Source: Alphaproteobacteria bacterium
GTDB lineage: Bacteria; Pseudomonadota; Alphaproteobacteria; JAJFFI01
Reading direction: 5' to 3'
DNA length: 64,000 nucleotides
Assembly: GCA_030066595.1 (NCBI GenBank)
Contig: JASJBI010000013.1
Span: 1 to 64,000 of the forward strand
Shown here piece by piece: positions 1 to 64,000 of the stretch (position 1 is its first letter; each line of letters begins with the position of its first letter). The position numbers and the translations under genes were made by a program. Below the pieces are notes generated by a model. That model was given only the letters and a program-made list of their open reading frames with translations. It ran no database searches and was not told the DNA's origin.

Positions 1-389
1 CCGGGCATGCAGAGATCCGCGCCTCGAGCCCTGTGCCGATCCAGACCGGTGAGAACTGGTGGTTCCCGCAGGACATGGCCCGGGCGATCGCTGCCAGGGC
101 GTCCGATCTGGCGATGCCGGACATCATGAAGATCGGCGGCGTCACCGGCTGGCTGCGTGCGGCCGGCCAGGCCGCGGCGGCCTCCCTGCCGGTCTCGAGC
201 CATACCTTCGTAGAGCCCAGCGCCCATGTCCTGGCGGTAACCCCGACCTGCCACTGGCTCGAGTATCTCGATATCGCGGGCGCGGTCCTCGAGCGCCGCG
301 CCGACCTTGCCGACGGTGCCGTGGCGCCGCGCGGACCGGGGTTCGGCATCGCCTGGGACGAGGAGGCAGTCGGCCGCTACGCCGTCTAG
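1..389 (+). CDS. Mandelate racemase/muconate lactonizing enzyme family protein, C-terminal part
   Basis: The window opens inside this gene, and about 128 residues remain up to the TAG at 387-389. They match the end of the mandelate racemase barrel closely. The metal-ligand Glu lies in GENWW, the catalytic-dyad Asp in MPDIMKIGG, the His in SSHTF and the final Glu in HWLE, so the visible half of the active site is intact. Family members abstract the alpha-proton of a carboxylate substrate using Mg2+, and act as racemases or as acid-sugar dehydratases. The substrate cannot be told from this fragment. The ORF-track start at 33 is an internal GTG, because the same frame is open to base 3. It converges on the GNAT gene that follows. 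Confidence 0.9.
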   Translation, partial: GHAEIRASSPVPIQTGENWWFPQDMARAIAARASDLAMPDIMKIGGVTGWLRAAGQAAAASLPVSSHTFVEPSAHVLAVTPTCHWLEYLDIAGAVLERRADLADGAVAPRGPGFGIAWDEEAVGRYAV

Positions 390-420
390 GCGCGCGAGAA
401 CGCCCCGCAGCCTGCCCCGG

Positions 421-562
421 CAGCTTTCCGGCAGGGGCGTCCCACCGGTCTAAGGCGTCGATATTTCCGCCAAACCGGCGCCATGACCGGGACGCTTTGG
501 GACCGGCGTGGTCCCAAAGCAGATGTCCGCAGTGCAGACAAACCGGCACCGGTGGGAAGCTG
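421..562. terminator. Hairpin region between convergent genes, candidate bidirectional terminator
   Basis: This lies between the 3' ends of the racemase-family gene and the GNAT gene. It holds a perfect 11-bp stem, GCTTTGGGACC (494-504) and its complement (510-520), with a 5-base loop. A wider inverted pair surrounds it: CCCACCGGT at 441-449 and ACCGGTGGG at 548-556, with CAGCTT/AAGCTG outside. There is no long T-run, so a terminator role is inferred from position. It could instead be a small REP-like repeat. Confidence 0.5.
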
Positions 563-575
563 TGAGGGGGCGCGC

Positions 576-1151
576 CTAGACCGCTTCGGTCCCCACCGAT
601 CGGGCCTCGACCCGCTGGCGCAGGCGCTCGAGCCATTGGTTGAGCATGGTTGTGCTGTCGCCGACGACCTCTTCCATGACGGTGAACTGGGTCGGCCAGA
701 TGAGCTCGATATCGCCTTCTACCATGCCGTGCCGGTAGGCCAGGTTGCCGTCGAACTTCTGCACGATCTTGCGCATCTTGATGTTGTCGGCCAGGCAGAT
801 GGCATGGATCTTCTGGATCGAACGGTTGCGGGCGACCACGAGGATCCGGCGGACCAGCTCGGTGCCGATGCCGCGGCCCTGGTGACCCACTTCGACCGTA
901 ACGGCAAGCTCCGCCTCGGGCGGCCAGCCGGTGTCCAACCCTGCGATCTCGGCGGCGCCGCGCAGCTCGCCCGCCTCGAAATGGCCGAGCACCAGCGTGC
1001 GCGCCGGGTCGAGCCCAGCCACGTACTCGCGGATGAACCCTTCGCCGACGCCGGCGGCGAATCGCATGGCCCGGTCTTCCGAGGTCAGACGCAGGAGATG
1101 CGCCTCATAGAGGTCGTATTCTGTGGTCAGCAGCTTGCGAATGTTGGTCAT
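576..1151 (-). CDS. GNAT family N-acetyltransferase
   Basis: A protein of about 191 residues with the GNAT fold. The acetyl-CoA loop region is VEVGHQGRGIGTELVRRIL, near the middle, which matches the family Q/R-x-x-G-x-G/A motif. It transfers an acetyl group from acetyl-CoA to an unknown amine, and the substrate cannot be inferred. I prefer the ATG at 1151 (MTNIRK) over the track start at 1163, because a GGAGG lies five bases upstream of 1151. It is divergent from the djlA-like gene and shares an AT-rich intergenic region with it. It converges on the upstream racemase-family gene. Confidence 0.8.
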   Translation of the reverse strand: MTNIRKLLTTEYDLYEAHLLRLTSEDRAMRFAAGVGEGFIREYVAGLDPARTLVLGHFEAGELRGAAEIAGLDTGWPPEAELAVTVEVGHQGRGIGTELVRRILVVARNRSIQKIHAICLADNIKMRKIVQKFDGNLAYRHGMVEGDIELIWPTQFTVMEEVVGDSTTMLNQWLERLRQRVEARSVGTEAV

Positions 1152-1234
1152 GGAGGCCTCCATCGCTCTCGCCTATCGAATAGGGGACCGGCCGTGGCCG
1201 ATCCTGGATTCCTCCCCCTTCAGACGCTAGGAAA

Positions 1235-1303
1235 TGTGCATCGCAAAACATAAATCAAGTTTTATTTTCAGGTATTTTTGTGACAAAATTGTGCACTGCA
1301 AAA
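1235..1303. promoter_or_regulatory. Direct repeat in AT-rich divergent intergenic region
   Basis: The 222-bp gap between the divergent GNAT and djlA-like genes has an AT-rich core unlike its surroundings. It holds two near-identical blocks, TGTGCATCGCAAAA (1235-1248) and TGTGCACTGCAAAA (1290-1303), 55 bases apart and 12/14 identical. Paired TGCA-rich blocks around a divergent promoter suggest operator sites. The binding protein is unknown. Confidence 0.45.
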
Positions 1304-1373
1304 GGCATACCACCAGGCGCTGCATCAAGGCCCGCTTGCCGTTCGGCGCCGCAAACGGCTAAGAACCCGTGCC

Positions 1374-2105
1374 ATGAGCATCTGGGGCAAACTGATCGGC
1401 GGGGCGGCCGGACTCGCCCTCGGCGGCCCGCTTGGCGGGCTGTTGGGCGCGCTGGCCGGACATGCCGTCGACCGCATGCGCGGCCGTGCGGTGGAATTTG
1501 GCGGCGCCGAGCAGAGGCAGCTTGCCTTCACGGTCGCGGTCATCACCCTGGGCGCCAAGATGGCCAAGGCCGACGGGGTGGTTACCCGGGAGGAGGTGGA
1601 CGCCTTCAAGCAGGTCTTTCAGGTGCCGCCGCACGAGTTCAAGACCGTGGCCCGGGTGTTCGATGAGGCGCGCCGCGAGCCCACCGGATACGAGCCCTAT
1701 GCCCGCCAGATCGCCGAGATGTTCGCGCATCAGCCGGCGGTGCTGGAAGAGCTTCTGAACGCCCTCTTCCACATCGCCCGGGCGGACGGCGTCTATCATC
1801 CGGCCGAGCGCGAGATTCTGCGCAGCTGCGCCGCCATCTTCGGCTTCAGCCCGCAGGATTTCGAGCGCATGGAGGCGGAGCAGATGGGGCCGGACAAGGC
1901 CGATCCCTATACCATCCTGGGGGTTGATCGGCAGGCGTCGGAGGCCGAGATCAAGTCCGCCTACCGCAAGTTCATTCGCGAGAACCACCCGGACAAGTTG
2001 ACCGCCGAGGGAATGCCTGAGGAGTTCATCCAGCTCGCCAACGAGCGGCTCGCCACCATCAACGCCGCCTACGACCGCATCCGCAAAGAGCGTGGGCTGA
2101 ACTAA
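1374..2105 (+). CDS. djlA: DjlA-like TerB/DnaJ-domain co-chaperone
   Basis: 243 residues. A Gly/Ala-rich N-terminus (LIGGAAGLALGGPLGGLLGALAG) resembles the single DjlA membrane segment. A TerB-like helical domain follows at about residues 45-165. A C-terminal J-domain at about 180-240 carries the HPD motif (ENHPDKL) that stimulates DnaK ATPase. E. coli DjlA is an inner-membrane J-protein with this domain order, linked to envelope stress and capsule regulation. Four bases separate it from uup downstream, so the two are probably cotranscribed. The start at 1374 fits the membrane segment being at the N-terminus. Confidence 0.88.
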   Translation: MSIWGKLIGGAAGLALGGPLGGLLGALAGHAVDRMRGRAVEFGGAEQRQLAFTVAVITLGAKMAKADGVVTREEVDAFKQVFQVPPHEFKTVARVFDEARREPTGYEPYARQIAEMFAHQPAVLEELLNALFHIARADGVYHPAEREILRSCAAIFGFSPQDFERMEAEQMGPDKADPYTILGVDRQASEAEIKSAYRKFIRENHPDKLTAEGMPEEFIQLANERLATINAAYDRIRKERGLN

Positions 2106-2109
2106 GAGG

Positions 2110-3936
2110 ATGGCGGAGCCGCCTCTCCTGTCATTGCGCGGCGTGCGCGTGGGCTTTGGCGCCGCGCCGCTGTTTGCCGATGTCGACCTGCAGCTCAGCC
2201 GCCGCGACCGCGCCTGCCTGGTCGGCCGCAACGGCAGCGGCAAGTCGACCCTGTTGAAGCTGATCGCGGGCGAGATCGAAGCGGACGACGGCGAACGCTT
2301 CGTCCAGCCGGGCATTCGGATCGCGCACCTGCATCAGGATCCGGTGTTCGATCCCGACGAGAGCGTCGCCGCCTTTGTCGCCGCCGGGCGCCATCCCAGG
2401 CACGCGGTCGACGCCATGCTGGCGGCGGTCACGCTGGACGGCGGGCGGCGCATGGGCAGCCTCTCGGGCGGGGAGGGACGTCGCGCCGCCATCGCCCGCG
2501 CGCTGGTCGGCGAGCCGGACGTGCTGCTGCTGGACGAGCCCACAAATCATCTGGATCTGGCGGCGATCGAATGGCTGGAGCGGCGGCTCAGGGCCGAGAC
2601 CGCGGCCGTGCTCACGGTCAGCCACGACCGCACCTTCCTGGCCAACAGCACGGGTCGGATTTGCTGGCTGGACCGGAGCCGCCTGCGCCAGCACGAGCGG
2701 GGCTTTGCCGCGTTCGAGGCGTGGTCCGAGGCCGTGCTGGAGGCCGAGGCCAAGGAACTCGAGCGGCTCAATGTCAAGATCGCCGAGGAGACCCGTTGGC
2801 TGCTGCGGGGCATCACCGCCCGACGCCGGCGCAATCAGGGGCGGCTCCGCAAGCTCGCCGAGATGCGCGCCAGCCGCGCCGCGCTGCTGGCCGAGCGGGG
2901 TGCCGTGGGCAAGCTCGAGGCGGAAGACGGCAAGGTCAAGAGCCGGCTTGTGATCGAGGCCCAGTCGCTGTCCAAGGCGTTCGCCCAGGGGGACGATGGC
3001 GAGCTGGCGATCGTGCGCGACTTCTCGACCCGCATCCTGCGCGGCGACCGGATCGGGGTCATCGGCCCCAACGGGGCCGGCAAGACCACGCTGTTGCGGC
3101 TGCTGGTGGGCGAGCTCAAGCCCGATGCGGGCAAGGTGCGCGTCGGCAAGGCGCTTCGGGTGGCCTATTTCGACCAGCGCCGCGAGCAGCTCGACCCCAA
3201 GGAAACGCCCTGGCGCACGCTCTGTCCGCAGGGCGGCGACTCGGTCATGGTCCAGGGGCGGCAGCGCCATGTGGTCGGCTATCTCAAGGACTTTCTGTTC
3301 ACCGCCGAGCAGGCCAAGAGTCCGATCGCGACCCTGTCCGGTGGCGAGCGCAACCGGCTGCTCTTGGCCATGATCCTGGCCCAGCCGGCCGACCTCTTGG
3401 TCCTGGACGAGCCGACCAACGATCTCGACATGGACACTCTCGACCTCTTGCAGGAGATGCTTGCGGACTATGGCGGCACCCTGCTGATCGTGAGCCACGA
3501 CCGGGACTTCCTCGACCGCACCGTCAGCAGCACCATCGCGGTCGAGGGCGGCGGCGAGGTGGTCGAGTATGCCGGCGGCTACCAGGACTATCTGGCACAA
3601 CGCAAGACCGCCGCCCGCCCGGCCGCGGCGCCGGCGAAAAGGGAAGGGGAGAGGCGGCCCGCTGCGGCGCGGCGGCGGGCCGCGACCAAGCTGGGCTACA
3701 AGGATCAGCGCGAACTGGACGCGCTGCCGGAGCGCATGGCCGCGCTGTCGGGCGAGATCGACCGGCTCGAGGCGACCCTCGCCGACCCCGAGCTGTATCG
3801 GCGTACGCCTGAGACCTTCGAGCGCAACGCCGCCGCGCTACAGGAGAAGCGGCACGCCCTGGCCGAGGCCGAGGAGCGCTGGCTCGAGCTCGAGGAGAAA
3901 CGCGAGGCCCTGGCCGACGGGACGCGAGGGTCGTGA
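2110..3936 (+). CDS. uup: ABC-F ATPase, Uup type
   Basis: 608 residues with two ABC ATPase cassettes in one chain and no membrane segments. Walker A motifs are GRNGSGKST and GPNGAGKTT, signatures are LSGGEGRR and LSGGERNR, and both Walker B boxes end in DEPTN. A charged linker joins the cassettes. The last 90 or so residues form a Lys/Arg-rich, then coiled-coil tail (ERMAALSGEIDRLEATLAD), which is typical of Uup and helps bind DNA or RNA. ABC-F proteins act on ribosomes, and Uup is also linked to transposon excision and branched DNA intermediates. The stop overlaps the start of the next gene. Confidence 0.9.
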   Translation: MAEPPLLSLRGVRVGFGAAPLFADVDLQLSRRDRACLVGRNGSGKSTLLKLIAGEIEADDGERFVQPGIRIAHLHQDPVFDPDESVAAFVAAGRHPRHAVDAMLAAVTLDGGRRMGSLSGGEGRRAAIARALVGEPDVLLLDEPTNHLDLAAIEWLERRLRAETAAVLTVSHDRTFLANSTGRICWLDRSRLRQHERGFAAFEAWSEAVLEAEAKELERLNVKIAEETRWLLRGITARRRRNQGRLRKLAEMRASRAALLAERGAVGKLEAEDGKVKSRLVIEAQSLSKAFAQGDDGELAIVRDFSTRILRGDRIGVIGPNGAGKTTLLRLLVGELKPDAGKVRVGKALRVAYFDQRREQLDPKETPWRTLCPQGGDSVMVQGRQRHVVGYLKDFLFTAEQAKSPIATLSGGERNRLLLAMILAQPADLLVLDEPTNDLDMDTLDLLQEMLADYGGTLLIVSHDRDFLDRTVSSTIAVEGGGEVVEYAGGYQDYLAQRKTAARPAAAPAKREGERRPAAARRRAATKLGYKDQRELDALPERMAALSGEIDRLEATLADPELYRRTPETFERNAAALQEKRHALAEAEERWLELEEKREALADGTRGS

Positions 3937-4799
3937 CGCCGGCCCATATGCTTCTGGCCGTGTTCATCATGGCGATCTGGGGCTTCAACTTCGCGGTCGC
4001 CAAGTCGGGCGTGGAAGAGATGCCGCCCTTGTTCCTGACGGCGTTGCGCTTTGCCCTGGTGGCCTTTCTGATGGTCTGGTTCGTGCGCCCGCCGCGGGGC
4101 TATCTGCGCGCGGTGATGGCCCTGTCCGTGACCATGGGCAGCCTGCATTTCGGTCTGATGTTCACCGGCCTGACCCGGGTCGACGCCTCGGTCGCCGCCA
4201 TCGCCATCCAGCTTCAGGTGCCGTTCGCCGCGATTCTCGCCGCGGCCCTGTTCAAGGACCGGCTCGGCTGGCGCCGGGCCGCCGGCATGGCGGTCGCCTT
4301 TGCCGGCATCCTGCTGATCGTAGGCGAGCCGCGGGTCCGGACCGAACTGGTCTATCTGCTCTGCGTGATCGGCGCGTCTTTCGTCTGGGCCACCGCCAAC
4401 GTCCAGATCAAGGCGCTCGATGAGATCGACGGCATGACCTTGAACGCCTGGATCTCCCTGTTTGCCGCGCCGCAGCTCCTGGTGCTGTCGCTGCTGTTCG
4501 AGGACGGCCAACTCGAGGCTGCGGCCGCCGCGACCTGGGTCGGCTGGGGTTCGATCGTCTACATGGCGGTGGTGACCACCATGTTCGCCTACGGGCTGTG
4601 GTACGGTCTGATCGGCCGCTATCCCACCAACCAGACCATGCCGTTTACGCTGCTGGTGCCGGTGTTCGGTGTGCTGTCGGGCGTGCTGGTGCGCGGCGAG
4701 CCGTTTGGCTGGCTGACGGCCGCGGGCGGTATCTTGACGCTCGCGGGCGTCGGCGTGATCGTGCTGCGCCGGCCGAAGCTCGCGAGCCCCGAGGGCTAG
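3933..4799 (+). CDS. EamA/DMT-superfamily transporter
   Basis: 288 residues, strongly hydrophobic throughout, with about ten predicted membrane helices arranged as two EamA repeats. The N-terminal IWGFNFAVAKSGVEEMPPLF is a family hallmark, close to the YdeD/EamA group that exports O-acetylserine and cysteine. The actual substrate is unknown. The GTG start at 3933 overlaps the uup stop by four bases, so translation is probably coupled. It acts in the inner membrane, exchanging small metabolites. Confidence 0.86.
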   Translation: MTPAHMLLAVFIMAIWGFNFAVAKSGVEEMPPLFLTALRFALVAFLMVWFVRPPRGYLRAVMALSVTMGSLHFGLMFTGLTRVDASVAAIAIQLQVPFAAILAAALFKDRLGWRRAAGMAVAFAGILLIVGEPRVRTELVYLLCVIGASFVWATANVQIKALDEIDGMTLNAWISLFAAPQLLVLSLLFEDGQLEAAAAATWVGWGSIVYMAVVTTMFAYGLWYGLIGRYPTNQTMPFTLLVPVFGVLSGVLVRGEPFGWLTAAGGILTLAGVGVIVLRRPKLASPEG

Positions 4800-4883
4800 C
4801 ACCGATCCGAGGCGCAACCGGACGCGGGCTCTTGGCGCATCCGCTCTTTCCACCGACAGCAAAGCGACTAAACTAGGATCAGG

Positions 4884-4907
4884 ACGCAAACCGGAACCGG
4901 GTTGCGT
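4884..4907 (+). other. Hairpin in the leader of the HD-domain gene
   Basis: ACGCAAACCGG (4884-4894) and CCGGGTTGCGT (4897-4907) form an 11-bp stem with one mismatch and a 2-base gap. The start codon lies 31 bases downstream. A possible -10 (TAAACT) lies just upstream, near 4868. It may be a leader hairpin or a dyad operator, and no known riboswitch is recognised here. Confidence 0.35.
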
Positions 4908-4938
4908 GGCCCTGCCAGGTCCGGAGTGAGGACAGGTC

Positions 4939-5799
4939 GTGTTGAACTTGACGACCACGGTCGCGAAGGCGCTGGGCAAGCGGCTCGCCAAGACGTATCT
5001 GCATTATTACGGCGGCGAACAGCCGAGCTACGCCAATGTGATCGACGCCGGCGCGCGCCTGCTGATCGAACGGATCGGCACCAGCGACGCCCTCTATCAC
5101 GACATTGATCACACCATCATGGTCACCCTGGTCGGCCAGGATATCCTCCGGGGCAGGCTGTTGTGCGCGCCTGTCCGCCCGGCCGACTGGCTGCACTACA
5201 CCTTCGCCCTGTTGTGTCACGACATCGGCTATGTGCGCGGCGTGTGCAGCGGTGACACGCGGGACAGCTTCGTCATCAACGAAGCGGGCGAGCGCATCAC
5301 GCTGCCGCGGGGCGCCTCGGACGCGGCCCTCACCGACTATCACATCGAGCGCGGCAAGATCTTCGTGAAGGAGCGCTGCGCGGAGGCGCCGGAGCTCGAC
5401 GGCGAGCGGCTCGCGCGCGCGGTCGAGCTGACCCGCTTTCCGGTGCCGGCGGACGACGATCATGCCGAGACTGGCACCGAGGCGGGCTTGGTGCGGGCCG
5501 CCGACCTGATCGGCCAGCTTGCCGATCCGCACTATCTGCGCAAGCTCAACGCGCTCTACCAGGAGTTTGTGGAAACGGGCAAGGCGAAGGAGCTCGATCT
5601 GAACAGTCCGGCGGACCTCCTAGATCTCTATCCCAAGTTCTTTTGGGAGTCGGTCGAACCCTACATTGCCGACGCACTCCGCTATCTGGAACTGACCTCG
5701 GAGGGTCGGCAGTGGGTCGCCAACCTGTACAGCCACGTCTTCGCCATCGAGCATCAGAGGCCGCGCATGGGACCGTTCCTGGGAGCCGACGAGCGTTGA
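4939..5799 (+). CDS. HD-domain metal-dependent phosphohydrolase
   Basis: 286 residues. Metal-binding signatures are YHDIDHT near residue 55 and LCHDIGYVRG near residue 94, the His-Asp pair of the HD superfamily. Later residues, including HAETGTEAGLVRAADLIGQL, fit the same all-helical fold. The spacing resembles HD-type nucleotide phosphohydrolases and 3',5'-cyclic phosphodiesterases, but substrate choice cannot be made by eye. There is no signal peptide, so it is cytoplasmic. The start is GTG (MLNLTTTV). An adenylate cyclase lies about 4 kb downstream, so activity on cyclic nucleotides is a possibility only. Confidence 0.78.
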   Translation: MLNLTTTVAKALGKRLAKTYLHYYGGEQPSYANVIDAGARLLIERIGTSDALYHDIDHTIMVTLVGQDILRGRLLCAPVRPADWLHYTFALLCHDIGYVRGVCSGDTRDSFVINEAGERITLPRGASDAALTDYHIERGKIFVKERCAEAPELDGERLARAVELTRFPVPADDDHAETGTEAGLVRAADLIGQLADPHYLRKLNALYQEFVETGKAKELDLNSPADLLDLYPKFFWESVEPYIADALRYLELTSEGRQWVANLYSHVFAIEHQRPRMGPFLGADER

Positions 5800-5850
5800 T
5801 CGGCCATCCTGGATAGCAGGCTCGGAGTCCGCGGCGACCGTGCGCATGCC

Positions 5851-6591
5851 ATGACCATGATCGATCGGCCCTCGCCCAACCACAACGAACGCCGCGCGGA
5901 CGGCGTTCGCATGCTGGTGCTGCACTACACCGGCATGCGCTCAGCCGCGGAGGCGCTCCGGCGCATGTGCGATCCCCAGTCCCAGGTCAGCGCCCACTAC
6001 ATGGTCGACGAGGACGGCTCGGTTTACCGGCTGGTGCCTGAGGAGCGGCGGGCCTGGCACGCGGGCGATTCGTCCTGGGGGGATCGGTCCGACGTCAACA
6101 GCCGGTCGGTCGGCATCGAGCTGGTGAACCCGGGGCACGAGTTCGGCTATCGCAACTTCACCGAGCCGCAGATGGAGGCGCTGGTGCCGCTGGCGCAGGA
6201 CATCGTCGGGCGCCACGGCATCGCGCCGCGAGATGTCCTGGGCCATTCCGACGTGGCGCCGCAGCGCAAGCTGGACCCCGGCGAGCGCTTCCATTGGGCC
6301 CGGCTGGCCAAGGCCGGGGTCGGCCTCTGGCCCTTCGACGCCGCCGCCATCGGCCTGCCGGTGGGGCCGACCTTGGCGCGGGGCGCCGCGGGCAAGGAGG
6401 TCGCCGCGGCACAGGACCTCCTGGCCCAGATCGGCTATGCGGTGCCGCGGACCGGCGTGCTGGACGACGAGACCGCCAACGTCATCCGCGCCTTTCAGCG
6501 TCACTTCCGGCCCGCCGGGGTCAGCGGCAACCTGGACGTGGAAACGGTCGGCCGGCTGGTCACGCTGGTCGAGCATCTCGGGTTGGTCTGA
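5851..6591 (+). CDS. N-acetylmuramoyl-L-alanine amidase, AmpD/AmiD type, with peptidoglycan-binding domain
   Basis: 246 residues. An Amidase_2 domain at about 10-155 has the zinc ligands in LHYTGM, in the mid-domain WHAG region and in GHSDVAPQRKLDPG. A PG_binding_1 domain at about 170-240 (AAAQDLLAQIGY ... IRAFQRHFRP) follows. It would cleave the MurNAc-L-Ala bond of (anhydro)muropeptides in cell-wall recycling. There is no signal peptide or lipobox, unlike E. coli AmiD, so it looks cytoplasmic and AmpD-like despite the wall-binding domain. It sits 50 bases after the HD gene and 4 bases before the PH-like gene. Confidence 0.88.
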   Translation: MTMIDRPSPNHNERRADGVRMLVLHYTGMRSAAEALRRMCDPQSQVSAHYMVDEDGSVYRLVPEERRAWHAGDSSWGDRSDVNSRSVGIELVNPGHEFGYRNFTEPQMEALVPLAQDIVGRHGIAPRDVLGHSDVAPQRKLDPGERFHWARLAKAGVGLWPFDAAAIGLPVGPTLARGAAGKEVAAAQDLLAQIGYAVPRTGVLDDETANVIRAFQRHFRPAGVSGNLDVETVGRLVTLVEHLGLV

Positions 6592-6595
6592 CGGC

Positions 6596-7123
6596 GTGCG
6601 CAACGGACAGGCGCTGGAAATCCGCTACACGCGTCTGCGGCCGGCCTTCGGCGCGGCGCTGCATTTCGCCGTGGCCGTCGCCTTCCGGCTCGGCCCCGAG
6701 GCCGGCATTCCGTGGCCATTCCCGGACTGGCTGGCGTTGACCCTCATACTCATCATCGCGCTGCAGGGCGTGCGGCTCAGCGTCATCGCGCTCGCTCCAG
6801 GCGGGCCGGCCCTCACCATCGGCGCCGAGGGCATCGAGATCGGCAAGCCCGCGATCGGCTTCGTCCCCTGGGCGCGTATCGAGAGCATCCAGCTCGTCGG
6901 CCGCATGTTCCGGCGCAAGCAACTGGTGATCCGCTTTCGCGAGCCGCACCCGCGGTTTCCGCAGGATGGCCTGATCTACCTGCCGGTCACGCCCGCGCTG
7001 ATGCGCGACATGTCTTCGCTCGAGGTGAACCTGTACTTCATTGACCGGAGCCTCGCCGAGATCACCGGCGCTCTGGCGCGGTTCTGGCCGGCCTTCGAGC
7101 CCGAGCTACCGCCCCCGGCTTGA
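6596..7123 (+). CDS. Small membrane protein with PH-like (STM3941-like) domain
   Basis: 175 residues from a GTG four bases after the amidase stop. The longer track ORF in this frame (6233) is a shadow across the amidase. Two hydrophobic segments lie at about 15-35 and 45-65. They are followed by a beta-rich domain with GPALTIGAEGIEIG ... FVPWARIESIQ, the pattern of bacterial PH-like/STM3941-type domains. The function is unknown. Close coupling to the amidase suggests an envelope role. rnpB begins 26 bases later on the same strand. Confidence 0.6.
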   Translation: MRNGQALEIRYTRLRPAFGAALHFAVAVAFRLGPEAGIPWPFPDWLALTLILIIALQGVRLSVIALAPGGPALTIGAEGIEIGKPAIGFVPWARIESIQLVGRMFRRKQLVIRFREPHPRFPQDGLIYLPVTPALMRDMSSLEVNLYFIDRSLAEITGALARFWPAFEPELPPPA

Positions 7124-7149
7124 CGCGGTGGCGCCGACCCCCTAGGTGA

Positions 7150-7551
<402 letters not shown>

Positions 7552-7856
7552 TCCCGAACGGACTCCAAGAGAGCGCGGGCGGCAGCGCGAGCCGCCGGAA
7601 AGCATCCGCTTGCCTCGGGACCCGCGCGGCGTCGCGGGCCGAGTCCACCCGTGATGCCGCAAGTCTCGATCCGGTTCCCCCCAGAGAAGAAGAAGCGTGT
7701 CGAGCCGATGTGAGTCTTCGCACTGTGCCGCCGCTTTCTACATGTCAGAGTGGCAGAACGGGGCACTTGCCTACAACGACACGGCAGAGTCGGTTGCCCG
7801 ATGCAGCGAATGCGAGAGGGGCACGTCTGAAACTTCAGCAAAGGGGGGGAATTCCA
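7552..7856 (+). other. Intergenic region between rnpB and beta-helix gene
   Basis: No gene is supported here. Just after rnpB there are two short GC stems: GGCGGC/GCCGCC at 7578-7596 and CCCGCG/CGCGGG at 7621-7638. Either could help end the rnpB transcript, but neither has a T-run. The last 130 bases are less GC-rich and probably hold the promoter of the secreted protein gene. Its Shine-Dalgarno is AAGGGGGGG at about 7841-7849. Confidence 0.4.
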
Positions 7857-9083
7857 ATGAGACATTCCGTGATCAAGAAAGCCGCCGTGGCCGCTCTGAC
7901 GGTCGCCTTGTCCGCATCGCTCGTCATGGCCGACGACGATGACGACGACGATGACGACGGAGGACAAGAGCCGCGGACGGTCGTCGTCGACTGCGATGAA
8001 CCCGATCAATCCATCACCAGGGCGCTGCAAAAGGCGCCCCTGGACCGGCCGCTGATCATCGAGATCCTCGGGCAGTGCCGGGAGAATGTCACGATCCAGC
8101 GGAACAACGTGACGCTGCGCGGCACCGACCCGGCGAACAGCCAGATCATCGGCGTGCCGGAGACCGATCCCACACGAGAAAGCCCCGTGACCTTGCAGGG
8201 AGCGCAGGAAATAACGCTTGAGAAACTGACGGTCACGAATGGAACCTCCAGCGGCATCGCGGCAACCGCATCCTTCTTCGAGGTGACGGACTGCGTGATC
8301 GAGGGCAACGGTTTCAATGGCATATTCGTGGGCACCGGCGCGCTCGGCCTGATCAACGGCAACGTGATCCGTGACAACGTGCGAGATGGTGTCGCAGCCC
8401 AGTTCGGAGGGTTTGCCGAGATCATCGACAACACGATCGAGAACAATCGCAACGGCGTTGGTGTCAGCCGCAACGGCAGCGCGTTGATTGGGCAGGATCT
8501 GTTGGGCAACGCGGGCCCGAACTTGATTGCAAACAATCGGGAAGACGGCATTCTGATCTTTGCCGAAGGATCGGCGCTGATCGCCGGCAACACCGTGCGG
8601 GCAAACAACACCGGCGGCGCGGGTGATGGCGGGATAGCGGTCTCTCGTGCCGAAGCGACGCTCATCGGTGGAAACCAGATCGAGCAGAACAACGGGCTCG
8701 GGATCTTGGTCCTGCAAGGTGTCCTGCGGATGGTGTCCTCGACCGCGGACAACATTGCGAACAACTCGGACGATGGCATTCTGGCGATCAATGCGTCATC
8801 GATCGAGCTACGTGGTCCCACTACTGTCACGCAAAACGGCGGCGATGGCATATCCCTGTTCGAGAGCTCATTCCTCCGGATTGGCAGAGGAGCGCAAGTG
8901 ACCAACAATACCGGCAACGGACTCCGTCTCGGTCGGGACTCGGGCGTGTTCTTTCCGCCCTTCTTCCCACCAGCCGCGACAGTGTCCGGGAATCCGGGCG
9001 GCGACCTCGTCTGCCTGGACACCGAGTCCAGTGCCTCCGGCGATTTGAGCGGAGTCGGAACGCTGGCCTGCACCGGGTTCTAG
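7857..9083 (+). CDS. Secreted right-handed beta-helix repeat protein
   Basis: 408 residues from the ATG at 7857, which has a strong AAGGGGGGG upstream; the track start at 7494 lies inside rnpB. A signal peptide (MRHSVIKKAAVAALTVALSA, cleaved near VMA) is followed at once by nine aspartates. The rest is a run of short repeats such as NNVTLRGT, GNGFNGIFVG, GNVIRDNVRDGV and NNREDGILIF, the pattern of parallel beta-helix (NosD/pectate-lyase-like) folds. No catalytic set is obvious. It is likely periplasmic or extracellular, binding polysaccharide or metal. The Asp tract could chelate cations. Confidence 0.82.
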   Translation: MRHSVIKKAAVAALTVALSASLVMADDDDDDDDDGGQEPRTVVVDCDEPDQSITRALQKAPLDRPLIIEILGQCRENVTIQRNNVTLRGTDPANSQIIGVPETDPTRESPVTLQGAQEITLEKLTVTNGTSSGIAATASFFEVTDCVIEGNGFNGIFVGTGALGLINGNVIRDNVRDGVAAQFGGFAEIIDNTIENNRNGVGVSRNGSALIGQDLLGNAGPNLIANNREDGILIFAEGSALIAGNTVRANNTGGAGDGGIAVSRAEATLIGGNQIEQNNGLGILVLQGVLRMVSSTADNIANNSDDGILAINASSIELRGPTTVTQNGGDGISLFESSFLRIGRGAQVTNNTGNGLRLGRDSGVFFPPFFPPAATVSGNPGGDLVCLDTESSASGDLSGVGTLACTGF

Positions 9084-9111
9084 GCTGGATGACGCGAGAC
9101 GATCGCGATCG

Positions 9112-9153
9112 GGCGGCGCCCGGCTCGGCTAGAGCCGCGGCGCCGCCGTTTCC
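9112..9153 (+). terminator. Candidate terminator after beta-helix gene
   Basis: GGCGGCGCC (9112-9120) pairs with GGCGCCGCC (9139-9147). An inner GGCTC/GAGCC extends the stem. GTTTCC follows. The T-run is short, so this is a plausible rather than strong intrinsic terminator. Confidence 0.45.
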
Positions 9154-9174
9154 GTCGCGCTGGGCGATCCGCTA

Positions 9175-9214
9175 GACTGGTCCCGCCGACCCGTGGTCGG
9201 TCCTGGAACCAGTC
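9175..9214 (+). other. Nested hairpin just upstream of the cyclase start
   Basis: GACTGGT (9175-9181) pairs with ACCAGTC (9208-9214), and inside it CCGACC (9186-9191) pairs with GGTCGG (9195-9200). The structure ends 12 bases before the GTG start, where a ribosome would land. It could lower translation of the cyclase or be an operator. Confidence 0.35.
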
Positions 9215-9226
9215 TCGGGGCCCGCT

Positions 9227-11125
9227 GTGCGCTCGCTTGTCCGTACCGATCCCGTCGCCCGGCCGCCGCGCAGCCGTCTGATCCGGCTGGCGGTCGCCGG
9301 GCTGGTCCTCGCGCTGGCGGCCGCAACGGTGATCGCGGGCCGACCGGTGCGCGGCGCGGAGCCCAAGATCCTCCTGACCCCGGACGAGAAGGCCTGGCTC
9401 GCAGAGCACAAGGTCGTCCGGGTCATGGTCGGCACCTGGCCGCCCTTCCATTTCCTCGACGAGGACGGCCAAGCGCAGGGGCTGTCGCTCGACTATGCCC
9501 GCCAGGTGCTCGGCGAGCTCGGACTCGAGATGAAGACCGTCCCCATCCTCTGGCATGACGCGTTCGACAGCATCCAGCGCTTCGAGAAGGTCGACCTGCT
9601 GCCCTCCATCGCGCGCACCCCCGAGCGCGAGAAGGTCGTCAACATCACCCAGGATTATGTCTCTTTCCCGCGGGTCATCTTCACCCGCCGGGATGCGGAT
9701 TTCGTCGGTTCGCTTCGCGATCTGTACGGCAAGACGGTGGCGGTGGAGCAGGCCTTCATCACACAAAGCCTGCTCGAGCGGGACCATCCCGAGATCACAC
9801 TCGAGCTGGCCGAGACGACCCGAAACGCCTTGGAGGCGGTCTCGCTCGACCAGGCGGACGCCTATGTCGGCAATCTCGCCGCCGGCGTCTTTCTGATCCA
9901 GCGGCACGGCTTTGTGAATCTCAAGGTGGCCGCGCCGACGGAATTCCGGGTCGGCAATCAGGCCATGGGCGTTCGCAAGGACTGGCCCGAGCTCGCCTCG
10001 ATGATCGACAAGGTGCTCGCCAAGATGACGGACGCGGAGCATGTCGCTCTGCGCAAGGCCGCCTTGCAGGTGCGCTTCGAATACGGCATCGACGTCACCG
10101 AGGTCCTGGCCTGGGGCGGCGGCGTTGCCGGGGTTCTGGGCTTCGTGATCGTGGTCATCGTGGTCTGGGCGCGCCGGCTCGGGCGCGAGATCGGCGAGCG
10201 CAAGCAGGCCGAGGCGGCGCTCGCCGAGAAAACCCGGGAGCTCGAGACGTTCTCCGCCAAGCTCGCCAAGTATCTCTCGCCGCAGATCTACGAGGGCATC
10301 TTTTCCGGCGAGCGCGACACCGCCATCGCCACGGAACGCAAGAAGCTCACCGTCTGCTTCGCCGATATTCAGGATTTCACCAAGACCACCGAGCACATGG
10401 AGCCCGAAGACCTGACCGCGCTGCTCAACGACTTCCTGACCAAGATGACCGACATCGCGCTCGAGCATGGCGCGACCATCGACAAATATGTCGGCGACGC
10501 GATCCTGGTGTTCTTCGGGGACCCCACCTCGCGGGGTGTGAAAGAGGATGCGCTCGCCTGCGTGCGGATGGCGCTCGCGATGCAGCGGCGCATGGCCGAT
10601 CTGCGCGCGAAGTGGCTGGACATGGGTACCGAGAGGCCACTCCATATGCGCGTCGGGATCAACACCGGCTTCTGCAATGTCGGCAACTTCGGCAGCGACC
10701 AGCGGGTCGACTATACGATCATCGGCGGCGAGGTGAACCTGGCGGCCCGCCTGCAGTCGATCGCCGAGCCCGACGGAATCGTGCTGGCGCACGAGACGTA
10801 CGTACTGGTGCGCGACCACATCGAAGCGCGAGAGATGGATCCGATCCGGGTCAAGGGAATCTCCCAGGCCGTACGTCCGTACGCCATCGAGGGGATCTTC
10901 GAGGACTGGGACGCGTCCGAGCGCTATATCCGCCAGGAGCGGGAAGGCATGCGTCTCTGGGTCGATCTCATGCGCATGAGCGCCGGCCAGAGGTCGGCCA
11001 CTGCCGATGCGCTCGAGGACGCCGCCCGGCGGCTGCGGGCCGGAGAAGTCCCGCGCGAGCGCGGCCAAAGCAATCCGCATGACGGAATACAGCAAACACC
11101 GCGACCCCGGCAGTTGAAGTCCTGA
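9227..11125 (+). CDS. Adenylate cyclase with periplasmic solute-binding sensor domain
   Basis: 632 residues. An N-terminal signal/anchor lies at about 20-42. A SBP_bac_3-like domain spans about 60-280 (VVRVMVGTWPPFHFLDEDGQAQG opens it). A membrane helix sits at about 298-317 (VLGFVIVVIVVWA), followed by a coiled stretch and a class III cyclase domain at about 375-560. Both metal aspartates are present (FADIQDFT, KYVGDAILVFFG), as are Lys/Asp for adenine (IDKYVGD, VDYTIIGG) and the transition-state Asn/Arg (NLAARLQ). It should therefore make cAMP in response to a periplasmic ligand, possibly an amino acid. The start is GTG. The ligand is unknown. Confidence 0.88.
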   Translation: MRSLVRTDPVARPPRSRLIRLAVAGLVLALAAATVIAGRPVRGAEPKILLTPDEKAWLAEHKVVRVMVGTWPPFHFLDEDGQAQGLSLDYARQVLGELGLEMKTVPILWHDAFDSIQRFEKVDLLPSIARTPEREKVVNITQDYVSFPRVIFTRRDADFVGSLRDLYGKTVAVEQAFITQSLLERDHPEITLELAETTRNALEAVSLDQADAYVGNLAAGVFLIQRHGFVNLKVAAPTEFRVGNQAMGVRKDWPELASMIDKVLAKMTDAEHVALRKAALQVRFEYGIDVTEVLAWGGGVAGVLGFVIVVIVVWARRLGREIGERKQAEAALAEKTRELETFSAKLAKYLSPQIYEGIFSGERDTAIATERKKLTVCFADIQDFTKTTEHMEPEDLTALLNDFLTKMTDIALEHGATIDKYVGDAILVFFGDPTSRGVKEDALACVRMALAMQRRMADLRAKWLDMGTERPLHMRVGINTGFCNVGNFGSDQRVDYTIIGGEVNLAARLQSIAEPDGIVLAHETYVLVRDHIEAREMDPIRVKGISQAVRPYAIEGIFEDWDASERYIRQEREGMRLWVDLMRMSAGQRSATADALEDAARRLRAGEVPRERGQSNPHDGIQQTPRPRQLKS

Positions 11126-11272
11126 CCACATTCGGTCACACATCTGAAGAAAAAGTGCGACCATAATCGACTAGGGGTTTTCTTCTGCCGCAACTCTGCT
11201 ATGTACTCTGGAGGCGAAGGGGGGGACAGCCTCTTCCGGACAAAACACTACGAACCCAAACGGGAGATTCGG

Positions 11273-11611
11273 ATGAGGCCCCTTCTGATCGCCCTGCCGG
11301 TCGCGGCGGCAACCGCCCTGGGCGGGTGCAACATGAATAGCAAGACCCAACAGGCTGCAAGCTTCATCGGCCAGCCCAAGACCGAACTCCTGGCTTGCGC
11401 CGGGCAACCGAAGCGTACGCTCGATGCGGCCGGGCGGGAGTTTCTCACCTACACGGCGACCATGGGCCCGAATCCGTCCCGGGTGTCTGCCTGGTGCATT
11501 CTGACCTTTACGGTCAAGGATCAGCAGATCACGAGATGGCACGGCCGCTGGGACGGTCCGCTGAACGACCAGAGCGCAGCCTGCGAAAAGATCATGTCCG
11601 GCTGTTCCTGA
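11273..11611 (+). CDS. Small lipoprotein of unknown function
   Basis: 112 residues from the ATG at 11273, preceded by GGGAG at a good distance; the track start at 11201 adds an unlikely leader. MRPLLIALPVAAATALGGC is a lipoprotein signal with lipobox LGGC. The mature part (FIGQPKTELLACAGQPKRTLDAAG) resembles SmpA/OmlA-like small lipoproteins, in which a 'G.p...ll...G.P' pattern recurs. Four cysteines in the mature part could form disulphides. It follows the cyclase by 147 bases on the same strand, and a functional link is not shown. Confidence 0.72.
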   Translation: MRPLLIALPVAAATALGGCNMNSKTQQAASFIGQPKTELLACAGQPKRTLDAAGREFLTYTATMGPNPSRVSAWCILTFTVKDQQITRWHGRWDGPLNDQSAACEKIMSGCS

Positions 11612-11911
11612 GCGCGGAGAGCGGTTCTCGGCACGGACCCCGCCGGAGACGTACCGTCTCGCGCCGACGGGGACCCGCAAGGCGAGGTGCCGGCACCCCG
11701 GTTGCCGGCGAACCTGTGGCCGGTGCCGCCACCGGCCCCGGCAACGCCACCGCCAAAGCCACCGCCTCATCGGCCGCTGCCGCTGTTGACCCAATTTCGG
11801 CCAGCAATGGGAAACGCCTTTTCACCATGGCCTCCCGCTCTCTTCGCTCGCGTTGAGAGCGCTCCGTATACCTGACGTCATTCCGAGTCCGGTCACGGGC
11901 CGAGGATCGCG
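11612..11911. other. Intergenic region between convergent lipoprotein and azlD genes
   Basis: This 300-bp gap is rich in GCCACCG/GCCGGTG repeats (about 11690-11770). I support no gene in it. A minus-strand ORF (MKRRFPLLAEIG...) with a GGGAGG upstream runs through it, but it ends inside the lipoprotein gene and is low in complexity. Confidence 0.35.
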
Positions 11912-12214
11912 TCAGAGGACGGCCCGCAGCAAGAGCACGGCGGCCACGCTGGCTGCCACGGCCAGCAGCATGGGCCCCCGCAACAGCGCGACGCCGAGCG
12001 CCGCCGCCGCGGCGGCGCTCTCGGCGATCCCGGTCGCGAAGGCGGCCGGCGCGATGACCGAGATCAGGATCGCACCCGGGACCGCCTCCAGGGCGGCCGC
12101 CAGCCGGCCCCGCAAGGTCAGCCGCCGGACCAGCCAAAAGCCGGCGAAGCGCGTCAGGTAGGTTACGGCGCCCATCGCCAGGATCGCCGCGAGGGTCAGC
12201 GGATCAATGCTCAT
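11912..12214 (-). CDS. azlD: AzlD family branched-chain amino acid exporter subunit
   Basis: 100 residues with about four membrane helices. The N-terminal TLAAILAMGAVTYLTRFAGFWL is the AzlD signature. AzlD is the small partner of AzlC, and the pair exports branched-chain amino acids and analogues across the inner membrane. The start is the ATG at 12214 (MSIDPLT); the longer track ORF reads out of azlC. Its start codon overlaps the end of azlC by 11 bases, so the two are cotranslated. Confidence 0.85.
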   Translation of the reverse strand: MSIDPLTLAAILAMGAVTYLTRFAGFWLVRRLTLRGRLAAALEAVPGAILISVIAPAAFATGIAESAAAAAALGVALLRGPMLLAVAASVAAVLLLRAVL

Positions 12215-12929
12215 GATCGGGCCTCCAGGTGACGACGGCGGTGACGATGCCGGCGACACCGCCCACGAAGATGTACCAGGAGCCGGGGACGAGCGCGTGG
12301 CAGGCGACGGCCGCGGCCGCGCTGACACCCCAGGGCAGCAGGTCACTGCGGCCCCGCCAGAGCCCCAGGATGAGGACGATGAAGACGGCCGTGAACACGA
12401 CGTCGAGGCCGTACCGCGTCGGATCGGCGACCAAGCCGCCTAAGAGCGCGCCGGTCACGGTCGACGCGAGCCAACTCACATAGAGCGGCGCGCAGACCCC
12501 AGCGTAGAAGGCCATGCTGAAGCGGCCCTCGGCCGAGCGCCGCACCGACAGCGCCCAGGCCTCGTCGACCATGAAGAACAGGGCGCCATAGGCGCGCAAC
12601 GGGGACAGGTGCGAGAACACCGGCGCCAGCGCGGCGCCCATCAACGTGTGCCGCATGCCGACGAGCAGCGTCGCCAGCGTGACCGTGCCGATCGCAACCG
12701 GGTTGGACCAGAGGTCGACGGCGACGAACTGCGCCGCCCCCGAGAAGACAAGCGCGCTCATCAGCGCCACTTCGAGCGGGCTGAGGCCGGCCTGCGCGGC
12801 AAGCGCACCGAAAAGCGCGCCATACAACAGCACGCTGACGACGATCGGTGATGCCAGCGCCATGCCGGCAAAGAAGTCCGCTTGTGCCGCCGGGCGACCG
12901 CCGGCGACCGCTTCGATCCGCTGTGCCAT
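12204..12929 (-). CDS. azlC: AzlC family branched-chain amino acid exporter subunit
   Basis: 241 residues from the ATG at 12929 (MAQRIEAVAG); the 518-residue track ORF is a read-through shadow across the regulator. Typical AzlC features are LSPLEVALMSALVFSGAAQFVAV and the conserved RHTLMGAALAP with FMVDEAWAL. Six or seven membrane helices are expected. It acts with AzlD. It is transcribed in the same direction as, and 44 bases after, an AraC-type regulator, a common arrangement for inducible azlCD. Confidence 0.9.
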   Translation of the reverse strand: MAQRIEAVAGGRPAAQADFFAGMALASPIVVSVLLYGALFGALAAQAGLSPLEVALMSALVFSGAAQFVAVDLWSNPVAIGTVTLATLLVGMRHTLMGAALAPVFSHLSPLRAYGALFFMVDEAWALSVRRSAEGRFSMAFYAGVCAPLYVSWLASTVTGALLGGLVADPTRYGLDVVFTAVFIVLILGLWRGRSDLLPWGVSAAAAVACHALVPGSWYIFVGGVAGIVTAVVTWRPDHEH

Positions 12930-12973
12930 CTTTCGTCCCCAGTTCTGCACGACCGGGGTCCTGTTTAGATGGC

Positions 12974-13855
12974 CTAGGCGGCGGCGTCTTGCACAGGATT
13001 GCTGCCGGTCCGGTAGTGTCCCGGCGTCACGCCCACATGGCTCTTGAACACACGGGTGAAGTGGCTCTGATCGAAGAAGCCGCAATCGACCGCGGTCTCG
13101 GCGAGGCCCTGCCCGTCGCCCAACAGGCGCTTGGCGCGCGCCACCCGGCGGCTCATGAGATAGACGTGCGGCGTGATGCCGGTGGCATGCCGGAACACCC
13201 GCAACAGATGGAATCGGCTGAGTCCCGCGTCGCGTGCCAGATCGTCGAGCGTCACGTCCTCGCCGAGATGGCCGTCGATATAGGAACAGAGGCGATCGAC
13301 CAGCCGGTCTTCGCGGCCGACGGCCGGCGGGCGGGTGTCGGTGCGGGAGTGCCGACGGATCAACAGCCCGAGCGTCTGGATCAGCGCGCTGTCCTGTTCG
13401 AGCGCCACGGGAGAGCGTTCCAGCGTGCGATGCAGTCGGGCGATCCGCACGGCCAGCTCGGGGTCGTCGATCACCGTTTCCGGAAACCAGGGTTCGGTCT
13501 CGACGCCGTCGTTCAGGTCCGTGGCGATGCGCCGGAACAGATCGGGCGAGGGATACAGCACCCGATAGACGAAGCTGTCGCCGGCCGGACCGCCATCGTG
13601 CAGCACCCCGGGATGGACCACGCCCACGCTGCCGGCCGGCGCAACGTGGGTGACGCCCCGGTAGCGATAGCGCTCGGCCCCGTCGATGATGGCCGCCACC
13701 GCAAAGGTCTCGTGCACATGCGGCGCATAGCGATAGGTCTCGAAGCGGGCCGCCAGGCATTCAAGTTCGTCGTATCGGGGGACGCGCCAAAAGCGCGCGC
13801 GATCCCCGGCCCCGAACGCGCTGGTCTCAGTGGCTTGTTCCTGACCGAGCGACAT
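12974..13855 (-). CDS. AraC family transcriptional regulator
   Basis: 293 residues from the ATG at 13855 (MSLGQEQ). An N-terminal AraC-type cupin domain at about 20-170 (YRYAPHVHETFAVAAIIDG) binds the effector. The C-terminal pair of helix-turn-helix motifs is at about 190-285, with the first in LDDLARDAGLSRFHLLRVFRH and the second ending CGFFDQSHFTRVFKSHVGVTPGHYR. It probably controls azlCD, which lies directly downstream. Upstream it faces the mraZ promoter region, divergently. Confidence 0.88.
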   Translation of the reverse strand: MSLGQEQATETSAFGAGDRARFWRVPRYDELECLAARFETYRYAPHVHETFAVAAIIDGAERYRYRGVTHVAPAGSVGVVHPGVLHDGGPAGDSFVYRVLYPSPDLFRRIATDLNDGVETEPWFPETVIDDPELAVRIARLHRTLERSPVALEQDSALIQTLGLLIRRHSRTDTRPPAVGREDRLVDRLCSYIDGHLGEDVTLDDLARDAGLSRFHLLRVFRHATGITPHVYLMSRRVARAKRLLGDGQGLAETAVDCGFFDQSHFTRVFKSHVGVTPGHYRTGSNPVQDAAA

Positions 13856-14120
13856 GGGCCCAAGCATAGGTCGGCGCGAGGCCGCGGTCTTGCATGAAAT
13901 TGCGCGGCGACGGAACCGCATGAAATGCGAAACCGCGTGGGACGGGCCGCCACAATAGAACACAAACAGAACAAAATCTCGCCGCATTCGTTGAGCACGC
14001 TCACGCGGCGGCAAACCGTCCACCACAATCGATCGATAATTCGCGAACAGGGATCACAAGATGTGCGCAGCTCAGGCAGAAATGCCACAACCCGTTGGAA
14101 ACGCACCCTTTTACCATTTC

Positions 14121-14156
14121 TTAACCATTGACCTCCATAAAGTGGCATGATATCCC
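14121..14156 (+). promoter_or_regulatory. Putative mraZ promoter with overlapping CtrA-like half-site
   Basis: TTGACC (14128-14133), a 17-base spacer and TATCCC (14151-14156) make a plausible sigma-70 promoter at the head of the dcw cluster. TTAACCAT (14121-14128), identical to the CtrA 8-mer half-site known in alphaproteobacteria, touches the -35 box. The region 13856-14277 otherwise holds no gene and also serves the divergent AraC-type gene. Confidence 0.45.
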
Positions 14157-14244
14157 ATGAATTCCCAGACAGGACCGACTGGGGTAGACATGCCGCGACG
14201 CCAGGAAAACTGCCGGGTTCAAGCGGTCTCAGGAGGAGCGACGA

Positions 14245-14271
14245 CGGGGGTCGCCATGGGGGAAATGGGGG
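14245..14271 (+). promoter_or_regulatory. Candidate MraZ-binding G-boxes upstream of mraZ
   Basis: CGGGGG (14245-14250), TGGGGG (14257-14262) and TGGGGG (14266-14271) lie just before the mraZ GTG. MraZ proteins bind repeated TGGG-type boxes upstream of their own gene and autorepress. The spacing here (12 and 9 bases) is less regular than the 10-base period known in E. coli. Part of the run also serves as the Shine-Dalgarno region. Confidence 0.4.
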
Positions 14272-14277
14272 TCGTAC

Positions 14278-14754
14278 GTGGCGACATTTTTCGGCACTGC
14301 TACCAACAAGGTCGACGGCAAAGGCCGGGTCTCCCTGCCGGCACGCTTTCGATCCGAGATCGAGCGCCTTGGCGGCCGCAGTGTCATCATCGGACCGGCG
14401 CAGCAACTTGGCGCGCTCGATGGCTGCGATGTGGAGCGAATGAACGCAATGGTACGGGCCTTGGACGTTCCCGGTCAGTACACGCCAGAGCAGAAGGCCC
14501 GGGCGCGCCTGCTGCTGGCACGCTGCGAGGAGATCTCCTACGAGGAAACGGGCCGCATGGTGCTCCCGAAGCATTTCCTGAAGCTCGCCGAGATCGACGG
14601 CGAGGCGACCTTCGTGGGCATCGGCTCGACCTTTCAGATCTGGCGGCCGGAACGCTACCTGGCCTACGAGGCCAGCATCGTCGGCGACAATGGAGAGTCG
14701 GGCAGTCTGGCCGATCTGCCGGTTCCCGTGCCGCCCGGGGAGGGCGGCCTGTGA
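14278..14754 (+). CDS. mraZ: Transcriptional regulator MraZ
   Basis: 158 residues starting at GTG ([24 protein letters not shown]). It has two SpoVT/AbrB-like DNA-binding repeats, the first in the N-terminal 60 residues with [10 protein letters not shown] and the second around [16 protein letters not shown]. MraZ is the first gene of the dcw cluster and represses it by binding G-rich boxes upstream. Its stop overlaps the rsmH start (GTGA), so it heads the long coupled operon. Confidence 0.95.
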
Positions 14755-15749
14755 TCGCGGCGCTCAGCCATCAGCCGGTCCTGGTGCGCGAGGTGATGGC
14801 CGCGCTCAACCCGCGCGCCGGTGCGATCTATGTGGACGGCACCTTTGGCGACGGCGGCTACAGCCGGGCGCTCTTGGACGCAGCCGATTGCACGGTCTGG
14901 GGGATCGATCGCGATCCCGAGGCCGTTGCCCGGGGCAGCGCCCTGGCCGCGGACTACGCGGGCCGTCTCAACATCCTGCATGGCCGGTTCGGCGAGATGG
15001 CCGATCTGCTGCGGGCGCAAGGCGTGACCGCGGTGGACGGCGTCGTGTTGGACCTCGGCGTATCCTCGATGCAGCTCGACGATCCCGCGCGCGGCTTCTC
15101 CTTCCGGTTCGAGGGTCCCTTGGACATGCGCATGGACCCGGACGCGGGCCGCCCCGCCAGCGAGGTCGTCAACGGCCTCGAGGAAGCGCGGCTTGCGCGC
15201 ATCATCTATGTCTTCGGCGAAGAGCGGCGGGCCCGGCGCATCGCCCGCGCCATCGTCGAGGCCCGCAAGGCCGGGCCGATCACCAGCACCAAACAGTTAG
15301 CAGATATCGTGCGTGGCGTTTCCTCCTCCCTGTCGCCTCGCAAGAGCGGGGGCCGGGTCATCGACCCGGCCACCCGCACTTTTCAAGCTTTGCGGATTTT
15401 TGTGAACGACGAGCTCGGAGAGCTCGATCGCGGCCTTTCGGCGGCCGAGGCGCTGTTGTCCCCAGGCGGACGACTCGCCGTCGTGTCCTTTCACTCCCTC
15501 GAGGACAGACGGGTAAAATCTTTCCTGCGCACCCGCAGCGGCGAGCCCGCGCGCGCCTCGCGCCATATGCCGGAGCGGAAGCTGGGTAAAGCCCCCCCAC
15601 CCAGCTTCCGCCTTCTTTCCCGCCGGGTCGTGCGACCCACGGAGGCGGAGATTGCGGCCAATCCCCGCGCCCGTTCGGCTCGGCTGCGGACAGCCGAGCG
15701 GACGGCGGCGCCGGCTCGGCCCGCACCAGAGCCCGGCGAGGCGCTCTGA
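14751..15749 (+). CDS. rsmH: 16S rRNA (cytosine(1402)-N(4))-methyltransferase RsmH
   Basis: 332 residues from the GTG at 14751; the track start at 14157 runs through mraZ. The N-terminal [18 protein letters not shown] and the SAM-binding motif [16 protein letters not shown] are characteristic. The C-terminal [19 protein letters not shown]-type block is also present. It uses S-adenosylmethionine to methylate N4 of C1402 in 16S rRNA, tuning decoding. It overlaps mraZ by four bases, and its TGA shares a base with the ftsL ATG. Confidence 0.96.
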
Positions 15750-16054
15750 TGCGCCGGCCTGTCATCTGGCTGCTCTTGGTCTTCATCGCCGGAACCGGTC
15801 TCTATTATCTCAAGTATCGGGTCCAGATGATGGAAGCCCGCCTCGCGGCGATCCACCGCACGCTCTTGGCCGAGCAAGAGGCGCTGCACGTGCTGGCGGC
15901 GGAATGGACCTATCTCAACCGGCCGGAACGGCTGGCCAAGCTGAACCGGCAATATACCAAGCTGCAGCCTATCCGGGCCCGTCAGATGGTGGGATTCGAG
16001 GACATCCCGACGCGGCCCGCATTGAGCGCAGTCAGCGACGAGGACACACCATGA
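15749..16054 (+). CDS. ftsL: Cell division protein FtsL
   Basis: 101 residues. A short cytoplasmic start, one membrane helix (VIWLLLVFIAGTGLYYL) and a periplasmic leucine-zipper-like coiled coil (MMEARLAAIHRTLLAEQEALHVLAAEW) lead to the conserved YLNRPERLAKLN. FtsL forms a complex with FtsB and FtsQ and activates FtsWI at the septum. Length and position between rsmH and ftsI are as expected. Its stop overlaps the ftsI start (ATGA). Confidence 0.93.
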   Translation: MRRPVIWLLLVFIAGTGLYYLKYRVQMMEARLAAIHRTLLAEQEALHVLAAEWTYLNRPERLAKLNRQYTKLQPIRARQMVGFEDIPTRPALSAVSDEDTP

Positions 16055-17829
16055 CTGGGCCAGATCGGACCAAAAGCCGACCGGGGGGGGCCATCCGCTG
16101 CATCCGCGAGACCGACCTGCGCGGGGCCGGGCGGGACCGCTTTGCCGGACCTGCCAAGCGGGCCATCGAGACCGGCCGAAACCGGGCGGCGATCGCCGCA
16201 GCGGTGTTCGCGCTCGGGTTCCTGGCGGTCGCCGGCCGACTGGTCGACGTGGCCGTGTCGCGCGCCGGCGGCGAGCCGCGACAGCTGGCTGCGTCCAAGG
16301 AAGCGGCGGCGCCGATCAGCGCACGGGGCAACATCGTCGACCGCAACGGCGTGGTGCTGGCCACCAATCTGAAGGCGGCCGCGCTGGTCGCCGATCCGCG
16401 CCGGGTGATCAATGCCGAAAGCGCGGCGGCGCGACTGGCCTCCCTCCTGCCGGAGTTTGATCAGGAAGAGGCCGCCCGGCGGCTGGCTTCGGACCGCCAT
16501 TTCGTGTGGCTGCGCCGCGGTCTGACGCCGCGCCAGCAGATGCTCGTCAACCGCCTCGGCATTCCGGGCCTGTACTTCCAACAGGACGAACGCCGAGTCT
16601 ATCCCCATGGTCGCATCGCCAGCCATGTGCTGGGTCACACCGGCTTCGACAATCAGGGCCTGGGCGGCGTCGAGAGCTTTTTCGACCGGCGCCTGAGCGG
16701 GGTCGGGGGTGTGGGCCGCGACGTGACGCTGTCATTGGACATCCGGGTGCAGCACATTCTGCACGAGGAGCTGATGACGGCTGTCGCCGAGCAGCAGGCG
16801 ATCGGCGGCTCGGCGCTGGTCATGGATGTGCGCAATGGCGAGATCCTGGCCATGGTCTCGCTGCCCGACTTCGACCCCAACCAGGGGGCCGGCTCATCCG
16901 AGGCCGCAAGATTCAACCGCAACAGCCTCGGCGTCTACGAGATGGGCTCGACTTTTAAGATCTTCACGACGGCGATGGCGCTGGAATACGGTGCCGCGAA
17001 GCTCGACGATCTCTACGACGTGGCCCGGCCGATCCGCGTTGCGCGCCACACGATCAACGATCTGCACGGCAGCGGCCGGCCGCTGACCGTTTCGGACATC
17101 TTCGTCAAGTCGTCCAACATCGGTGCGGTTCATCTGGCCATGGCCGTCGGCACGGCCGGCCAGCGCAGCTTCCTCGGCCGCTTGGGCTTGTTCGACAAGC
17201 CGGCGATCGAGCTGTCGGAGATTGGCGCGCCATTGCAGCCTGCCAAGTGGCGCGAGATCAATACGATGACGGTGGCCTTCGGCCACGGCGTGGCGGTCAG
17301 CCCGGTCCAGCACGCCAGCGCGATCGCCGCGGTGGCGAACGGCGGCATCCTCTATCCGCCGACGCTGGTCAAGCGCGCCGGCAATGGCCAGGCATTGGGC
17401 CGGCGGGTCATCTCGCCCGTCACCTCGGCGAAGATGCGCGAACTGATGCGCCGGGTCGTCGTCAAGGGGACCGGGCGGCGCGCCGCGGTCGAGGAGTTCG
17501 AGATCGGCGGCAAGACGGGCACGGCCGAAAAGCCAAGCAAGCGCGGCTATCAACGCCGCAAGCTGCTGTCGTCCTTCGTGGGCCTGTTCCCGATCTACGA
17601 TCCGAGGTATCTCGTGTTTGTTCTGATCGACGAGCCCAAGGGTGTCGACGGCAACTCGCGCCGGGCCACCGGCGGTTGGGTGGCGGCGCCGGTGGTGGGG
17701 GCGGTCGTGCGCCGCAGCGGCCTGCTGCTGGGCGTGCTGCCGACCGTGCCGGTCGAGGAAACCGTCGACGAGACGGAGCGCCCGATCATCAAAGTCAACG
17801 CCGGAGGAATCGCGCTTGCGGCTCGATGA
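16051..17829 (+). CDS. ftsI: Peptidoglycan transpeptidase FtsI (PBP3)
   Basis: 592 residues from the ATG at 16051. A cytoplasmic tail and a membrane helix at about 48-68 lead to a dimerisation domain starting with ISARGNIVDRNGVVLA. The transpeptidase domain has the active-site SxxK (STFK, Ser near residue 300), the SxN motif in KSSNIGAVH and KTGT in GGKTGTAEKPSK. It cross-links septal peptidoglycan as the partner of FtsW. It overlaps ftsL by four bases, and murE begins 14 bases before its end. Confidence 0.96.
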   Translation: MTGPDRTKSRPGGAIRCIRETDLRGAGRDRFAGPAKRAIETGRNRAAIAAAVFALGFLAVAGRLVDVAVSRAGGEPRQLAASKEAAAPISARGNIVDRNGVVLATNLKAAALVADPRRVINAESAAARLASLLPEFDQEEAARRLASDRHFVWLRRGLTPRQQMLVNRLGIPGLYFQQDERRVYPHGRIASHVLGHTGFDNQGLGGVESFFDRRLSGVGGVGRDVTLSLDIRVQHILHEELMTAVAEQQAIGGSALVMDVRNGEILAMVSLPDFDPNQGAGSSEAARFNRNSLGVYEMGSTFKIFTTAMALEYGAAKLDDLYDVARPIRVARHTINDLHGSGRPLTVSDIFVKSSNIGAVHLAMAVGTAGQRSFLGRLGLFDKPAIELSEIGAPLQPAKWREINTMTVAFGHGVAVSPVQHASAIAAVANGGILYPPTLVKRAGNGQALGRRVISPVTSAKMRELMRRVVVKGTGRRAAVEEFEIGGKTGTAEKPSKRGYQRRKLLSSFVGLFPIYDPRYLVFVLIDEPKGVDGNSRRATGGWVAAPVVGAVVRRSGLLLGVLPTVPVEETVDETERPIIKVNAGGIALAAR

Positions 17830-19291
17830 GCTGGTCAACACGAACTGCGACGGAGTGCAGGTAGCCGGGTCCATCACCGATACGGACATCCGAGGCCTGA
17901 CCGCTGATTCCCGCACCGTGCGTCCCGGCTATCTGTTCGCGGCCATTCCCGGCAATCAGGCGGATGGCCGCGATTACATTCCGGATGCGCTCGGCCGCGG
18001 CGCGGTTGCCGTGCTCGCGCCCGAAGGCACCCGGCTCGACCAAGCGGCCGACGCGACGTTGCTGACGGATCGCAACCCGCGACGACGGCTGGCGCTGATG
18101 GCGGCCCGCTATTTCGGCGCCCAGCCGGACACGATCGCCGCGGTCACCGGGACGAACGGGAAGACCTCCGTGACCGCGTTCACGCGTCAGATCTGGAGCC
18201 ATCTGGGGCGCAAGGCGGCGAGCCTGGGCACGCTCGGCTTGGTCGCGCCGGGTCGGGAGGAAGCCCTGCCGCTCACAACGCTCGATCCCGTGGATCTGCA
18301 TCGCGTGCTCTGCCAGCTCGTCCAGGACCGGGTCGATCATCTGGCGCTTGAAGCGTCGAGCCATGGTCTCGATCAGTTCCGACTGGACGGGGTCCGGGTC
18401 TCGGCGGCGGCATTCACCAATCTGTCGCGGGATCACTTTGACTATCACGCGAATCCGGGGGATTACCTAGCAGCAAAGACGCGTCTTTTTGACGAACTCC
18501 TGCGGCCGGGAGGGACCGCGGTGCTTAATGTTGACGTCCCGGAGTGGCCGAAACTGCGCGAGATCTGCCTGGCCCGTGGGCACAGGATCATCCCGTACGG
18601 GCGCGCGGCCGATCCGCTGGACGGCATTCGGCTGGATTCCATGACCGCGCGACCCGACGGCTTGGACATTCGCTTCGTGCTGTTCGGCGCGCATCACGAG
18701 GTGAGCCTGGGCCTGGTCGGCGACTTCCAGGCCATGAACGCGCTCTGTGCGCTGGCGCTGGTCATCGCCTGCGACGGCGAAGTCGAGGGCGCGGTGCAGC
18801 TCTTGCCGCGGCTGCAGGGCGCGCGCGGCCGGATGGAGCACGTTACCAACGCGCCCGACGGCGGCGCGGTCTATGTCGATTACGCACATACCCCGGGTGC
18901 GCTGGAGACGGTGCTCACCGCACTTCGGCCCCATACCCGGGGCCGCCTGGTCTGCGTGTTCGGCGCCGGCGGCGACCGGGATCCGGGCAAGCGGCCATTG
19001 ATGGGCGCGGTGGTGGCACGGCTTGCGGACCGGCCGATCGTCACGGACGACAACCCGCGCGGCGAAGATCCGGCGGCGATCCGCGCCGCCATCGTCGCCG
19101 CCTGTCCGGGCGCCGAAGAGGTCGGCGATCGGGCAGAGGCGATCCGCCGGGGCATGGACGCGCTGGCACCGGATGACGTATTGATCATTGCAGGAAAGGG
19201 GCACGAGCGGGGGCAAACCGTCGGAGAACGGGTGTTGCCATTCGACGACGCAGACACGGTGCGTCGCATCGCTCAGGAGAGAGCCCCATGA
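17816..19291 (+). CDS. murE: UDP-MurNAc-L-alanyl-D-glutamate--2,6-diaminopimelate ligase
   Basis: 491 residues from a TTG start at 17816, chosen because GGAGG lies eight bases upstream and MRLDELV aligns with MurE N-termini; the track start at 17642 lies inside ftsI. The ATP-binding motif is [13 protein letters not shown]. The DNPRGEDP motif is the signature of enzymes that add meso-diaminopimelate rather than lysine, so this organism has mDAP peptidoglycan. It overlaps ftsI by 14 bases and murF by four. Confidence 0.95.
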
Positions 19292-20706
19292 TCCGCAAAG
19301 CGCTATGGACGGCCGAAGAGGCTGCCGACGCGACCGATGGTCAGGCCTCCGGTGACTGGACCGCAACCGGCGTTTCCATCGACAGCCGAACCGCCGACGC
19401 CGGCGACCTGTTCGTCGCCCTGGCCGGTCCCAATTTCGACGGCCATGACTATGCGGCCGCCGCCCTAGCCGCCGGCTGCGCCGCGGCCATGGTCACCCAC
19501 CGGCCTGCGGATATGCCGCGGGAGGCGCCGATTCTGGAGGTCGCGGATACGGCCGAGGCGCTCTACGCGCTGGCCCGGGTCGCCCGCAAGCGAACCAAGG
19601 CCCGGATCGCCGGCGTAACCGGCAGCGTCGGCAAGACCGGTGTCAAGGACGCGTTGGCCGCCGTGCTGTCGGAGCAGGGAGCGACCCACGCCACGACCGG
19701 CAATCTGAACAATCAGTGGGGCGTACCCTTGACGCTGGCCCGGATGCCGATAGACGCCGCCTATGGCGTGATCGAAATGGGCATGAACCGGCCGGGCGAG
19801 ATCCGGGCTCTGTCGCGGCTGGCGCTGCCCGATGCCGCGATCATCACGACCGTGGCGCCGGCGCATCTCGAGTTCTTCGACTCGGTCGCCGGCATCGCGG
19901 AGGCCAAGGCGGAGATCTTCGAAGGATTGCGCGGCGGTGTCGCCATCCTGAACCGGGACAACCCTTTCTTTGCCATGCTGTCGGTGGCCGCGTCTTCCGC
20001 CGGCGCCAAGAAGGTGATCGGATTTGGCGCCCATCCGGAAGCCAAGGCCCGGCTTCTGGACATGGTGGCCGGTCCGGACGGCAGCCGGGTCCGCGCGGTC
20101 GTCTGTGGCACCGAGCTGCGCTATCAGGTTGCGATTCCGGGGCGCCACTGGGTCATGAACAGTCTTGCGGTGCTGGCCGCGGTCGACGCCATGGGCGCGG
20201 ACCTCAAAGCGGCGGCGGAGACGCTCGGCACCCTCTCCGCGCCCAGCGGCCGGGGCGCGCGCCGCCGCATTTGCTTCGATGGCGGCTCGTTCGAGCTGAT
20301 CGACGACAGCTATAACGCCAGCCCGGCGTCCGTGCGCGCGGCGCTGGAAACCCTGGCCACGGCCGAGCCGGGCAATGGCGGTCGGCGCATCGCCGTCCTG
20401 GGCGACATGCTGGAACTGGGCGAGCGGGCGGCCGAGCTGCATGCCGGGCTGGCCGCCGCCGCGCTGGGCCTGGACCGGGTTTATACGGCAGGCCCGCAGA
20501 TGGCGCGCCTGCACGAGGCGCTGCCGGAAGACGTGCGCGGCGCCCACGGCACCGATTCGGCGGCGATCGCGGCGGTGGTCGCGACCGAGGTGCGGTCCGG
20601 CGACGTGGTCATGGTCAAGGGGTCGCTCGGCAGCCGGATGCGGCTGGTGGTGGAGGCGCTGGCTCAGCTCGAGGCCGAGCCGCGCCGTGTCGTCAACGGC
20701 GAATAG
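19288..20706 (+). CDS. murF: UDP-MurNAc-tripeptide--D-alanyl-D-alanine ligase
   Basis: 472 residues. The ATP loop is [16 protein letters not shown]. The [16 protein letters not shown] block and [16 protein letters not shown] are MurF-specific. It adds the D-Ala-D-Ala dipeptide (made by Ddl downstream) to give UDP-MurNAc-pentapeptide in the cytoplasm. The ATG overlaps the murE stop by four bases. mraY starts 11 bases after its stop. Confidence 0.96.
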
Positions 20707-20717
20707 GGCGGGTGGCG

Positions 20718-21806
20718 ATGCTGTACAGCCTGCTGCTTCCGTTCAGCGACGAGTTCGGACCGCTCAGGCTGTTCCAGTTCATCACCTTCCGCACGGGCGG
20801 GGCGGTGGTCACTGCGTTGTTGTTGAGCTTCATCCTGGGACCACCCTTGATCGCCTGGCTGCGCCGTCGCCAGCGGGAAGGCCAGCCGATCCGCGACGAC
20901 GGCCCCGAGCACCACCTGCTGACCAAGAAGGGCACGCCCACCATGGGCGGCTTTCTCATTCTGTTGGCGGTCTCGATCAGCACGCTGCTCTGGTCGGACC
21001 TGGGCAATCGCTACGTCTGGGCGGTCTTGATCGTGACCGTGGGCTTCGGCGCGATCGGCTGGCTCGACGACTATCTGAAGCTTACCCGGCGCAGTAGCCG
21101 CGGCTTGCCGTCCCGCCTCAAGTTCCTGGCCCAGATCGTCGTCGGCACGGCGGCCGCAATGTGGATCGTGGCGCTGACCGACGCCGACATCGCCCAGGGT
21201 TTGGCCATTCCGTTCTTCAAGGACATCCTGATCCAGCTCGGCTGGGTGTTCGTCCCCTTCGCCGTCTTCGTCATGGTCGGCGCGTCCAACGCGGTCAATC
21301 TGACGGACGGCCTAGACGGTCTCGCCATCGTGCCGATCATGATCGCGGCGGCCTGCTTCGGGCTGATCTCCTACATCGTCGGCAACGTCGTCTACACCAA
21401 CTACCTGCAGCTGCTCTACGTACCGGGGTCGGGCGAGCTGGCTATCTTCTGCGGCTCGCTGGTCGGTGCCAGCCTCGGCTTCCTGTGGTTCAACGCCCCG
21501 CCGGCCATGGTCTTCATGGGCGATACCGGGTCGCTGTCGGCGGGTGGCGCCTTGGGCGCGATCAGCGTGGTGACCAAGCACGAGATCGTGCTGGCGATCA
21601 TCGGCGGGCTGTTCGTGCTGGAGACCGTCTCGGTCATCGTCCAGGTGATTTCCTTCAAGCTCACCGGCAACCGCATCTTCCGCATGGCGCCGCTGCACCA
21701 CCATTTCGAACAGAAGGGCTGGGCCGAGCCGACCATCGTGATCCGCTTCTGGATCATCGCTTCGATCCTGGCGCTGGCCGGCCTTGCCAGCCTCAAGTTG
21801 AGGTAG
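20718..21806 (+). CDS. mraY: Phospho-N-acetylmuramoyl-pentapeptide-transferase
   Basis: 362 residues from the ATG at 20718 ([14 protein letters not shown]), which matches usual MraY N-termini; the track's GTG six bases earlier is the alternative. About ten membrane helices are expected. Conserved motifs are [17 protein letters not shown] with the catalytic aspartates, [10 protein letters not shown] and [11 protein letters not shown], and HHHFEQKGW near the end. It moves phospho-MurNAc-pentapeptide onto undecaprenyl phosphate to form lipid I. Confidence 0.96.
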
Positions 21807-21810
21807 CGCG

Positions 21811-23202
21811 GTGATCCCCGTGCATGCCTTCGCTGGACAACCCGTCGCGGTCATGGGGCTGGGTCGCTCCGGCTTGGCGGCCGCCCAGGCGCTCGCCGCC
21901 GGCGGCGCGATGGTGCACGCCTGGGACGACAACGGCGAGGCGCGCGCCGAAGCCACCAAGGCCGGCGTGGCTCTTCACGACCTGAGCGCGAGCGATCTCT
22001 CGGACATGGCCGTCCTGGTCTTGAGTCCCGGAATTCCCCACAGCTATCCGCAGCCGCATCCGGTGGCGGCCGAGGCCAGGGCCGCCGGCTGCGACATCAT
22101 CTGCGATGTGGATCTGCTCGGCCGGGCCATGCCGCAGGCACGCTATGTCGGCATTACGGGAACGAATGGGAAATCGACGGTGACCGCGTTGATCGGCCAT
22201 GTGTTTCAGGAGGCCGGGCTCGACGTGCAGGTCGGCGGCAATCTCGGCCTGCCGGCGCTCGAGCTGGCGCCCCTGGATGCGAACGGTTGGTACGTGCTGG
22301 AAATGTCGTCCTATCAGCTCGAGCGCACCTTCTCGATCGCCTTCGAGGTGGCCGTCCTGGTCAACATCAGCACCGATCATCTGGACCGGCACGGCGGCAT
22401 GGATGGCTATGTCGCGGCCAAGACCCGCATTTTCCAGGACGCCGGGGCGCGGCAGACGGCGGTGGTCGGCGTCGACGACGAGCGGTCGCGCGCCATAGCC
22501 GAGATGCTCGAGACGGCCGGCGATCGCCGCGTCATTCGCATCTCCGGCGATCGCCCCGTACCGGATGGCGTCTACGTCGACGCGGCGGGCACGCTGATCG
22601 ACGATACCGGCGATGCGCGCACCACGCACGAGCTGTCCGGCGTCGTCACGCTGCCCGGCCGGCACAACTGGCAGAACGCGGCGGCCGCCTGGGCGGCGTG
22701 CCGGGCCGCCGGATTGACGCCGGATGTGATCGGCCCCGCGGTCGACTGCTACCCAGGACTACCGCACCGGCAGCAGCTGGTGGCGATCATCGACGGGGTC
22801 GCCTGGGTCAACGACAGCAAAGCGACCAATGCGGCGGCCGCGTCCAAGGCGCTCGAGAGCTATGCCAGCGTCTACTGGATCGCCGGCGGCGAGGCCAAGG
22901 AAGGCGGCATCGCCGCGCTCGCGCCGTTGTTCGGTCGGATCCGGCACGCCTATCTGATCGGCGAGGCGGCGCCCGATTTCGCCGCGGCTCTCGAGGGCAA
23001 AGTGCCTTACACCCTCTCGGGCGACCTCGCCACAGCCGTCGCGCAGGTCTCCGCCACCGCCGGCAACGGCAATGGACCGGGCGCGGTGGTTCTGCTCTCG
23101 CCGGCCTGCGCGTCCTTCGATCAGTTCCGCAATTTCGAGGCGCGTGGTGAGGCCTTCATTGATCTGGTCGGGCGCCTGCCCGGTCAGCGGAGCCGGCCAT
23201 GA
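21811..23202 (+). CDS. murD: UDP-MurNAc-L-alanine--D-glutamate ligase
   Basis: 463 residues from a GTG four bases after mraY. A Rossmann-like N-terminal domain (VAVMGLGRSGLAAAQAL), the central ATPase loop GITGTNGKSTVTAL, and VEMSSYQLE-type and NDSKATN motifs identify MurD. It adds D-Glu to UDP-MurNAc-L-Ala. The stop overlaps the ftsW start (ATGA). Confidence 0.95.
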   Translation: MIPVHAFAGQPVAVMGLGRSGLAAAQALAAGGAMVHAWDDNGEARAEATKAGVALHDLSASDLSDMAVLVLSPGIPHSYPQPHPVAAEARAAGCDIICDVDLLGRAMPQARYVGITGTNGKSTVTALIGHVFQEAGLDVQVGGNLGLPALELAPLDANGWYVLEMSSYQLERTFSIAFEVAVLVNISTDHLDRHGGMDGYVAAKTRIFQDAGARQTAVVGVDDERSRAIAEMLETAGDRRVIRISGDRPVPDGVYVDAAGTLIDDTGDARTTHELSGVVTLPGRHNWQNAAAAWAACRAAGLTPDVIGPAVDCYPGLPHRQQLVAIIDGVAWVNDSKATNAAAASKALESYASVYWIAGGEAKEGGIAALAPLFGRIRHAYLIGEAAPDFAAALEGKVPYTLSGDLATAVAQVSATAGNGNGPGAVVLLSPACASFDQFRNFEARGEAFIDLVGRLPGQRSRP

Positions 23203-24323
23203 GCGCGGCGATGCCGGCACTGAACAGTGTCCTGGGTCGCTGGTGGTGGACCGTGGACCGCTGGGTCCTGGCGGCGCTGATCGTGCTGCTTGCCATAGGC
23301 GCGCTTCTGACCATGTCCGCCGGACCGGCCTCGGCGGGGCGCATGCGCATCGACGTGTTCCATTTCGTCCAGGCACAGCTCACCTATTTGCCGCTGGCGC
23401 TGGCGATTCTGTTGAGCGTGTCCCTGCTGACGCCGGTCACCGTACGGCGTCTGGCCGTGGTCGCCTTCGGCCTGTTCATCGGGCTCACTGCGCTGACGCT
23501 GATCTTCGGACCCGAGATCAAAGGGGCGCAGCGCTGGCTGGTGGTCTTCGGTCAGTCGCTGCAGCCCTCCGAGTTCGTCAAACCGGCCTTCGCCGTGACC
23601 GCCGCCTGGATGTTCGCCGAACAGCGCCACGAGGGCGGCGTCCCCGGCAATCTGATCGCGACCCTCCTGGCGGCCCTGGTGATCTGCCTGCTGGTGGCGC
23701 AGCCGGACATCGGCAATGCGCTGCTGGTCGCGTCCGTCTGGTTCGTCCAGTTCTTCCTGGCGGGCCTGCCCACCGTCTGGATCCTGGCGCTCGCGCTGCT
23801 CGGTCTCGTCGGCATGATCTCGGCCTATCTGCTGGTCGACCATGTGGCGACCCGGGTGAACGCCTTTCTGGATCCCAGCTCGGCCGACAACTACCAGATC
23901 GACACCGCGATCGACGCCTTCATCAACGGCGGCTGGTTCGGCCGCGGGCCCGGCGAGGGCACGGTCAAGGCGAGCCTGCCGGACGCCCACAGCGATTTCA
24001 TCCTGGCGGTCGCCGGCGAGGAGCTGGGAATCCTGGCCTGCATCGTGATCGTCGCCCTGTTTGCCTTCATCGTGCTGCGCGGCTTCCTGCGCGTGGTTCA
24101 GGAGAGCGATCTCTTCGTGATGTTGAGCGTGGCCGGCTTGTTGACCGCGTTCGGCGTGCAGGCGCTGATCAATATGGGCTCGACCCTGCGCATGGTGCCC
24201 ACGAAGGGGATCACGCTGCCGTTCATCAGCTATGGCGGCTCGTCGCTGCTGGCGCTCGCCTTCGGCATGGGCATGGTGCTGGCGCTGACCCGCGTGAGCG
24301 CGCACCGGAGGGTGTGGCCATGA
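23199..24323 (+). CDS. ftsW: Peptidoglycan glycosyltransferase FtsW (SEDS family)
   Basis: 374 residues with about ten membrane helices. SEDS hallmarks are [49 protein letters not shown] and [10 protein letters not shown] near the C-terminus. It polymerises lipid II at the septum together with FtsI. It overlaps murD and murG by four bases each. Confidence 0.95.
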
Positions 24324-25429
24324 CCGCGACCGTGATCATCGCCGCCGGCGGCACCGGCGGGCACATGTTTCCGGCCGAGGCCCTGGCCGCCGAGCTCGAG
24401 CGCCGCGGCTATACGCTTGCGCTGGTGACCGACCGGCGCGGCGGCGGTTACGGCGAAGCATTGCAGCGCGCGACCCGCTACGAGATCACCGCCGGCCAGG
24501 TCGCCGGTCGCGGTCTCATCGGTCGCCTGCGCGGCCTTTTGAGCCTGGCCATGGGCGTCTTGCAGGCGCGCCGGCTGATCGCCCGGCTGAAGCCGGCGGC
24601 GGCGGTCGGCTTCGGCGGCTATGCGGCGTTTCCGGCCACCTTCGCGGCCTGCCAGAAGGGCGTGCCGACGGTGATCCACGAGCAGAACGCGGTGCTCGGC
24701 CGGGCCAATCGCCTGCTCGCCGGCCGGGCCCGCTACATCGCCACCGCCTTCGAGGACATCGCCGGGCTCTCGGACGGGCTCAAACAGAAGTGCATCCTGG
24801 TCGGCAACCCGGTGCGCGACGCGGTCGCCGCGATCGCCAACCGGGCCTACCCCAACGCCGAGGCCGACGGCCCGATCAACCTGCTGGTCACGGGCGGCAG
24901 CCAGGGGGCGCACATCTTCAGCGAGGTGGTGCCCGCCGCGGTCGCCCTGTTGTCGGGACCCGAGCGCGCCCGGCTGCGCATCAGCCAGCAGGTCCGGGCG
25001 GAAGACATGGACCGCGCCCGCGCCGCCTTTGCCGGCGTCGGCCTGGCGCCCGAGCTGGCGAGCTTTTTCGACGATCTGCCGGCCCGTCTCGGCCAGGCGC
25101 ATCTGGTGATCTGCCGGTCCGGCGCCTCGACCGTCGCCGAATGCGGCGTCGCCGGGCGGCCCGCCGTGCTGGTGCCCTATCCGCATGCCACCGACGACCA
25201 TCAGACCGCCAACGCCCAGGCCGTGGACAGCGCCGGTGGCGGCTGGCTGATGCCGCAGGACTCGTTCACCGGCGAGGCCTTGGCGCAGCGCATCCGCGCG
25301 CTGCTCGAGAATCCGGCCCGGCTGCGCCAGGCGGGCGAGAAGATCAAGGCGCTGGGGCATCCCAACGCAGCGGAGAAGCTGGCCGACCTGGTGGCCTCGC
25401 TTGCTCCGGTCGGGGAGGCGGCGGCATGA
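24320..25429 (+). CDS. murG: UDP-GlcNAc--lipid I GlcNAc transferase
   Basis: 369 residues from the ATG at 24320; the track ORF starting at 23072 is a shadow through ftsW. The N-terminal [17 protein letters not shown] binds lipid I phosphate, and the [14 protein letters not shown] motif is MurG-specific. The C-terminal [11 protein letters not shown] and [12 protein letters not shown] bind UDP-GlcNAc. It is a peripheral membrane enzyme that makes lipid II. It overlaps the murC start by four bases. Confidence 0.95.
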
Positions 25430-26841
25430 GGACCGTGCCCCTCGACATCGGCACCTTGCATTTCGTCGGCATCGGCGGCATCGGCATGAGCGGAATCGCC
25501 GAGATCTTGCACAACCTCGGCTACAAGGTGCAGGGCAGCGACATTGCCGACAGCGCCAACGTGCGTCGTCTCAGGGACTTCGGCATCCCGATTCGCGTGG
25601 GCCACAAGGACGCCAATCTGGGCGATGCCTCGGTGGTCGTCATTTCCTCGGCCATCAAGCCGGACAATCCGGAGCTGATCGCTGCCCGGTCCCACATGAT
25701 CCCCGTCGTGCGCCGTGCCGAGATGCTGGCCGAGTTGATGCGCCTGAAATGGTGCGTCGCGGTCGGCGGCACCCATGGCAAGACCACCACGACCTCGATC
25801 GTGGCCGCACTCTTGGACGCGGCCAAGCTCGACCCCACCATCATCAATGGCGGGATCCTAAACGCCTACGACTCCAACGCGGTGCTGGGCGGGGGCCAAT
25901 GGATGGTGGTCGAGGCGGATGAATCCGATGGCACCTTCGTGAAGCTGCCGGCGGCGATCGCCGTGGTCACCAACATCGATCCCGAGCATCTCGATCACTA
26001 CGGCGATTTCGACGCGCTGCGTCAGGCCTTCGTGTCCTTCGTCAGCAACGTGCCGTTTTACGGGTTCGCGGCGCTCTGCATCGATCACCCCGAGGTCCAG
26101 GCCATGATCCCCAAGGTCTCGGACCGCAAGATCGTAACCTACGGCGTGAGTCCGCAGGCCGACGTGCGTGGCGAAAACATCGCGATGACTGCCGACGGCG
26201 CGCGCTTCGACGTGGTGTTCACCGACCGGGCGACCGACGAGGAAACCCGTTGCGCCGATCTTCTGCTGCCGATGCTCGGCACGCACAACGTGGTCAACGC
26301 GCTGGCCGCGGCGGCCATCGCACGCGAGCTCGACATCGGCGAAGACGTGCTGCGTTCGGCCCTGGCCAGCTTCAAGGGCGTCAAGCGCCGTTTCAGCAAG
26401 ACCGGCGAAGCCCGCGGCATCACCGTGATCGATGACTATGCCCATCATCCCGTCGAGATCGCGGCCGTCCTGGACGCCGCGCGCGAAGCGGCCGAGGGCA
26501 AAGTCATCGCCGTGGTCCAGCCGCATCGCTACACGCGGCTGCGGGATCTGTTTGATGATTTCTGCACCTGCTTCAACGAGGCCGACACGGTGATCGTGGC
26601 GCATGTGCATCCGGCCGGCGAGCAGCCCATCGACGGCATCGATCGCAATGCCCTGGTGGACGGGCTCTTGGCGCATGGACATCGACACGTTCTTGCGCTC
26701 GATGCCGAGGACGGGCTGGCCCCGATGGTGCGCGAGATCGCCAGCGCGGGCGACATGGTCATCTGCCTCGGTGCCGGCAGCATCACCATGTGGGCCCAGG
26801 CCCTGCCCAAACGGCTCGCCGCCGAAGGAGCTGCGCGATGA
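25426..26841 (+). CDS. murC: UDP-MurNAc--L-alanine ligase
   Basis: 471 residues from the ATG at 25426; the track start at 24790 lies inside murG. The N-terminal [17 protein letters not shown] and the ATP loop [13 protein letters not shown] are diagnostic, as are [11 protein letters not shown] and QPHRYTR. It adds L-Ala to UDP-MurNAc, the first amino-acid step of the stem peptide, and acts before MurD although it is encoded after it. Its stop overlaps the murB start (ATGATG). Confidence 0.96.
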
Positions 26842-27773
26842 TGGCGGCGGAGCGCAATGTTGGGCTCATGGAGCGGCTGCCGGTGGCGCGTGGCCGGATC
26901 GCCGCCGATGTGCCGATCCACAAATATACCTGGTTTCGGGTCGGCGGTGCTGCGGAGGTCTTGTTCGAGCCGGCCGACCTTGACGATCTCGCCACGTTTC
27001 TCGCCGGGCTCGAGCGCGATATCCCGGTGACGGTGATCGGCGTCGCGTCCAACCTGTTGGTCCGTGACGGCGGCGTCGCGGGCGTCGTCATCCGGCTCGG
27101 CCGGCGCTTTGCCGACATCCGGGTCGAAGGGGATCAGATCGCCGCCGGGGCCGGCGCGACCGATATCGAGGTGGCCCGCGCCTGCCGCGACGCCGGGCTG
27201 GCTGGCCTCGAGTTCCTGTCCGGCATTCCCGGCACTATCGGCGGCGCCTTGCGCATGAACGCGGGCGCCTACGGCCGGGAGATCGCCGAGGTCGTGGTCT
27301 CCGCCGAAGCGCTGGACCGCAAGGGCGCGTTGCAGGCTCTGACGCCTGCCGACCTGGGTTTCGGCTATCGGTCCTGTGCGATCGATCCGGACTGGGTCTT
27401 CGTCGCTTGCCGTCTGGCCGGAACCCTGGGCGATCCCTCGGCGATCGCCGCCCGCATGCGCGAGATCGCCGAAGCCCGTGCGGAGAGCCAGCCGATCCGA
27501 ATGCGTACCGGCGGCAGCACCTTCAAGAACCCGCCCGGGCACACGGCGTGGCGCTTGATCGAGGAGGCGGGCTGCCGCGGCCTCGCCGTGGGCGGGGCGG
27601 CGGTCTCCGACCAGCACTGCAATTTCCTGATCAACACGGGCGGCGCGACGGCGGCGGATTTCGAGGCGCTTGGCGAAGAGGTTCGGCGGCGCGTCCGCGA
27701 GCATTGCGACATCGATCTGGAGTGGGAGATCCAGCGCATCGGCGAGCCCCTGGCTCCGGGGGGCGGCCAATGA
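26838..27773 (+). CDS. murB: UDP-N-acetylenolpyruvoylglucosamine reductase
   Basis: 311 residues from the ATG at 26838, with GAAGGAG eight bases upstream; the ORF-track start at 26790 is inside murC. An FAD-binding domain is seen in [18 protein letters not shown] and [22 protein letters not shown]. The proton-donor Ser lies in GGSTFKNP, and the C-terminal Glu in [10 protein letters not shown]. It reduces UDP-GlcNAc-enolpyruvate to UDP-MurNAc with NADPH. The short type I/II loop pattern is as in other alphaproteobacteria. Confidence 0.95.
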
Positions 27774-28690
27774 GCAAGAACGTGGTCGTGCTGATGGGCG
27801 GCTGGTCGTCGGAGCGTGAGGTCTCGCTGTCGAGCGGACGCGGCTGCGCGGAAGCGCTGGAACGCGCGGGCTATCGGGTCACGGCGATCGATGTCACGCG
27901 GGATCTCTCCGCCTTGCTGGCCGAGCTCGACAGGGCCAAGCCGGATGCGGTGTTCAACGCGTTGCACGGCCGCTTTGGCGAAGACGGCTGCATGCAGGGC
28001 CTGCTCGACATGCTGGGAATTCCGTACACCCACAGCGGCCGCTTGGCCTCGGCCCTGGCGATGGACAAACTCGCCTCGCGACGCCTGTTCGAGGAGGCCG
28101 AGTTGCCCCTGGCGCCCGGTCGCGTGGTGCGCCGCGCGGATCTGACGCCGGCCGACGAGCCGAGCCGGCCTTACGTGGTCAAGCCGATCAACGAGGGCAG
28201 CTCGGTCGGCGTCACCCTGGTCTTCGAGGACGACGCGACGCCCCTCTTTGCCGACGACTGGGCCTTTGGCGAGCTCGTCGTGATCGAGGAGTACATCCCG
28301 GGCCGCGAGATCCAGGTCGCGGTGATGGGCGGCAAGTCGCTCGGCACCATCGAGATCCGTACCGAGCGCCGGTTTTACGACTACGTCGCCAAGTATACGC
28401 CGGGCGCCTCGGAGCATCTGGTGCCCGCCCCGATCGTGCCGGAGGCCCATGAACAGGTGATGGAGATCGCCAGGATGGCGCATCTCTGCCTCGGCTGTCG
28501 CGGCGTGACCCGTGTGGACTTGCGCTACGACGACACCGCGGGCGAGCCGGGGCGTTTTGCGCTCCTCGAAGTCAATACCCAGCCGGGCATGACCCCGACC
28601 TCCCTGGTGCCGGAGATCGCGGCCCATGCCGGCATTTCCTTCGAAGACCTGGTGTCCTGGATGGTGGAGAACGCGGCATGCGATTGCTGA
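27770..28690 (+). CDS. ddl: D-alanine--D-alanine ligase
   Basis: 306 residues, ATP-grasp family. The N-terminal VVVLMGGWSSEREVSLSSG and ALHGRFGEDGCMQGLLDMLG bind the first D-Ala. VVKPINEGSSVGV is the ATP-grasp loop, and EVNTQPGMTPTSLVPE binds Mg2+. It supplies the D-Ala-D-Ala used by MurF. The ATG overlaps the murB stop. ftsQ starts 13 bases before the ddl stop, so the two are coupled. Confidence 0.95.
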   Translation: MSKNVVVLMGGWSSEREVSLSSGRGCAEALERAGYRVTAIDVTRDLSALLAELDRAKPDAVFNALHGRFGEDGCMQGLLDMLGIPYTHSGRLASALAMDKLASRRLFEEAELPLAPGRVVRRADLTPADEPSRPYVVKPINEGSSVGVTLVFEDDATPLFADDWAFGELVVIEEYIPGREIQVAVMGGKSLGTIEIRTERRFYDYVAKYTPGASEHLVPAPIVPEAHEQVMEIARMAHLCLGCRGVTRVDLRYDDTAGEPGRFALLEVNTQPGMTPTSLVPEIAAHAGISFEDLVSWMVENAACDC

Positions 28691-29574
28691 GACGATCCGC
28701 GTCCGGCCGCGGCTCCGGACGCAAGCGCAAGACGCGGCGGCGCAGCCGCCGGCGGACCCGCATGTTCGGGCGCGTGACCCTTCGGCGCGCTGTCTTTGTT
28801 GGGCTGGTCGTGGGCTTGGTCGCCCTGCCGGTCTGGTGGTGGTGGAGCGGCGGCATGGCGCGGAGCTGGCAGAGCGCCAAGGCAATTGCCAAGGAGAGCA
28901 CGGAGCAGCTTGTCACAGGGCTGGGGTTCAGCCTGCAGGACGTGCTGGTCGAGGGCCGCGATCGGACAGCGACGGCCGCGCTCAAGCGCGCTCTCGGCGC
29001 GCGGCACGGCGCGCCGCTCTTGACCTTGGATCTGGACGCCGCGAAGGCACGCATCGAGGCGTTGCCCTGGGTGCGAGACGCGGCGCTCCGGCGCCTGCTC
29101 CCGGACACGCTGCATGTCACCCTGGTCGAGCGCACGCCTTTGGCCCGCTGGCAGCGCCAGCGCAAGATCCGCATCATCGATGCCGACGGCGAGGTGATCC
29201 CGGTCAAGGTGGCGCGCGAGCACAAGGGTCTGCCCCTGGTCGTGGGCGCGGACGCCCCGGCCCATACCGTGGCGCTGATCGACCTTGTCAAGAGCCAGCC
29301 GATCCTGGCGGAGCGCGTTGCCGCCGCCGTCCGCAAGGGCGGACGCCGCTGGGACATCAAGCTGCGGGGCGGCATCGAGGTCCGCTTGCCGGAGGAGGAT
29401 GCGGCTGTCGCCTGGCGGCGCCTGGCCGAGGCGGAGCGCGACCATGCCGTCCTCGCAAGGGACATCGTGCTGATCGATCTCAGGATCCCCGACCGCATGA
29501 TCGTTCAAACGCGCAAACCCGCGAGCAGCAAGGAGAAGCCGGTACGGCGAAGCACAAGCGAGAAGAGCACCTAG
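28678..29574 (+). CDS. ftsQ: Cell division protein FtsQ
   Basis: 298 residues. A very basic cytoplasmic tail ([15 protein letters not shown]) precedes one membrane helix (AVFVGLVVGLVALPVWWWW). The periplasmic POTRA domain follows (FSLQDVLVEGRDRTATAALKRAL) and ends in the conserved LPWVRDAALRRLLPDTLHV. FtsQ scaffolds FtsL/FtsB and recruits the late divisome. The start overlaps ddl by 13 bases. Confidence 0.92.
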   Translation: MRLLRRSASGRGSGRKRKTRRRSRRRTRMFGRVTLRRAVFVGLVVGLVALPVWWWWSGGMARSWQSAKAIAKESTEQLVTGLGFSLQDVLVEGRDRTATAALKRALGARHGAPLLTLDLDAAKARIEALPWVRDAALRRLLPDTLHVTLVERTPLARWQRQRKIRIIDADGEVIPVKVAREHKGLPLVVGADAPAHTVALIDLVKSQPILAERVAAAVRKGGRRWDIKLRGGIEVRLPEEDAAVAWRRLAEAERDHAVLARDIVLIDLRIPDRMIVQTRKPASSKEKPVRRSTSEKST

Positions 29575-29605
29575 AGCATGATCCGGAGATGAGGTTGACG
29601 CAGGA

Positions 29606-30862
29606 ATGGACAAGGTATTGGCCAAGGCACGCAGCGGCATGATCGCCGCCCTGGACGTCGGAACGACCAAGATTTGCTGCTTCATCGCGCGCAACACCCG
29701 GCCGGGCGGGCTCAGGGTGATCGGTGTCGGGCACCAGGCGGCCGCGGGGACCCGCGGCGGCGAGATCATCGACATGGAAGCGGTCGAGAGCGCGATCCTA
29801 TCTGCGGTGCACAGCGCGGAGACCATGGCCGGCGAGCGGGTCCGCGAGGTCTTCGTCAATGTCTCGGGCGGTCGCCCGCAGTCCAGTACCGTCGGGGCCC
29901 GGATCACGGTGGCCGGCAACGAGGTCAGCAGTGCAGACCTGCGCCGGGTCCTGGACGAATGCCGGCACCGGGCCAACGGCGACGGCCGGGCGATGATCCA
30001 TTCCATTCCGATCGGCTATGCCGTCGACGCCAACGCCGGGATCCGCGATCCGCGCGGAATGTTCGGCCAGTCGCTCGGCGTGGACATGCATTTCGTCACC
30101 GCCTCGGCCGGCGCGATGCGCAATCTCAAGACCTGTCTGTCCAGCTGCCACCTCAGCATCGCCGGCCAGGTGGTCACGCCCTACGCCTCCGCCCTGGCCT
30201 GCCTGGTCGAGGACGAAATGCGCCTCGGGGTCACGCTGGTGGACATGGGCGGCGGCGCGACCACGCTGGCCGGATTTGCCGACGGCGATCTGGTCTATAC
30301 GGCCATGGTGCCCGTGGGCGGCATGCACGTCACCAATGACATCGCGATCGGGCTGAACACCCAGATCAGCCACGTCGAGCGCATCAAGGCGCTCTACGGC
30401 AGCGCGGTGCACGTCGCCGGCGACGAGGAACAGGTCATCGACGTGCCCATGCTGGGAGAGGAAGACGACGGCGGACACCATCAGGTGCCGCGCGCCGAGC
30501 TGGTCAACGTCATCAGACCGCGGCTCGAGGAGACCTTCGAGCTGGTCCGCGCCCGCATGGAGGCCAGCGGCATGCCCACCGCGGCAAGCCAGCGCGTGGT
30601 CCTGACCGGCGGCGCCAGCCAACTCCAGGGCGCGCGGGAATTGGCGGCCACCGTCCTGGAACGCCCCGTGCGCCTGGGCCGTCCGCTCAAGATCAACGGC
30701 CTCGCGGAAGCGACGGGCGGTCCCGCATTCTCCACCTGCGCCGGCCTTTTGCGGTACGCCGCCCTGAACCGGCCGGCCGAGCCCGTCAGCGCGGCCGCCG
30801 CGCCGGGCAGTTCCAAGAGCTTCATCAGTCGAATGGGAGTGTGGCTGCGTGAGAACTTCTAG
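29606..30862 (+). CDS. ftsA: Cell division protein FtsA
   Basis: 418 residues, actin-like ATPase. Motifs are AALDVGTTKICCFIA (phosphate 1), LVDMGGGATTLAGF (phosphate 2) and VVLTGGASQLQG (adenosine). The C-terminal SKSFISRMGVWLRENF is the amphipathic membrane-targeting helix that tethers FtsZ to the membrane. It follows ftsQ after 31 bases, one of the few non-overlapping junctions in the cluster. A 96-base gap separates it from ftsZ. Confidence 0.96.
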   Translation: MDKVLAKARSGMIAALDVGTTKICCFIARNTRPGGLRVIGVGHQAAAGTRGGEIIDMEAVESAILSAVHSAETMAGERVREVFVNVSGGRPQSSTVGARITVAGNEVSSADLRRVLDECRHRANGDGRAMIHSIPIGYAVDANAGIRDPRGMFGQSLGVDMHFVTASAGAMRNLKTCLSSCHLSIAGQVVTPYASALACLVEDEMRLGVTLVDMGGGATTLAGFADGDLVYTAMVPVGGMHVTNDIAIGLNTQISHVERIKALYGSAVHVAGDEEQVIDVPMLGEEDDGGHHQVPRAELVNVIRPRLEETFELVRARMEASGMPTAASQRVVLTGGASQLQGARELAATVLERPVRLGRPLKINGLAEATGGPAFSTCAGLLRYAALNRPAEPVSAAAAPGSSKSFISRMGVWLRENF

Positions 30863-30958
30863 CACCACCCTCGGAATCCCCCGGAATCCCAGGCCCCGTG
30901 CGCACAGGGATCTCCGGCTATTGTGTGCGCACGGAGCACCGAGCAAGAGGAGGATGAG
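30863..30958 (+). promoter_or_regulatory. ftsZ upstream region with tandem GANTC sites and an inverted repeat
   Basis: CGGAATCCC occurs twice, 10 bases apart (30872-30880 and 30882-30890), and each copy contains a GAATC, a CcrM-type GANTC methylation site. Downstream, GTGCGCACA (30898-30906) and TGTGCGCAC (30924-30932) form an inverted pair with a 17-base loop. AAGAGGAGG before the start is the ribosome-binding site. The region likely carries ftsZ-specific control. Confidence 0.55.
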
Positions 30959-32551
30959 ATGAGTCTGACCCTCAGCGTCCCCAACCAACCCACGGACCTG
31001 AAACCAAGAATCGTCGTGTTTGGTGTCGGCGGCGCCGGCGGCAATGCGGTCAATAACATGATCCGTTCGAACCTCGAGGGTGTCGAATGCGTGGTCGCCA
31101 ATACCGACGCGCAGGCGTTGGCCCAGTCCCAGGCGGAACGGCGCATCCAGCTGGGCCGCAACATCACCCAGGGGCTTGGCGCCGGGTCGCGGCCGGACAT
31201 CGGGCGGGCCGCTGCAGAGGAGGAGATCGACGAAATCCTGGAGGAGCTGGTCGGGGTCCACATGGTGTTCATCGCCGCCGGCATGGGCGGCGGCACCGGG
31301 ACCGGCTCGTCTCCGGTGCTTGCCCGGGCGGCACGCGACCAGGGGATTCTCACGGTTGGTGTCGTGACCAAGCCCTTCCACTTCGAGGGTCCGCACCGCA
31401 TGCGAGTCGCCGAGGATGGGCTCGAGGAGCTGCAGCAGTTCGTCGACACCCTGATCGTGATCCCGAATCAGAACCTGTTCCGGGTGGCGACCGAGAAGAC
31501 CACGTTCGCCGATGCCTTCAAGATGGCGGATCACGTGCTCTATTCGGGCGTTCGCGGCGTCACCGACCTGATGGTCATGCCGGGGCTGATCAACCTGGAC
31601 TTTGCCGATATCCGCACGGTGATGAGCGAGATGGGCAAGGCGATGATGGGCGCCGGCGAAGCCAACGGCGAGGAGCGGGCGCGCGCCGCCGCCGAGCAGG
31701 CCATCAACAATCCGCTATTGGACGACGTGTCCATGAAGGGGGCGCGGGGGGTGTTGATCAACATCACCGGCGGCATGGACATGACGCTCTACGAGGTCGA
31801 CGAATCGGTCAACCGGATCCGGGACGAGGTCGATCCCAATGCGAATCTGATCTTTGGTTCCACTTTCGACGAGACCTTGGACGGGCAGATTCGGGTCTCG
31901 ATCTTCGCGACCGGCATCGACGCGGACGCACTCGCGCTCGATCCCACGTCGCATGCCAGCCCGATTCGCCTGGTGGCCGAAGGCGGCAGCCTGTCGGCCG
32001 CGACCGCGAGGCAAGCCGAGGCGGCTCCGGTTGGGGCCGGTTCGCCGATCGCCGAACTGGCGTCGGAGAGCCCGCCACCCGCCGATCTCCCCCTCAACCC
32101 GACGGGCGAGCCCGCGCAGGGCATCGCCGAGGGAGCGTCGCGGAGCGAGCCCAGCTTGGCGCCGGCGCACGGATCTCTCGCACGAGAGACCCAGCCCGAG
32201 CCCGCGATGCCGGCACCGGAGACCACGCGCCCCGCGCCCGAGCCGAACGAGCTGCACGACGCGCTTCAGGAACTCGCAGGCAGGCCGATCGGTCTCGACG
32301 CTGGCGCTGCAAAACCGGCACCGGATCCGGAGCTGGCCAAGGCCGACGCGGCGCCGGCTTGGCAAGCCTCCGAAGGCCGCACCTTTCAGGCCACCGAGAT
32401 CGCAGAAAGCGATCTTGGCGCACAGCGAGAGGAGGCGGGAAAAGACCGGGTTGCCCCCTTTCCCAGGGTGGACGCAACGGATCGGATCCCTCAGTCGGAA
32501 GAGGAAGACCTCCTGGAGATTCCGGCTTTTCTCCGGCGGCAAGCAAACTGA
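30959..32551 (+). CDS. ftsZ: Cell division GTPase FtsZ
   Basis: 530 residues from the ATG at 30959. The tubulin-like GTPase core at about 15-320 has [17 protein letters not shown], the signature [15 protein letters not shown] and the T7 loop [11 protein letters not shown] long disordered Pro/Ala/Glu-rich linker spans about 330-510, and the conserved C-terminal peptide [14 protein letters not shown] binds FtsA. Long linkers of this kind are usual in alphaproteobacteria. FtsZ forms the division ring. A strong AAGAGGAGG lies upstream. Confidence 0.97.
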
Positions 32552-32596
32552 AGCCTGAGCTGCAAGAGGACTCTCTGACGGGCTGCGAAATGCAAG

Positions 32597-32662
32597 GTAA
32601 CAAACTGTAACAAAGAGTGATTTGTGGGCTTCGGGGGCAGTTTGGTAAACACCCTCGAAGCC
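32597..32662 (+). promoter_or_regulatory. Tandem GTAACAAA and leader hairpin between ftsZ and lpxC
   Basis: GTAACAAA occurs at 32597-32604 and 32607-32614, exactly one helical turn apart. A stem GGCTTCG (32627-32633) with CGAAGCC (32656-32662) follows, extended by GGG/CCC across a bulge, without a T-run. The 248-bp gap has no gene. This is a candidate lpxC promoter or leader control region. Confidence 0.4.
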
Positions 32663-32799
32663 TGCAGATCGACCCGGAGACGGGATTGCGGGCACGCAAC
32701 AGGGGGATACACAAAAGGGCTGCTGACGAAGGATAACCAAGTCAGGGCCTCGCCCCATTCGGATCGGATGGATGTGCGGGGCGGAGGGTTTCAACGAGT

Positions 32800-33762
32800 A
32801 TGGATGGAAGCAATCACAAGTCTTTCTACACAGACGGCCTTCGCCCAAGGCAACAGACTCTCAAGAACGCGATCAACTGTTCCGGTACCGGCCTGCACAG
32901 CGGCGCGGCGGTCTCGCTGACCCTGCTGCCGGCGGCGCCAGATACCGGCATTGTCTTTTGCCGCACCGATCTCGCCGGTGAGCCGCAGATACCGGCCACC
33001 TGGGACTACGTCGTCGACAGCCAGCTCTGCACCAGCCTGGGCGACGGCAACGGTCTGCGGATCGGCACGGTCGAGCATCTGATGGCGGCGCTTTCCGGTT
33101 GCGGCGTCGACAACGCGATTGTCGAGATCGATGGGCCCGAAGTCCCGATCATGGACGGCAGTTCCGCACCCTTTGTGTTTCTGATCGAGTGCGCCGGCGT
33201 GGTCGAGCAGGACGCGCCCCTGCGCGCAATCGAGGTGCTGAAGCACGTTGCGGTCGGCGACAATGAGCGCACGGCCAGTTTGACGCCGGGCGAGACGTTC
33301 AGCGTCAGCATCGAGATCGAGTTCGATGAGACGCTGATCGATCGCCAAGCCTATTTCTTCGACATCGGCAGCAACTCCTTTGCCGGCGAGATCGCCCGCG
33401 CGCGCACATTCGGATTCGACCACGAGATTGCGGCGCTGCGCTCGAAGGGGCTGGCCCGCGGCGGGTCTTTGGATAACGCGATCGTGGTCAGTGGCGATCG
33501 AATCCTCAATGACGGCGGGCTCAGGTATCAAGACGAGTTCGTCCGTCACAAGGTGCTGGACAGCATCGGCGATCTGTTTCTCGCCGGCGCGCCGTTGATT
33601 GGGCACTATCACGGTTTTCGGTCCGGCCATGGTTTGACGCATTCGGTTCTGAGGGCCCTGTTCGCGGATGCGAGCGCGTGGCGCTACACCACGGTTGACA
33701 CGACGATCCAGGCGGTCGAGCCGCGCAGCTGGGCGTCCGAACCGCTTGCGGCCACGGCCTAA
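32800..33762 (+). CDS. lpxC: UDP-3-O-acyl-N-acetylglucosamine deacetylase
   Basis: 320 residues. The zinc motif [17 protein letters not shown] and the C-terminal [30 protein letters not shown], with its metal-binding His and Asp, are both intact. It carries out the first committed step of lipid A synthesis. The start at 32800 gives [21 protein letters not shown], consistent with alphaproteobacterial LpxC. It follows ftsZ as in many proteobacteria and is closed by a strong terminator. Confidence 0.95.
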
Positions 33763-33794
33763 GACCGGCTTTCGAGCTCCTCCTCACTCCCTTC

Positions 33795-33823
33795 TTGTCC
33801 CGCATTCGTGCGGGACAATTTTT
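33795..33823 (+). terminator. Rho-independent terminator after lpxC
   Basis: TTGTCCCGCA (33795-33804), a TTCG loop and TGCGGGACAA (33809-33818) make a perfect 10-bp stem followed directly by five Ts. It marks the end of the dcw-lpxC transcript. Confidence 0.92.
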
Positions 33824-33854
33824 GCCGACGCGATGGTCGATCGGTGCTCTGGAG

Positions 33855-33885
33855 TTGCAGATACTCGGGCGTCCTGTGCTATAAT
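33855..33885 (+). promoter_or_regulatory. bamD promoter, extended -10
   Basis: A consensus TATAAT at 33880-33885 is preceded by TG one base upstream (extended -10). TTGCAG at 33855-33860 is a possible -35 with a long 19-base spacer. It lies between the lpxC terminator and bamD. Confidence 0.65.
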
Positions 33886-33973
33886 CCGGAACATCCGGAC
33901 CGCGTTAGGGTCTTGCGGGCCGGCCGGGGGTATCAAACGAGTCAATAAGCTAGACCAAAAAACCTGACCCGAT

Positions 33974-34798
33974 ATGTTATCGAGCCCATGGAAACGGCCT
34001 GATCGCCGCACCATGTCGAGCGTCGCTGTCGCGCTCGCACTTCTGTTGTCTGCGTGCAGCGGCACGGGGACCGACGACGAGTATGTCGAAGGTTCGGTCG
34101 AGACCCTGTACAACCAGGCCATGGACAACATGCTGACCGAGAACTACAAGACGGCGGCCAAGTTGTTCGACGAGGTTGAGCGCCAGCATCCCTACTCGGT
34201 GTGGGCGACCCGGGCGGAATTGATGGCGGCCTACGCCCATTACCAGGCCGAGAGCTATGACGAGGCGATCATCTCGCTGGACCGTTACATCCAGCTCCAC
34301 CCGGGCAGCCGCAACATCGCCTACGCCTATTATCTGAGGGCGCTGTCCCATCACGCGCAGATCGTCGATGTGCGGCGGGACCAAACCAATTCGGAGCGCG
34401 CCTTGAAGGCCTTCGAAGGCATGCTGCGCCGCTATCCCAACAGTCGATATTCGCAGGACGCCCGGCGCAAGATCGATGAGATCCGCGATCATATCGCCGG
34501 TGCCGAGATGAACCGCGGCCGCTACTATCTGCGGCGGGGGCAGTATCTGGCGGCGATCAACCGTTTCCGGGTGGTGGTGGACAAGTACCAGACGTCGAGC
34601 CAGGCGCCCGAGGCGCTGCACCGCCTGGTCGAGTGCTACGCCGCACTGGGCGTTCAGGAAGAGGCGCAGAAGGCGGCCGCGGTGCTGGGCTACAACTTCC
34701 CGGGCAGCAGCTGGTACGCCGACTCCTATGAAGTGGTCGAAGGCATCAATGTGCCCCCGCCAGAGGAAAAGCCGTCGCTATGGGCCCGGATCTTCTAG
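33974..34798 (+). CDS. bamD: Outer membrane assembly lipoprotein BamD
   Basis: 274 residues. The signal peptide ends in lipobox LLSAC. The mature protein has about five TPR-like repeats, beginning with VETLYNQAMDNMLTENYKTAAKLFDEVERQHPYSVWATRAELM, the ComL/YfiO hallmark. BamD works with BamA to insert beta-barrel proteins in the outer membrane. It has its own promoter. A structured repeat element begins five bases after its stop. Confidence 0.94.
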   Translation: MLSSPWKRPDRRTMSSVAVALALLLSACSGTGTDDEYVEGSVETLYNQAMDNMLTENYKTAAKLFDEVERQHPYSVWATRAELMAAYAHYQAESYDEAIISLDRYIQLHPGSRNIAYAYYLRALSHHAQIVDVRRDQTNSERALKAFEGMLRRYPNSRYSQDARRKIDEIRDHIAGAEMNRGRYYLRRGQYLAAINRFRVVVDKYQTSSQAPEALHRLVECYAALGVQEEAQKAAAVLGYNFPGSSWYADSYEVVEGINVPPPEEKPSLWARIF

Positions 34799-34802
34799 TG
34801 CC

Positions 34803-35339
34803 AGAGCGCTTCCCGACCATATGGGCCCATTCTGCCGGAGGCATTTTTCGCCATGACCAGGAAAGCGCCGCCGAGCGTATCCGTCATACGGTCAAGGCGC
34901 GATACCAAAGGTCCTTGATATTAACCGATCTGATGGTGGCAAATCGGGCTCTTCGGCCAGGCGCGGCGTGCAGCCCGATGCCTTTGCATCGGACCAGCGT
35001 CGCAACGCCGCCGAGGGGCCGATTTGCCCCACCGGAGGCCGCGGTGCTTTGTCCGCTCGCGTCGTTGCGGCCCGCTTGCGGTGCCACCACGCCGCGGCGC
35101 GAGCCGCGCCTGGCGAGCGGACAAAGGACCAGCGGTCAGACCGGTCAATATCAAAGACCTTTGGTATTGGACGACGTCATGGCGAAAAAGGTCCCGGCCC
35201 GATAGGGTTGCGTTTGGGCGGGCAGCTGCGGCGTTGCCGCCCTGACCCGATGCTCCGGCATCGCGTTGCGGGCGGCGCCTGGCGAACTGCCTCCCCCAAA
35301 CGGCAACAGAATTGTGCCCATATGGTCGGAAAGCGCTCT
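34803..35339. repeat. 537-bp nested palindromic element with 24-bp terminal inverted repeats
   Basis: The ends are 24-bp inverted repeats, AGAGCGCTTCCCGACCATAT... (34803-34826) and its complement (35316-35339), identical at 23 of 24 positions. Three more arm pairs nest inside. TTTTTCGCCATGAC (34844-34857) pairs with 35176-35189, perfect over 14. A 26-base block at 34902-34927 pairs with 35142-35167, 24 of 26 identical. CTTTGTCCGCTCGC (35047-35060) pairs with 35113-35126, perfect over 14. No convincing gene lies inside. It looks like a MITE or a composite of REP-type palindromes. It ends two bases before the recN ATG. Confidence 0.85.
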
Positions 35340-35341
35340 CG

Positions 35342-39102
<3,761 letters not shown>

Positions 39103-39111
39103 GGCGGCTTT

Positions 39112-39315
39112 TGATCACCCCCACCCGGCGCTGCGCGCCACCCTCCCCCATCAAAGGGGGAGGGTCGGACCATTCAGCGTTGCCCAATGCTCCATACCCT
39201 CTCCCCTGGTGGGAGAGGGAGGGGCCCACACCCGAAGGGCTGTGGGAGGGTGAGGGGGATAGGAATGCCAGTGATCGCAGCCCCCGATCTCCCCGGCGCC
39301 GGGTGGGGGTGATCA
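39112..39315. repeat. 204-bp element with perfect 20-bp terminal inverted repeats
   Basis: TGATCACCCCCACCCGGCGC (39112-39131) is repeated exactly, inverted, at 39296-39315. Inside are three tandem hairpins: ACCCTCCCCC/GGGGGAGGGT (39140-39165, 6-base loop), CCCTCTCCC/GGGAGAGGG (39197-39219, 5-base loop) and CCCACA/TGTGGG (39225-39246). It has no coding content. It lies between the convergent ligA and hpt genes, where it may also end transcription both ways. It is probably a MITE-like dispersed repeat. Confidence 0.85.
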
Positions 39316-39337
39316 GTAGGCCCGCCGGGCCGCCGCC

Positions 39338-39931
39338 TCACTCAACGGCGCCGATATAGGGCAGGTGGCGGTAGCGCTCGGCGTAGTCGATGCCGTAGCC
39401 GACCACGAAGATGTCCTCGATGGGGAAGCCCACGAAATCGACCGGCACCTCGACCTCGCGCCGGCTCGGCTTGTCCAGCAGCGTGCAAGTCCAGACCTTG
39501 GCGGCGCCGTGCTCGAGCAGCAGGTCGCGGGTGTAGGCGAGCGACCGGCCGGTGTCGATGATGTCGTCGACCAGCAGCACGGTCCGTCCGTCCACCGCGT
39601 CGGGCATGCCGCCGATGAGCTGCACCGTGCCCGAGCTTTCCTTGCCGCGGCCGTAGCTCGCGACGCGCATGAACTCCACCTCGGGCTGGACGCCGATCCG
39701 GTCGAGCGCCCGCACGAAGTCCGCGACGAACACGAAGCTGCCCTTCAACAGCCCCACGATCACGAACTCCTCGTCCAGCGCGCCGGCGACGCTGCGCGCC
39801 AGCTCCTCGACCCGCTGGGCGATGCGTTGCTCGTCGAACAGGATGGTCACCCCGGGCGTGGCCGGGTTCGCGCTCCCGGCCATAGCCGGCTGCGCCTCGC
39901 GCGTTTCGTCCGCCAAAGACGTTGTCGGCAT
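39338..39931 (-). CDS. hpt: Hypoxanthine phosphoribosyltransferase
   Basis: 197 residues from the ATG at 39931 (MPTTSLADE), with AGGGGGGAT upstream; the track's 39973 start is less likely. The PRPP-binding motif is VLLVDDIIDTGRSL, the flexible loop is SYGRGKESSGTV, and the base-binding region is KVWTCTLLDKPSRREVEVPVDFVGFPI. It converts hypoxanthine (and often guanine) with PRPP to IMP or GMP. It is divergent from a deaminase gene whose product could supply hypoxanthine. Confidence 0.92.
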   Translation of the reverse strand: MPTTSLADETREAQPAMAGSANPATPGVTILFDEQRIAQRVEELARSVAGALDEEFVIVGLLKGSFVFVADFVRALDRIGVQPEVEFMRVASYGRGKESSGTVQLIGGMPDAVDGRTVLLVDDIIDTGRSLAYTRDLLLEHGAAKVWTCTLLDKPSRREVEVPVDFVGFPIEDIFVVGYGIDYAERYRHLPYIGAVE

Positions 39932-40008
39932 CGCAATCCCCCCTGCGACGTCCCCATCTCCCCGCCGCCCCAACGGGCGACAAGGCGCGTTTTACCAGTT
40001 GCTGCTAG

Positions 40009-41103
<1,095 letters not shown>

Positions 41104-41115
41104 CCGAAAGACGCG

Positions 41116-41496
41116 CTAGGCGTCGAAGTTCCAAATATCGCGATGCAAGCGCCAGCTTCCATCGCCATCGTGTCTCCACAGGACGACGTACTTGCCAGCC
41201 ACCGTGACGCGGACATCGCCCTCCCCGGGAACCGTCGCGGTCAGAGCGCCCATCTCGACCGCACTATCACCCGCCTCCTCGACTTCGAAGGTGTTGAGCG
41301 AAACATCGCCAACGCCCGCATCGATCAGGCCTTGCCAGTACTGCTGGATCGCCTCGCGCCCCTCGAGCCGAGGTGCGTCCGGTGGCATAAGGGCCGCGTC
41401 TTCGGTGTAGAGCCCTGCCAATCCTGCGGCATTGCCCGAATTGTACAGCTCGCAAAATGCCGCACCCACCACCTCGATCGCTGATCTCGCTGTCAT
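41116..41496 (-). CDS. SnoaL/DUF4440-like protein
   Basis: 126 residues from the ATG at 41496 (MTARSAIEVVG), with GAGGGGAGGAA just upstream; the track start at 41598 adds a poor leader. The pattern FCELYNSGNAAGLAGLYTEDAALMPPDAPRLEGREAI, ending WRLHRDIWN, is typical of the NTF2-like SnoaL/DUF4440 fold. These are small dimeric cone-shaped proteins, either enzymes or binding proteins. The substrate is unknown. It converges on the deaminase gene, 12 bases apart. Confidence 0.78.
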   Translation of the reverse strand: MTARSAIEVVGAAFCELYNSGNAAGLAGLYTEDAALMPPDAPRLEGREAIQQYWQGLIDAGVGDVSLNTFEVEEAGDSAVEMGALTATVPGEGDVRVTVAGKYVVLWRHDGDGSWRLHRDIWNFDA

Positions 41497-41793
41497 GATG
41501 TTCCTCCCCTCTTTCTGCCCGGGATCGCTTGCTGGATCGTCGGTCCGGGCCTCTGACGCATACGTGATTCTGAGCGGGAGTATAGCAGACACCAACACGT
41601 GCTCCCTCAGGGAAGGCCGTGCTGAGCGCCCATCTGGCTTCGAGCTGATCGGGCAGGTCTCTGCCCCGGCCGAAACCGACGGTCTGAACTTTTTTGTTTC
41701 GATTGTTTCGCCGGGCGGTTCGCGTCTTCACAGCCACAGGATTCCCGCCTATGTGTCCCGCTGCTCGACGAACAGCAGAGGCGCAAGCGTGAG

Positions 41794-42414
41794 ATGACGT
41801 CCACAGGAAACGCCCGGAGCCCGGTCCTTGTCACGGCAGGTCTGCCCGTGACCACGCTTTGTGTTGTTGGCATTGCCGCCTGTGCGCCGGCCGTGGGCGC
41901 GCCCGCCGGGGCGAACCCGTCGTCCGCCGGCGACAGTTTCCATGGCTTTGCCTACACGATCCCGGCCGATGCCGGATGGACTCTGAAACAGCGCGGGACG
42001 CACAAGGAATTCGAGCTGGTGGTTTTCGAGAAGCCGGCGAGCGGCCGGACCTTTCAGATCCAGCTGACCCGCTATCGCCCCGTGCGCCAGATCGCCACCG
42101 CGGACGACCTCACGGCATGGACCCAGCAGGGCGCCGCCGGCGACAAGGGGTCCGCTCAGCCGGATGCGTCCCACGGGGCGGTCTGCGCGCGCTACAGCAC
42201 GAAGTGGAGCCAGACTATGTCCGTTAACGGCGGCGCCAGGAAGCCGAGCGCCGATCTGGACGAGTTCGGTCTGCAGTGCATCGATCCGCAGGACGAGAGA
42301 ATGCTGGTGCAGTTTCGCTATTTCGAGCGGAGCGCGCCCGGTGACCTGAGCGGTGCGGCGTCCGTCGAGGCCGGCCTGCTGCTGCGCAGCGTGACATATA
42401 CTGCTGGGAGATAG
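41794..42414 (+). CDS. Putative lipoprotein of unknown function
   Basis: 206 residues. The N-terminus (VTTLCVVGIAACAPAVG) contains a lipobox-like GIAAC around residue 30, so a lipid-anchored envelope protein is likely. The mature part has FHGFAYTIPADAGWTLKQRG and EFELVVFEKPASGRTFQIQLTRY, a beta-rich pattern. I recognise no named family. The start is ATG with a modest upstream GAG-rich stretch. It converges on the metallo-hydrolase gene. Confidence 0.65.
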   Translation: MTSTGNARSPVLVTAGLPVTTLCVVGIAACAPAVGAPAGANPSSAGDSFHGFAYTIPADAGWTLKQRGTHKEFELVVFEKPASGRTFQIQLTRYRPVRQIATADDLTAWTQQGAAGDKGSAQPDASHGAVCARYSTKWSQTMSVNGGARKPSADLDEFGLQCIDPQDERMLVQFRYFERSAPGDLSGAASVEAGLLLRSVTYTAGR

Positions 42415-42455
42415 AGCGGCCTGATCTTGCGCCGCACGGCTCGGCAAGCGGCCTG

Positions 42456-43322
42456 CTAGGGATTGCCGCGCCGGTGCAGCTGGATGCGGGCGTAGGCGCC
42501 CTCGATGTTGAGCGCCCGCCAGGCCGCGTACTGGCCCCAGTCCTGGTAGGCGTCCAGCGTAATCTCGGCCTTCATCTGTCCGACCGTCTTGCCCGCGCGG
42601 GCGGCGGCCAGCACCTCGCCGTAGAGCGCCTCCATATAGCCGCGGAAGGCGGCCACGTCCGACTTCGTGCCGAGGGCCCCGTGGCCGGGCACCAGAATGT
42701 CGAAGTCCATGGCCTCGACCCGCTTGAGGGAGTCGATCCAGTCCGGCAGGTAGCCGTCCGGCAGGTCGCGGAAGGGCAGCGTCTTGACCGGGATGAAGTC
42801 GACCGCGAACAGCGCGCGCTCGTCCGGGAAGTGCATGACGATCATGTTGTCGGAGTGGTTCCGCCCGACATAGGCGAGCTCGACCCGCTTGCCGCCCAGC
42901 TCGACCGTCATGCGGTCCGTGAAGGTCACGTTGGGTACGGCGGTCGGCCGCTTCTCGCCGAGGATGGTGCGCTTGGCGTTCGCGTGCGCGACCACCACGG
43001 CGGTGTCGGCGAAAACCTCGCCGCCCGAGCTGTGGTCCGCGTGATCATGGCTCAGGATCAGATACTTGACGGGTTTTCCGAACCTCTTGTCGAGCTCGGC
43101 CCCGAGCCATTTGGCGGCGTCCGCGTTGATCGGATCCGTGGCGATGATGCCGTCCGGCGTGACCAGAAAGACCGAGAAGTGGAACTTGTTCTGAAAGCGG
43201 TAGAGATCCCCCGAGATCTGGGTGATCGCGCGCTTGACGTCCTGCGCCGCGACCGGCGCGGCGGCGAGCGCCAAAGCCGCGAGGAAAATGGCCGGTAGGC
43301 CCCAGAGACGAACACTGCGCAT
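42456..43322 (-). CDS. Secreted metallo-beta-lactamase-fold hydrolase
   Basis: 288 residues. A signal peptide (WGLPAIFLAALALAAAPVAA) directs it to the periplasm. The zinc motif SHDHADHSSGG (HxHxDH) and later ligands NHSDN and PGHGALG give the MBL fold. The sequence resembles the SoxH/quinoprotein-relay group more than true beta-lactamases. Its substrate is unknown, so resistance should not be assumed. It is transcribed alone between convergent and same-strand neighbours. Confidence 0.84.
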   Translation of the reverse strand: MRSVRLWGLPAIFLAALALAAAPVAAQDVKRAITQISGDLYRFQNKFHFSVFLVTPDGIIATDPINADAAKWLGAELDKRFGKPVKYLILSHDHADHSSGGEVFADTAVVVAHANAKRTILGEKRPTAVPNVTFTDRMTVELGGKRVELAYVGRNHSDNMIVMHFPDERALFAVDFIPVKTLPFRDLPDGYLPDWIDSLKRVEAMDFDILVPGHGALGTKSDVAAFRGYMEALYGEVLAAARAGKTVGQMKAEITLDAYQDWGQYAAWRALNIEGAYARIQLHRRGNP

Positions 43323-43448
43323 GACTCCCTCCCTTGCACGCGCGCCAGCAGCGCGCCGTTTCCGGATGGGATTATCCGGCGGGCGCGGGCAAAGCCGCGA
43401 TCACTTTGCGGTGAGATCGGCTGGGCGTTTTGGGGTGTCGCCGGCCCG

Positions 43449-45260
43449 TCAGGCGAGCGCCGCCGTCGCGTCCTCGAGCCAGTTCCGTGTCTCCTCGTCG
43501 ACCAGGGGGCCGATGGTCTCGCGCACGCGGGCGTGGTAGGCGTCGAGCCAGGCGATCTCGTCCGCCGTCATAATCTCGGTGTCGACCAGCGCCCGGTCGA
43601 TCGGCGCCAGCGTCAGCGTCTCAAACGCGTACATCTCCTTCTCCGCCTCGGCCATGCCGTCCGCCGGGCGTACGGCGACCAGGTTCTCGATGCGGATGCC
43701 GTACGCGCCGGCCTTATAGTAGCCGGGCTCGTTCGAGCAGATCATGCCGGGCTTGAGCGCCACTTTGCTGGGCAGCTTGGAGATGCGCTGCGGCCCCTCG
43801 TGCACGCCCAGATAGCTGCCGACGCCGTGGCCGGTGCCGTGGTCGTAGTCGAGCCCCGCCTCCCAGAGCGGCCGGCGCGCCAGGGTGTCGAGCTGGCTGC
43901 CCGTGGTGCCCTTGGGGAAGCGCGCGGTGGCGAGCGCGATATGGCCCTTGAGCACCCGGGTGAATCGGTCGCGCATCTCCGCCGTGGGCGCGCCCACGGC
44001 GATGGTGCGGGTGACGTCGGTCGTCCCGTCCGGATACTGGGCGCCGGAATCGATCAGGAACAGGCTGCCGGGCTCGAGCCGCCGGTTGCTCGCCGCGTCC
44101 ACCCGGTAGTGCACGATGGCGCCGTTCGGCCCGGCCCCGGCGATGGTGTCGAAGGAGAGATCGCGCAGCTCGGCGTCCTCGCCGCGGAAGGCGGCGAGCC
44201 GGTCGGCGGCCTCGAGCTCGCTGAGCTTGCCCTTCGGCGCCTCCTGGGCGAGCCAGGCAAGAAACCGGGTCAGGGCCGCGCCGTCGCGCCGGTGCGCCGC
44301 CCGGGCGCCATCCAGCTCCGTCTCGTTCTTGCAGGCCTTGGGCAGGGCGCAGGGGTCGGCGCCGCGCTGCACCTGGGCGCCGGCCGCGGCCAGCCGGGCC
44401 TCGATGGCGGCCGCCGCCGTGACCGGGTCGAGACGCACCGTCTTGCCCGCCTGGCCCAGGGCGTCGAGCGCCGGGCCGAAGTCGGCGGGGTCGTCCACCA
44501 TGACCTCGTTGCCGAGATGGGCGGTGACCTCGGCGTCGAGCTTGCGCGGGTCCATGAACAGGTCCACCTGGCCGCCCGCGTAGAGCAGCGCAAAGCCGAG
44601 GGCGAGCGGCGTGTGGGCGACGTCGCCGCCGCGGATGTTCAGGAGCCAGGCGATCGAATCCGGCAAGGTCAGGACCGCAACGTCCGCCTTCGCCTCCGTG
44701 AGCTCGGCCGCGAGCTCCTTGCGCTTGTCCTGGGCGCTCTTGCCGGCATGGGCGAGGGGATGGGGCACCACCGGCGCCAGGGGCGGGGCGGGCTGCTCGG
44801 GCCAGGCAGCGTCCAGCGGGTTGTCGGCGCAGGGCTCCAGCACGGCGCCGGCCTTTGCGCAGGCGGCGGCGAGCTTGGCCGCGCCGTCCACCGTGTGCAG
44901 CCAGGGGTCGAAGCCGAGCTTCTCGCCCGGCTTGAGCGTCTCGGCCAGCCACCGGTCCGGCGGCTCGTCGGTGATATGGCGGAAGAGGAACTGATTCGGG
45001 TCGGCCTGGGCCCGGAGCTGCAGCGTGTAGCGGCCGTCCACGAAAATCGCCGCCCGGTCGGCCAGCACGATGGCGAGCCCGGCCGAGCCGGTGAACCCCG
45101 TGAGCCAGGCGAGCCGTTCGGCCCGGGGCGGCACGAATTCGCCCTGATGCTCGTCCGCCCGCGGCACCACGAAGCCGGCGAGCCCGCGCCCGGCCAGCTC
45201 GGCCCGGAGCGCGGCCAGCCGGGCGGCCGTATCTGCGGGCGGATCCTGGCGGGCGTGCAT
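43449..45260 (-). CDS. Aminopeptidase P family protein
   Basis: 603 residues from the ATG at 45260 (MHARQDPPADT). Two creatinase-like N-terminal domains precede a pita-bread catalytic domain at about 300-530. Metal ligands are seen in LIDSGAQYPDGTTDVTRT (two Asp), GTGHGVGSYLGVHEGP (His) and NEPGYYKAGAYGIRIENL (two Glu). It removes N-terminal residues next to proline and is the long, eukaryote-like form common in alphaproteobacteria. It has no signal peptide. prmA and uvrD lie further along the same strand. Confidence 0.92.
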   Translation of the reverse strand: MHARQDPPADTAARLAALRAELAGRGLAGFVVPRADEHQGEFVPPRAERLAWLTGFTGSAGLAIVLADRAAIFVDGRYTLQLRAQADPNQFLFRHITDEPPDRWLAETLKPGEKLGFDPWLHTVDGAAKLAAACAKAGAVLEPCADNPLDAAWPEQPAPPLAPVVPHPLAHAGKSAQDKRKELAAELTEAKADVAVLTLPDSIAWLLNIRGGDVAHTPLALGFALLYAGGQVDLFMDPRKLDAEVTAHLGNEVMVDDPADFGPALDALGQAGKTVRLDPVTAAAAIEARLAAAGAQVQRGADPCALPKACKNETELDGARAAHRRDGAALTRFLAWLAQEAPKGKLSELEAADRLAAFRGEDAELRDLSFDTIAGAGPNGAIVHYRVDAASNRRLEPGSLFLIDSGAQYPDGTTDVTRTIAVGAPTAEMRDRFTRVLKGHIALATARFPKGTTGSQLDTLARRPLWEAGLDYDHGTGHGVGSYLGVHEGPQRISKLPSKVALKPGMICSNEPGYYKAGAYGIRIENLVAVRPADGMAEAEKEMYAFETLTLAPIDRALVDTEIMTADEIAWLDAYHARVRETIGPLVDEETRNWLEDATAALA

Positions 45261-45471
45261 GCCTGTGAAGCTAGGTGCCGGCCGGGCCCGGCGCAAGCCC
45301 CGACTGAACGCCCGGCACCGGCCGGGCACGCGGCCTCAGCCATGCACCAGACGCAATACTGCGATGCAGGATTGCCGCTGGGCATGCCGGGCCTCAGGCC
45401 GTATCTCTCCTGTCACGACGGCGCGCGAAAGGACCGCCGGGCCACCCGCTTCGGGCAAGGAGTGCACAGCC

Positions 45472-45753
45472 ATGACCCTCGTCAGGACGACCCACGAAGC
45501 GGCCCAGGCCCCGGATTTCGGACCGACCTTCTTCGCACTGGCGGGCTTCGTTCGCGAAGCGACCGCTGCCCCAGCCCTCCCCCTCGCGGCGGTCCCTGCC
45601 GTCAGGCGAAGCTGGATCTCGCGCGCCGTCGTCGCCTTGATCAGAAAATCCCCCAAGGTCAAGGACGCGCCCGAGCGGTCGGCCCTCTCCCCGACCCTCG
45701 GCGCGATCGCCGGATTCGTCCAGGTGACGACCGGCGGGACACCCAAAATCTAG
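45472..45753 (+). CDS. Small hypothetical protein with internal duplication
   Basis: 93 residues from the ATG at 45472, preceded by AAGGAG at a good distance; the track start at 45259 is upstream noise. Two similar segments, GPTFFALAGFVREAT (about 16-30) and SPTLGAIAGFVQVTT (about 73-87), flank a basic middle (RRSWISRAVVALIRKSPKVK). It belongs to no family I know. It precedes the DUF1127 cluster and ends before a hairpin. It could be a spurious ORF, but the ribosome-binding site and repeat favour a gene. Confidence 0.5.
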   Translation: MTLVRTTHEAAQAPDFGPTFFALAGFVREATAAPALPLAAVPAVRRSWISRAVVALIRKSPKVKDAPERSALSPTLGAIAGFVQVTTGGTPKI

Positions 45754-45789
45754 CCTAGACCCGCGTCAAGCCTTCTCGCCGACGAGGGG

Positions 45790-45813
45790 CGGTGGCCGCC
45801 AGGCCACCGTTCT
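45790..45813 (+). terminator. Candidate terminator hairpin
   Basis: CGGTGGCC (45790-45797), loop GCCA and GGCCACCG (45802-45809), followed by TTCT. It lies 37 bases after the small hypothetical gene. The T-tract is short. Confidence 0.5.
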
Positions 45814-45990
45814 ACGGCTTCGGTCCTCTGGCGACGCACTCCGAACCGATCCGCGAGCTATGCACCCAGTGCATTGCTGCGATGCGACATCGGGCGTGGA
45901 AATCACTTGTTTTAAATGAATATTTAAGTGCTGCGGCGCACAACTGACAGACATGCCAGCGCCGCACTTGAGCGAAGGAGTCGAACCGAA

Positions 45991-46269
45991 ATGCATACGA
46001 AGATACTCACCCCAAGCCACAGCGGCACCGTGTCCGCCGGGCTGCGCACTGCCGTCGGACCGGCCGTCTGGCTGGCGCGCCGGGTGGCGGAGCATCTGCG
46101 GCGCAAGCGCGACTACAAGAGGCTGTCGAGCCTCGATGACCACCTGCTCAAGGACATCGGGATCGACCGCGCGGACATCCCCAACATCGTGGACGGCCAT
46201 GGACCAAAGGGTCCGGCGCGCGAGAAATGGATCGCCGTGGAGCATCGTCGACCGCCGTACATCATCTGA
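45991..46269 (+). CDS. DUF1127 domain protein
   Basis: 92 residues from the ATG at 45991, with GAAGGAG upstream. The core KRDYKRLSSLDDHLLKDIGIDRADI is the DUF1127 motif: a basic helix followed by L.-LDD..L.DIGI. Such Arg-rich microproteins are common in alphaproteobacteria, where some affect RNA turnover and phosphate or carbon metabolism. An AT-rich stretch at about 45905-45935 upstream probably holds the promoter. It is the first of three small genes in a row. Confidence 0.82.
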   Translation: MHTKILTPSHSGTVSAGLRTAVGPAVWLARRVAEHLRRKRDYKRLSSLDDHLLKDIGIDRADIPNIVDGHGPKGPAREKWIAVEHRRPPYII

Positions 46270-46337
46270 TCCGCCTTGGCACGGCGGTCACACGTACACG
46301 CCCAACACTCACAAGAGAGGCTCTGGGAGCAACTGCA

Positions 46338-46550
46338 ATGTCAACCGAGACGAACACACCGAACGGATCACAGATCGAGGACCGGCACTTGGCCGCCCCG
46401 GTCGATGTCCACGCCATCCTGACGGCGGCGCGGCGCGCCCGGGCGGAGTACATGGCGGAGCGAACCGGCCACGCCTTTGCGGCGCTGGGTCGGGTCGTCG
46501 CCCGCCTGCTGCACGCCCTGCCCCGGGATCAGCGCCCGGCGATCAGCTGA
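46338..46550 (+). CDS. Small protein linked to DUF1127 cluster
   Basis: 70 residues from the ATG at 46338 (MSTETNTPNGSQ); the track start at 46227 overlaps the previous gene. The segment DVHAILTAARRARAEYMAERTGHAFAALGRVVARLLH is a basic amphipathic helix similar to small RSP_7527-type proteins that often lie beside DUF1127 genes. The function is unknown. Position and spacing suggest cotranscription with both DUF1127 genes. Confidence 0.6.
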   Translation: MSTETNTPNGSQIEDRHLAAPVDVHAILTAARRARAEYMAERTGHAFAALGRVVARLLHALPRDQRPAIS

Positions 46551-46694
46551 CGCGCTGCCTGAGTTAGAGGTCGAGAAAGCAAGGGGGGATCGGGCTCGCG
46601 CTGCGATGCCTGTTCGACGGTTCAACCAAACCCGGTACGGCGTCGGCCTCGCGTCGGCGCCGCCGGGACACAGAGAGTACAGGAAGGACTGACC

Positions 46695-46970
46695 ATGCTG
46701 ACCAACACGCAAACCCATCACCCCCTGACGACCGGCGCCGAGCTGAGCGCGCCCAAGAGCGTCCTGGCCCGGCTCGTTGCTGACGTGCGCCGCTACTTCA
46801 AGGCGCGTCGGACCTATCGGGAGCTCATGGATCTGGACGACCGCAGCCTCAAGGATATCGGCATCACCCGCGGCGATATCCGGCGCATCGCCTTCGGCGA
46901 ACACGGCCGCGAAGGCCACGAGCTGCGCCGGGTGCCGGACGGCGCCGGCAGCCGCTGGATCACGGCCTAG
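46695..46970 (+). CDS. DUF1127 domain protein, second copy
   Basis: 91 residues with AGGAAGG upstream. The core ARRTYRELMDLDDRSLKDIGITRGDIRRIAFG is a clear DUF1127 match. It differs from the first copy outside the motif, so the two are old paralogues. It ends 24 bases before a dispersed palindromic repeat. Confidence 0.82.
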   Translation: MLTNTQTHHPLTTGAELSAPKSVLARLVADVRRYFKARRTYRELMDLDDRSLKDIGITRGDIRRIAFGEHGREGHELRRVPDGAGSRWITA

Positions 46971-46994
46971 GTGGCTGCTGAGAGAAACCCGACA

Positions 46995-47074
46995 CTCACC
47001 CTTCGACAAGCTCAGGGTGAGGCCTTATGAAATTGCCCGCTCGCCCTCACGCTGAGCCTGTCGAAGTGCGAGGG
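46995..47074. repeat. Dispersed palindromic repeat, copy 1
   Basis: CTCACCCTTCGACAAGCTCAGGGTGAG (46995-47021) is itself a hairpin (CTCACCCT/AGGGTGAG). An imperfect inverted copy with core GCTGAGCCTGTCGAAG follows at 47044-47074. The same pair recurs at 48742-48799. It lies between convergent genes. Confidence 0.85.
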
Positions 47075-47090
47075 CGCGCGTGGCCGGCCG

Positions 47091-48026
47091 TCAACGGGCT
47101 GCGCGACGGTTTACGGACGGCCCGCGCCTGAGAACTAGCGTGGTCCACGCGCCCAGGACGATGCGCCGCACCAGGTGGAAGCCTCGCCCGCGATAGGCGG
47201 CGAGGACTTCCGCCTGCTGGGCGCCGAGCAGGCCCGCCAGAACGGCGATGCCTCCGGGCGCCAAGACGCGCCGGACATCGGCGGCCATGACGCAGAGCGG
47301 CCCGGACAGCAGGTTCGCCACAACCAGATCATAGGGCGCATCGCGGCGAACGCGCGCGGTCCGCACCCCGTCCGCTTCGACCACCCGCACCAGGCTTCGG
47401 ACGCCGTTGCGCGCCGCGTTGGCCCGGGCCACGCGGACGGCCGTGGGATCCAGATCCACCGCCGTCACCGGCGCATGCCAAAGCCTGGCGGCGGCGATGG
47501 CGAGGATGCCCGAGCCGGTGCCGATGTCCAGCACCCGCCGCACCGCCTGCCGCCGGGCCAGGCGGTCGAGCGCCAGAAGACAGCCGCGGGTCGGCTCGTG
47601 CCGGCCGGTGCCGGCCGCCGGCCCGGCGTCGATGCAGAGCGACACCGCGCCCGGCGGACGGGTCCCGCGGTGATGGGTCCCGTGCACGAACAACCGCCCG
47701 GCGCGGACCGGCGCCAGCAAGCGGTTGGTGCGCGCCACCCAGTCCGCGTCCGGCAGGCGATGCACGATCAACACCGGCAGGGGAATATCGAGCGCCGCCG
47801 CGGTCGCCCGCGCCAGGTCGGTGATCGCGCGCCGGTCCGGGGGCGCGGCCGTCAGCACCTGCAGCCGCCAGAGTTCCGCCGGCGACAGGGGGTTGCTCGC
47901 GGGGTGCAGCTCGAACTCCGCCGTGGCCACGGCCCAGGGCGAGAGCGCGTCCTCGAAGGCGGCCAACGCGGTCAAGGGAACGGTCAGCTCGATCGCCCAA
48001 AGCCCGGAGTCGGGTCTATCTGTCAT
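47091..48026 (-). CDS. prmA: Ribosomal protein L11 methyltransferase
   Basis: 311 residues from the ATG at 48026 (MTDRPDSG); the track's 48044 is possible. An N-terminal substrate domain precedes the SAM-binding motif VLDIGTGSGILAIAAARL and VVANLLSGPL, in place of the usual N-I/L-L-A-x-P-L. The C-terminal LAPGGIAVLAGLL fits. PrmA trimethylates L11, and it is diverged but recognisable. It lies on the same strand as the isomerase, the methyltransferase and uvrD. Confidence 0.85.
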   Translation of the reverse strand: MTDRPDSGLWAIELTVPLTALAAFEDALSPWAVATAEFELHPASNPLSPAELWRLQVLTAAPPDRRAITDLARATAAALDIPLPVLIVHRLPDADWVARTNRLLAPVRAGRLFVHGTHHRGTRPPGAVSLCIDAGPAAGTGRHEPTRGCLLALDRLARRQAVRRVLDIGTGSGILAIAAARLWHAPVTAVDLDPTAVRVARANAARNGVRSLVRVVEADGVRTARVRRDAPYDLVVANLLSGPLCVMAADVRRVLAPGGIAVLAGLLGAQQAEVLAAYRGRGFHLVRRIVLGAWTTLVLRRGPSVNRRAAR

Positions 48027-48052
48027 GCGAGGCGGCCCCTCCATGTGCCGGT

Positions 48053-48685
48053 TCAGCGCGGCCGTTCGGCGCCGCTCGGCAGGTCCGGGAGACGCGCCAT
48101 TTCGCCTTGTTCGAGCAACGTCGGGTCCTTCAGGTAGTCCACGACCATTTCGGTCGATTCGACCCCCCAGAATAATGTGTCGCCGATCAGGAAGGTGGGG
48201 ACGCCGAAGACGCCCTTGGCGGCGGCCTGCTCGGTGTTCTCCCGCAGACGATCCTTGACCGCGGGATCGGCGATGCGGTCATCCGCATCGGCCAGGCCCA
48301 ACCGGCCGGTCAACTCGGCCCAGTCCTCGGCCGATTCGGTCCAGCGGCCCTCCTGCCAGATGAAGTGGAAAATGGTGGCGACCGCCTCGGGATCGGCGTC
48401 CAGGGCGATGGCCAGCCTGAGCGCCTTCAGCGGGTTGTAGGGATGCTTCGGCGGCATCTTGAACGGGATGCCGTGGTTCTGGGCGAACCAGACGCAGTAT
48501 CGGTTCGTGTAGAGCCGTTTGCCCGGGATCTCGGCCGGCCCCTTGTGCCCCCAACGGCCCAGCAGTCCGGCGAACAGCACCGGCTCGTAGACGATCTCGA
48601 CCGTGTCCGGCAGCCGGTGCAGCAGCTCGTGCTGCAGATAGCTGAACGGCGAGATGAAGTCGAAATACCAGTGCACTTTGGTCAT
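48053..48685 (-). CDS. 2-hydroxychromene-2-carboxylate isomerase family protein
   Basis: 210 residues, DsbA-like thioredoxin fold without a CxxC motif. The N-terminal WYFDFISPFSYL carries the glutathione-activating Ser of this kappa-GST-like family. GVFGVPTFLIGDTLFWGVE is the conserved cis-Pro segment. The family interconverts hydroxychromene carboxylates in naphthalene breakdown, but most homologues have unknown substrates. It is 26 bases upstream of prmA and probably cotranscribed. Confidence 0.88.
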   Translation of the reverse strand: MTKVHWYFDFISPFSYLQHELLHRLPDTVEIVYEPVLFAGLLGRWGHKGPAEIPGKRLYTNRYCVWFAQNHGIPFKMPPKHPYNPLKALRLAIALDADPEAVATIFHFIWQEGRWTESAEDWAELTGRLGLADADDRIADPAVKDRLRENTEQAAAKGVFGVPTFLIGDTLFWGVESTEMVVDYLKDPTLLEQGEMARLPDLPSGAERPR

Positions 48686-48741
48686 CTGATCCCTTGCCCT
48701 ATTGGTTCCTGCCCGCCGACCGGACCTCCAGTGTCAAACTG

Positions 48742-48799
48742 CTCACCCTTCGACAAGCTCAGGGTGAGGTCCTCATTCTGAGCCTGTCGACGTCTGAGG
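48742..48799. repeat. Dispersed palindromic repeat, copy 2
   Basis: The same 27-base core as at 46995 (CTCACCCTTCGACAAGC...) is followed by CCTCATTCTGAGCCTGTCGACGTCTGAGG, an imperfect inverted copy. It lies in the 157-bp gap between the methyltransferase and isomerase genes. Confidence 0.85.
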
Positions 48800-48842
48800 A
48801 CCAAGTCACCTTTATCCTCCGGCCCCGGTCCTCTGCCAGCAT

Positions 48843-49466
48843 CTATGCGGGCCGTGCGCGGCCCTCATAGTGATAGGTGGCGATCTTCGGCCCCTTGACC
48901 AGATAGCCGACCTCCAACCGGTCGATGGCGAAGCCCGCGTCGCGGATCAGGGCCGCGATATCGCGGTTCAAATTGCAGCCGCCGGACAGCGTGGTCCAGA
49001 TCGGATTGATGCGCTCCTGCCAGCGACGCACGCCCAAATCCGGCGATCGGCCGTGCTCGACGAAAATGAGCGCGCCGTCCGGCCGCAAGACTCGGCGGAT
49101 TTCCGCGAGCGCGCGGCCCGCCTCCGCGATGGAACAGAGCGTCCAGGTCGTCAGCACGGTGTCGAAACTCCGGTCCTCGAAGGGCATGTCCTCGGCGCTG
49201 CCGTATGTCAAGTCGACGGCGAACGGTGCGGCGTCCCCCCGCCCGCTGCGCTCGGTCATGGCGAGCAGTTGCCGCGAGGGGTCGAGCCCGATCACGGCGC
49301 TCACGTCTTCCCCATAGAAGGGCAGGTTGAGCCCCGAGCCGATGCCGATCTCCAGCACCCGGCCGCGCGCCGCCGGCACCACGGTGCGCCGGATCCGGGT
49401 GGCCTCCTTGCTGCGCATGCTGAACGCGATGAGGCGCGGGACGACGTAGTCGGCATAGACACCCAT
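48843..49466 (-). CDS. Class I SAM-dependent methyltransferase
   Basis: 207 residues. SAM motif I is VLEIGIGSGLNLPFYG, with VIGLDPSRQLLAM next and FDTVLTTWTLCSI later, then VLRPDGALIFVEHG. This is the UbiE/METTL7-like pattern. Its substrate is unknown. It starts 9 bases after the uvrD stop on the same strand, so it is probably transcribed from the uvrD promoter. Confidence 0.85.
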   Translation of the reverse strand: MGVYADYVVPRLIAFSMRSKEATRIRRTVVPAARGRVLEIGIGSGLNLPFYGEDVSAVIGLDPSRQLLAMTERSGRGDAAPFAVDLTYGSAEDMPFEDRSFDTVLTTWTLCSIAEAGRALAEIRRVLRPDGALIFVEHGRSPDLGVRRWQERINPIWTTLSGGCNLNRDIAALIRDAGFAIDRLEVGYLVKGPKIATYHYEGRARPA

Positions 49467-49475
49467 GACAGCCGG

Positions 49476-51785
49476 TCATGCCCGCTTGACGAAGTCGTCG
49501 ATCACCTTCTTCAGCCCGGTGTGCTCGAAGTCGATCTCCAGCTTGTGGCCCTCGACCCGGACCACCCGGCCATAGCCGAACTTGTCGTGAAACACGCGCG
49601 CGCCGACCTCGAAGTCGCTGTCGCCGGCCTCGGCCAGCGTGACCTTCTCGGCCGGCAGGTCGATCATGCGCGGCGGCGCGCCCCGGGCATAGCCGCGCCG
49701 CATGGCCGCAGCGCGGGAGTTGCGCACATAGACCGCCTCGGGCTCGGCCCAGGGATCCGCCGCCTCGTCCAAGCCTCCCGACGGCGCCCCGCCATACAGC
49801 CCCGGCGCGGTGGTGACCTCGACATTGTCCTTGGGCAGCTCGTCGACGAAGCGGGACGGGATGGCGCTTTGCCACTGGTTGTGGATGCGCCGGTTGGCGG
49901 CGAATGAGACGATCGCCCGCAGCCGCGCCCGGGTCAGCCCGACATAGGCGAGGCGGCGCTCTTCCTCGAGCGCCGCGTTACCGCCTTCGTCGAGCGCCCG
50001 CTGGTGCGGGAACAGGCCTTCTTCCCAGCCGGGCAGGAAGACCGTTTCGAACTCCAGCCCCTTGGCGCTGTGCAGGGTCATCAGGTTGACCATGTCGCCG
50101 CCCTTGTCCTCGGTCGCTTCCATGACCAGGCTGACATGTTCGAGAAAACCGGCCAGGTTCTCGAACTCCTCCATGGCGACGACCAGCTCCTTGAGGTTCT
50201 CGAGCCGTCCGGGGGCGTCGGCCGACTTGTCCATCTGCCACATCCCCGTATAGCCGGATTCGTCCAGCACCAGCTCGGCCAGGTCCGCCTGCGGCAGGCT
50301 TTCGGCCTGGCCGCGCCAGCGGTCGAAATCGGCGAGCAGGGCGCCCAGCGCCTTCCGCGCCTGCGGGCGCAGCTCGTCCGAATCGACGATGCGCCGGGCC
50401 GATTCGGGCAGCGAGATGTCCTGCGCCCGGGCCAGGCGGTGCAGGGTCTGCAGCGTCGCGTCGCCGATGCCGCGGCGCGGCTTGTTGACGATGCGCTCGA
50501 AGGCCAGGCTGTCGTCCGGCTGCGCGATCACCCTGAGATAGGCGATGGCGTCGCGGATCTCGAGCCGCTCGTAGAAGCGCGGCCCGCCGATCACCCGGTA
50601 GGGCACGCCCAGGGTCAGGAGCCGTTCCTCGAACTCGCGCGTCTGGAAGCCGGCGCGCACCAGGATCGCCATATGGCGCAGCGCACCGCCCTTGCGCTGG
50701 ATCGCCTCGATCTCGTCGCAGACGAAGCGGGCCTCCTCTTCGCCGTCCCAGAGGCCGCGCACCGCGATCTTGTCGCCGCCCTTGTCCGCGGTCCAAAGGG
50801 TCTTGCCGAGACGTCCCTCGTTGTGCGCGATCAGGCCTGAGGCGGCGGCCAGGATCTCGCCGGTCGAGCGGTAGTTCTGTTCAAGCCGGATGACACGCGC
50901 GCCGGGGAAGTCCTTCTCGAACTTGAGAATGTTGCCGATCTCCGCACCGCGCCAACTGTAGATCGACTGGTCGTCGTCGCCCACGCAGCAGATGTTCTTG
51001 TGTTCCTGCGCCAGCAGCCTGAGCCACAGATACTGGGCCACGTTGGTGTCCTGATACTCGTCCACCAAGAGGTACTTGAAGCGCCGCCGGTAGTCCGCCA
51101 GCACGTCCGCATGACCCGTGAACAGGGTGAGGTTGTGCAGCAGCAGGTCACCGAAGTCGGCGGCGTTCAGCGTGCGCAGCCGCGCCTGGTATTCCGTGTA
51201 GAGCTCGACCGTCCGGCCCATGGCGAAGTCGCCGGCATCCCCGGCGTTGACCTTATCGGGCGTCAGGCCGCGATCCTTCCAGCGCTCGATGATCGAATGC
51301 AGCACCCGGGCCGGCCAGCGCTTGTCGTCGATCTCGGCCGCCTGCATGACCTGCTTGACCAGGCGAATCTGGTCGTCCTGGTCGAGGATGGTGAAGTTTG
51401 GCTTGAGGCCGACGAGCTCGGCATGGCGGCGCAGGATGCGTGCGGCCAGCGCGTGGAAGGTGCCGAGCCAGAGGCCCTCGGCCGCGCCGCCGATCAGCCC
51501 TTCGACCCGCTCGCGCATCTCCCGCGCGGCCTTGTTGGTGAAGGTGACGGCGAGGATCTGGCCGGGCCAGGCGCGCCTGCTCAAGAGGATATGCGCGAGC
51601 CGCGCGGTCAGCACCCGGGTCTTGCCGGTGCCGGCGCCGGCAAGCACCAGCACCGGTCCCTCGGTCGCCTCGACCGCGGCCCGCTGGGGCTCGTTGAGCC
51701 CGGCCAAATGCGGCCAGCGCGCCGGTGCGGCCTCGGCCGGGCCCGCGGCCAGGTCGTCGCCGAATTCGAACGCATCGGAGGTCAT
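49476..51785 (-). CDS. uvrD: UvrD/PcrA-type ATP-dependent DNA helicase
   Basis: 769 residues, superfamily 1A. Motifs are Q-motif LNEPQRAAV, Walker A AGAGTGKTRVL, motif Ia AVTFTNKAAREMRERV, Walker B VDEYQDTN, motif III GDDDQSIYSWRGA, motif IV RLEQNYRSTG, and motifs V and VI LMTLHSAKGLEFETVFLPG and VGLTRAR. The C-terminal VGARVFHDKFGYGRVVRVEG is the Tudor-like RNA-polymerase-binding tail of PcrA/UvrD. It unwinds DNA 3' to 5' in excision and mismatch repair. Confidence 0.94.
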   Translation of the reverse strand: MTSDAFEFGDDLAAGPAEAAPARWPHLAGLNEPQRAAVEATEGPVLVLAGAGTGKTRVLTARLAHILLSRRAWPGQILAVTFTNKAAREMRERVEGLIGGAAEGLWLGTFHALAARILRRHAELVGLKPNFTILDQDDQIRLVKQVMQAAEIDDKRWPARVLHSIIERWKDRGLTPDKVNAGDAGDFAMGRTVELYTEYQARLRTLNAADFGDLLLHNLTLFTGHADVLADYRRRFKYLLVDEYQDTNVAQYLWLRLLAQEHKNICCVGDDDQSIYSWRGAEIGNILKFEKDFPGARVIRLEQNYRSTGEILAAASGLIAHNEGRLGKTLWTADKGGDKIAVRGLWDGEEEARFVCDEIEAIQRKGGALRHMAILVRAGFQTREFEERLLTLGVPYRVIGGPRFYERLEIRDAIAYLRVIAQPDDSLAFERIVNKPRRGIGDATLQTLHRLARAQDISLPESARRIVDSDELRPQARKALGALLADFDRWRGQAESLPQADLAELVLDESGYTGMWQMDKSADAPGRLENLKELVVAMEEFENLAGFLEHVSLVMEATEDKGGDMVNLMTLHSAKGLEFETVFLPGWEEGLFPHQRALDEGGNAALEEERRLAYVGLTRARLRAIVSFAANRRIHNQWQSAIPSRFVDELPKDNVEVTTAPGLYGGAPSGGLDEAADPWAEPEAVYVRNSRAAAMRRGYARGAPPRMIDLPAEKVTLAEAGDSDFEVGARVFHDKFGYGRVVRVEGHKLEIDFEHTGLKKVIDDFVKRA

Positions 51786-51977
51786 GCCGCCTTATATCAC
51801 GGCGCGACCGGGCTGCGGCAACGGTGATCGAGCCGGCGCGTGGACGCGTAGTACGAGTATCGCCGTCATGAGGGATCCGCGTCGCCCTATGCCGGCATGC
51901 CCCGCCCCAGACCGTGGTTCGACGGCGCGCGCACCGATGCCGCATTCGTGATTTCCGGAACCCGCGGGGAGCGATGA

Positions 51978-51983
51978 TATAAT
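51978..51983 (+). promoter_or_regulatory. Consensus -10 box for the HtrA-like gene
   Basis: TATAAT lies 27 bases upstream of the start codon at 52011. No good -35 is visible at 16-18 bases. GGAGGTGATGAC between them is a strong ribosome-binding site. Confidence 0.55.
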
Positions 51984-52010
51984 GAAGATCGACGCGCGGG
52001 AGGTGATGAC

Positions 52011-53030
52011 ATGATGGCGCGCGCACTCTGCAAGTTCCGATACGTGTCCTGGCTTTGCGCCGGGCTGGTTTTGGCCTGCGCGCTCGCCCTGGCGACGCAG
52101 GCGGCGCGTGCGCAAGGCTCGGCGCAGGAGGTGTTGGCCGCCGTCGTCGGCGTGCGCGCCCTGGTGCCCGAGGATGCGCGCTCGGCCCGCGGGCTGGGCA
52201 CCATCCGGCGCGGCAGCGGCGTGCTGATCGACGATGAGGGGCACATCCTGACCATCGGATTCCTGATCATGGAGGCCGAGGACACCTTCGTGCTGGGTCC
52301 GGGGGACACGCCGGTCAAGGCCAAGGTGGTCGCTTACGACTGGGAATCCGGATTCGGCCTGTTGCGTGCGATCGATCCGATCCCGGCCAAGCCCGTGGCG
52401 ATGGGCTCGGCCGGAGGGCTGAGTGTGCAGGATCCGGTCGTGATCGCCGCGCATGGCGGGACCGAGGCCGTGACGCCCGCCTTCGTGGTCGCGCGGCGGG
52501 AATTCTCCGGCTACTGGGAATACCTCCTTGAGGACGCCATCTTCACCGCGCCCCTGAACCAGTTTCATCCCGGCGCTGCGCTGCTGGCGCCCGATGGAAA
52601 GCTCTTGGGCATCGGCTATCTGGCGCTGGGCGACGTGACCGAGGCCGGGCGCATCAACCCGGGCAACATGTTCGTGCCGATCGACCGGCTGAAACCGATC
52701 CTGGCCGACCTCAAGGCGCACGGCCGCGCCACGGGCAAGGCCAAGCCCTGGCTCGGCCTGTTCACCAACGAGACGGGCGGCCGGGTCTTCATCACCCTGG
52801 TCTCGAAGGAGGGCCCGGGAGAGCGGGCCGGCATCAATCCCGGCAGCATCGTCCTGGCGGTGGCCGGTGAAAAAGTCTCCGGCCAAGCGGATTTCTTCCG
52901 CAAGGTCTGGGCCCAGGGCGATGCGGGCACAGAGGTCCCGCTGACAATCCTCGAGGGCACCGATATCCGCGAGGTCACGGTCAAGTCCGCCGACCGCTAC
53001 CAGTGGCTGCGGCTCAAGCACAGCCATTGA
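52011..53030 (+). CDS. Secreted HtrA-like PDZ protein with degenerate protease domain
   Basis: 339 residues. A signal peptide (AGLVLACALALATQAARAQ) leads to a trypsin-like domain at about 38-220 and a PDZ domain at about 235-330 (WLGLFTNETGG ... ERAGINPGSIVLAVAGEKVSG). The catalytic triad appears lost. ILTIGFLI replaces LTNAHVV (His to Phe), SGFGLLR replaces TDLAVLK (Asp to Gly), and FHPGAAL replaces GNSGGPL (Ser to Pro). It is therefore probably a periplasmic pseudoprotease that binds partners or substrates. GGGAGGTGATGAC precedes the ATG. Confidence 0.82.
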   Translation: MMARALCKFRYVSWLCAGLVLACALALATQAARAQGSAQEVLAAVVGVRALVPEDARSARGLGTIRRGSGVLIDDEGHILTIGFLIMEAEDTFVLGPGDTPVKAKVVAYDWESGFGLLRAIDPIPAKPVAMGSAGGLSVQDPVVIAAHGGTEAVTPAFVVARREFSGYWEYLLEDAIFTAPLNQFHPGAALLAPDGKLLGIGYLALGDVTEAGRINPGNMFVPIDRLKPILADLKAHGRATGKAKPWLGLFTNETGGRVFITLVSKEGPGERAGINPGSIVLAVAGEKVSGQADFFRKVWAQGDAGTEVPLTILEGTDIREVTVKSADRYQWLRLKHSH

Positions 53031-53045
53031 GGTTGGCATCCCTCA

Positions 53046-53429
53046 CTACTCTTTGACGGCTTCTGCTTCGATCTCGACCAGGAATTCAGGCGCTGTCAAA
53101 GCGGAAATCTCGAGATAAGTATTTGCACACACGTGTCCGTCCAGCACCTCGTCACGGACCTTTCGGTAGACATCAACCTGCCCCGGAACCGTTCCGTAGA
53201 TTGTCGCCCTTACGAGATGTTTCTTTTCGAAGCCGGCTGCTGCCATAACGCCGAAAACGTTGGACCAAGCGCGCTCCATCTGGGCTTCCAGCCCGTTCTC
53301 CACCGTCCCGTCCGCCCGAACGCCAAGCTGGCCCGATATTACGATTCGCTCGCCTCCGGTGGCGTGAACAACACCTTGCGCATAGTTGGACAACGGTTTG
53401 ATGACATTGTCGGGATTTACGATTCTCAT
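53046..53429 (-). CDS. Rid family protein, non-canonical
   Basis: 127 residues with the YjgF/RidA fold: VVHATGGERIVISGQLGVRADGTVENGLEAQMERAWSNVFGVMAAAG and the terminal LVEIEAEA. The Arg that RidA uses to bind 2-aminoacrylate (the R of P-A-R-S) is replaced by Asn in VCANTYLEI. Canonical imine deaminase activity is thus unlikely, although the C-terminal Glu is kept. It lies 73 bases downstream of a second Rid gene on the same strand. Confidence 0.82.
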   Translation of the reverse strand: MRIVNPDNVIKPLSNYAQGVVHATGGERIVISGQLGVRADGTVENGLEAQMERAWSNVFGVMAAAGFEKKHLVRATIYGTVPGQVDVYRKVRDEVLDGHVCANTYLEISALTAPEFLVEIEAEAVKE

Positions 53430-53502
53430 TCACAGCTCCATGCGTTGGGTTGACGGTATGATCTGCGGCGGTGTTGTTGTGGGCGCGCGGACCGAGCGAC
53501 CG

Positions 53503-53901
53503 TCAGCCGTCTGGAATGACGGCGGTGCCTTTGACTTCACAAATCAATCCAGGCTGCGCCAGCGTGGCCACGCCGATCATGGTCATCGCCGGATACGGCT
53601 CGAGAACGTAGCGGTTGCGCACATTCATGAATAAGTCGAAGTCGCGTTGCAGCTCTGTGAAATAGGCGGTCAGCTCTGCAACGTCAGACCAGCCGCAGCC
53701 CGCTTGGGCCAGCACCAGTCCCATGTTCTCAAATATCTGCGTCATCTGCGCTTCCGGATCCGACACGATGGTCAGCTCTGCGTCGCGGCCCAACATGCCG
53801 GAGATCAGCAGCAGAGGGCCTATGCGTACGCCTGGTGAGTGGCCCCGTTTCGCGTGCAGCAGTTCGAGAGCAGGGGGAACGATCGATTCAAACACAGGCA
53901 T
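53503..53901 (-). CDS. Rid family protein, non-canonical, second copy
   Basis: 132 residues: GVRIGPLLLISGMLGRDAELTIVSDPEAQMTQIFENMGLVLAQAGCGWSDVAELTAYF is the Rid fold core. The usual P-A-R-S is P-A-M-T, so the substrate Arg is Met here, and the C-terminal VEIEA is CEVKG. It is clearly diverged from its neighbour. It may belong to a catabolic Rid subgroup or to a non-enzymatic one. The two are probably cotranscribed. Confidence 0.78.
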   Translation of the reverse strand: MPVFESIVPPALELLHAKRGHSPGVRIGPLLLISGMLGRDAELTIVSDPEAQMTQIFENMGLVLAQAGCGWSDVAELTAYFTELQRDFDLFMNVRNRYVLEPYPAMTMIGVATLAQPGLICEVKGTAVIPDG

Positions 53902-54111
53902 GCATGTCTCCTATAGCGCGCGGAATGTCGCATTCTATCCAGGTTTCGAATGTCTCGCGCAGCGTAGAACTGCCAAGACGTGTCACAACCGGCCGCGGCA
54001 TACCGGTGCGCGCAAGGACCATTTTCGATCCGGGATTGAAGGCCCGTCCGTGATCGGTTGCGGTGAACTTCCCGGCCGCAGATCGGGAGCGGAATGCCGG
54101 CAATCCGCCCT

Positions 54112-55563
54112 CTAGAGAATCGGCGAGAGCAGGCGCGCGGCGCGACAGGCAATACGGAAGTAGAACGGCTTGGCCAGCAGCTGATCCTGCGTGAACCGGC
54201 TGCTGCGCTCGAAGTCCGACTCCAGCATGCGCCCGACCTGGGCGGCGAAATCGCGGTCGGCGAACAGCATCGTGATCTCGAAGTTGATCCGAAAGGAGCG
54301 GTTGTCGAAGTTGGCCGTGCCGATCGCGCAGAGTTCGTCGTCGACCAGCATGACCTTCTGGTGCAGGAAGCCGTCCTCAAAGCGGTAGATCTTCACGCCG
54401 GCGCGCTTGGTCGGTTCGAGATAGGCGAAGCCGGCCAGCCAGACAGCCAAGTGATCGGCCCGGGCCGGGATCAAGATGCGCACGTCGACGCCGCGCAATG
54501 CGGCGAGCTGGAGCGCGCTTACCACCTGCGTGTCGGGCACGAAGTACGGGCTCACCAGCCAGAAGCGTTTCCGCGCCCGCGCGATCGCCTGCGTGAACAT
54601 GAGCGCGCAGGTCTCGAGCTCGTCCGCCGGACCCGACGGCACGGCCAGGATTGCGAGGTCGCCGACAGCTGCCCTGGTGGATTGCCAGTTGAGTTGTAGC
54701 GTCTCGCCCTTCGCCCAGTACCAGTCCTCCATGAAGGCAATCTGGCAGCCGATGGCGGCGGGCCCCCTGATCTCGACATGGGTGTCGCGCCACGGGCTGA
54801 GCGCCGGGTTCTTGCCGAGATAGTCGTCGCCGATGTTGTGGCCGCCGACCCAGGCGACGCGGCCGTCGGCGACCACGATCTTCCTGTGGTTTCGGAAGTT
54901 GAGGCGAAAGCGTTCGAACAGCCGGCCGCGCATCCTTCGTCCGGGAAATCCGCTGACTTCCGCGCCGGCGGCGCGCAACTCGTCCAGGTAGGCGGAGGGC
55001 AGCTGCATGCACCCGATCTCATCGTACAGGAGATAGACGCGGACCCCCGCGCGCAGCCTGGCGATGAGCCGGTCCTTGAGCGCCCGGCCCGCCCCGTCAT
55101 CGCAAATGATGTAGAACTGGACGAGGACGTAGTGCTCTGCGGCCTCGATGCCGGCGAATATGGCCTCATAGGTCGCCTGCCCGTCGATCAGCAGCCGGGC
55201 GCCGTTGTGTCGCGTGAAGGGCAGGTCGGCGAGGCGCTCCATGGCGCGAAGATCCTCGGCACCCTGCTCGGGCAGTGACGCGCGAATGGCCGGAAGCTCG
55301 GATCTCAACGGGCCGATGATGCTGAGGGCCTGGGCCTCACGCAACCGCCGGCGGGCGACGAACCCGGTGAACCGGTGGTTGCCGAAGATCAGATAGAGCG
55401 GAACGGAGATGTAGGGCAGGAAGGCCAGCGACAGCAGCCAGGCGATCGTTCCCTGTGCCGTCCGCCCGTTCATGACGGCGTGAATGGCCGCGAGAATCCC
55501 GACGATGGTAAAGACGGCAACGACCGTCCAGACGATTGCTTGCGTCGAGATGATATCTGCCAT
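54112..55563 (-). CDS. cls: Cardiolipin synthase
   Basis: 483 residues from the ATG at 55563 (MADIISTQAIV); the track start at 55731 adds spurious sequence. Two N-terminal membrane helices are followed by two phospholipase D domains with HKD motifs: HRKIVVADGRVAWVGGHNIGDDYL and HQKVMLVDDELCAIGTANFDNRSF. It joins two phosphatidyl groups to make cardiolipin in the inner membrane. It lies 14 bases downstream of the ribbon-helix-helix gene on the same strand. Confidence 0.93.
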   Translation of the reverse strand: MADIISTQAIVWTVVAVFTIVGILAAIHAVMNGRTAQGTIAWLLSLAFLPYISVPLYLIFGNHRFTGFVARRRLREAQALSIIGPLRSELPAIRASLPEQGAEDLRAMERLADLPFTRHNGARLLIDGQATYEAIFAGIEAAEHYVLVQFYIICDDGAGRALKDRLIARLRAGVRVYLLYDEIGCMQLPSAYLDELRAAGAEVSGFPGRRMRGRLFERFRLNFRNHRKIVVADGRVAWVGGHNIGDDYLGKNPALSPWRDTHVEIRGPAAIGCQIAFMEDWYWAKGETLQLNWQSTRAAVGDLAILAVPSGPADELETCALMFTQAIARARKRFWLVSPYFVPDTQVVSALQLAALRGVDVRILIPARADHLAVWLAGFAYLEPTKRAGVKIYRFEDGFLHQKVMLVDDELCAIGTANFDNRSFRINFEITMLFADRDFAAQVGRMLESDFERSSRFTQDQLLAKPFYFRIACRAARLLSPIL

Positions 55564-55577
55564 GGCGTGCTCTTCCG

Positions 55578-55811
55578 TCAGGTCGCGCTCTGGCGGATCC
55601 GGCTCCGCTCGGTCAGAACGAAGACGCGGATGGCGCTCGAGAGATTGCTGCTGCGCGTCCGGTCGATCTCGGTGACCAGCGCGTTCAGCGACAACCCGCG
55701 CTGACCGGCGATCTCCTGCAGCGCGCTCCAAAACGCGTCTTCGAGCGAGACCGACGTCCGGTGCCCGGCCACCATCACCGAACGCTTGCGGATTGCTGTG
55801 CCCTCGGCCAC
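55578..55811 (-). CDS. Ribbon-helix-helix domain protein
   Basis: 77 residues from the GTG at 55811, with GAGG six bases upstream (an ATG at 55775 is the alternative). The sequence IRKRSVMVAGHRTSVSLEDAFWSALQEIAGQRGLSLNALVTEID is the RHH_4 pattern: a DNA-binding beta strand and two helices. It is probably a dimeric repressor of unknown target. It sits between fumC and cls, with gaps of 8 and 14 bases, so the three likely form one operon. The longer track ORF runs into fumC. Confidence 0.85.
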   Translation of the reverse strand: MAEGTAIRKRSVMVAGHRTSVSLEDAFWSALQEIAGQRGLSLNALVTEIDRTRSSNLSSAIRVFVLTERSRIRQSAT

Positions 55812-55819
55812 GGCGGGCC

Positions 55820-57223
55820 TCAATCGGACGGGCCGAGCATGGCTTCTGGCCGCACCCAGCGGTCGAAATCCTCCGCGCTGACCAAGCCCAACGCGACCGC
55901 GGCGGCCTTGAGCGTCGTGCCCTCGTCGTGCGCCTTCTTGGCGATCTTTGCCGCGTTGTCGTAGCCGATATGCGGGTTCAAGGCCGTGACCAGCATGAGC
56001 GAGCGGTCGACCAGCTCGGCGATGCGCGCTGCGTTGGCCTGGATGCCGGCGACGCAGTTGTCGGCGAAGCTCACGGCCGCGTCGGCGAGCAGCCGCGTCG
56101 ATTGCAGCAGATTGTAGATGATCACCGGCTTGAACACGTTGAGCTCGAAATGGCCGTTCGAACCGGCGACGGTGATCGCCACGTGATTGCCCATGACCTG
56201 CGCGCACACCATTGTCAGGGCCTCGGCCTGGGTCGGATTGACCTTGCCGGGCATGATCGATGAGCCGGGCTCGTTCGCGGGCAGCAGCAACTCGCCGAGG
56301 CCCGAGCGCGGCCCCGAGCCGAGAAAACGGATGTCGTTACCGATCTTCATCAGGGAGGCGGCCAAGACGTTGAGCGCGCCCGAGGTCTCGACCATGGCGT
56401 CATGCGCGGCCAGCGCCTCGAACTTGTTGGCGGCGCTGACGAAGGGCAGGCCGGTGATCGCCGCGACCTCTTCGGCGAAGCGCTCGGCGAAGCCGGCCTT
56501 GGCGTTGAGCCCTGTGCCGACCGCGGTTCCGCCCTGGGCCAAGGCGTAGAGCCGCGGCAGGCAGGCTTCGACCCGGTCGATTCCGGCGGCCAGCTGTGCC
56601 GCGTAGCCCGAGAACTCCTGTCCCAGAGTCAGGGGTGTGGCGTCCTGGGTATGGGTGCGGCCGATCTTGACGATGTCCTTGAACGCCTCCTGCTTGGCCG
56701 CCAGCGCGTCCCGCAGGTGCCTGAGCGCCGGCAACAGGCGCTCGTGGATCTCGAGCGCCGCAGCGATGTGCATGGCGGTCGGAAAGCTGTCGTTCGAGGA
56801 CTGGCCGCGGTTCACATGGTCGTTGGGATGGACCGGGTCCTTCGAACCCGGGGCGCCGCCGAGCAGCTCGATCGCCCGGTTCGCGATCACCTCGTTGGCG
56901 TTCATGTTGCTCTGGGTGCCCGAGCCGGTCTGCCAGACGACCAGAGGAAAGTGGTCCGCGAGATCGCCCGCAGCCACCTCGCCGGCCGCGCGCACGATGG
57001 CGTCCCCAATCCGGGCGTCCAGTTCGCCGAGCGCCATGTTGGCGCGGGCCGCGGCCTGCTTCTGGATGCCGAAGGCGCGGATCAGGCGCATCGGCATGCG
57101 CTCGGTGCCGATGTCGAAATTCCCCAGGGAGCGTTGGGTCTGGGCGCCCCAGTAGCGGTCGGCCGGGACTGCCACCTCGCCCATGGAATCCGTTTCGACT
57201 CGGGTCTCGGCTGTCTCGGCCAT
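55820..57223 (-). CDS. fumC: Class II fumarate hydratase
   Basis: 467 residues from the ATG at 57223 ([10 protein letters not shown]), with AGAGG upstream; earlier ATGs at 57238 and 57265 are possible. Motifs are [60 protein letters not shown] and the lyase signature [13 protein letters not shown]. It hydrates fumarate to malate in the TCA cycle without an iron-sulfur cluster. It heads the fumC-RHH-cls run. Confidence 0.96.
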
Positions 57224-57297
57224 GGCGGGTCCTCTCATACTCGAGTGTTCGACGCGCGGTCGCACCGGCGGGGCCTGACCTCGCCGCCGCCACCGCG

Positions 57298-57305
57298 ATG
57301 GTTAA
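57298..57305 (-). promoter_or_regulatory. CtrA-like 8-mer upstream of fumC
   Basis: ATGGTTAA, read on the minus strand as TTAACCAT, lies about 75 bases upstream of the fumC start in the 246-bp divergent gap. It is a single half-site, so chance occurrence is possible. Confidence 0.3.
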
Positions 57306-57469
57306 ACAGGGTAGAGCCCGGTGGGCGCCGGTCAATCGTCAAACCGAGCGTACGTCCCGATTTCGGCCAGACAGCCGTCTTTACCAACATCGCGGCAGGG
57401 CCCGCCGGAGGTCGGGCAACAGGCGGGGATTAGCCTTTCCTTAGCCTTTGGGGCCGTACGCTTCATGCC

Positions 57470-57709
57470 ATGATGATTACCAGGGATGCATGTCTGTACG
57501 AGCAGGAAGGCCTGCCGTTCGACCCGGAAAAATGGGTCACGGCGGCGCTCATGGCGGGGCTCAAGCTGGAGCTTCGGCCGGACGGCTGGTTGGTGGTCGA
57601 CGTCATGGATGCGGAGACATCCGACGCGATCCTGCTGATGGGCTGGCTGGGCGAAAACCACGAAGAGCTGGCGCTTTATCTCGCCAACATGGCGCAGACC
57701 GTCCATTAG
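57470..57709 (+). CDS. Small hypothetical protein
   Basis: 79 residues (MMITRDACLYEQEGLPFDPEKW). It is acidic, with no signal peptide and no membrane segment. Alternating hydrophobic strands (LKLELRPDGWLVVDVMD) suggest a small alpha/beta fold. I recognise no family. Codon use and a clean stop before the convergent TfoX-N gene, 15 bases away, support it as a real gene. It is divergent from fumC. Confidence 0.6.
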   Translation: MMITRDACLYEQEGLPFDPEKWVTAALMAGLKLELRPDGWLVVDVMDAETSDAILLMGWLGENHEELALYLANMAQTVH

Positions 57710-57724
57710 AGCCTGGCAGCCGCC

Positions 57725-58081
57725 TCAGCGGCTCGTCTTCTTGCCCTTCGCCGCACCGGCGCGCACGGCCGCGTCCCAGGCGCCCTCGGCCCAGCGCAAC
57801 AGTTCCTCGCCATCGTCCAGGGCGTCGGCCGGCGCTTCGTAGTAGGACATCTCGAAGGTCTTGCCCCGCTTCTCATAGCGGAAGGGCGGCATGCCGGCGG
57901 CCTCGAATGCGGCACGGTTCCGGTCGTCGACCTTGAAATAGAGGGTGTCGTCGGCGACCAGCGCGAACATCAGGCCGTCGCGGAAGATCCCGGCGCCGCC
58001 GAACATGCGCCGGGCGCTGACCGGCCCGAGCGGCGCCAGCATGTCGGTCAGGTGCTCCAGGAACCCGGGACTGGCGGTCAT
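57725..58081 (-). CDS. TfoX N-terminal domain protein
   Basis: 118 residues. ARRMFGGAGIFRDGLMFALVADDTLYFKVDDRNRAAFEAAG and the following YEKRGKTFEMSYYEAP are the TfoX/Sxy N-terminal domain. The C-terminal TfoX domain is absent, as in many stand-alone homologues. In gammaproteobacteria full-length TfoX controls competence, but here the role is unknown. A basic tail (GAAKGKKTSR) ends the protein. Confidence 0.85.
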   Translation of the reverse strand: MTASPGFLEHLTDMLAPLGPVSARRMFGGAGIFRDGLMFALVADDTLYFKVDDRNRAAFEAAGMPPFRYEKRGKTFEMSYYEAPADALDDGEELLRWAEGAWDAAVRAGAAKGKKTSR

Positions 58082-58326
58082 TTGGGCGGCCTTGCTTGGG
58101 CGATGGGCGGCGCGTGCCGACAGCCTGCCCCTCGCCCCGGCCCCTGGTCAAGAGGCCGGAAGCCACGTATCGATGGTTTCGGGACCTGCGCCCGGCGAGA
58201 CCAGTGGTTGATGCCGATCAACGACGTTTTCGCCGTTTTGGTGTATCCAGCACCCCGATCCGTGGACGACCGGACGGCGGGGCATCGAGCGCCGAGATAG
58301 GGTCTTCAGGCGTGAAGGTGTGTTCG

Positions 58327-60063
58327 ATGAGGCGCGCATTCCTGACTCTCGCGTTGTGTTTCTTGAGCGCGCCCCTGGGGGCGCAGGATGGGCTCTACTA
58401 TCCGAAGCCCGGTGAGCCGTGGGAGACGCGGCCGATCGAGAGCGCCGGAGGCGCCGCCGGTGAATTCGCGCGATTTCTGGATTACTCGTTCAGCCGGGGC
58501 GAGTTCGGCACGGAACCGCACAAGACAAACGCCCTGATCGTGCTGCTGGATGGCAGAATACTCCACGAGGAGTATGCGCGTGGCTTCGCCTCCGACGACA
58601 GGCACTATCTGTGGTCGCTGAGCAAGAGCCTGGCCAACGGGATTCTCGGTCGGGCCGAGCGGATGGGCATCGTCTCCCGAGGCGCGCTCATTTCGGATCA
58701 CCTGCCTGGATTCGACGACCCGAAAGCGCGCGGCCTGACCCTGGCGCACCTGATGCAAATGAGCTCGGGCGTTCGATACAACGAGGAGAACGCCAAGAAC
58801 ATCCTTCTCAGCAACAGCATCTACGTCAACTACGCCTGGCGAGGGTTCGAAGGCGTAACGTCCTACATGCGGCTTCAGGGATTCCAGCATCCCGCCGGGA
58901 AGCAGTTCAACTACTCCTCCGGCGACTGCAATCTCTCGATGGCGGTGCTCAGACAGCGGTTCGACGATCCCGCCGTCAACAAGGGGGCCGATCCGCAGAC
59001 CGCTTACAACGCCTTTCCCTGGCGTCACCTCTTCTCAAAGATCGGCATGGACTCCACCACCCTGGAGCAGGACGGCTCCGGCGTCTTCAAACCCGGCTCG
59101 TTCGGCTGGAGCAGCGCCAGAGACATGGCGCGGTTCGCCCTCCTGTATCTCCGCAACGGGGCGTGGGACATCAACCACGACGGCGAGATCGCGGAGGACG
59201 AGACGCTCTTCCGCCCCGATTGGGTCGCGTTTTCGACGTCCGTCGCGCCGTCGCTCACGGACAAAGAATTCCTGGTGGCGGAGGATCACTGGCGTCTCAA
59301 TCGCGAGTCCTACGGCGCCTTCTGGTGGCTGAACCGGCCGATCGCCGCCAGCGGCAACCGGTCGCCTTACCCGAACCTGCCCGAGACCGCCTTCATTGGC
59401 ATGGGCTTTCGCGGCCAGACCCTGGTGGTCATGCCGTCCAGAAAGTTGATCGTTGTGCGTTTGGGGAGTGACCCATTGAAGGGCAAAATCAACCGGCACC
59501 GCTTTTACCGGCTGCTGATGGCGAGCCTGAGCGTCGGCACCGGACGGCCGCTGCCCGGGGTCGAGACGACCACCGGCTACGACTTCTCGAAGGCCCGCGA
59601 GCTGTCCAAGTCGCGTTTGGGAGAGCTGTTTCTGCGCAGCCTTGATGATGAGATCGTATTTGACGATCCGTTCGCGATGGGGCCCGCAAAGGACCTTTGC
59701 TCGTGCCTGTTTGTCATGAAGAAGGACGACCGGTTCTGCGCCGCCGATGTGGTCAAGTTGGATCTGTTGCGCAATCTGGGGCTCGCAACCAAGCCGGTCA
59801 TCGACCGGTCGACGAAATCCGTGACCGTCAGCAACAGGATGGTGCCGCTGTTCGATCACGCGCCTCTTCTGCGGGTTCTCGGGCCGTCCACCCATACGGC
59901 AACGGCATCGTATGTGAACGAAGACCTGGGCTGCATGATCTCGACGTTCACGGCGCCCTGGCGGGGGCCGTTGGGCATCCTGAACTTCATGGGCGACCAG
60001 CAGCTGACGCCCTCCGTCAACTACTTCGATCAGGCGCATTCGGCCGGATCCCCGGCAGGCTGA
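58327..60063 (+). CDS. Secreted beta-lactamase-class-C-like serine hydrolase
   Basis: 578 residues from the ATG at 58327. A signal peptide (AFLTLALCFLSAPLGAQ) is followed by a serine beta-lactamase/PBP-like domain at about 45-400. The SxxK motif is S97-L-S-K100 in HYLWSLSKS, and the tyrosine motif is FNYSSGD. The protein extends about 170 residues beyond the usual 400, with Cys-containing segments (DLCSCLFVMKKDDRFCAAD). The substrate is unknown, and esterase or peptidase activity is as likely as beta-lactam hydrolysis. Confidence 0.84.
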   Translation: MRRAFLTLALCFLSAPLGAQDGLYYPKPGEPWETRPIESAGGAAGEFARFLDYSFSRGEFGTEPHKTNALIVLLDGRILHEEYARGFASDDRHYLWSLSKSLANGILGRAERMGIVSRGALISDHLPGFDDPKARGLTLAHLMQMSSGVRYNEENAKNILLSNSIYVNYAWRGFEGVTSYMRLQGFQHPAGKQFNYSSGDCNLSMAVLRQRFDDPAVNKGADPQTAYNAFPWRHLFSKIGMDSTTLEQDGSGVFKPGSFGWSSARDMARFALLYLRNGAWDINHDGEIAEDETLFRPDWVAFSTSVAPSLTDKEFLVAEDHWRLNRESYGAFWWLNRPIAASGNRSPYPNLPETAFIGMGFRGQTLVVMPSRKLIVVRLGSDPLKGKINRHRFYRLLMASLSVGTGRPLPGVETTTGYDFSKARELSKSRLGELFLRSLDDEIVFDDPFAMGPAKDLCSCLFVMKKDDRFCAADVVKLDLLRNLGLATKPVIDRSTKSVTVSNRMVPLFDHAPLLRVLGPSTHTATASYVNEDLGCMISTFTAPWRGPLGILNFMGDQQLTPSVNYFDQAHSAGSPAG

Positions 60064-60167
60064 CGCCGGCGCGCGGGATGCCGTCACAACGCCTGACGGT
60101 CCTCGGGCTTGGCTCGGCGTCGCCGCGCGAACTGCTGGACACCGGCGAGCCGACCCCAAAGCACGCC

Positions 60168-60992
60168 TCAGACCCGTGGGCGGACCCCGGCGCAGACCAC
60201 GAACTCGCCCGGAATGCGGTAGCCCGCACCGGCCCGGTAGTCGGCGATCGAGGCCAGATATTCGGCATGCACCGTGCGTTTGGTCGCCTCATCGAAGCGG
60301 CTATAGGCGAGCGCCACCGGCCCACCGCGAAAGGCGGCGTCGAGGGCTTCCTCCGCGGAGCCGTAGTGCAGCGTGGTCTTAATCCGCTCCGAGCGGACAT
60401 CCGCAAAGCCGGCCGCGGCGAACGCCCGTGCCAGCGCGTCCTTGGTGCCGAGCTGGAAGAACAGGGGACAGACGTCCGAGACCACCTGGGCGTCGGTGAT
60501 CGGAAAGATCTCGGCCCATCCGCAGTTGCTCCGCGCGCCCCACACCGCGGCAGCCGCCCGCCCGCCAGGCTTGAGCGATCGCCACATCTCCTTGAGAGCG
60601 GTCACGGGGTCGGGGACGTACATCAGACCCAGGCCGCAGAGCGCGGCGTCGTAGGCCTCGTCGTCGACGAACAGGTCCTCGGCGTCACAGCGCTCGAAGC
60701 GTACGTTATCGAGGCCGCGCTCGGCCGCAATGCGGCGCGCCGTCTCGATCATCTCGCCCGAAATGTCGGTCCCGATCACTTCGCCCAGGTCGCCGACCGC
60801 CTCGGCGACGCGGAAGCTGACCAGTCCCGTGCCGCAGGCGACGTCGAGCACCCGCTCGCCTTCGCTTGGATCGACCATATCCAGCATCAGCCACTGCGCC
60901 GGCGCGAGCTGCGTGCGCCAGCCGTTCTCATAGGCGTCGACGGCCCGGTCCCAGCCGTAGCGCTGGACCCGGCGCTGGAGTTGCGCGTCCAT
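60168..60992 (-). CDS. Class I SAM-dependent methyltransferase
   Basis: 274 residues from the ATG at 60992 (MDAQLQRRVQRYGWDRAVDAYENGW), with GGAGG upstream; the 403-residue track ORF reads through osmC. SAM motif I is VLDVACGTGLVSFRVAEAVG, followed by VIGTDISGEMIETA and LKPGGRAAAAVWG. UbiE-like; the substrate is unknown. It begins five bases after the OsmC-like gene and is surely cotranscribed with it. Confidence 0.85.
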   Translation of the reverse strand: MDAQLQRRVQRYGWDRAVDAYENGWRTQLAPAQWLMLDMVDPSEGERVLDVACGTGLVSFRVAEAVGDLGEVIGTDISGEMIETARRIAAERGLDNVRFERCDAEDLFVDDEAYDAALCGLGLMYVPDPVTALKEMWRSLKPGGRAAAAVWGARSNCGWAEIFPITDAQVVSDVCPLFFQLGTKDALARAFAAAGFADVRSERIKTTLHYGSAEEALDAAFRGGPVALAYSRFDEATKRTVHAEYLASIADYRAGAGYRIPGEFVVCAGVRPRV

Positions 60993-60997
60993 GGCTC

Positions 60998-61519
60998 TCA
61001 AACCTCCTCGCCGTTCAATGACAGGGCCCGCCGCATCGGCTGCGCCCGGCCGAAAACGTCGATGTAGGGGCTGTAACGCTCGGCGGTCTCGACCAGCTTG
61101 CGCAGCTCGGACATGGGGGCCGGGCTCTCGATCGAGACCGCGTAGCGTACCTCTTGGTAGCCGGGCGGAATGTCCTCGCCCATGCCCAGCTCGCCGCGGG
61201 CGTCGAAGTCCGCCTGGACCTCGACCTCGACGGCGCCGAGCGGGATGCCCAAGCGGGCGGCCCACATGGAGATGCTGATCGCCAGACAGCTCGAGAGCGC
61301 GGCCCGGCCCAGGACGCCTGGGGACGGCGCCGTTTCGTCGCCGCCGGCCTTGGCCGGCATGTCTGTCGCCAGCGTCCACGGCCCTTCCTGAACCTCGCAG
61401 CGCAAGCCATCGGTGATCCGCGCCGTGCTCACGCCGGTGAGGTGTCCGCGGGATGGCTTGAGGGTCAGGATCCGGACGTTGCGCTCGGCCACCTCCCGAA
61501 TTCTCATGGCTTTGGTCAT
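60998..61519 (-). CDS. OsmC family protein lacking the second cysteine
   Basis: 173 residues from the ATG at 61519 (MTKAMRIREVAE). The OsmC/Ohr fold shows in TLATDMPAKAGGDETAPSPGVLGRAALSSCLAISISMWAARLGI, with the peroxidatic Cys in SSC. The region that normally reads CPxS is YSPYIDVF, so the resolving Cys is Ser. Organic hydroperoxide reduction by the classical two-Cys route is therefore doubtful. It forms an operon with the methyltransferase downstream. Confidence 0.83.
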   Translation of the reverse strand: MTKAMRIREVAERNVRILTLKPSRGHLTGVSTARITDGLRCEVQEGPWTLATDMPAKAGGDETAPSPGVLGRAALSSCLAISISMWAARLGIPLGAVEVEVQADFDARGELGMGEDIPPGYQEVRYAVSIESPAPMSELRKLVETAERYSPYIDVFGRAQPMRRALSLNGEEV

Positions 61520-61652
61520 CGCGTGCCTCGATCTCGTTCGCGGGCCCGCCACCCGTGTGGGCTGATTGTTGCGTTCTTGAGCGCCGGCCCGATCCCTTGC
61601 TGTGGACCGACTCTAGGCATCCGGCATCAGCCGACCGTCACGGCAAGCATCA

Positions 61653-61712
61653 AAAATGGGTCAAAATCGCCGGGTTCGGCCCGAAAGGCCGGAAAATGGG
61701 GCGAAAACCGGG
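61653..61712. repeat. Short direct repeat in an intergenic region
   Basis: AAAATGGGTCAAAATCGCC (61653 onward) and AAAATGGGGCGAAAACC (61693 onward) are related blocks 40 bases apart, each followed by GGG. They lie upstream of the OsmC-like gene and downstream of the hydrolase gene. They could be operators or a degenerate repeat. Confidence 0.35.
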
Positions 61713-61728
61713 TGCGGCGGGCGCCTGG

Positions 61729-62367
61729 TCAGGTGGCGACGCCGCGTGCGAAATCAGCAACCGCGGCGGCCGCCTCCTCGAGATTCTGCGCTTCGGTGCG
61801 TCCGGACGCCTTGCGGGGCTTGAAGCCGTGGTCGCCGTCGGCGAGCCAATACAGGCGGATCGCGGCAGACAGCCGATAGCCGGAGACCTCTTCGCGGCCG
61901 CCGAAGGGGTCCCGCTCCCCTTGCAGGATCAAGGTCGGCGTGCGCAGCGTTTCGAGATGCTCGGTCCGGGTCTTTTCGGGTTTGCCCGGCGGGTGGAAGG
62001 GATAGCCCAGGCAGACGAGCCCGCGCACCCCGGTTTCGTCGGCAACCAGGCTGGCCATGCGCCCGCCCATGGACTTGCCGCCGATCACCAGACGATCGGC
62101 GCCCAGCGCCGCCACGACCGCGCGCCAGCAGTCCAGCAGCACCGGCTGCCGGTCCGGCGGACGTCGTTTGCCGTCCGCGCGACGGCGCGCCATGTAGGGG
62201 AACTCGAAGCGTGCGACCCGCAGGCCCCTGGCCGCCAGGACGGTCGCGACCGCGTCCATCCAGTCGCTGTCCATGGGCGCACCGGCCCCGTGCGCCAGGG
62301 CCACCGTCACCGGCGCGTCGCCGGGGCCGTCGAAGACGAGCGCGGGGCTTCCCTGGTCCGGCGTCAT
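61729..62367 (-). CDS. Alpha/beta hydrolase, KANL3/Tex30-like
   Basis: 212 residues from the ATG at 62367 (MTPDQGSPALVFDG), overlapping the GNAT stop by four bases; the track ORF from 62544 is a shadow. VALAHGAGAPMDSDWM forms the oxyanion region, the nucleophile elbow is GGKSMGGRMAS (Ser), and the late GERDPFGG (Asp) and DGDHGFKP (His) complete the triad. It belongs to the small dienelactone-hydrolase-like group. The substrate is unknown. Confidence 0.88.
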   Translation of the reverse strand: MTPDQGSPALVFDGPGDAPVTVALAHGAGAPMDSDWMDAVATVLAARGLRVARFEFPYMARRRADGKRRPPDRQPVLLDCWRAVVAALGADRLVIGGKSMGGRMASLVADETGVRGLVCLGYPFHPPGKPEKTRTEHLETLRTPTLILQGERDPFGGREEVSGYRLSAAIRLYWLADGDHGFKPRKASGRTEAQNLEEAAAAVADFARGVAT

Positions 62368-62891
62368 GGATCCCGAGGCGTACGCGTACGCTCCGCCGAC
62401 GGCTCCGACTGCCGCTCGGATCCCTCCGCCGCCAGCTTGTCGAACGCCTGGCCGAAGACCGCGTGCGCGACCACCGGCTCCTCGACCGCGCCGAGCGCGC
62501 GGTAGAACGCCTGGGCCTCGGTATTCCACTCCTTCGACGCCCACCAGACGAAGTTCTTGTCTCGGTCCTTCGCCGCACTGGCAACTGCGGCGACAAGCGC
62601 GCGCCCGACGCCGTGCCGTCGCGCCTCTTCTCTGACGTAGAGATCGCAGAGATACAAGCCGGCGATACCGAAGCCGGTTTCATAGGCGCCGTAGAACAGG
62701 GCGTAACCGACCGGCGCTCCGTCCAGTTCGGCCAACAGCACCTCGAAGGCCGGGCTCTCGCCGAAGCCATCCTGCCGGACCACCTCAACGGTGAAGTTCT
62801 CGACCGGATCGCGCTGATGAACGTTCAGCTCCCGGCCCAGTTCGGCGATGGCTTGGGCATCCTCGATCGTTCCCGGACGAATGGACAGCAT
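62364..62891 (-). CDS. GNAT family N-acetyltransferase
   Basis: 175 residues from the ATG at 62891 (MLSIRPGTIEDAQAIAEL). The acetyl-CoA motif is LYVREEARRHGVGRALVAAV, followed by NFVWWASKEWNTEAQAFYRALGA. This is the diamine/thialysine acetyltransferase-like (SSAT) pattern, so a polyamine or lysine analogue is a plausible substrate. Its stop overlaps the start of the hydrolase gene, so the two are coupled. Confidence 0.86.
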   Translation of the reverse strand: MLSIRPGTIEDAQAIAELGRELNVHQRDPVENFTVEVVRQDGFGESPAFEVLLAELDGAPVGYALFYGAYETGFGIAGLYLCDLYVREEARRHGVGRALVAAVASAAKDRDKNFVWWASKEWNTEAQAFYRALGAVEEPVVAHAVFGQAFDKLAAEGSERQSEPSAERTRTPRDP

Positions 62892-62937
62892 TTGGGGCTC
62901 TCTTAGCTCAGCTCTGGCCGTACCTTGCCTTGTCGCG

Positions 62938-63948
62938 TCACGCGGGGACCAGCCGACCGGCGCGTTCGTCCCAGCGCCAAGCGGCCTCGACACCCTGAAG
63001 ATGCACGCCGCCCAGCCAGCGGTCTATCCCGTTGGCCGCGATCCAATCCAGTTCGCCATAGAAGAGCCGGTGTCCGTCCCGCGTCAAGTGCACGTCCACG
63101 CCGCGCAGGTCGGGTGCGTAGGACGGCCAGTCCGGCGGAGCATCGATGGCGAGCGCCGGGACGGCCGCCTCGGCAAGCTCGGCGAGCCAGGGCCAGAACA
63201 TGCTGTCCCCCAGCCAGGGCGCCGCTTCGAGCTCCTGAACCGCGAGGAAGGCCTCGACCGGGTCCGACGCGCCCTGCGAGACCGCTTCGAGAATGAGCTG
63301 CTGTGTTCTGGCAAGACCGGTTCCGGTGCCCGGGAAGTCCTGCAGATGCCGTCGCAGCGCATCCGCCAGGAAGGGCAGCGGGCTGGTGTCGCCGCGCAGC
63401 AGGCCCTCGATGGCGCGGGGGTCCGGGTCGCGGAAGGCGGCCCAGGCGCGGCGTCCCAGGTCGAGCTGGGCCGCGGTCACCGGCCGACGCTCGGGCAGCA
63501 GCGCCGCCAGTTGATCGCGGTCGAGCTGGCCGAGCCCGCGAAACGGGCGCACCGCGGCATGGTCGCCAATGCAGATCAGCGACAGCACGTGGCCGCCAAG
63601 CGTGCGCGCCGCAAACCAGTCGAGCAGATAGACCAGGATCACCTGATCGAACAGGTCGTGCTCGAACCAGAGCACGGTCTCTTCGTGCTCGGACCACCGG
63701 TCCAGGTTCGCCTGCTGCTCGGCCAGGTAGCGCCCAGTTGCCGCGACCGGCTGGCCGAACCGGTCGGCCAGATAGCCGGCGCGCTGTTGCTGCCAGTCCT
63801 CGCCGGTGAGGCCGGCGGGAGTCGGACCTTGGCACAGCGGGTCGGCCCAGCGCACGAATTCGCCCGCAATGCCCGACGCGCCGAACGCCTCTCGGATGTC
63901 GTCGCCGCAACGAATGTGAAGCATGGTGCGCGCCAGGGATGTCGACAC
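62938..63948 (-). CDS. DUF1835 domain protein
   Basis: 336 residues, or 328 from the ATG at 63924 (MLHIRCGDDIREAF). The N-terminal HIRCGDDIREAFGASGIAGEFVRWADPLCQGPTP and VLWFEHDLFDQVILVYLLDWFA are the DUF1835 pattern. The C-terminal half (DVHLTRDGHRLFYGELDWIAANGIDRWLGGVHL) matches the DUF3658-like tail seen in these proteins. The function is unknown. The gene ends 46 bases before the GNAT gene on the same strand. Confidence 0.78.
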   Translation of the reverse strand: MSTSLARTMLHIRCGDDIREAFGASGIAGEFVRWADPLCQGPTPAGLTGEDWQQQRAGYLADRFGQPVAATGRYLAEQQANLDRWSEHEETVLWFEHDLFDQVILVYLLDWFAARTLGGHVLSLICIGDHAAVRPFRGLGQLDRDQLAALLPERRPVTAAQLDLGRRAWAAFRDPDPRAIEGLLRGDTSPLPFLADALRRHLQDFPGTGTGLARTQQLILEAVSQGASDPVEAFLAVQELEAAPWLGDSMFWPWLAELAEAAVPALAIDAPPDWPSYAPDLRGVDVHLTRDGHRLFYGELDWIAANGIDRWLGGVHLQGVEAAWRWDERAGRLVPA

Positions 63949-64000
63949 GGGCCCGCGCTTGTAGAGTGCCGGCGACAGTTTGGCAACGGTCGGCAGAAGA

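Follow-up and report, generated by a model that had tools for sequence, protein, structure and literature searches.

The 537-bp palindromic structure between bamD and recN was composed of two related gene-less mobile elements, one inserted within the other; it lay in a window of 64,000 nucleotides (the whole stretch of DNA analysed) from an alphaproteobacterial host. The two probably represented a MITE-like, CTAG-targeting family with a conserved folded interior. Its members were three-armed palindromes of about 270 bases, widespread in Alphaproteobacteria and apparently undescribed: no description of the family was found in open-licence papers, and Rfam had no entry for it. An odd palindrome thus becomes a searchable and testable family, with a fixed unit of about 270 bp and strong covariation.

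Two elements in the bamD-recN gap

The structure filled nearly all the space from the bamD stop codon (34796-34798) to the recN ATG at 35342 (Table 1). All the nested inverted arm pairs given in a preliminary description of this DNA were reproduced between the two genes, and the pairs detected included (i) 34826-34857/35176-35207, which reached 75% as an ungapped 32-nt pair and had a nearly perfect core of 18 nt, (ii) 35043-35060/35113-35130 (18 nt, 94%), and (iii) the additional pair 34938-34952/35014-35028. The best ungapped arm score was 23, the strongest of the window, whereas none of 300 first-order simulated sequences exceeded 14. The RNA fold of the structure had a free energy of -344.1 kcal/mol, versus -236.2 +/- 7.2 for shuffles (z = -15). 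The arms stood, but the single element into which they had been assembled did not, because the outer element was interrupted by the inner one at 34902-35167; the 108 bases that had been described as extra in the right half were the right arm belonging to the outer element itself.

Table 1. Features of the bamD-recN region (positions in the window)
Feature	Position	Strand	Remarks
bamD	34013..34798	+	start by simple gene caller; earlier ATG at 33974 possible
Outer element, left part	34801..34901	+	degenerate CTAG to insertion point; aligns with 13 uninterrupted copies; at least 35 matching stretches in host genome
Outer terminal stem, left arm	34803..34829	+	pairs with 35313-35339; 27 nt, 93% complementary; covaries between copies
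Outer left-arm stem, 5' side	34839..34857	+	pairs with 35176-35193; inner element sits within this arm
Inner element	34902..35167	+	266 bp, ends ATACC...GGTAT; not present in any other outer copy
Inner terminal stem, left arm	34902..34933	+	32 nt, 91% complementary to 35136-35167
Module, inner left arm	34946..35016	+	model R1, 73.5 bits
Module (variant), inner right arm	35054..35124	-	inverted versus left one; model R1, 64.8 bits
Inner terminal stem, right arm	35136..35167	-	pairs with 34902-34933
Outer element, right part	35168..35341	+	ends in degenerate CTAG; 86-91% identity with other full host copies
Outer left-arm stem, 3' side	35176..35193	-	
Module, outer right arm	35223..35293	-	model R1, 76.2 bits
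Outer terminal stem, right arm	35313..35339	-	covaries between copies; contains GGAAAG upstream of recN
recN	35342..37018	+	ATG directly 3' of outer element

With the structure as query, the host genome (5.08 Mb in 119 contigs; 90% complete) yielded 137 matches. Other host copies had query positions up to 105 joined directly to 373 onward, with the inner stretch absent; the outer element minus its inner part aligned end to end with 13 basic-type host copies, while some further host copies bore an extra insert or deletion. The outer element, about 273 bp in length, was found in about 27 full or nearly full host copies (about 270-396 bp), none other of which harbored the inner 266 bp, and a search of the assembly detected no second copy of the inner element. 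These outer copies were non-coding and multicopy, and they displayed terminal inverted repeats (27 nt at 93%; 32 nt at 91% in the inner element). No other copy contained both parts and each part occurred alone, which ruled out a single 537-bp element.

The outer ends in the window were degenerate CTAGs (CCAG at 34801-34804 and CTCG at 35338-35341), and the junction between inner and outer elements was uncertain by 1-2 nt, with no target duplication visible there. The outer element would first have entered a short bamD-recN gap, and the inner element would then have entered the left arm of the outer one. At this locus, recN was thereby set apart from bamD, and the nearest Shine-Dalgarno-like stretch, GGAAAG, lay in the terminal stem, from which lowered or uncoupled recN translation is predicted.

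A shared three-armed design kept by covariation

The inner and outer elements shared a common design: a terminal stem closed two arms, and the tip of each arm carried one copy of a common hairpin module of about 70 nt, the two copies being inverted. The small CCGATGC...GCATCG hairpins noticed earlier in both halves were the tips of this one conserved module (Table 1). The outer left arm carried a diverged module (32.3 bits, E = 8e-9), measured in the intact copy L006; in the window, the inner element interrupts that arm. The family unit measured about 265-275 bp and consisted of a stem-forming terminal inverted repeat plus two arms at a three-way junction, each with an inverted module of about 70 nt. 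A second end type, ATACC...GGTAT, carried the same interior as the CTAG-ended copies, and the inner element of the window was of this ATACC type.

Pairing was examined at three levels: (i) among 22 aligned modules, two-sided changes were present in 14 of the 21 pairs, and several unpaired bases, including those of AAG and of AA in GCAACGC, were nearly invariant; (ii) among the 14 basic host copies, nearly all two-sided changes fell in the terminal stem and the interior hardly varied, a pattern that may reflect selection for pairing, correction of either arm by its partner, or older divergence of the ends; and (iii) 17 elements, including two taken from genomes in a different class of the phylum, were aligned over their length. 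In this last alignment, two-sided changes were found in 57 of 70 consensus pairs (34.5 +/- 2.6 after shuffling; no more than 32 in slid controls), with a covariation score of 0.534 versus 0.171 +/- 0.011. The consensus structure allowed pairing in 91.2% of cells (69.9 +/- 0.8 after shuffling; no more than 43.5 in slid versions), a comparison that favors the true register over slid versions because the structure was derived from the same alignment; more weight should go to the two-sided counts. The dropping of one core into various pre-existing palindromes was considered as an origin for the covarying terminal stems. Solo palindromes of about 40 bp did occur, but the stems also covaried between genomes, and such an origin, while possible, is unneeded.

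Solo palindromes of about 40 bp and a simple hairpin of about 105 bp (L088, C32:10380; L089, C73:57424; L092, C16:98.6 kb) had the same CTAGAGC ends and were regarded as reduced or ancestral relatives. Six outer copies (L017, L018, L020, L024, L026, and L028) harbored a third nested piece, the GC-rich hairpin CCCACACCCCCACCCGGCC..., in the junction, and its loop in L018 and L024 was inverted relative to the other four, as if flipped. Between ligA and the next gene, the window also contained a perfect 20-nt inverted repeat TGATCACCCCCACCCGGCGC (39112-39131/39296-39315), and this repeat and the third nested hairpin had the string CCCCCACCCGG in common.

CTAG sites, gene ends, and relatives without the element

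The outer copies mostly started with CTAGAGC and finished with GCTCTAG, with no variable duplication; CTAG flanked both ends of most of them and, being self-complementary, may be either a target duplication or part of the ends. With gene positions taken from a simple codon-based gene caller, 27 of 27 outer copies were intergenic. The stop codon of a neighboring gene was exactly the TAG of the element at 12 ends, which belonged to 10 of 26 copies; at L020 and L023, both convergent neighbors ended on it. The genes of this kind that were checked were intact: YchF matched TIGR00092 to its last position, and MgtE and LolD matched their models almost to theirs. For these genes, whose C-termini were complete, the stop-codon match thus did not arise through truncation by the insertion.

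The window contained 30 CTAG sites versus about 192 expected from base composition, of which 10 were located at stop codons, 14 in intergenic DNA, and 6 in coding sequence. The share of copies at stop codons (10/26, 38%) was similar to that of window CTAG sites (10/30; p = 0.68); random use of CTAG predicts about one-third at stops, and thus the stop-codon position needs no special function. Elements of the CTAGAGC...GCTCTAG type would insert at CTAG and leave CTAG on both sides, so that an insertion at a CTAG stop codon would keep the stop and the protein. Since CTAG is rare inside coding sequence and common at TAG stops, targeting it would let an element enter gene-dense genomes without breaking genes.

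Relatives lacking the insertion were found at several loci. BamD homologues were present in 28 of 31 genomes, and the bamD-recN spacing in relatives, read by eye from sequence, was about 5-15 nt where the start was readable (about 15 nt in the same-family genome G001), compared to 543 nt in the window; the spacing was not conserved, and the window gap would shrink to 6 nt if one CTAG were kept. In G280, an element followed a gene ending in GGGGCTACTAG, while the orthologue in the congener G186 had the same GGGGCTACTAG without the element; this was the only empty site resolved at base level, and at its left junction only, the right flank being in another part of the G186 sequence retrieved. The two flanks of a second locus shared a G186 contig that had no element between them, the site being too diverged to align, and a third gene likewise had no element. 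As read from these sequences, the bamD-recN and G280/G186 loci displayed insertion polymorphism between relatives. The preliminary description had held that the lack of any other genome copy, together with conserved bamD-recN spacing, would speak against a mobile element; instead, the outer element was multicopy and the relatives were uninserted.

The same observations bear on the reading as a functional structured RNA (3'-UTR stabilizer, attenuator, or processing site) that is under selection at gene ends and has spread only secondarily. Its strong covariation, its unpaired bases conserved across families, and the many copies directly at gene ends fit such a role, but the stop-codon positions were those predicted by random CTAG use, the genomes compared had no sites in common, some copies lay upstream of genes, and the insertion was missing in congeners; this reading was therefore judged unlikely. 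Of the structured RNA proposed earlier for this gap, the part that held was a structure kept by covariation; it was kept family-wide wherever copies lay, and was not specific to bamD-recN.

Candidate mobilizers, known systems, and distribution

For the MITE-like family, the proposed mechanism is a non-autonomous transposition into CTAG sites, driven in trans by a transposase that would recognize the ends or the folded hairpins; the unpaired AAG and the AA bulge would be protein contacts. MITEs are often left without a surviving autonomous partner, and no matching end pair at insertion-sequence spacing was found in the host assembly (about 90% complete). The DDE_5 (IS701-like) transposase was rejected as the mobilizer, being absent from the host assembly. 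The four DDE_Tnp_1 loci of the host had terminal ends that differed from those of the elements (the host's own transposases). IS5-type insertion sequences target CTAG/YTAR, and they resembled the new family in having CTAG at both ends with a possible 4-bp duplication. One host DDE_Tnp_1 insertion sequence (L195; C104, about 39.1 kb) was flanked by CTAG and had terminal repeats GTTGGGGACTCATTC; these read GTTGGGGACTC..., unlike the AGCATTTTCCG... of the new family, and L195 was thus another mobile element with CTAG ends in the host.

A REP/BIME-type system of dimers that a RAYT (Y1) transposase would mobilize, akin to the GTAG/CGTC families, was very improbable. The CGTC REPs are the commonest in Alphaproteobacteria and occur mostly as head-to-head dimers, some with structured spacers, and REP dimers within larger palindromes have been reported (PMC3733652); like the new family, GTAG/CGTC REP dimers consist of hairpins paired in inverted orientation and lie between genes in Alphaproteobacteria. 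However, no Y1 transposase (PF01797) was detected in the host assembly by a search that was positive in 5 of 14 control genomes, and the element differed in its parts: REP units measure 20-40 bp and have terminal GTAG/CGTC tags (PMC3733652), whereas the new family lacked these tags and had modules of about 70 nt inside a fixed unit of about 270 nt, with ends of CTAG or ATACC. Among the alternatives first offered for the structure, a composite (two nested insertions) and a MITE-like nature were thus retained, while a composite of REP-like insertions failed by the REP definitions tested. An origin as one multiply nested 537-bp palindrome had practically no probability: its arms do nest and it folds well over its full length, but copies elsewhere carry either part alone, never both.

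Bacterial MITEs with stable folds (NEMIS, ERIC, RUP, Nezha, and QMITE) are likewise small, gene-less, multicopy, and intergenic, with terminal inverted repeats, a stable RNA fold, and mobility inferred in trans (PMC10969869, PMC3733652). MITEs are described as typically AT-rich (PMC10969869), whereas the new family was GC-rich; it further differed from the folded MITEs in having an interior conserved between families, two end types, and no known partner. The palindromic repeats Bru-RS of Brucella and RPE of Rickettsia, which are alphaproteobacterial, about 95-136 bp in length, and intergenic or within genes (PMC2267715), are, by their published descriptions, shorter than the new family.

The arrangement of two end types around one conserved interior is unusual for MITEs. 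A MITE needs only its ends, and these are normally the part that is kept. This raises the testable question of which force conserves the folded interior while the ends differ. One tentative answer, possible rather than probable, is that these three-armed palindromes of about 270 nt form an undescribed superfamily spanning Alpha- and Gammaproteobacteria, in which the conserved unit would be not the ends but the folded interior, including its two inverted modules. This unit would travel with different end types and be read by a dedicated protein, either a host factor or a recombinase that works on the folded strand.

The module was detected by model R1, whose E-values are rough, in 39 matches in the host (E <= 0.01), in 28 of 289 alphaproteobacterial genomes (E <= 1e-5; usually multicopy, and often as +/- pairs with starts 107-108 nt apart), and in 14 of 299 genomes of the phylum (E <= 1e-5). 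Homologues of the inner element occurred in other alphaproteobacterial families; those in G079 (two copies at 76%) and G227 (70%) were full-length, and those in G060, G008, and G280 were partial matches. Whole elements from other genomes measured 264-275 nt, with one gamma copy of 242 nt, the other class carrying them being, as we infer, Gammaproteobacteria. No Rfam family reached its gathering score: the structure gave sub-threshold matches only, six loci of other genomes gave none, and MIR1151, P33, and isrG were rejected as identities with scores far below their gathering scores. A GTDB pattern scan for the outer element, which possibly did not cover host-close records, gave two unrelated matches judged to be chance, and neither plasmid searches with outer-type and G280-type queries nor a phage search with the inner element gave any match.

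A full-length, unannotated relative of the inner element was located on plasmid punanmed2 of Agrobacterium sp. MA01. On plasmid p1536_1 of Nitratireductor thuwali, a partial module match (L199 2001-2095) was annotated as a hypothetical protein of 159 bp, NTH_RS21370, which may be a miscalled gene. Many module copies were located at contig ends (G246, G123, G280, and G186; C3:1 in the host); these repeats thus probably interrupt draft assemblies, and the copy numbers given are minimum values. In L160 and L031, fused ends GGTATTAGAGC joined both end types, which hints that ends of the ATACC type may likewise sit on a CTAG-like site.
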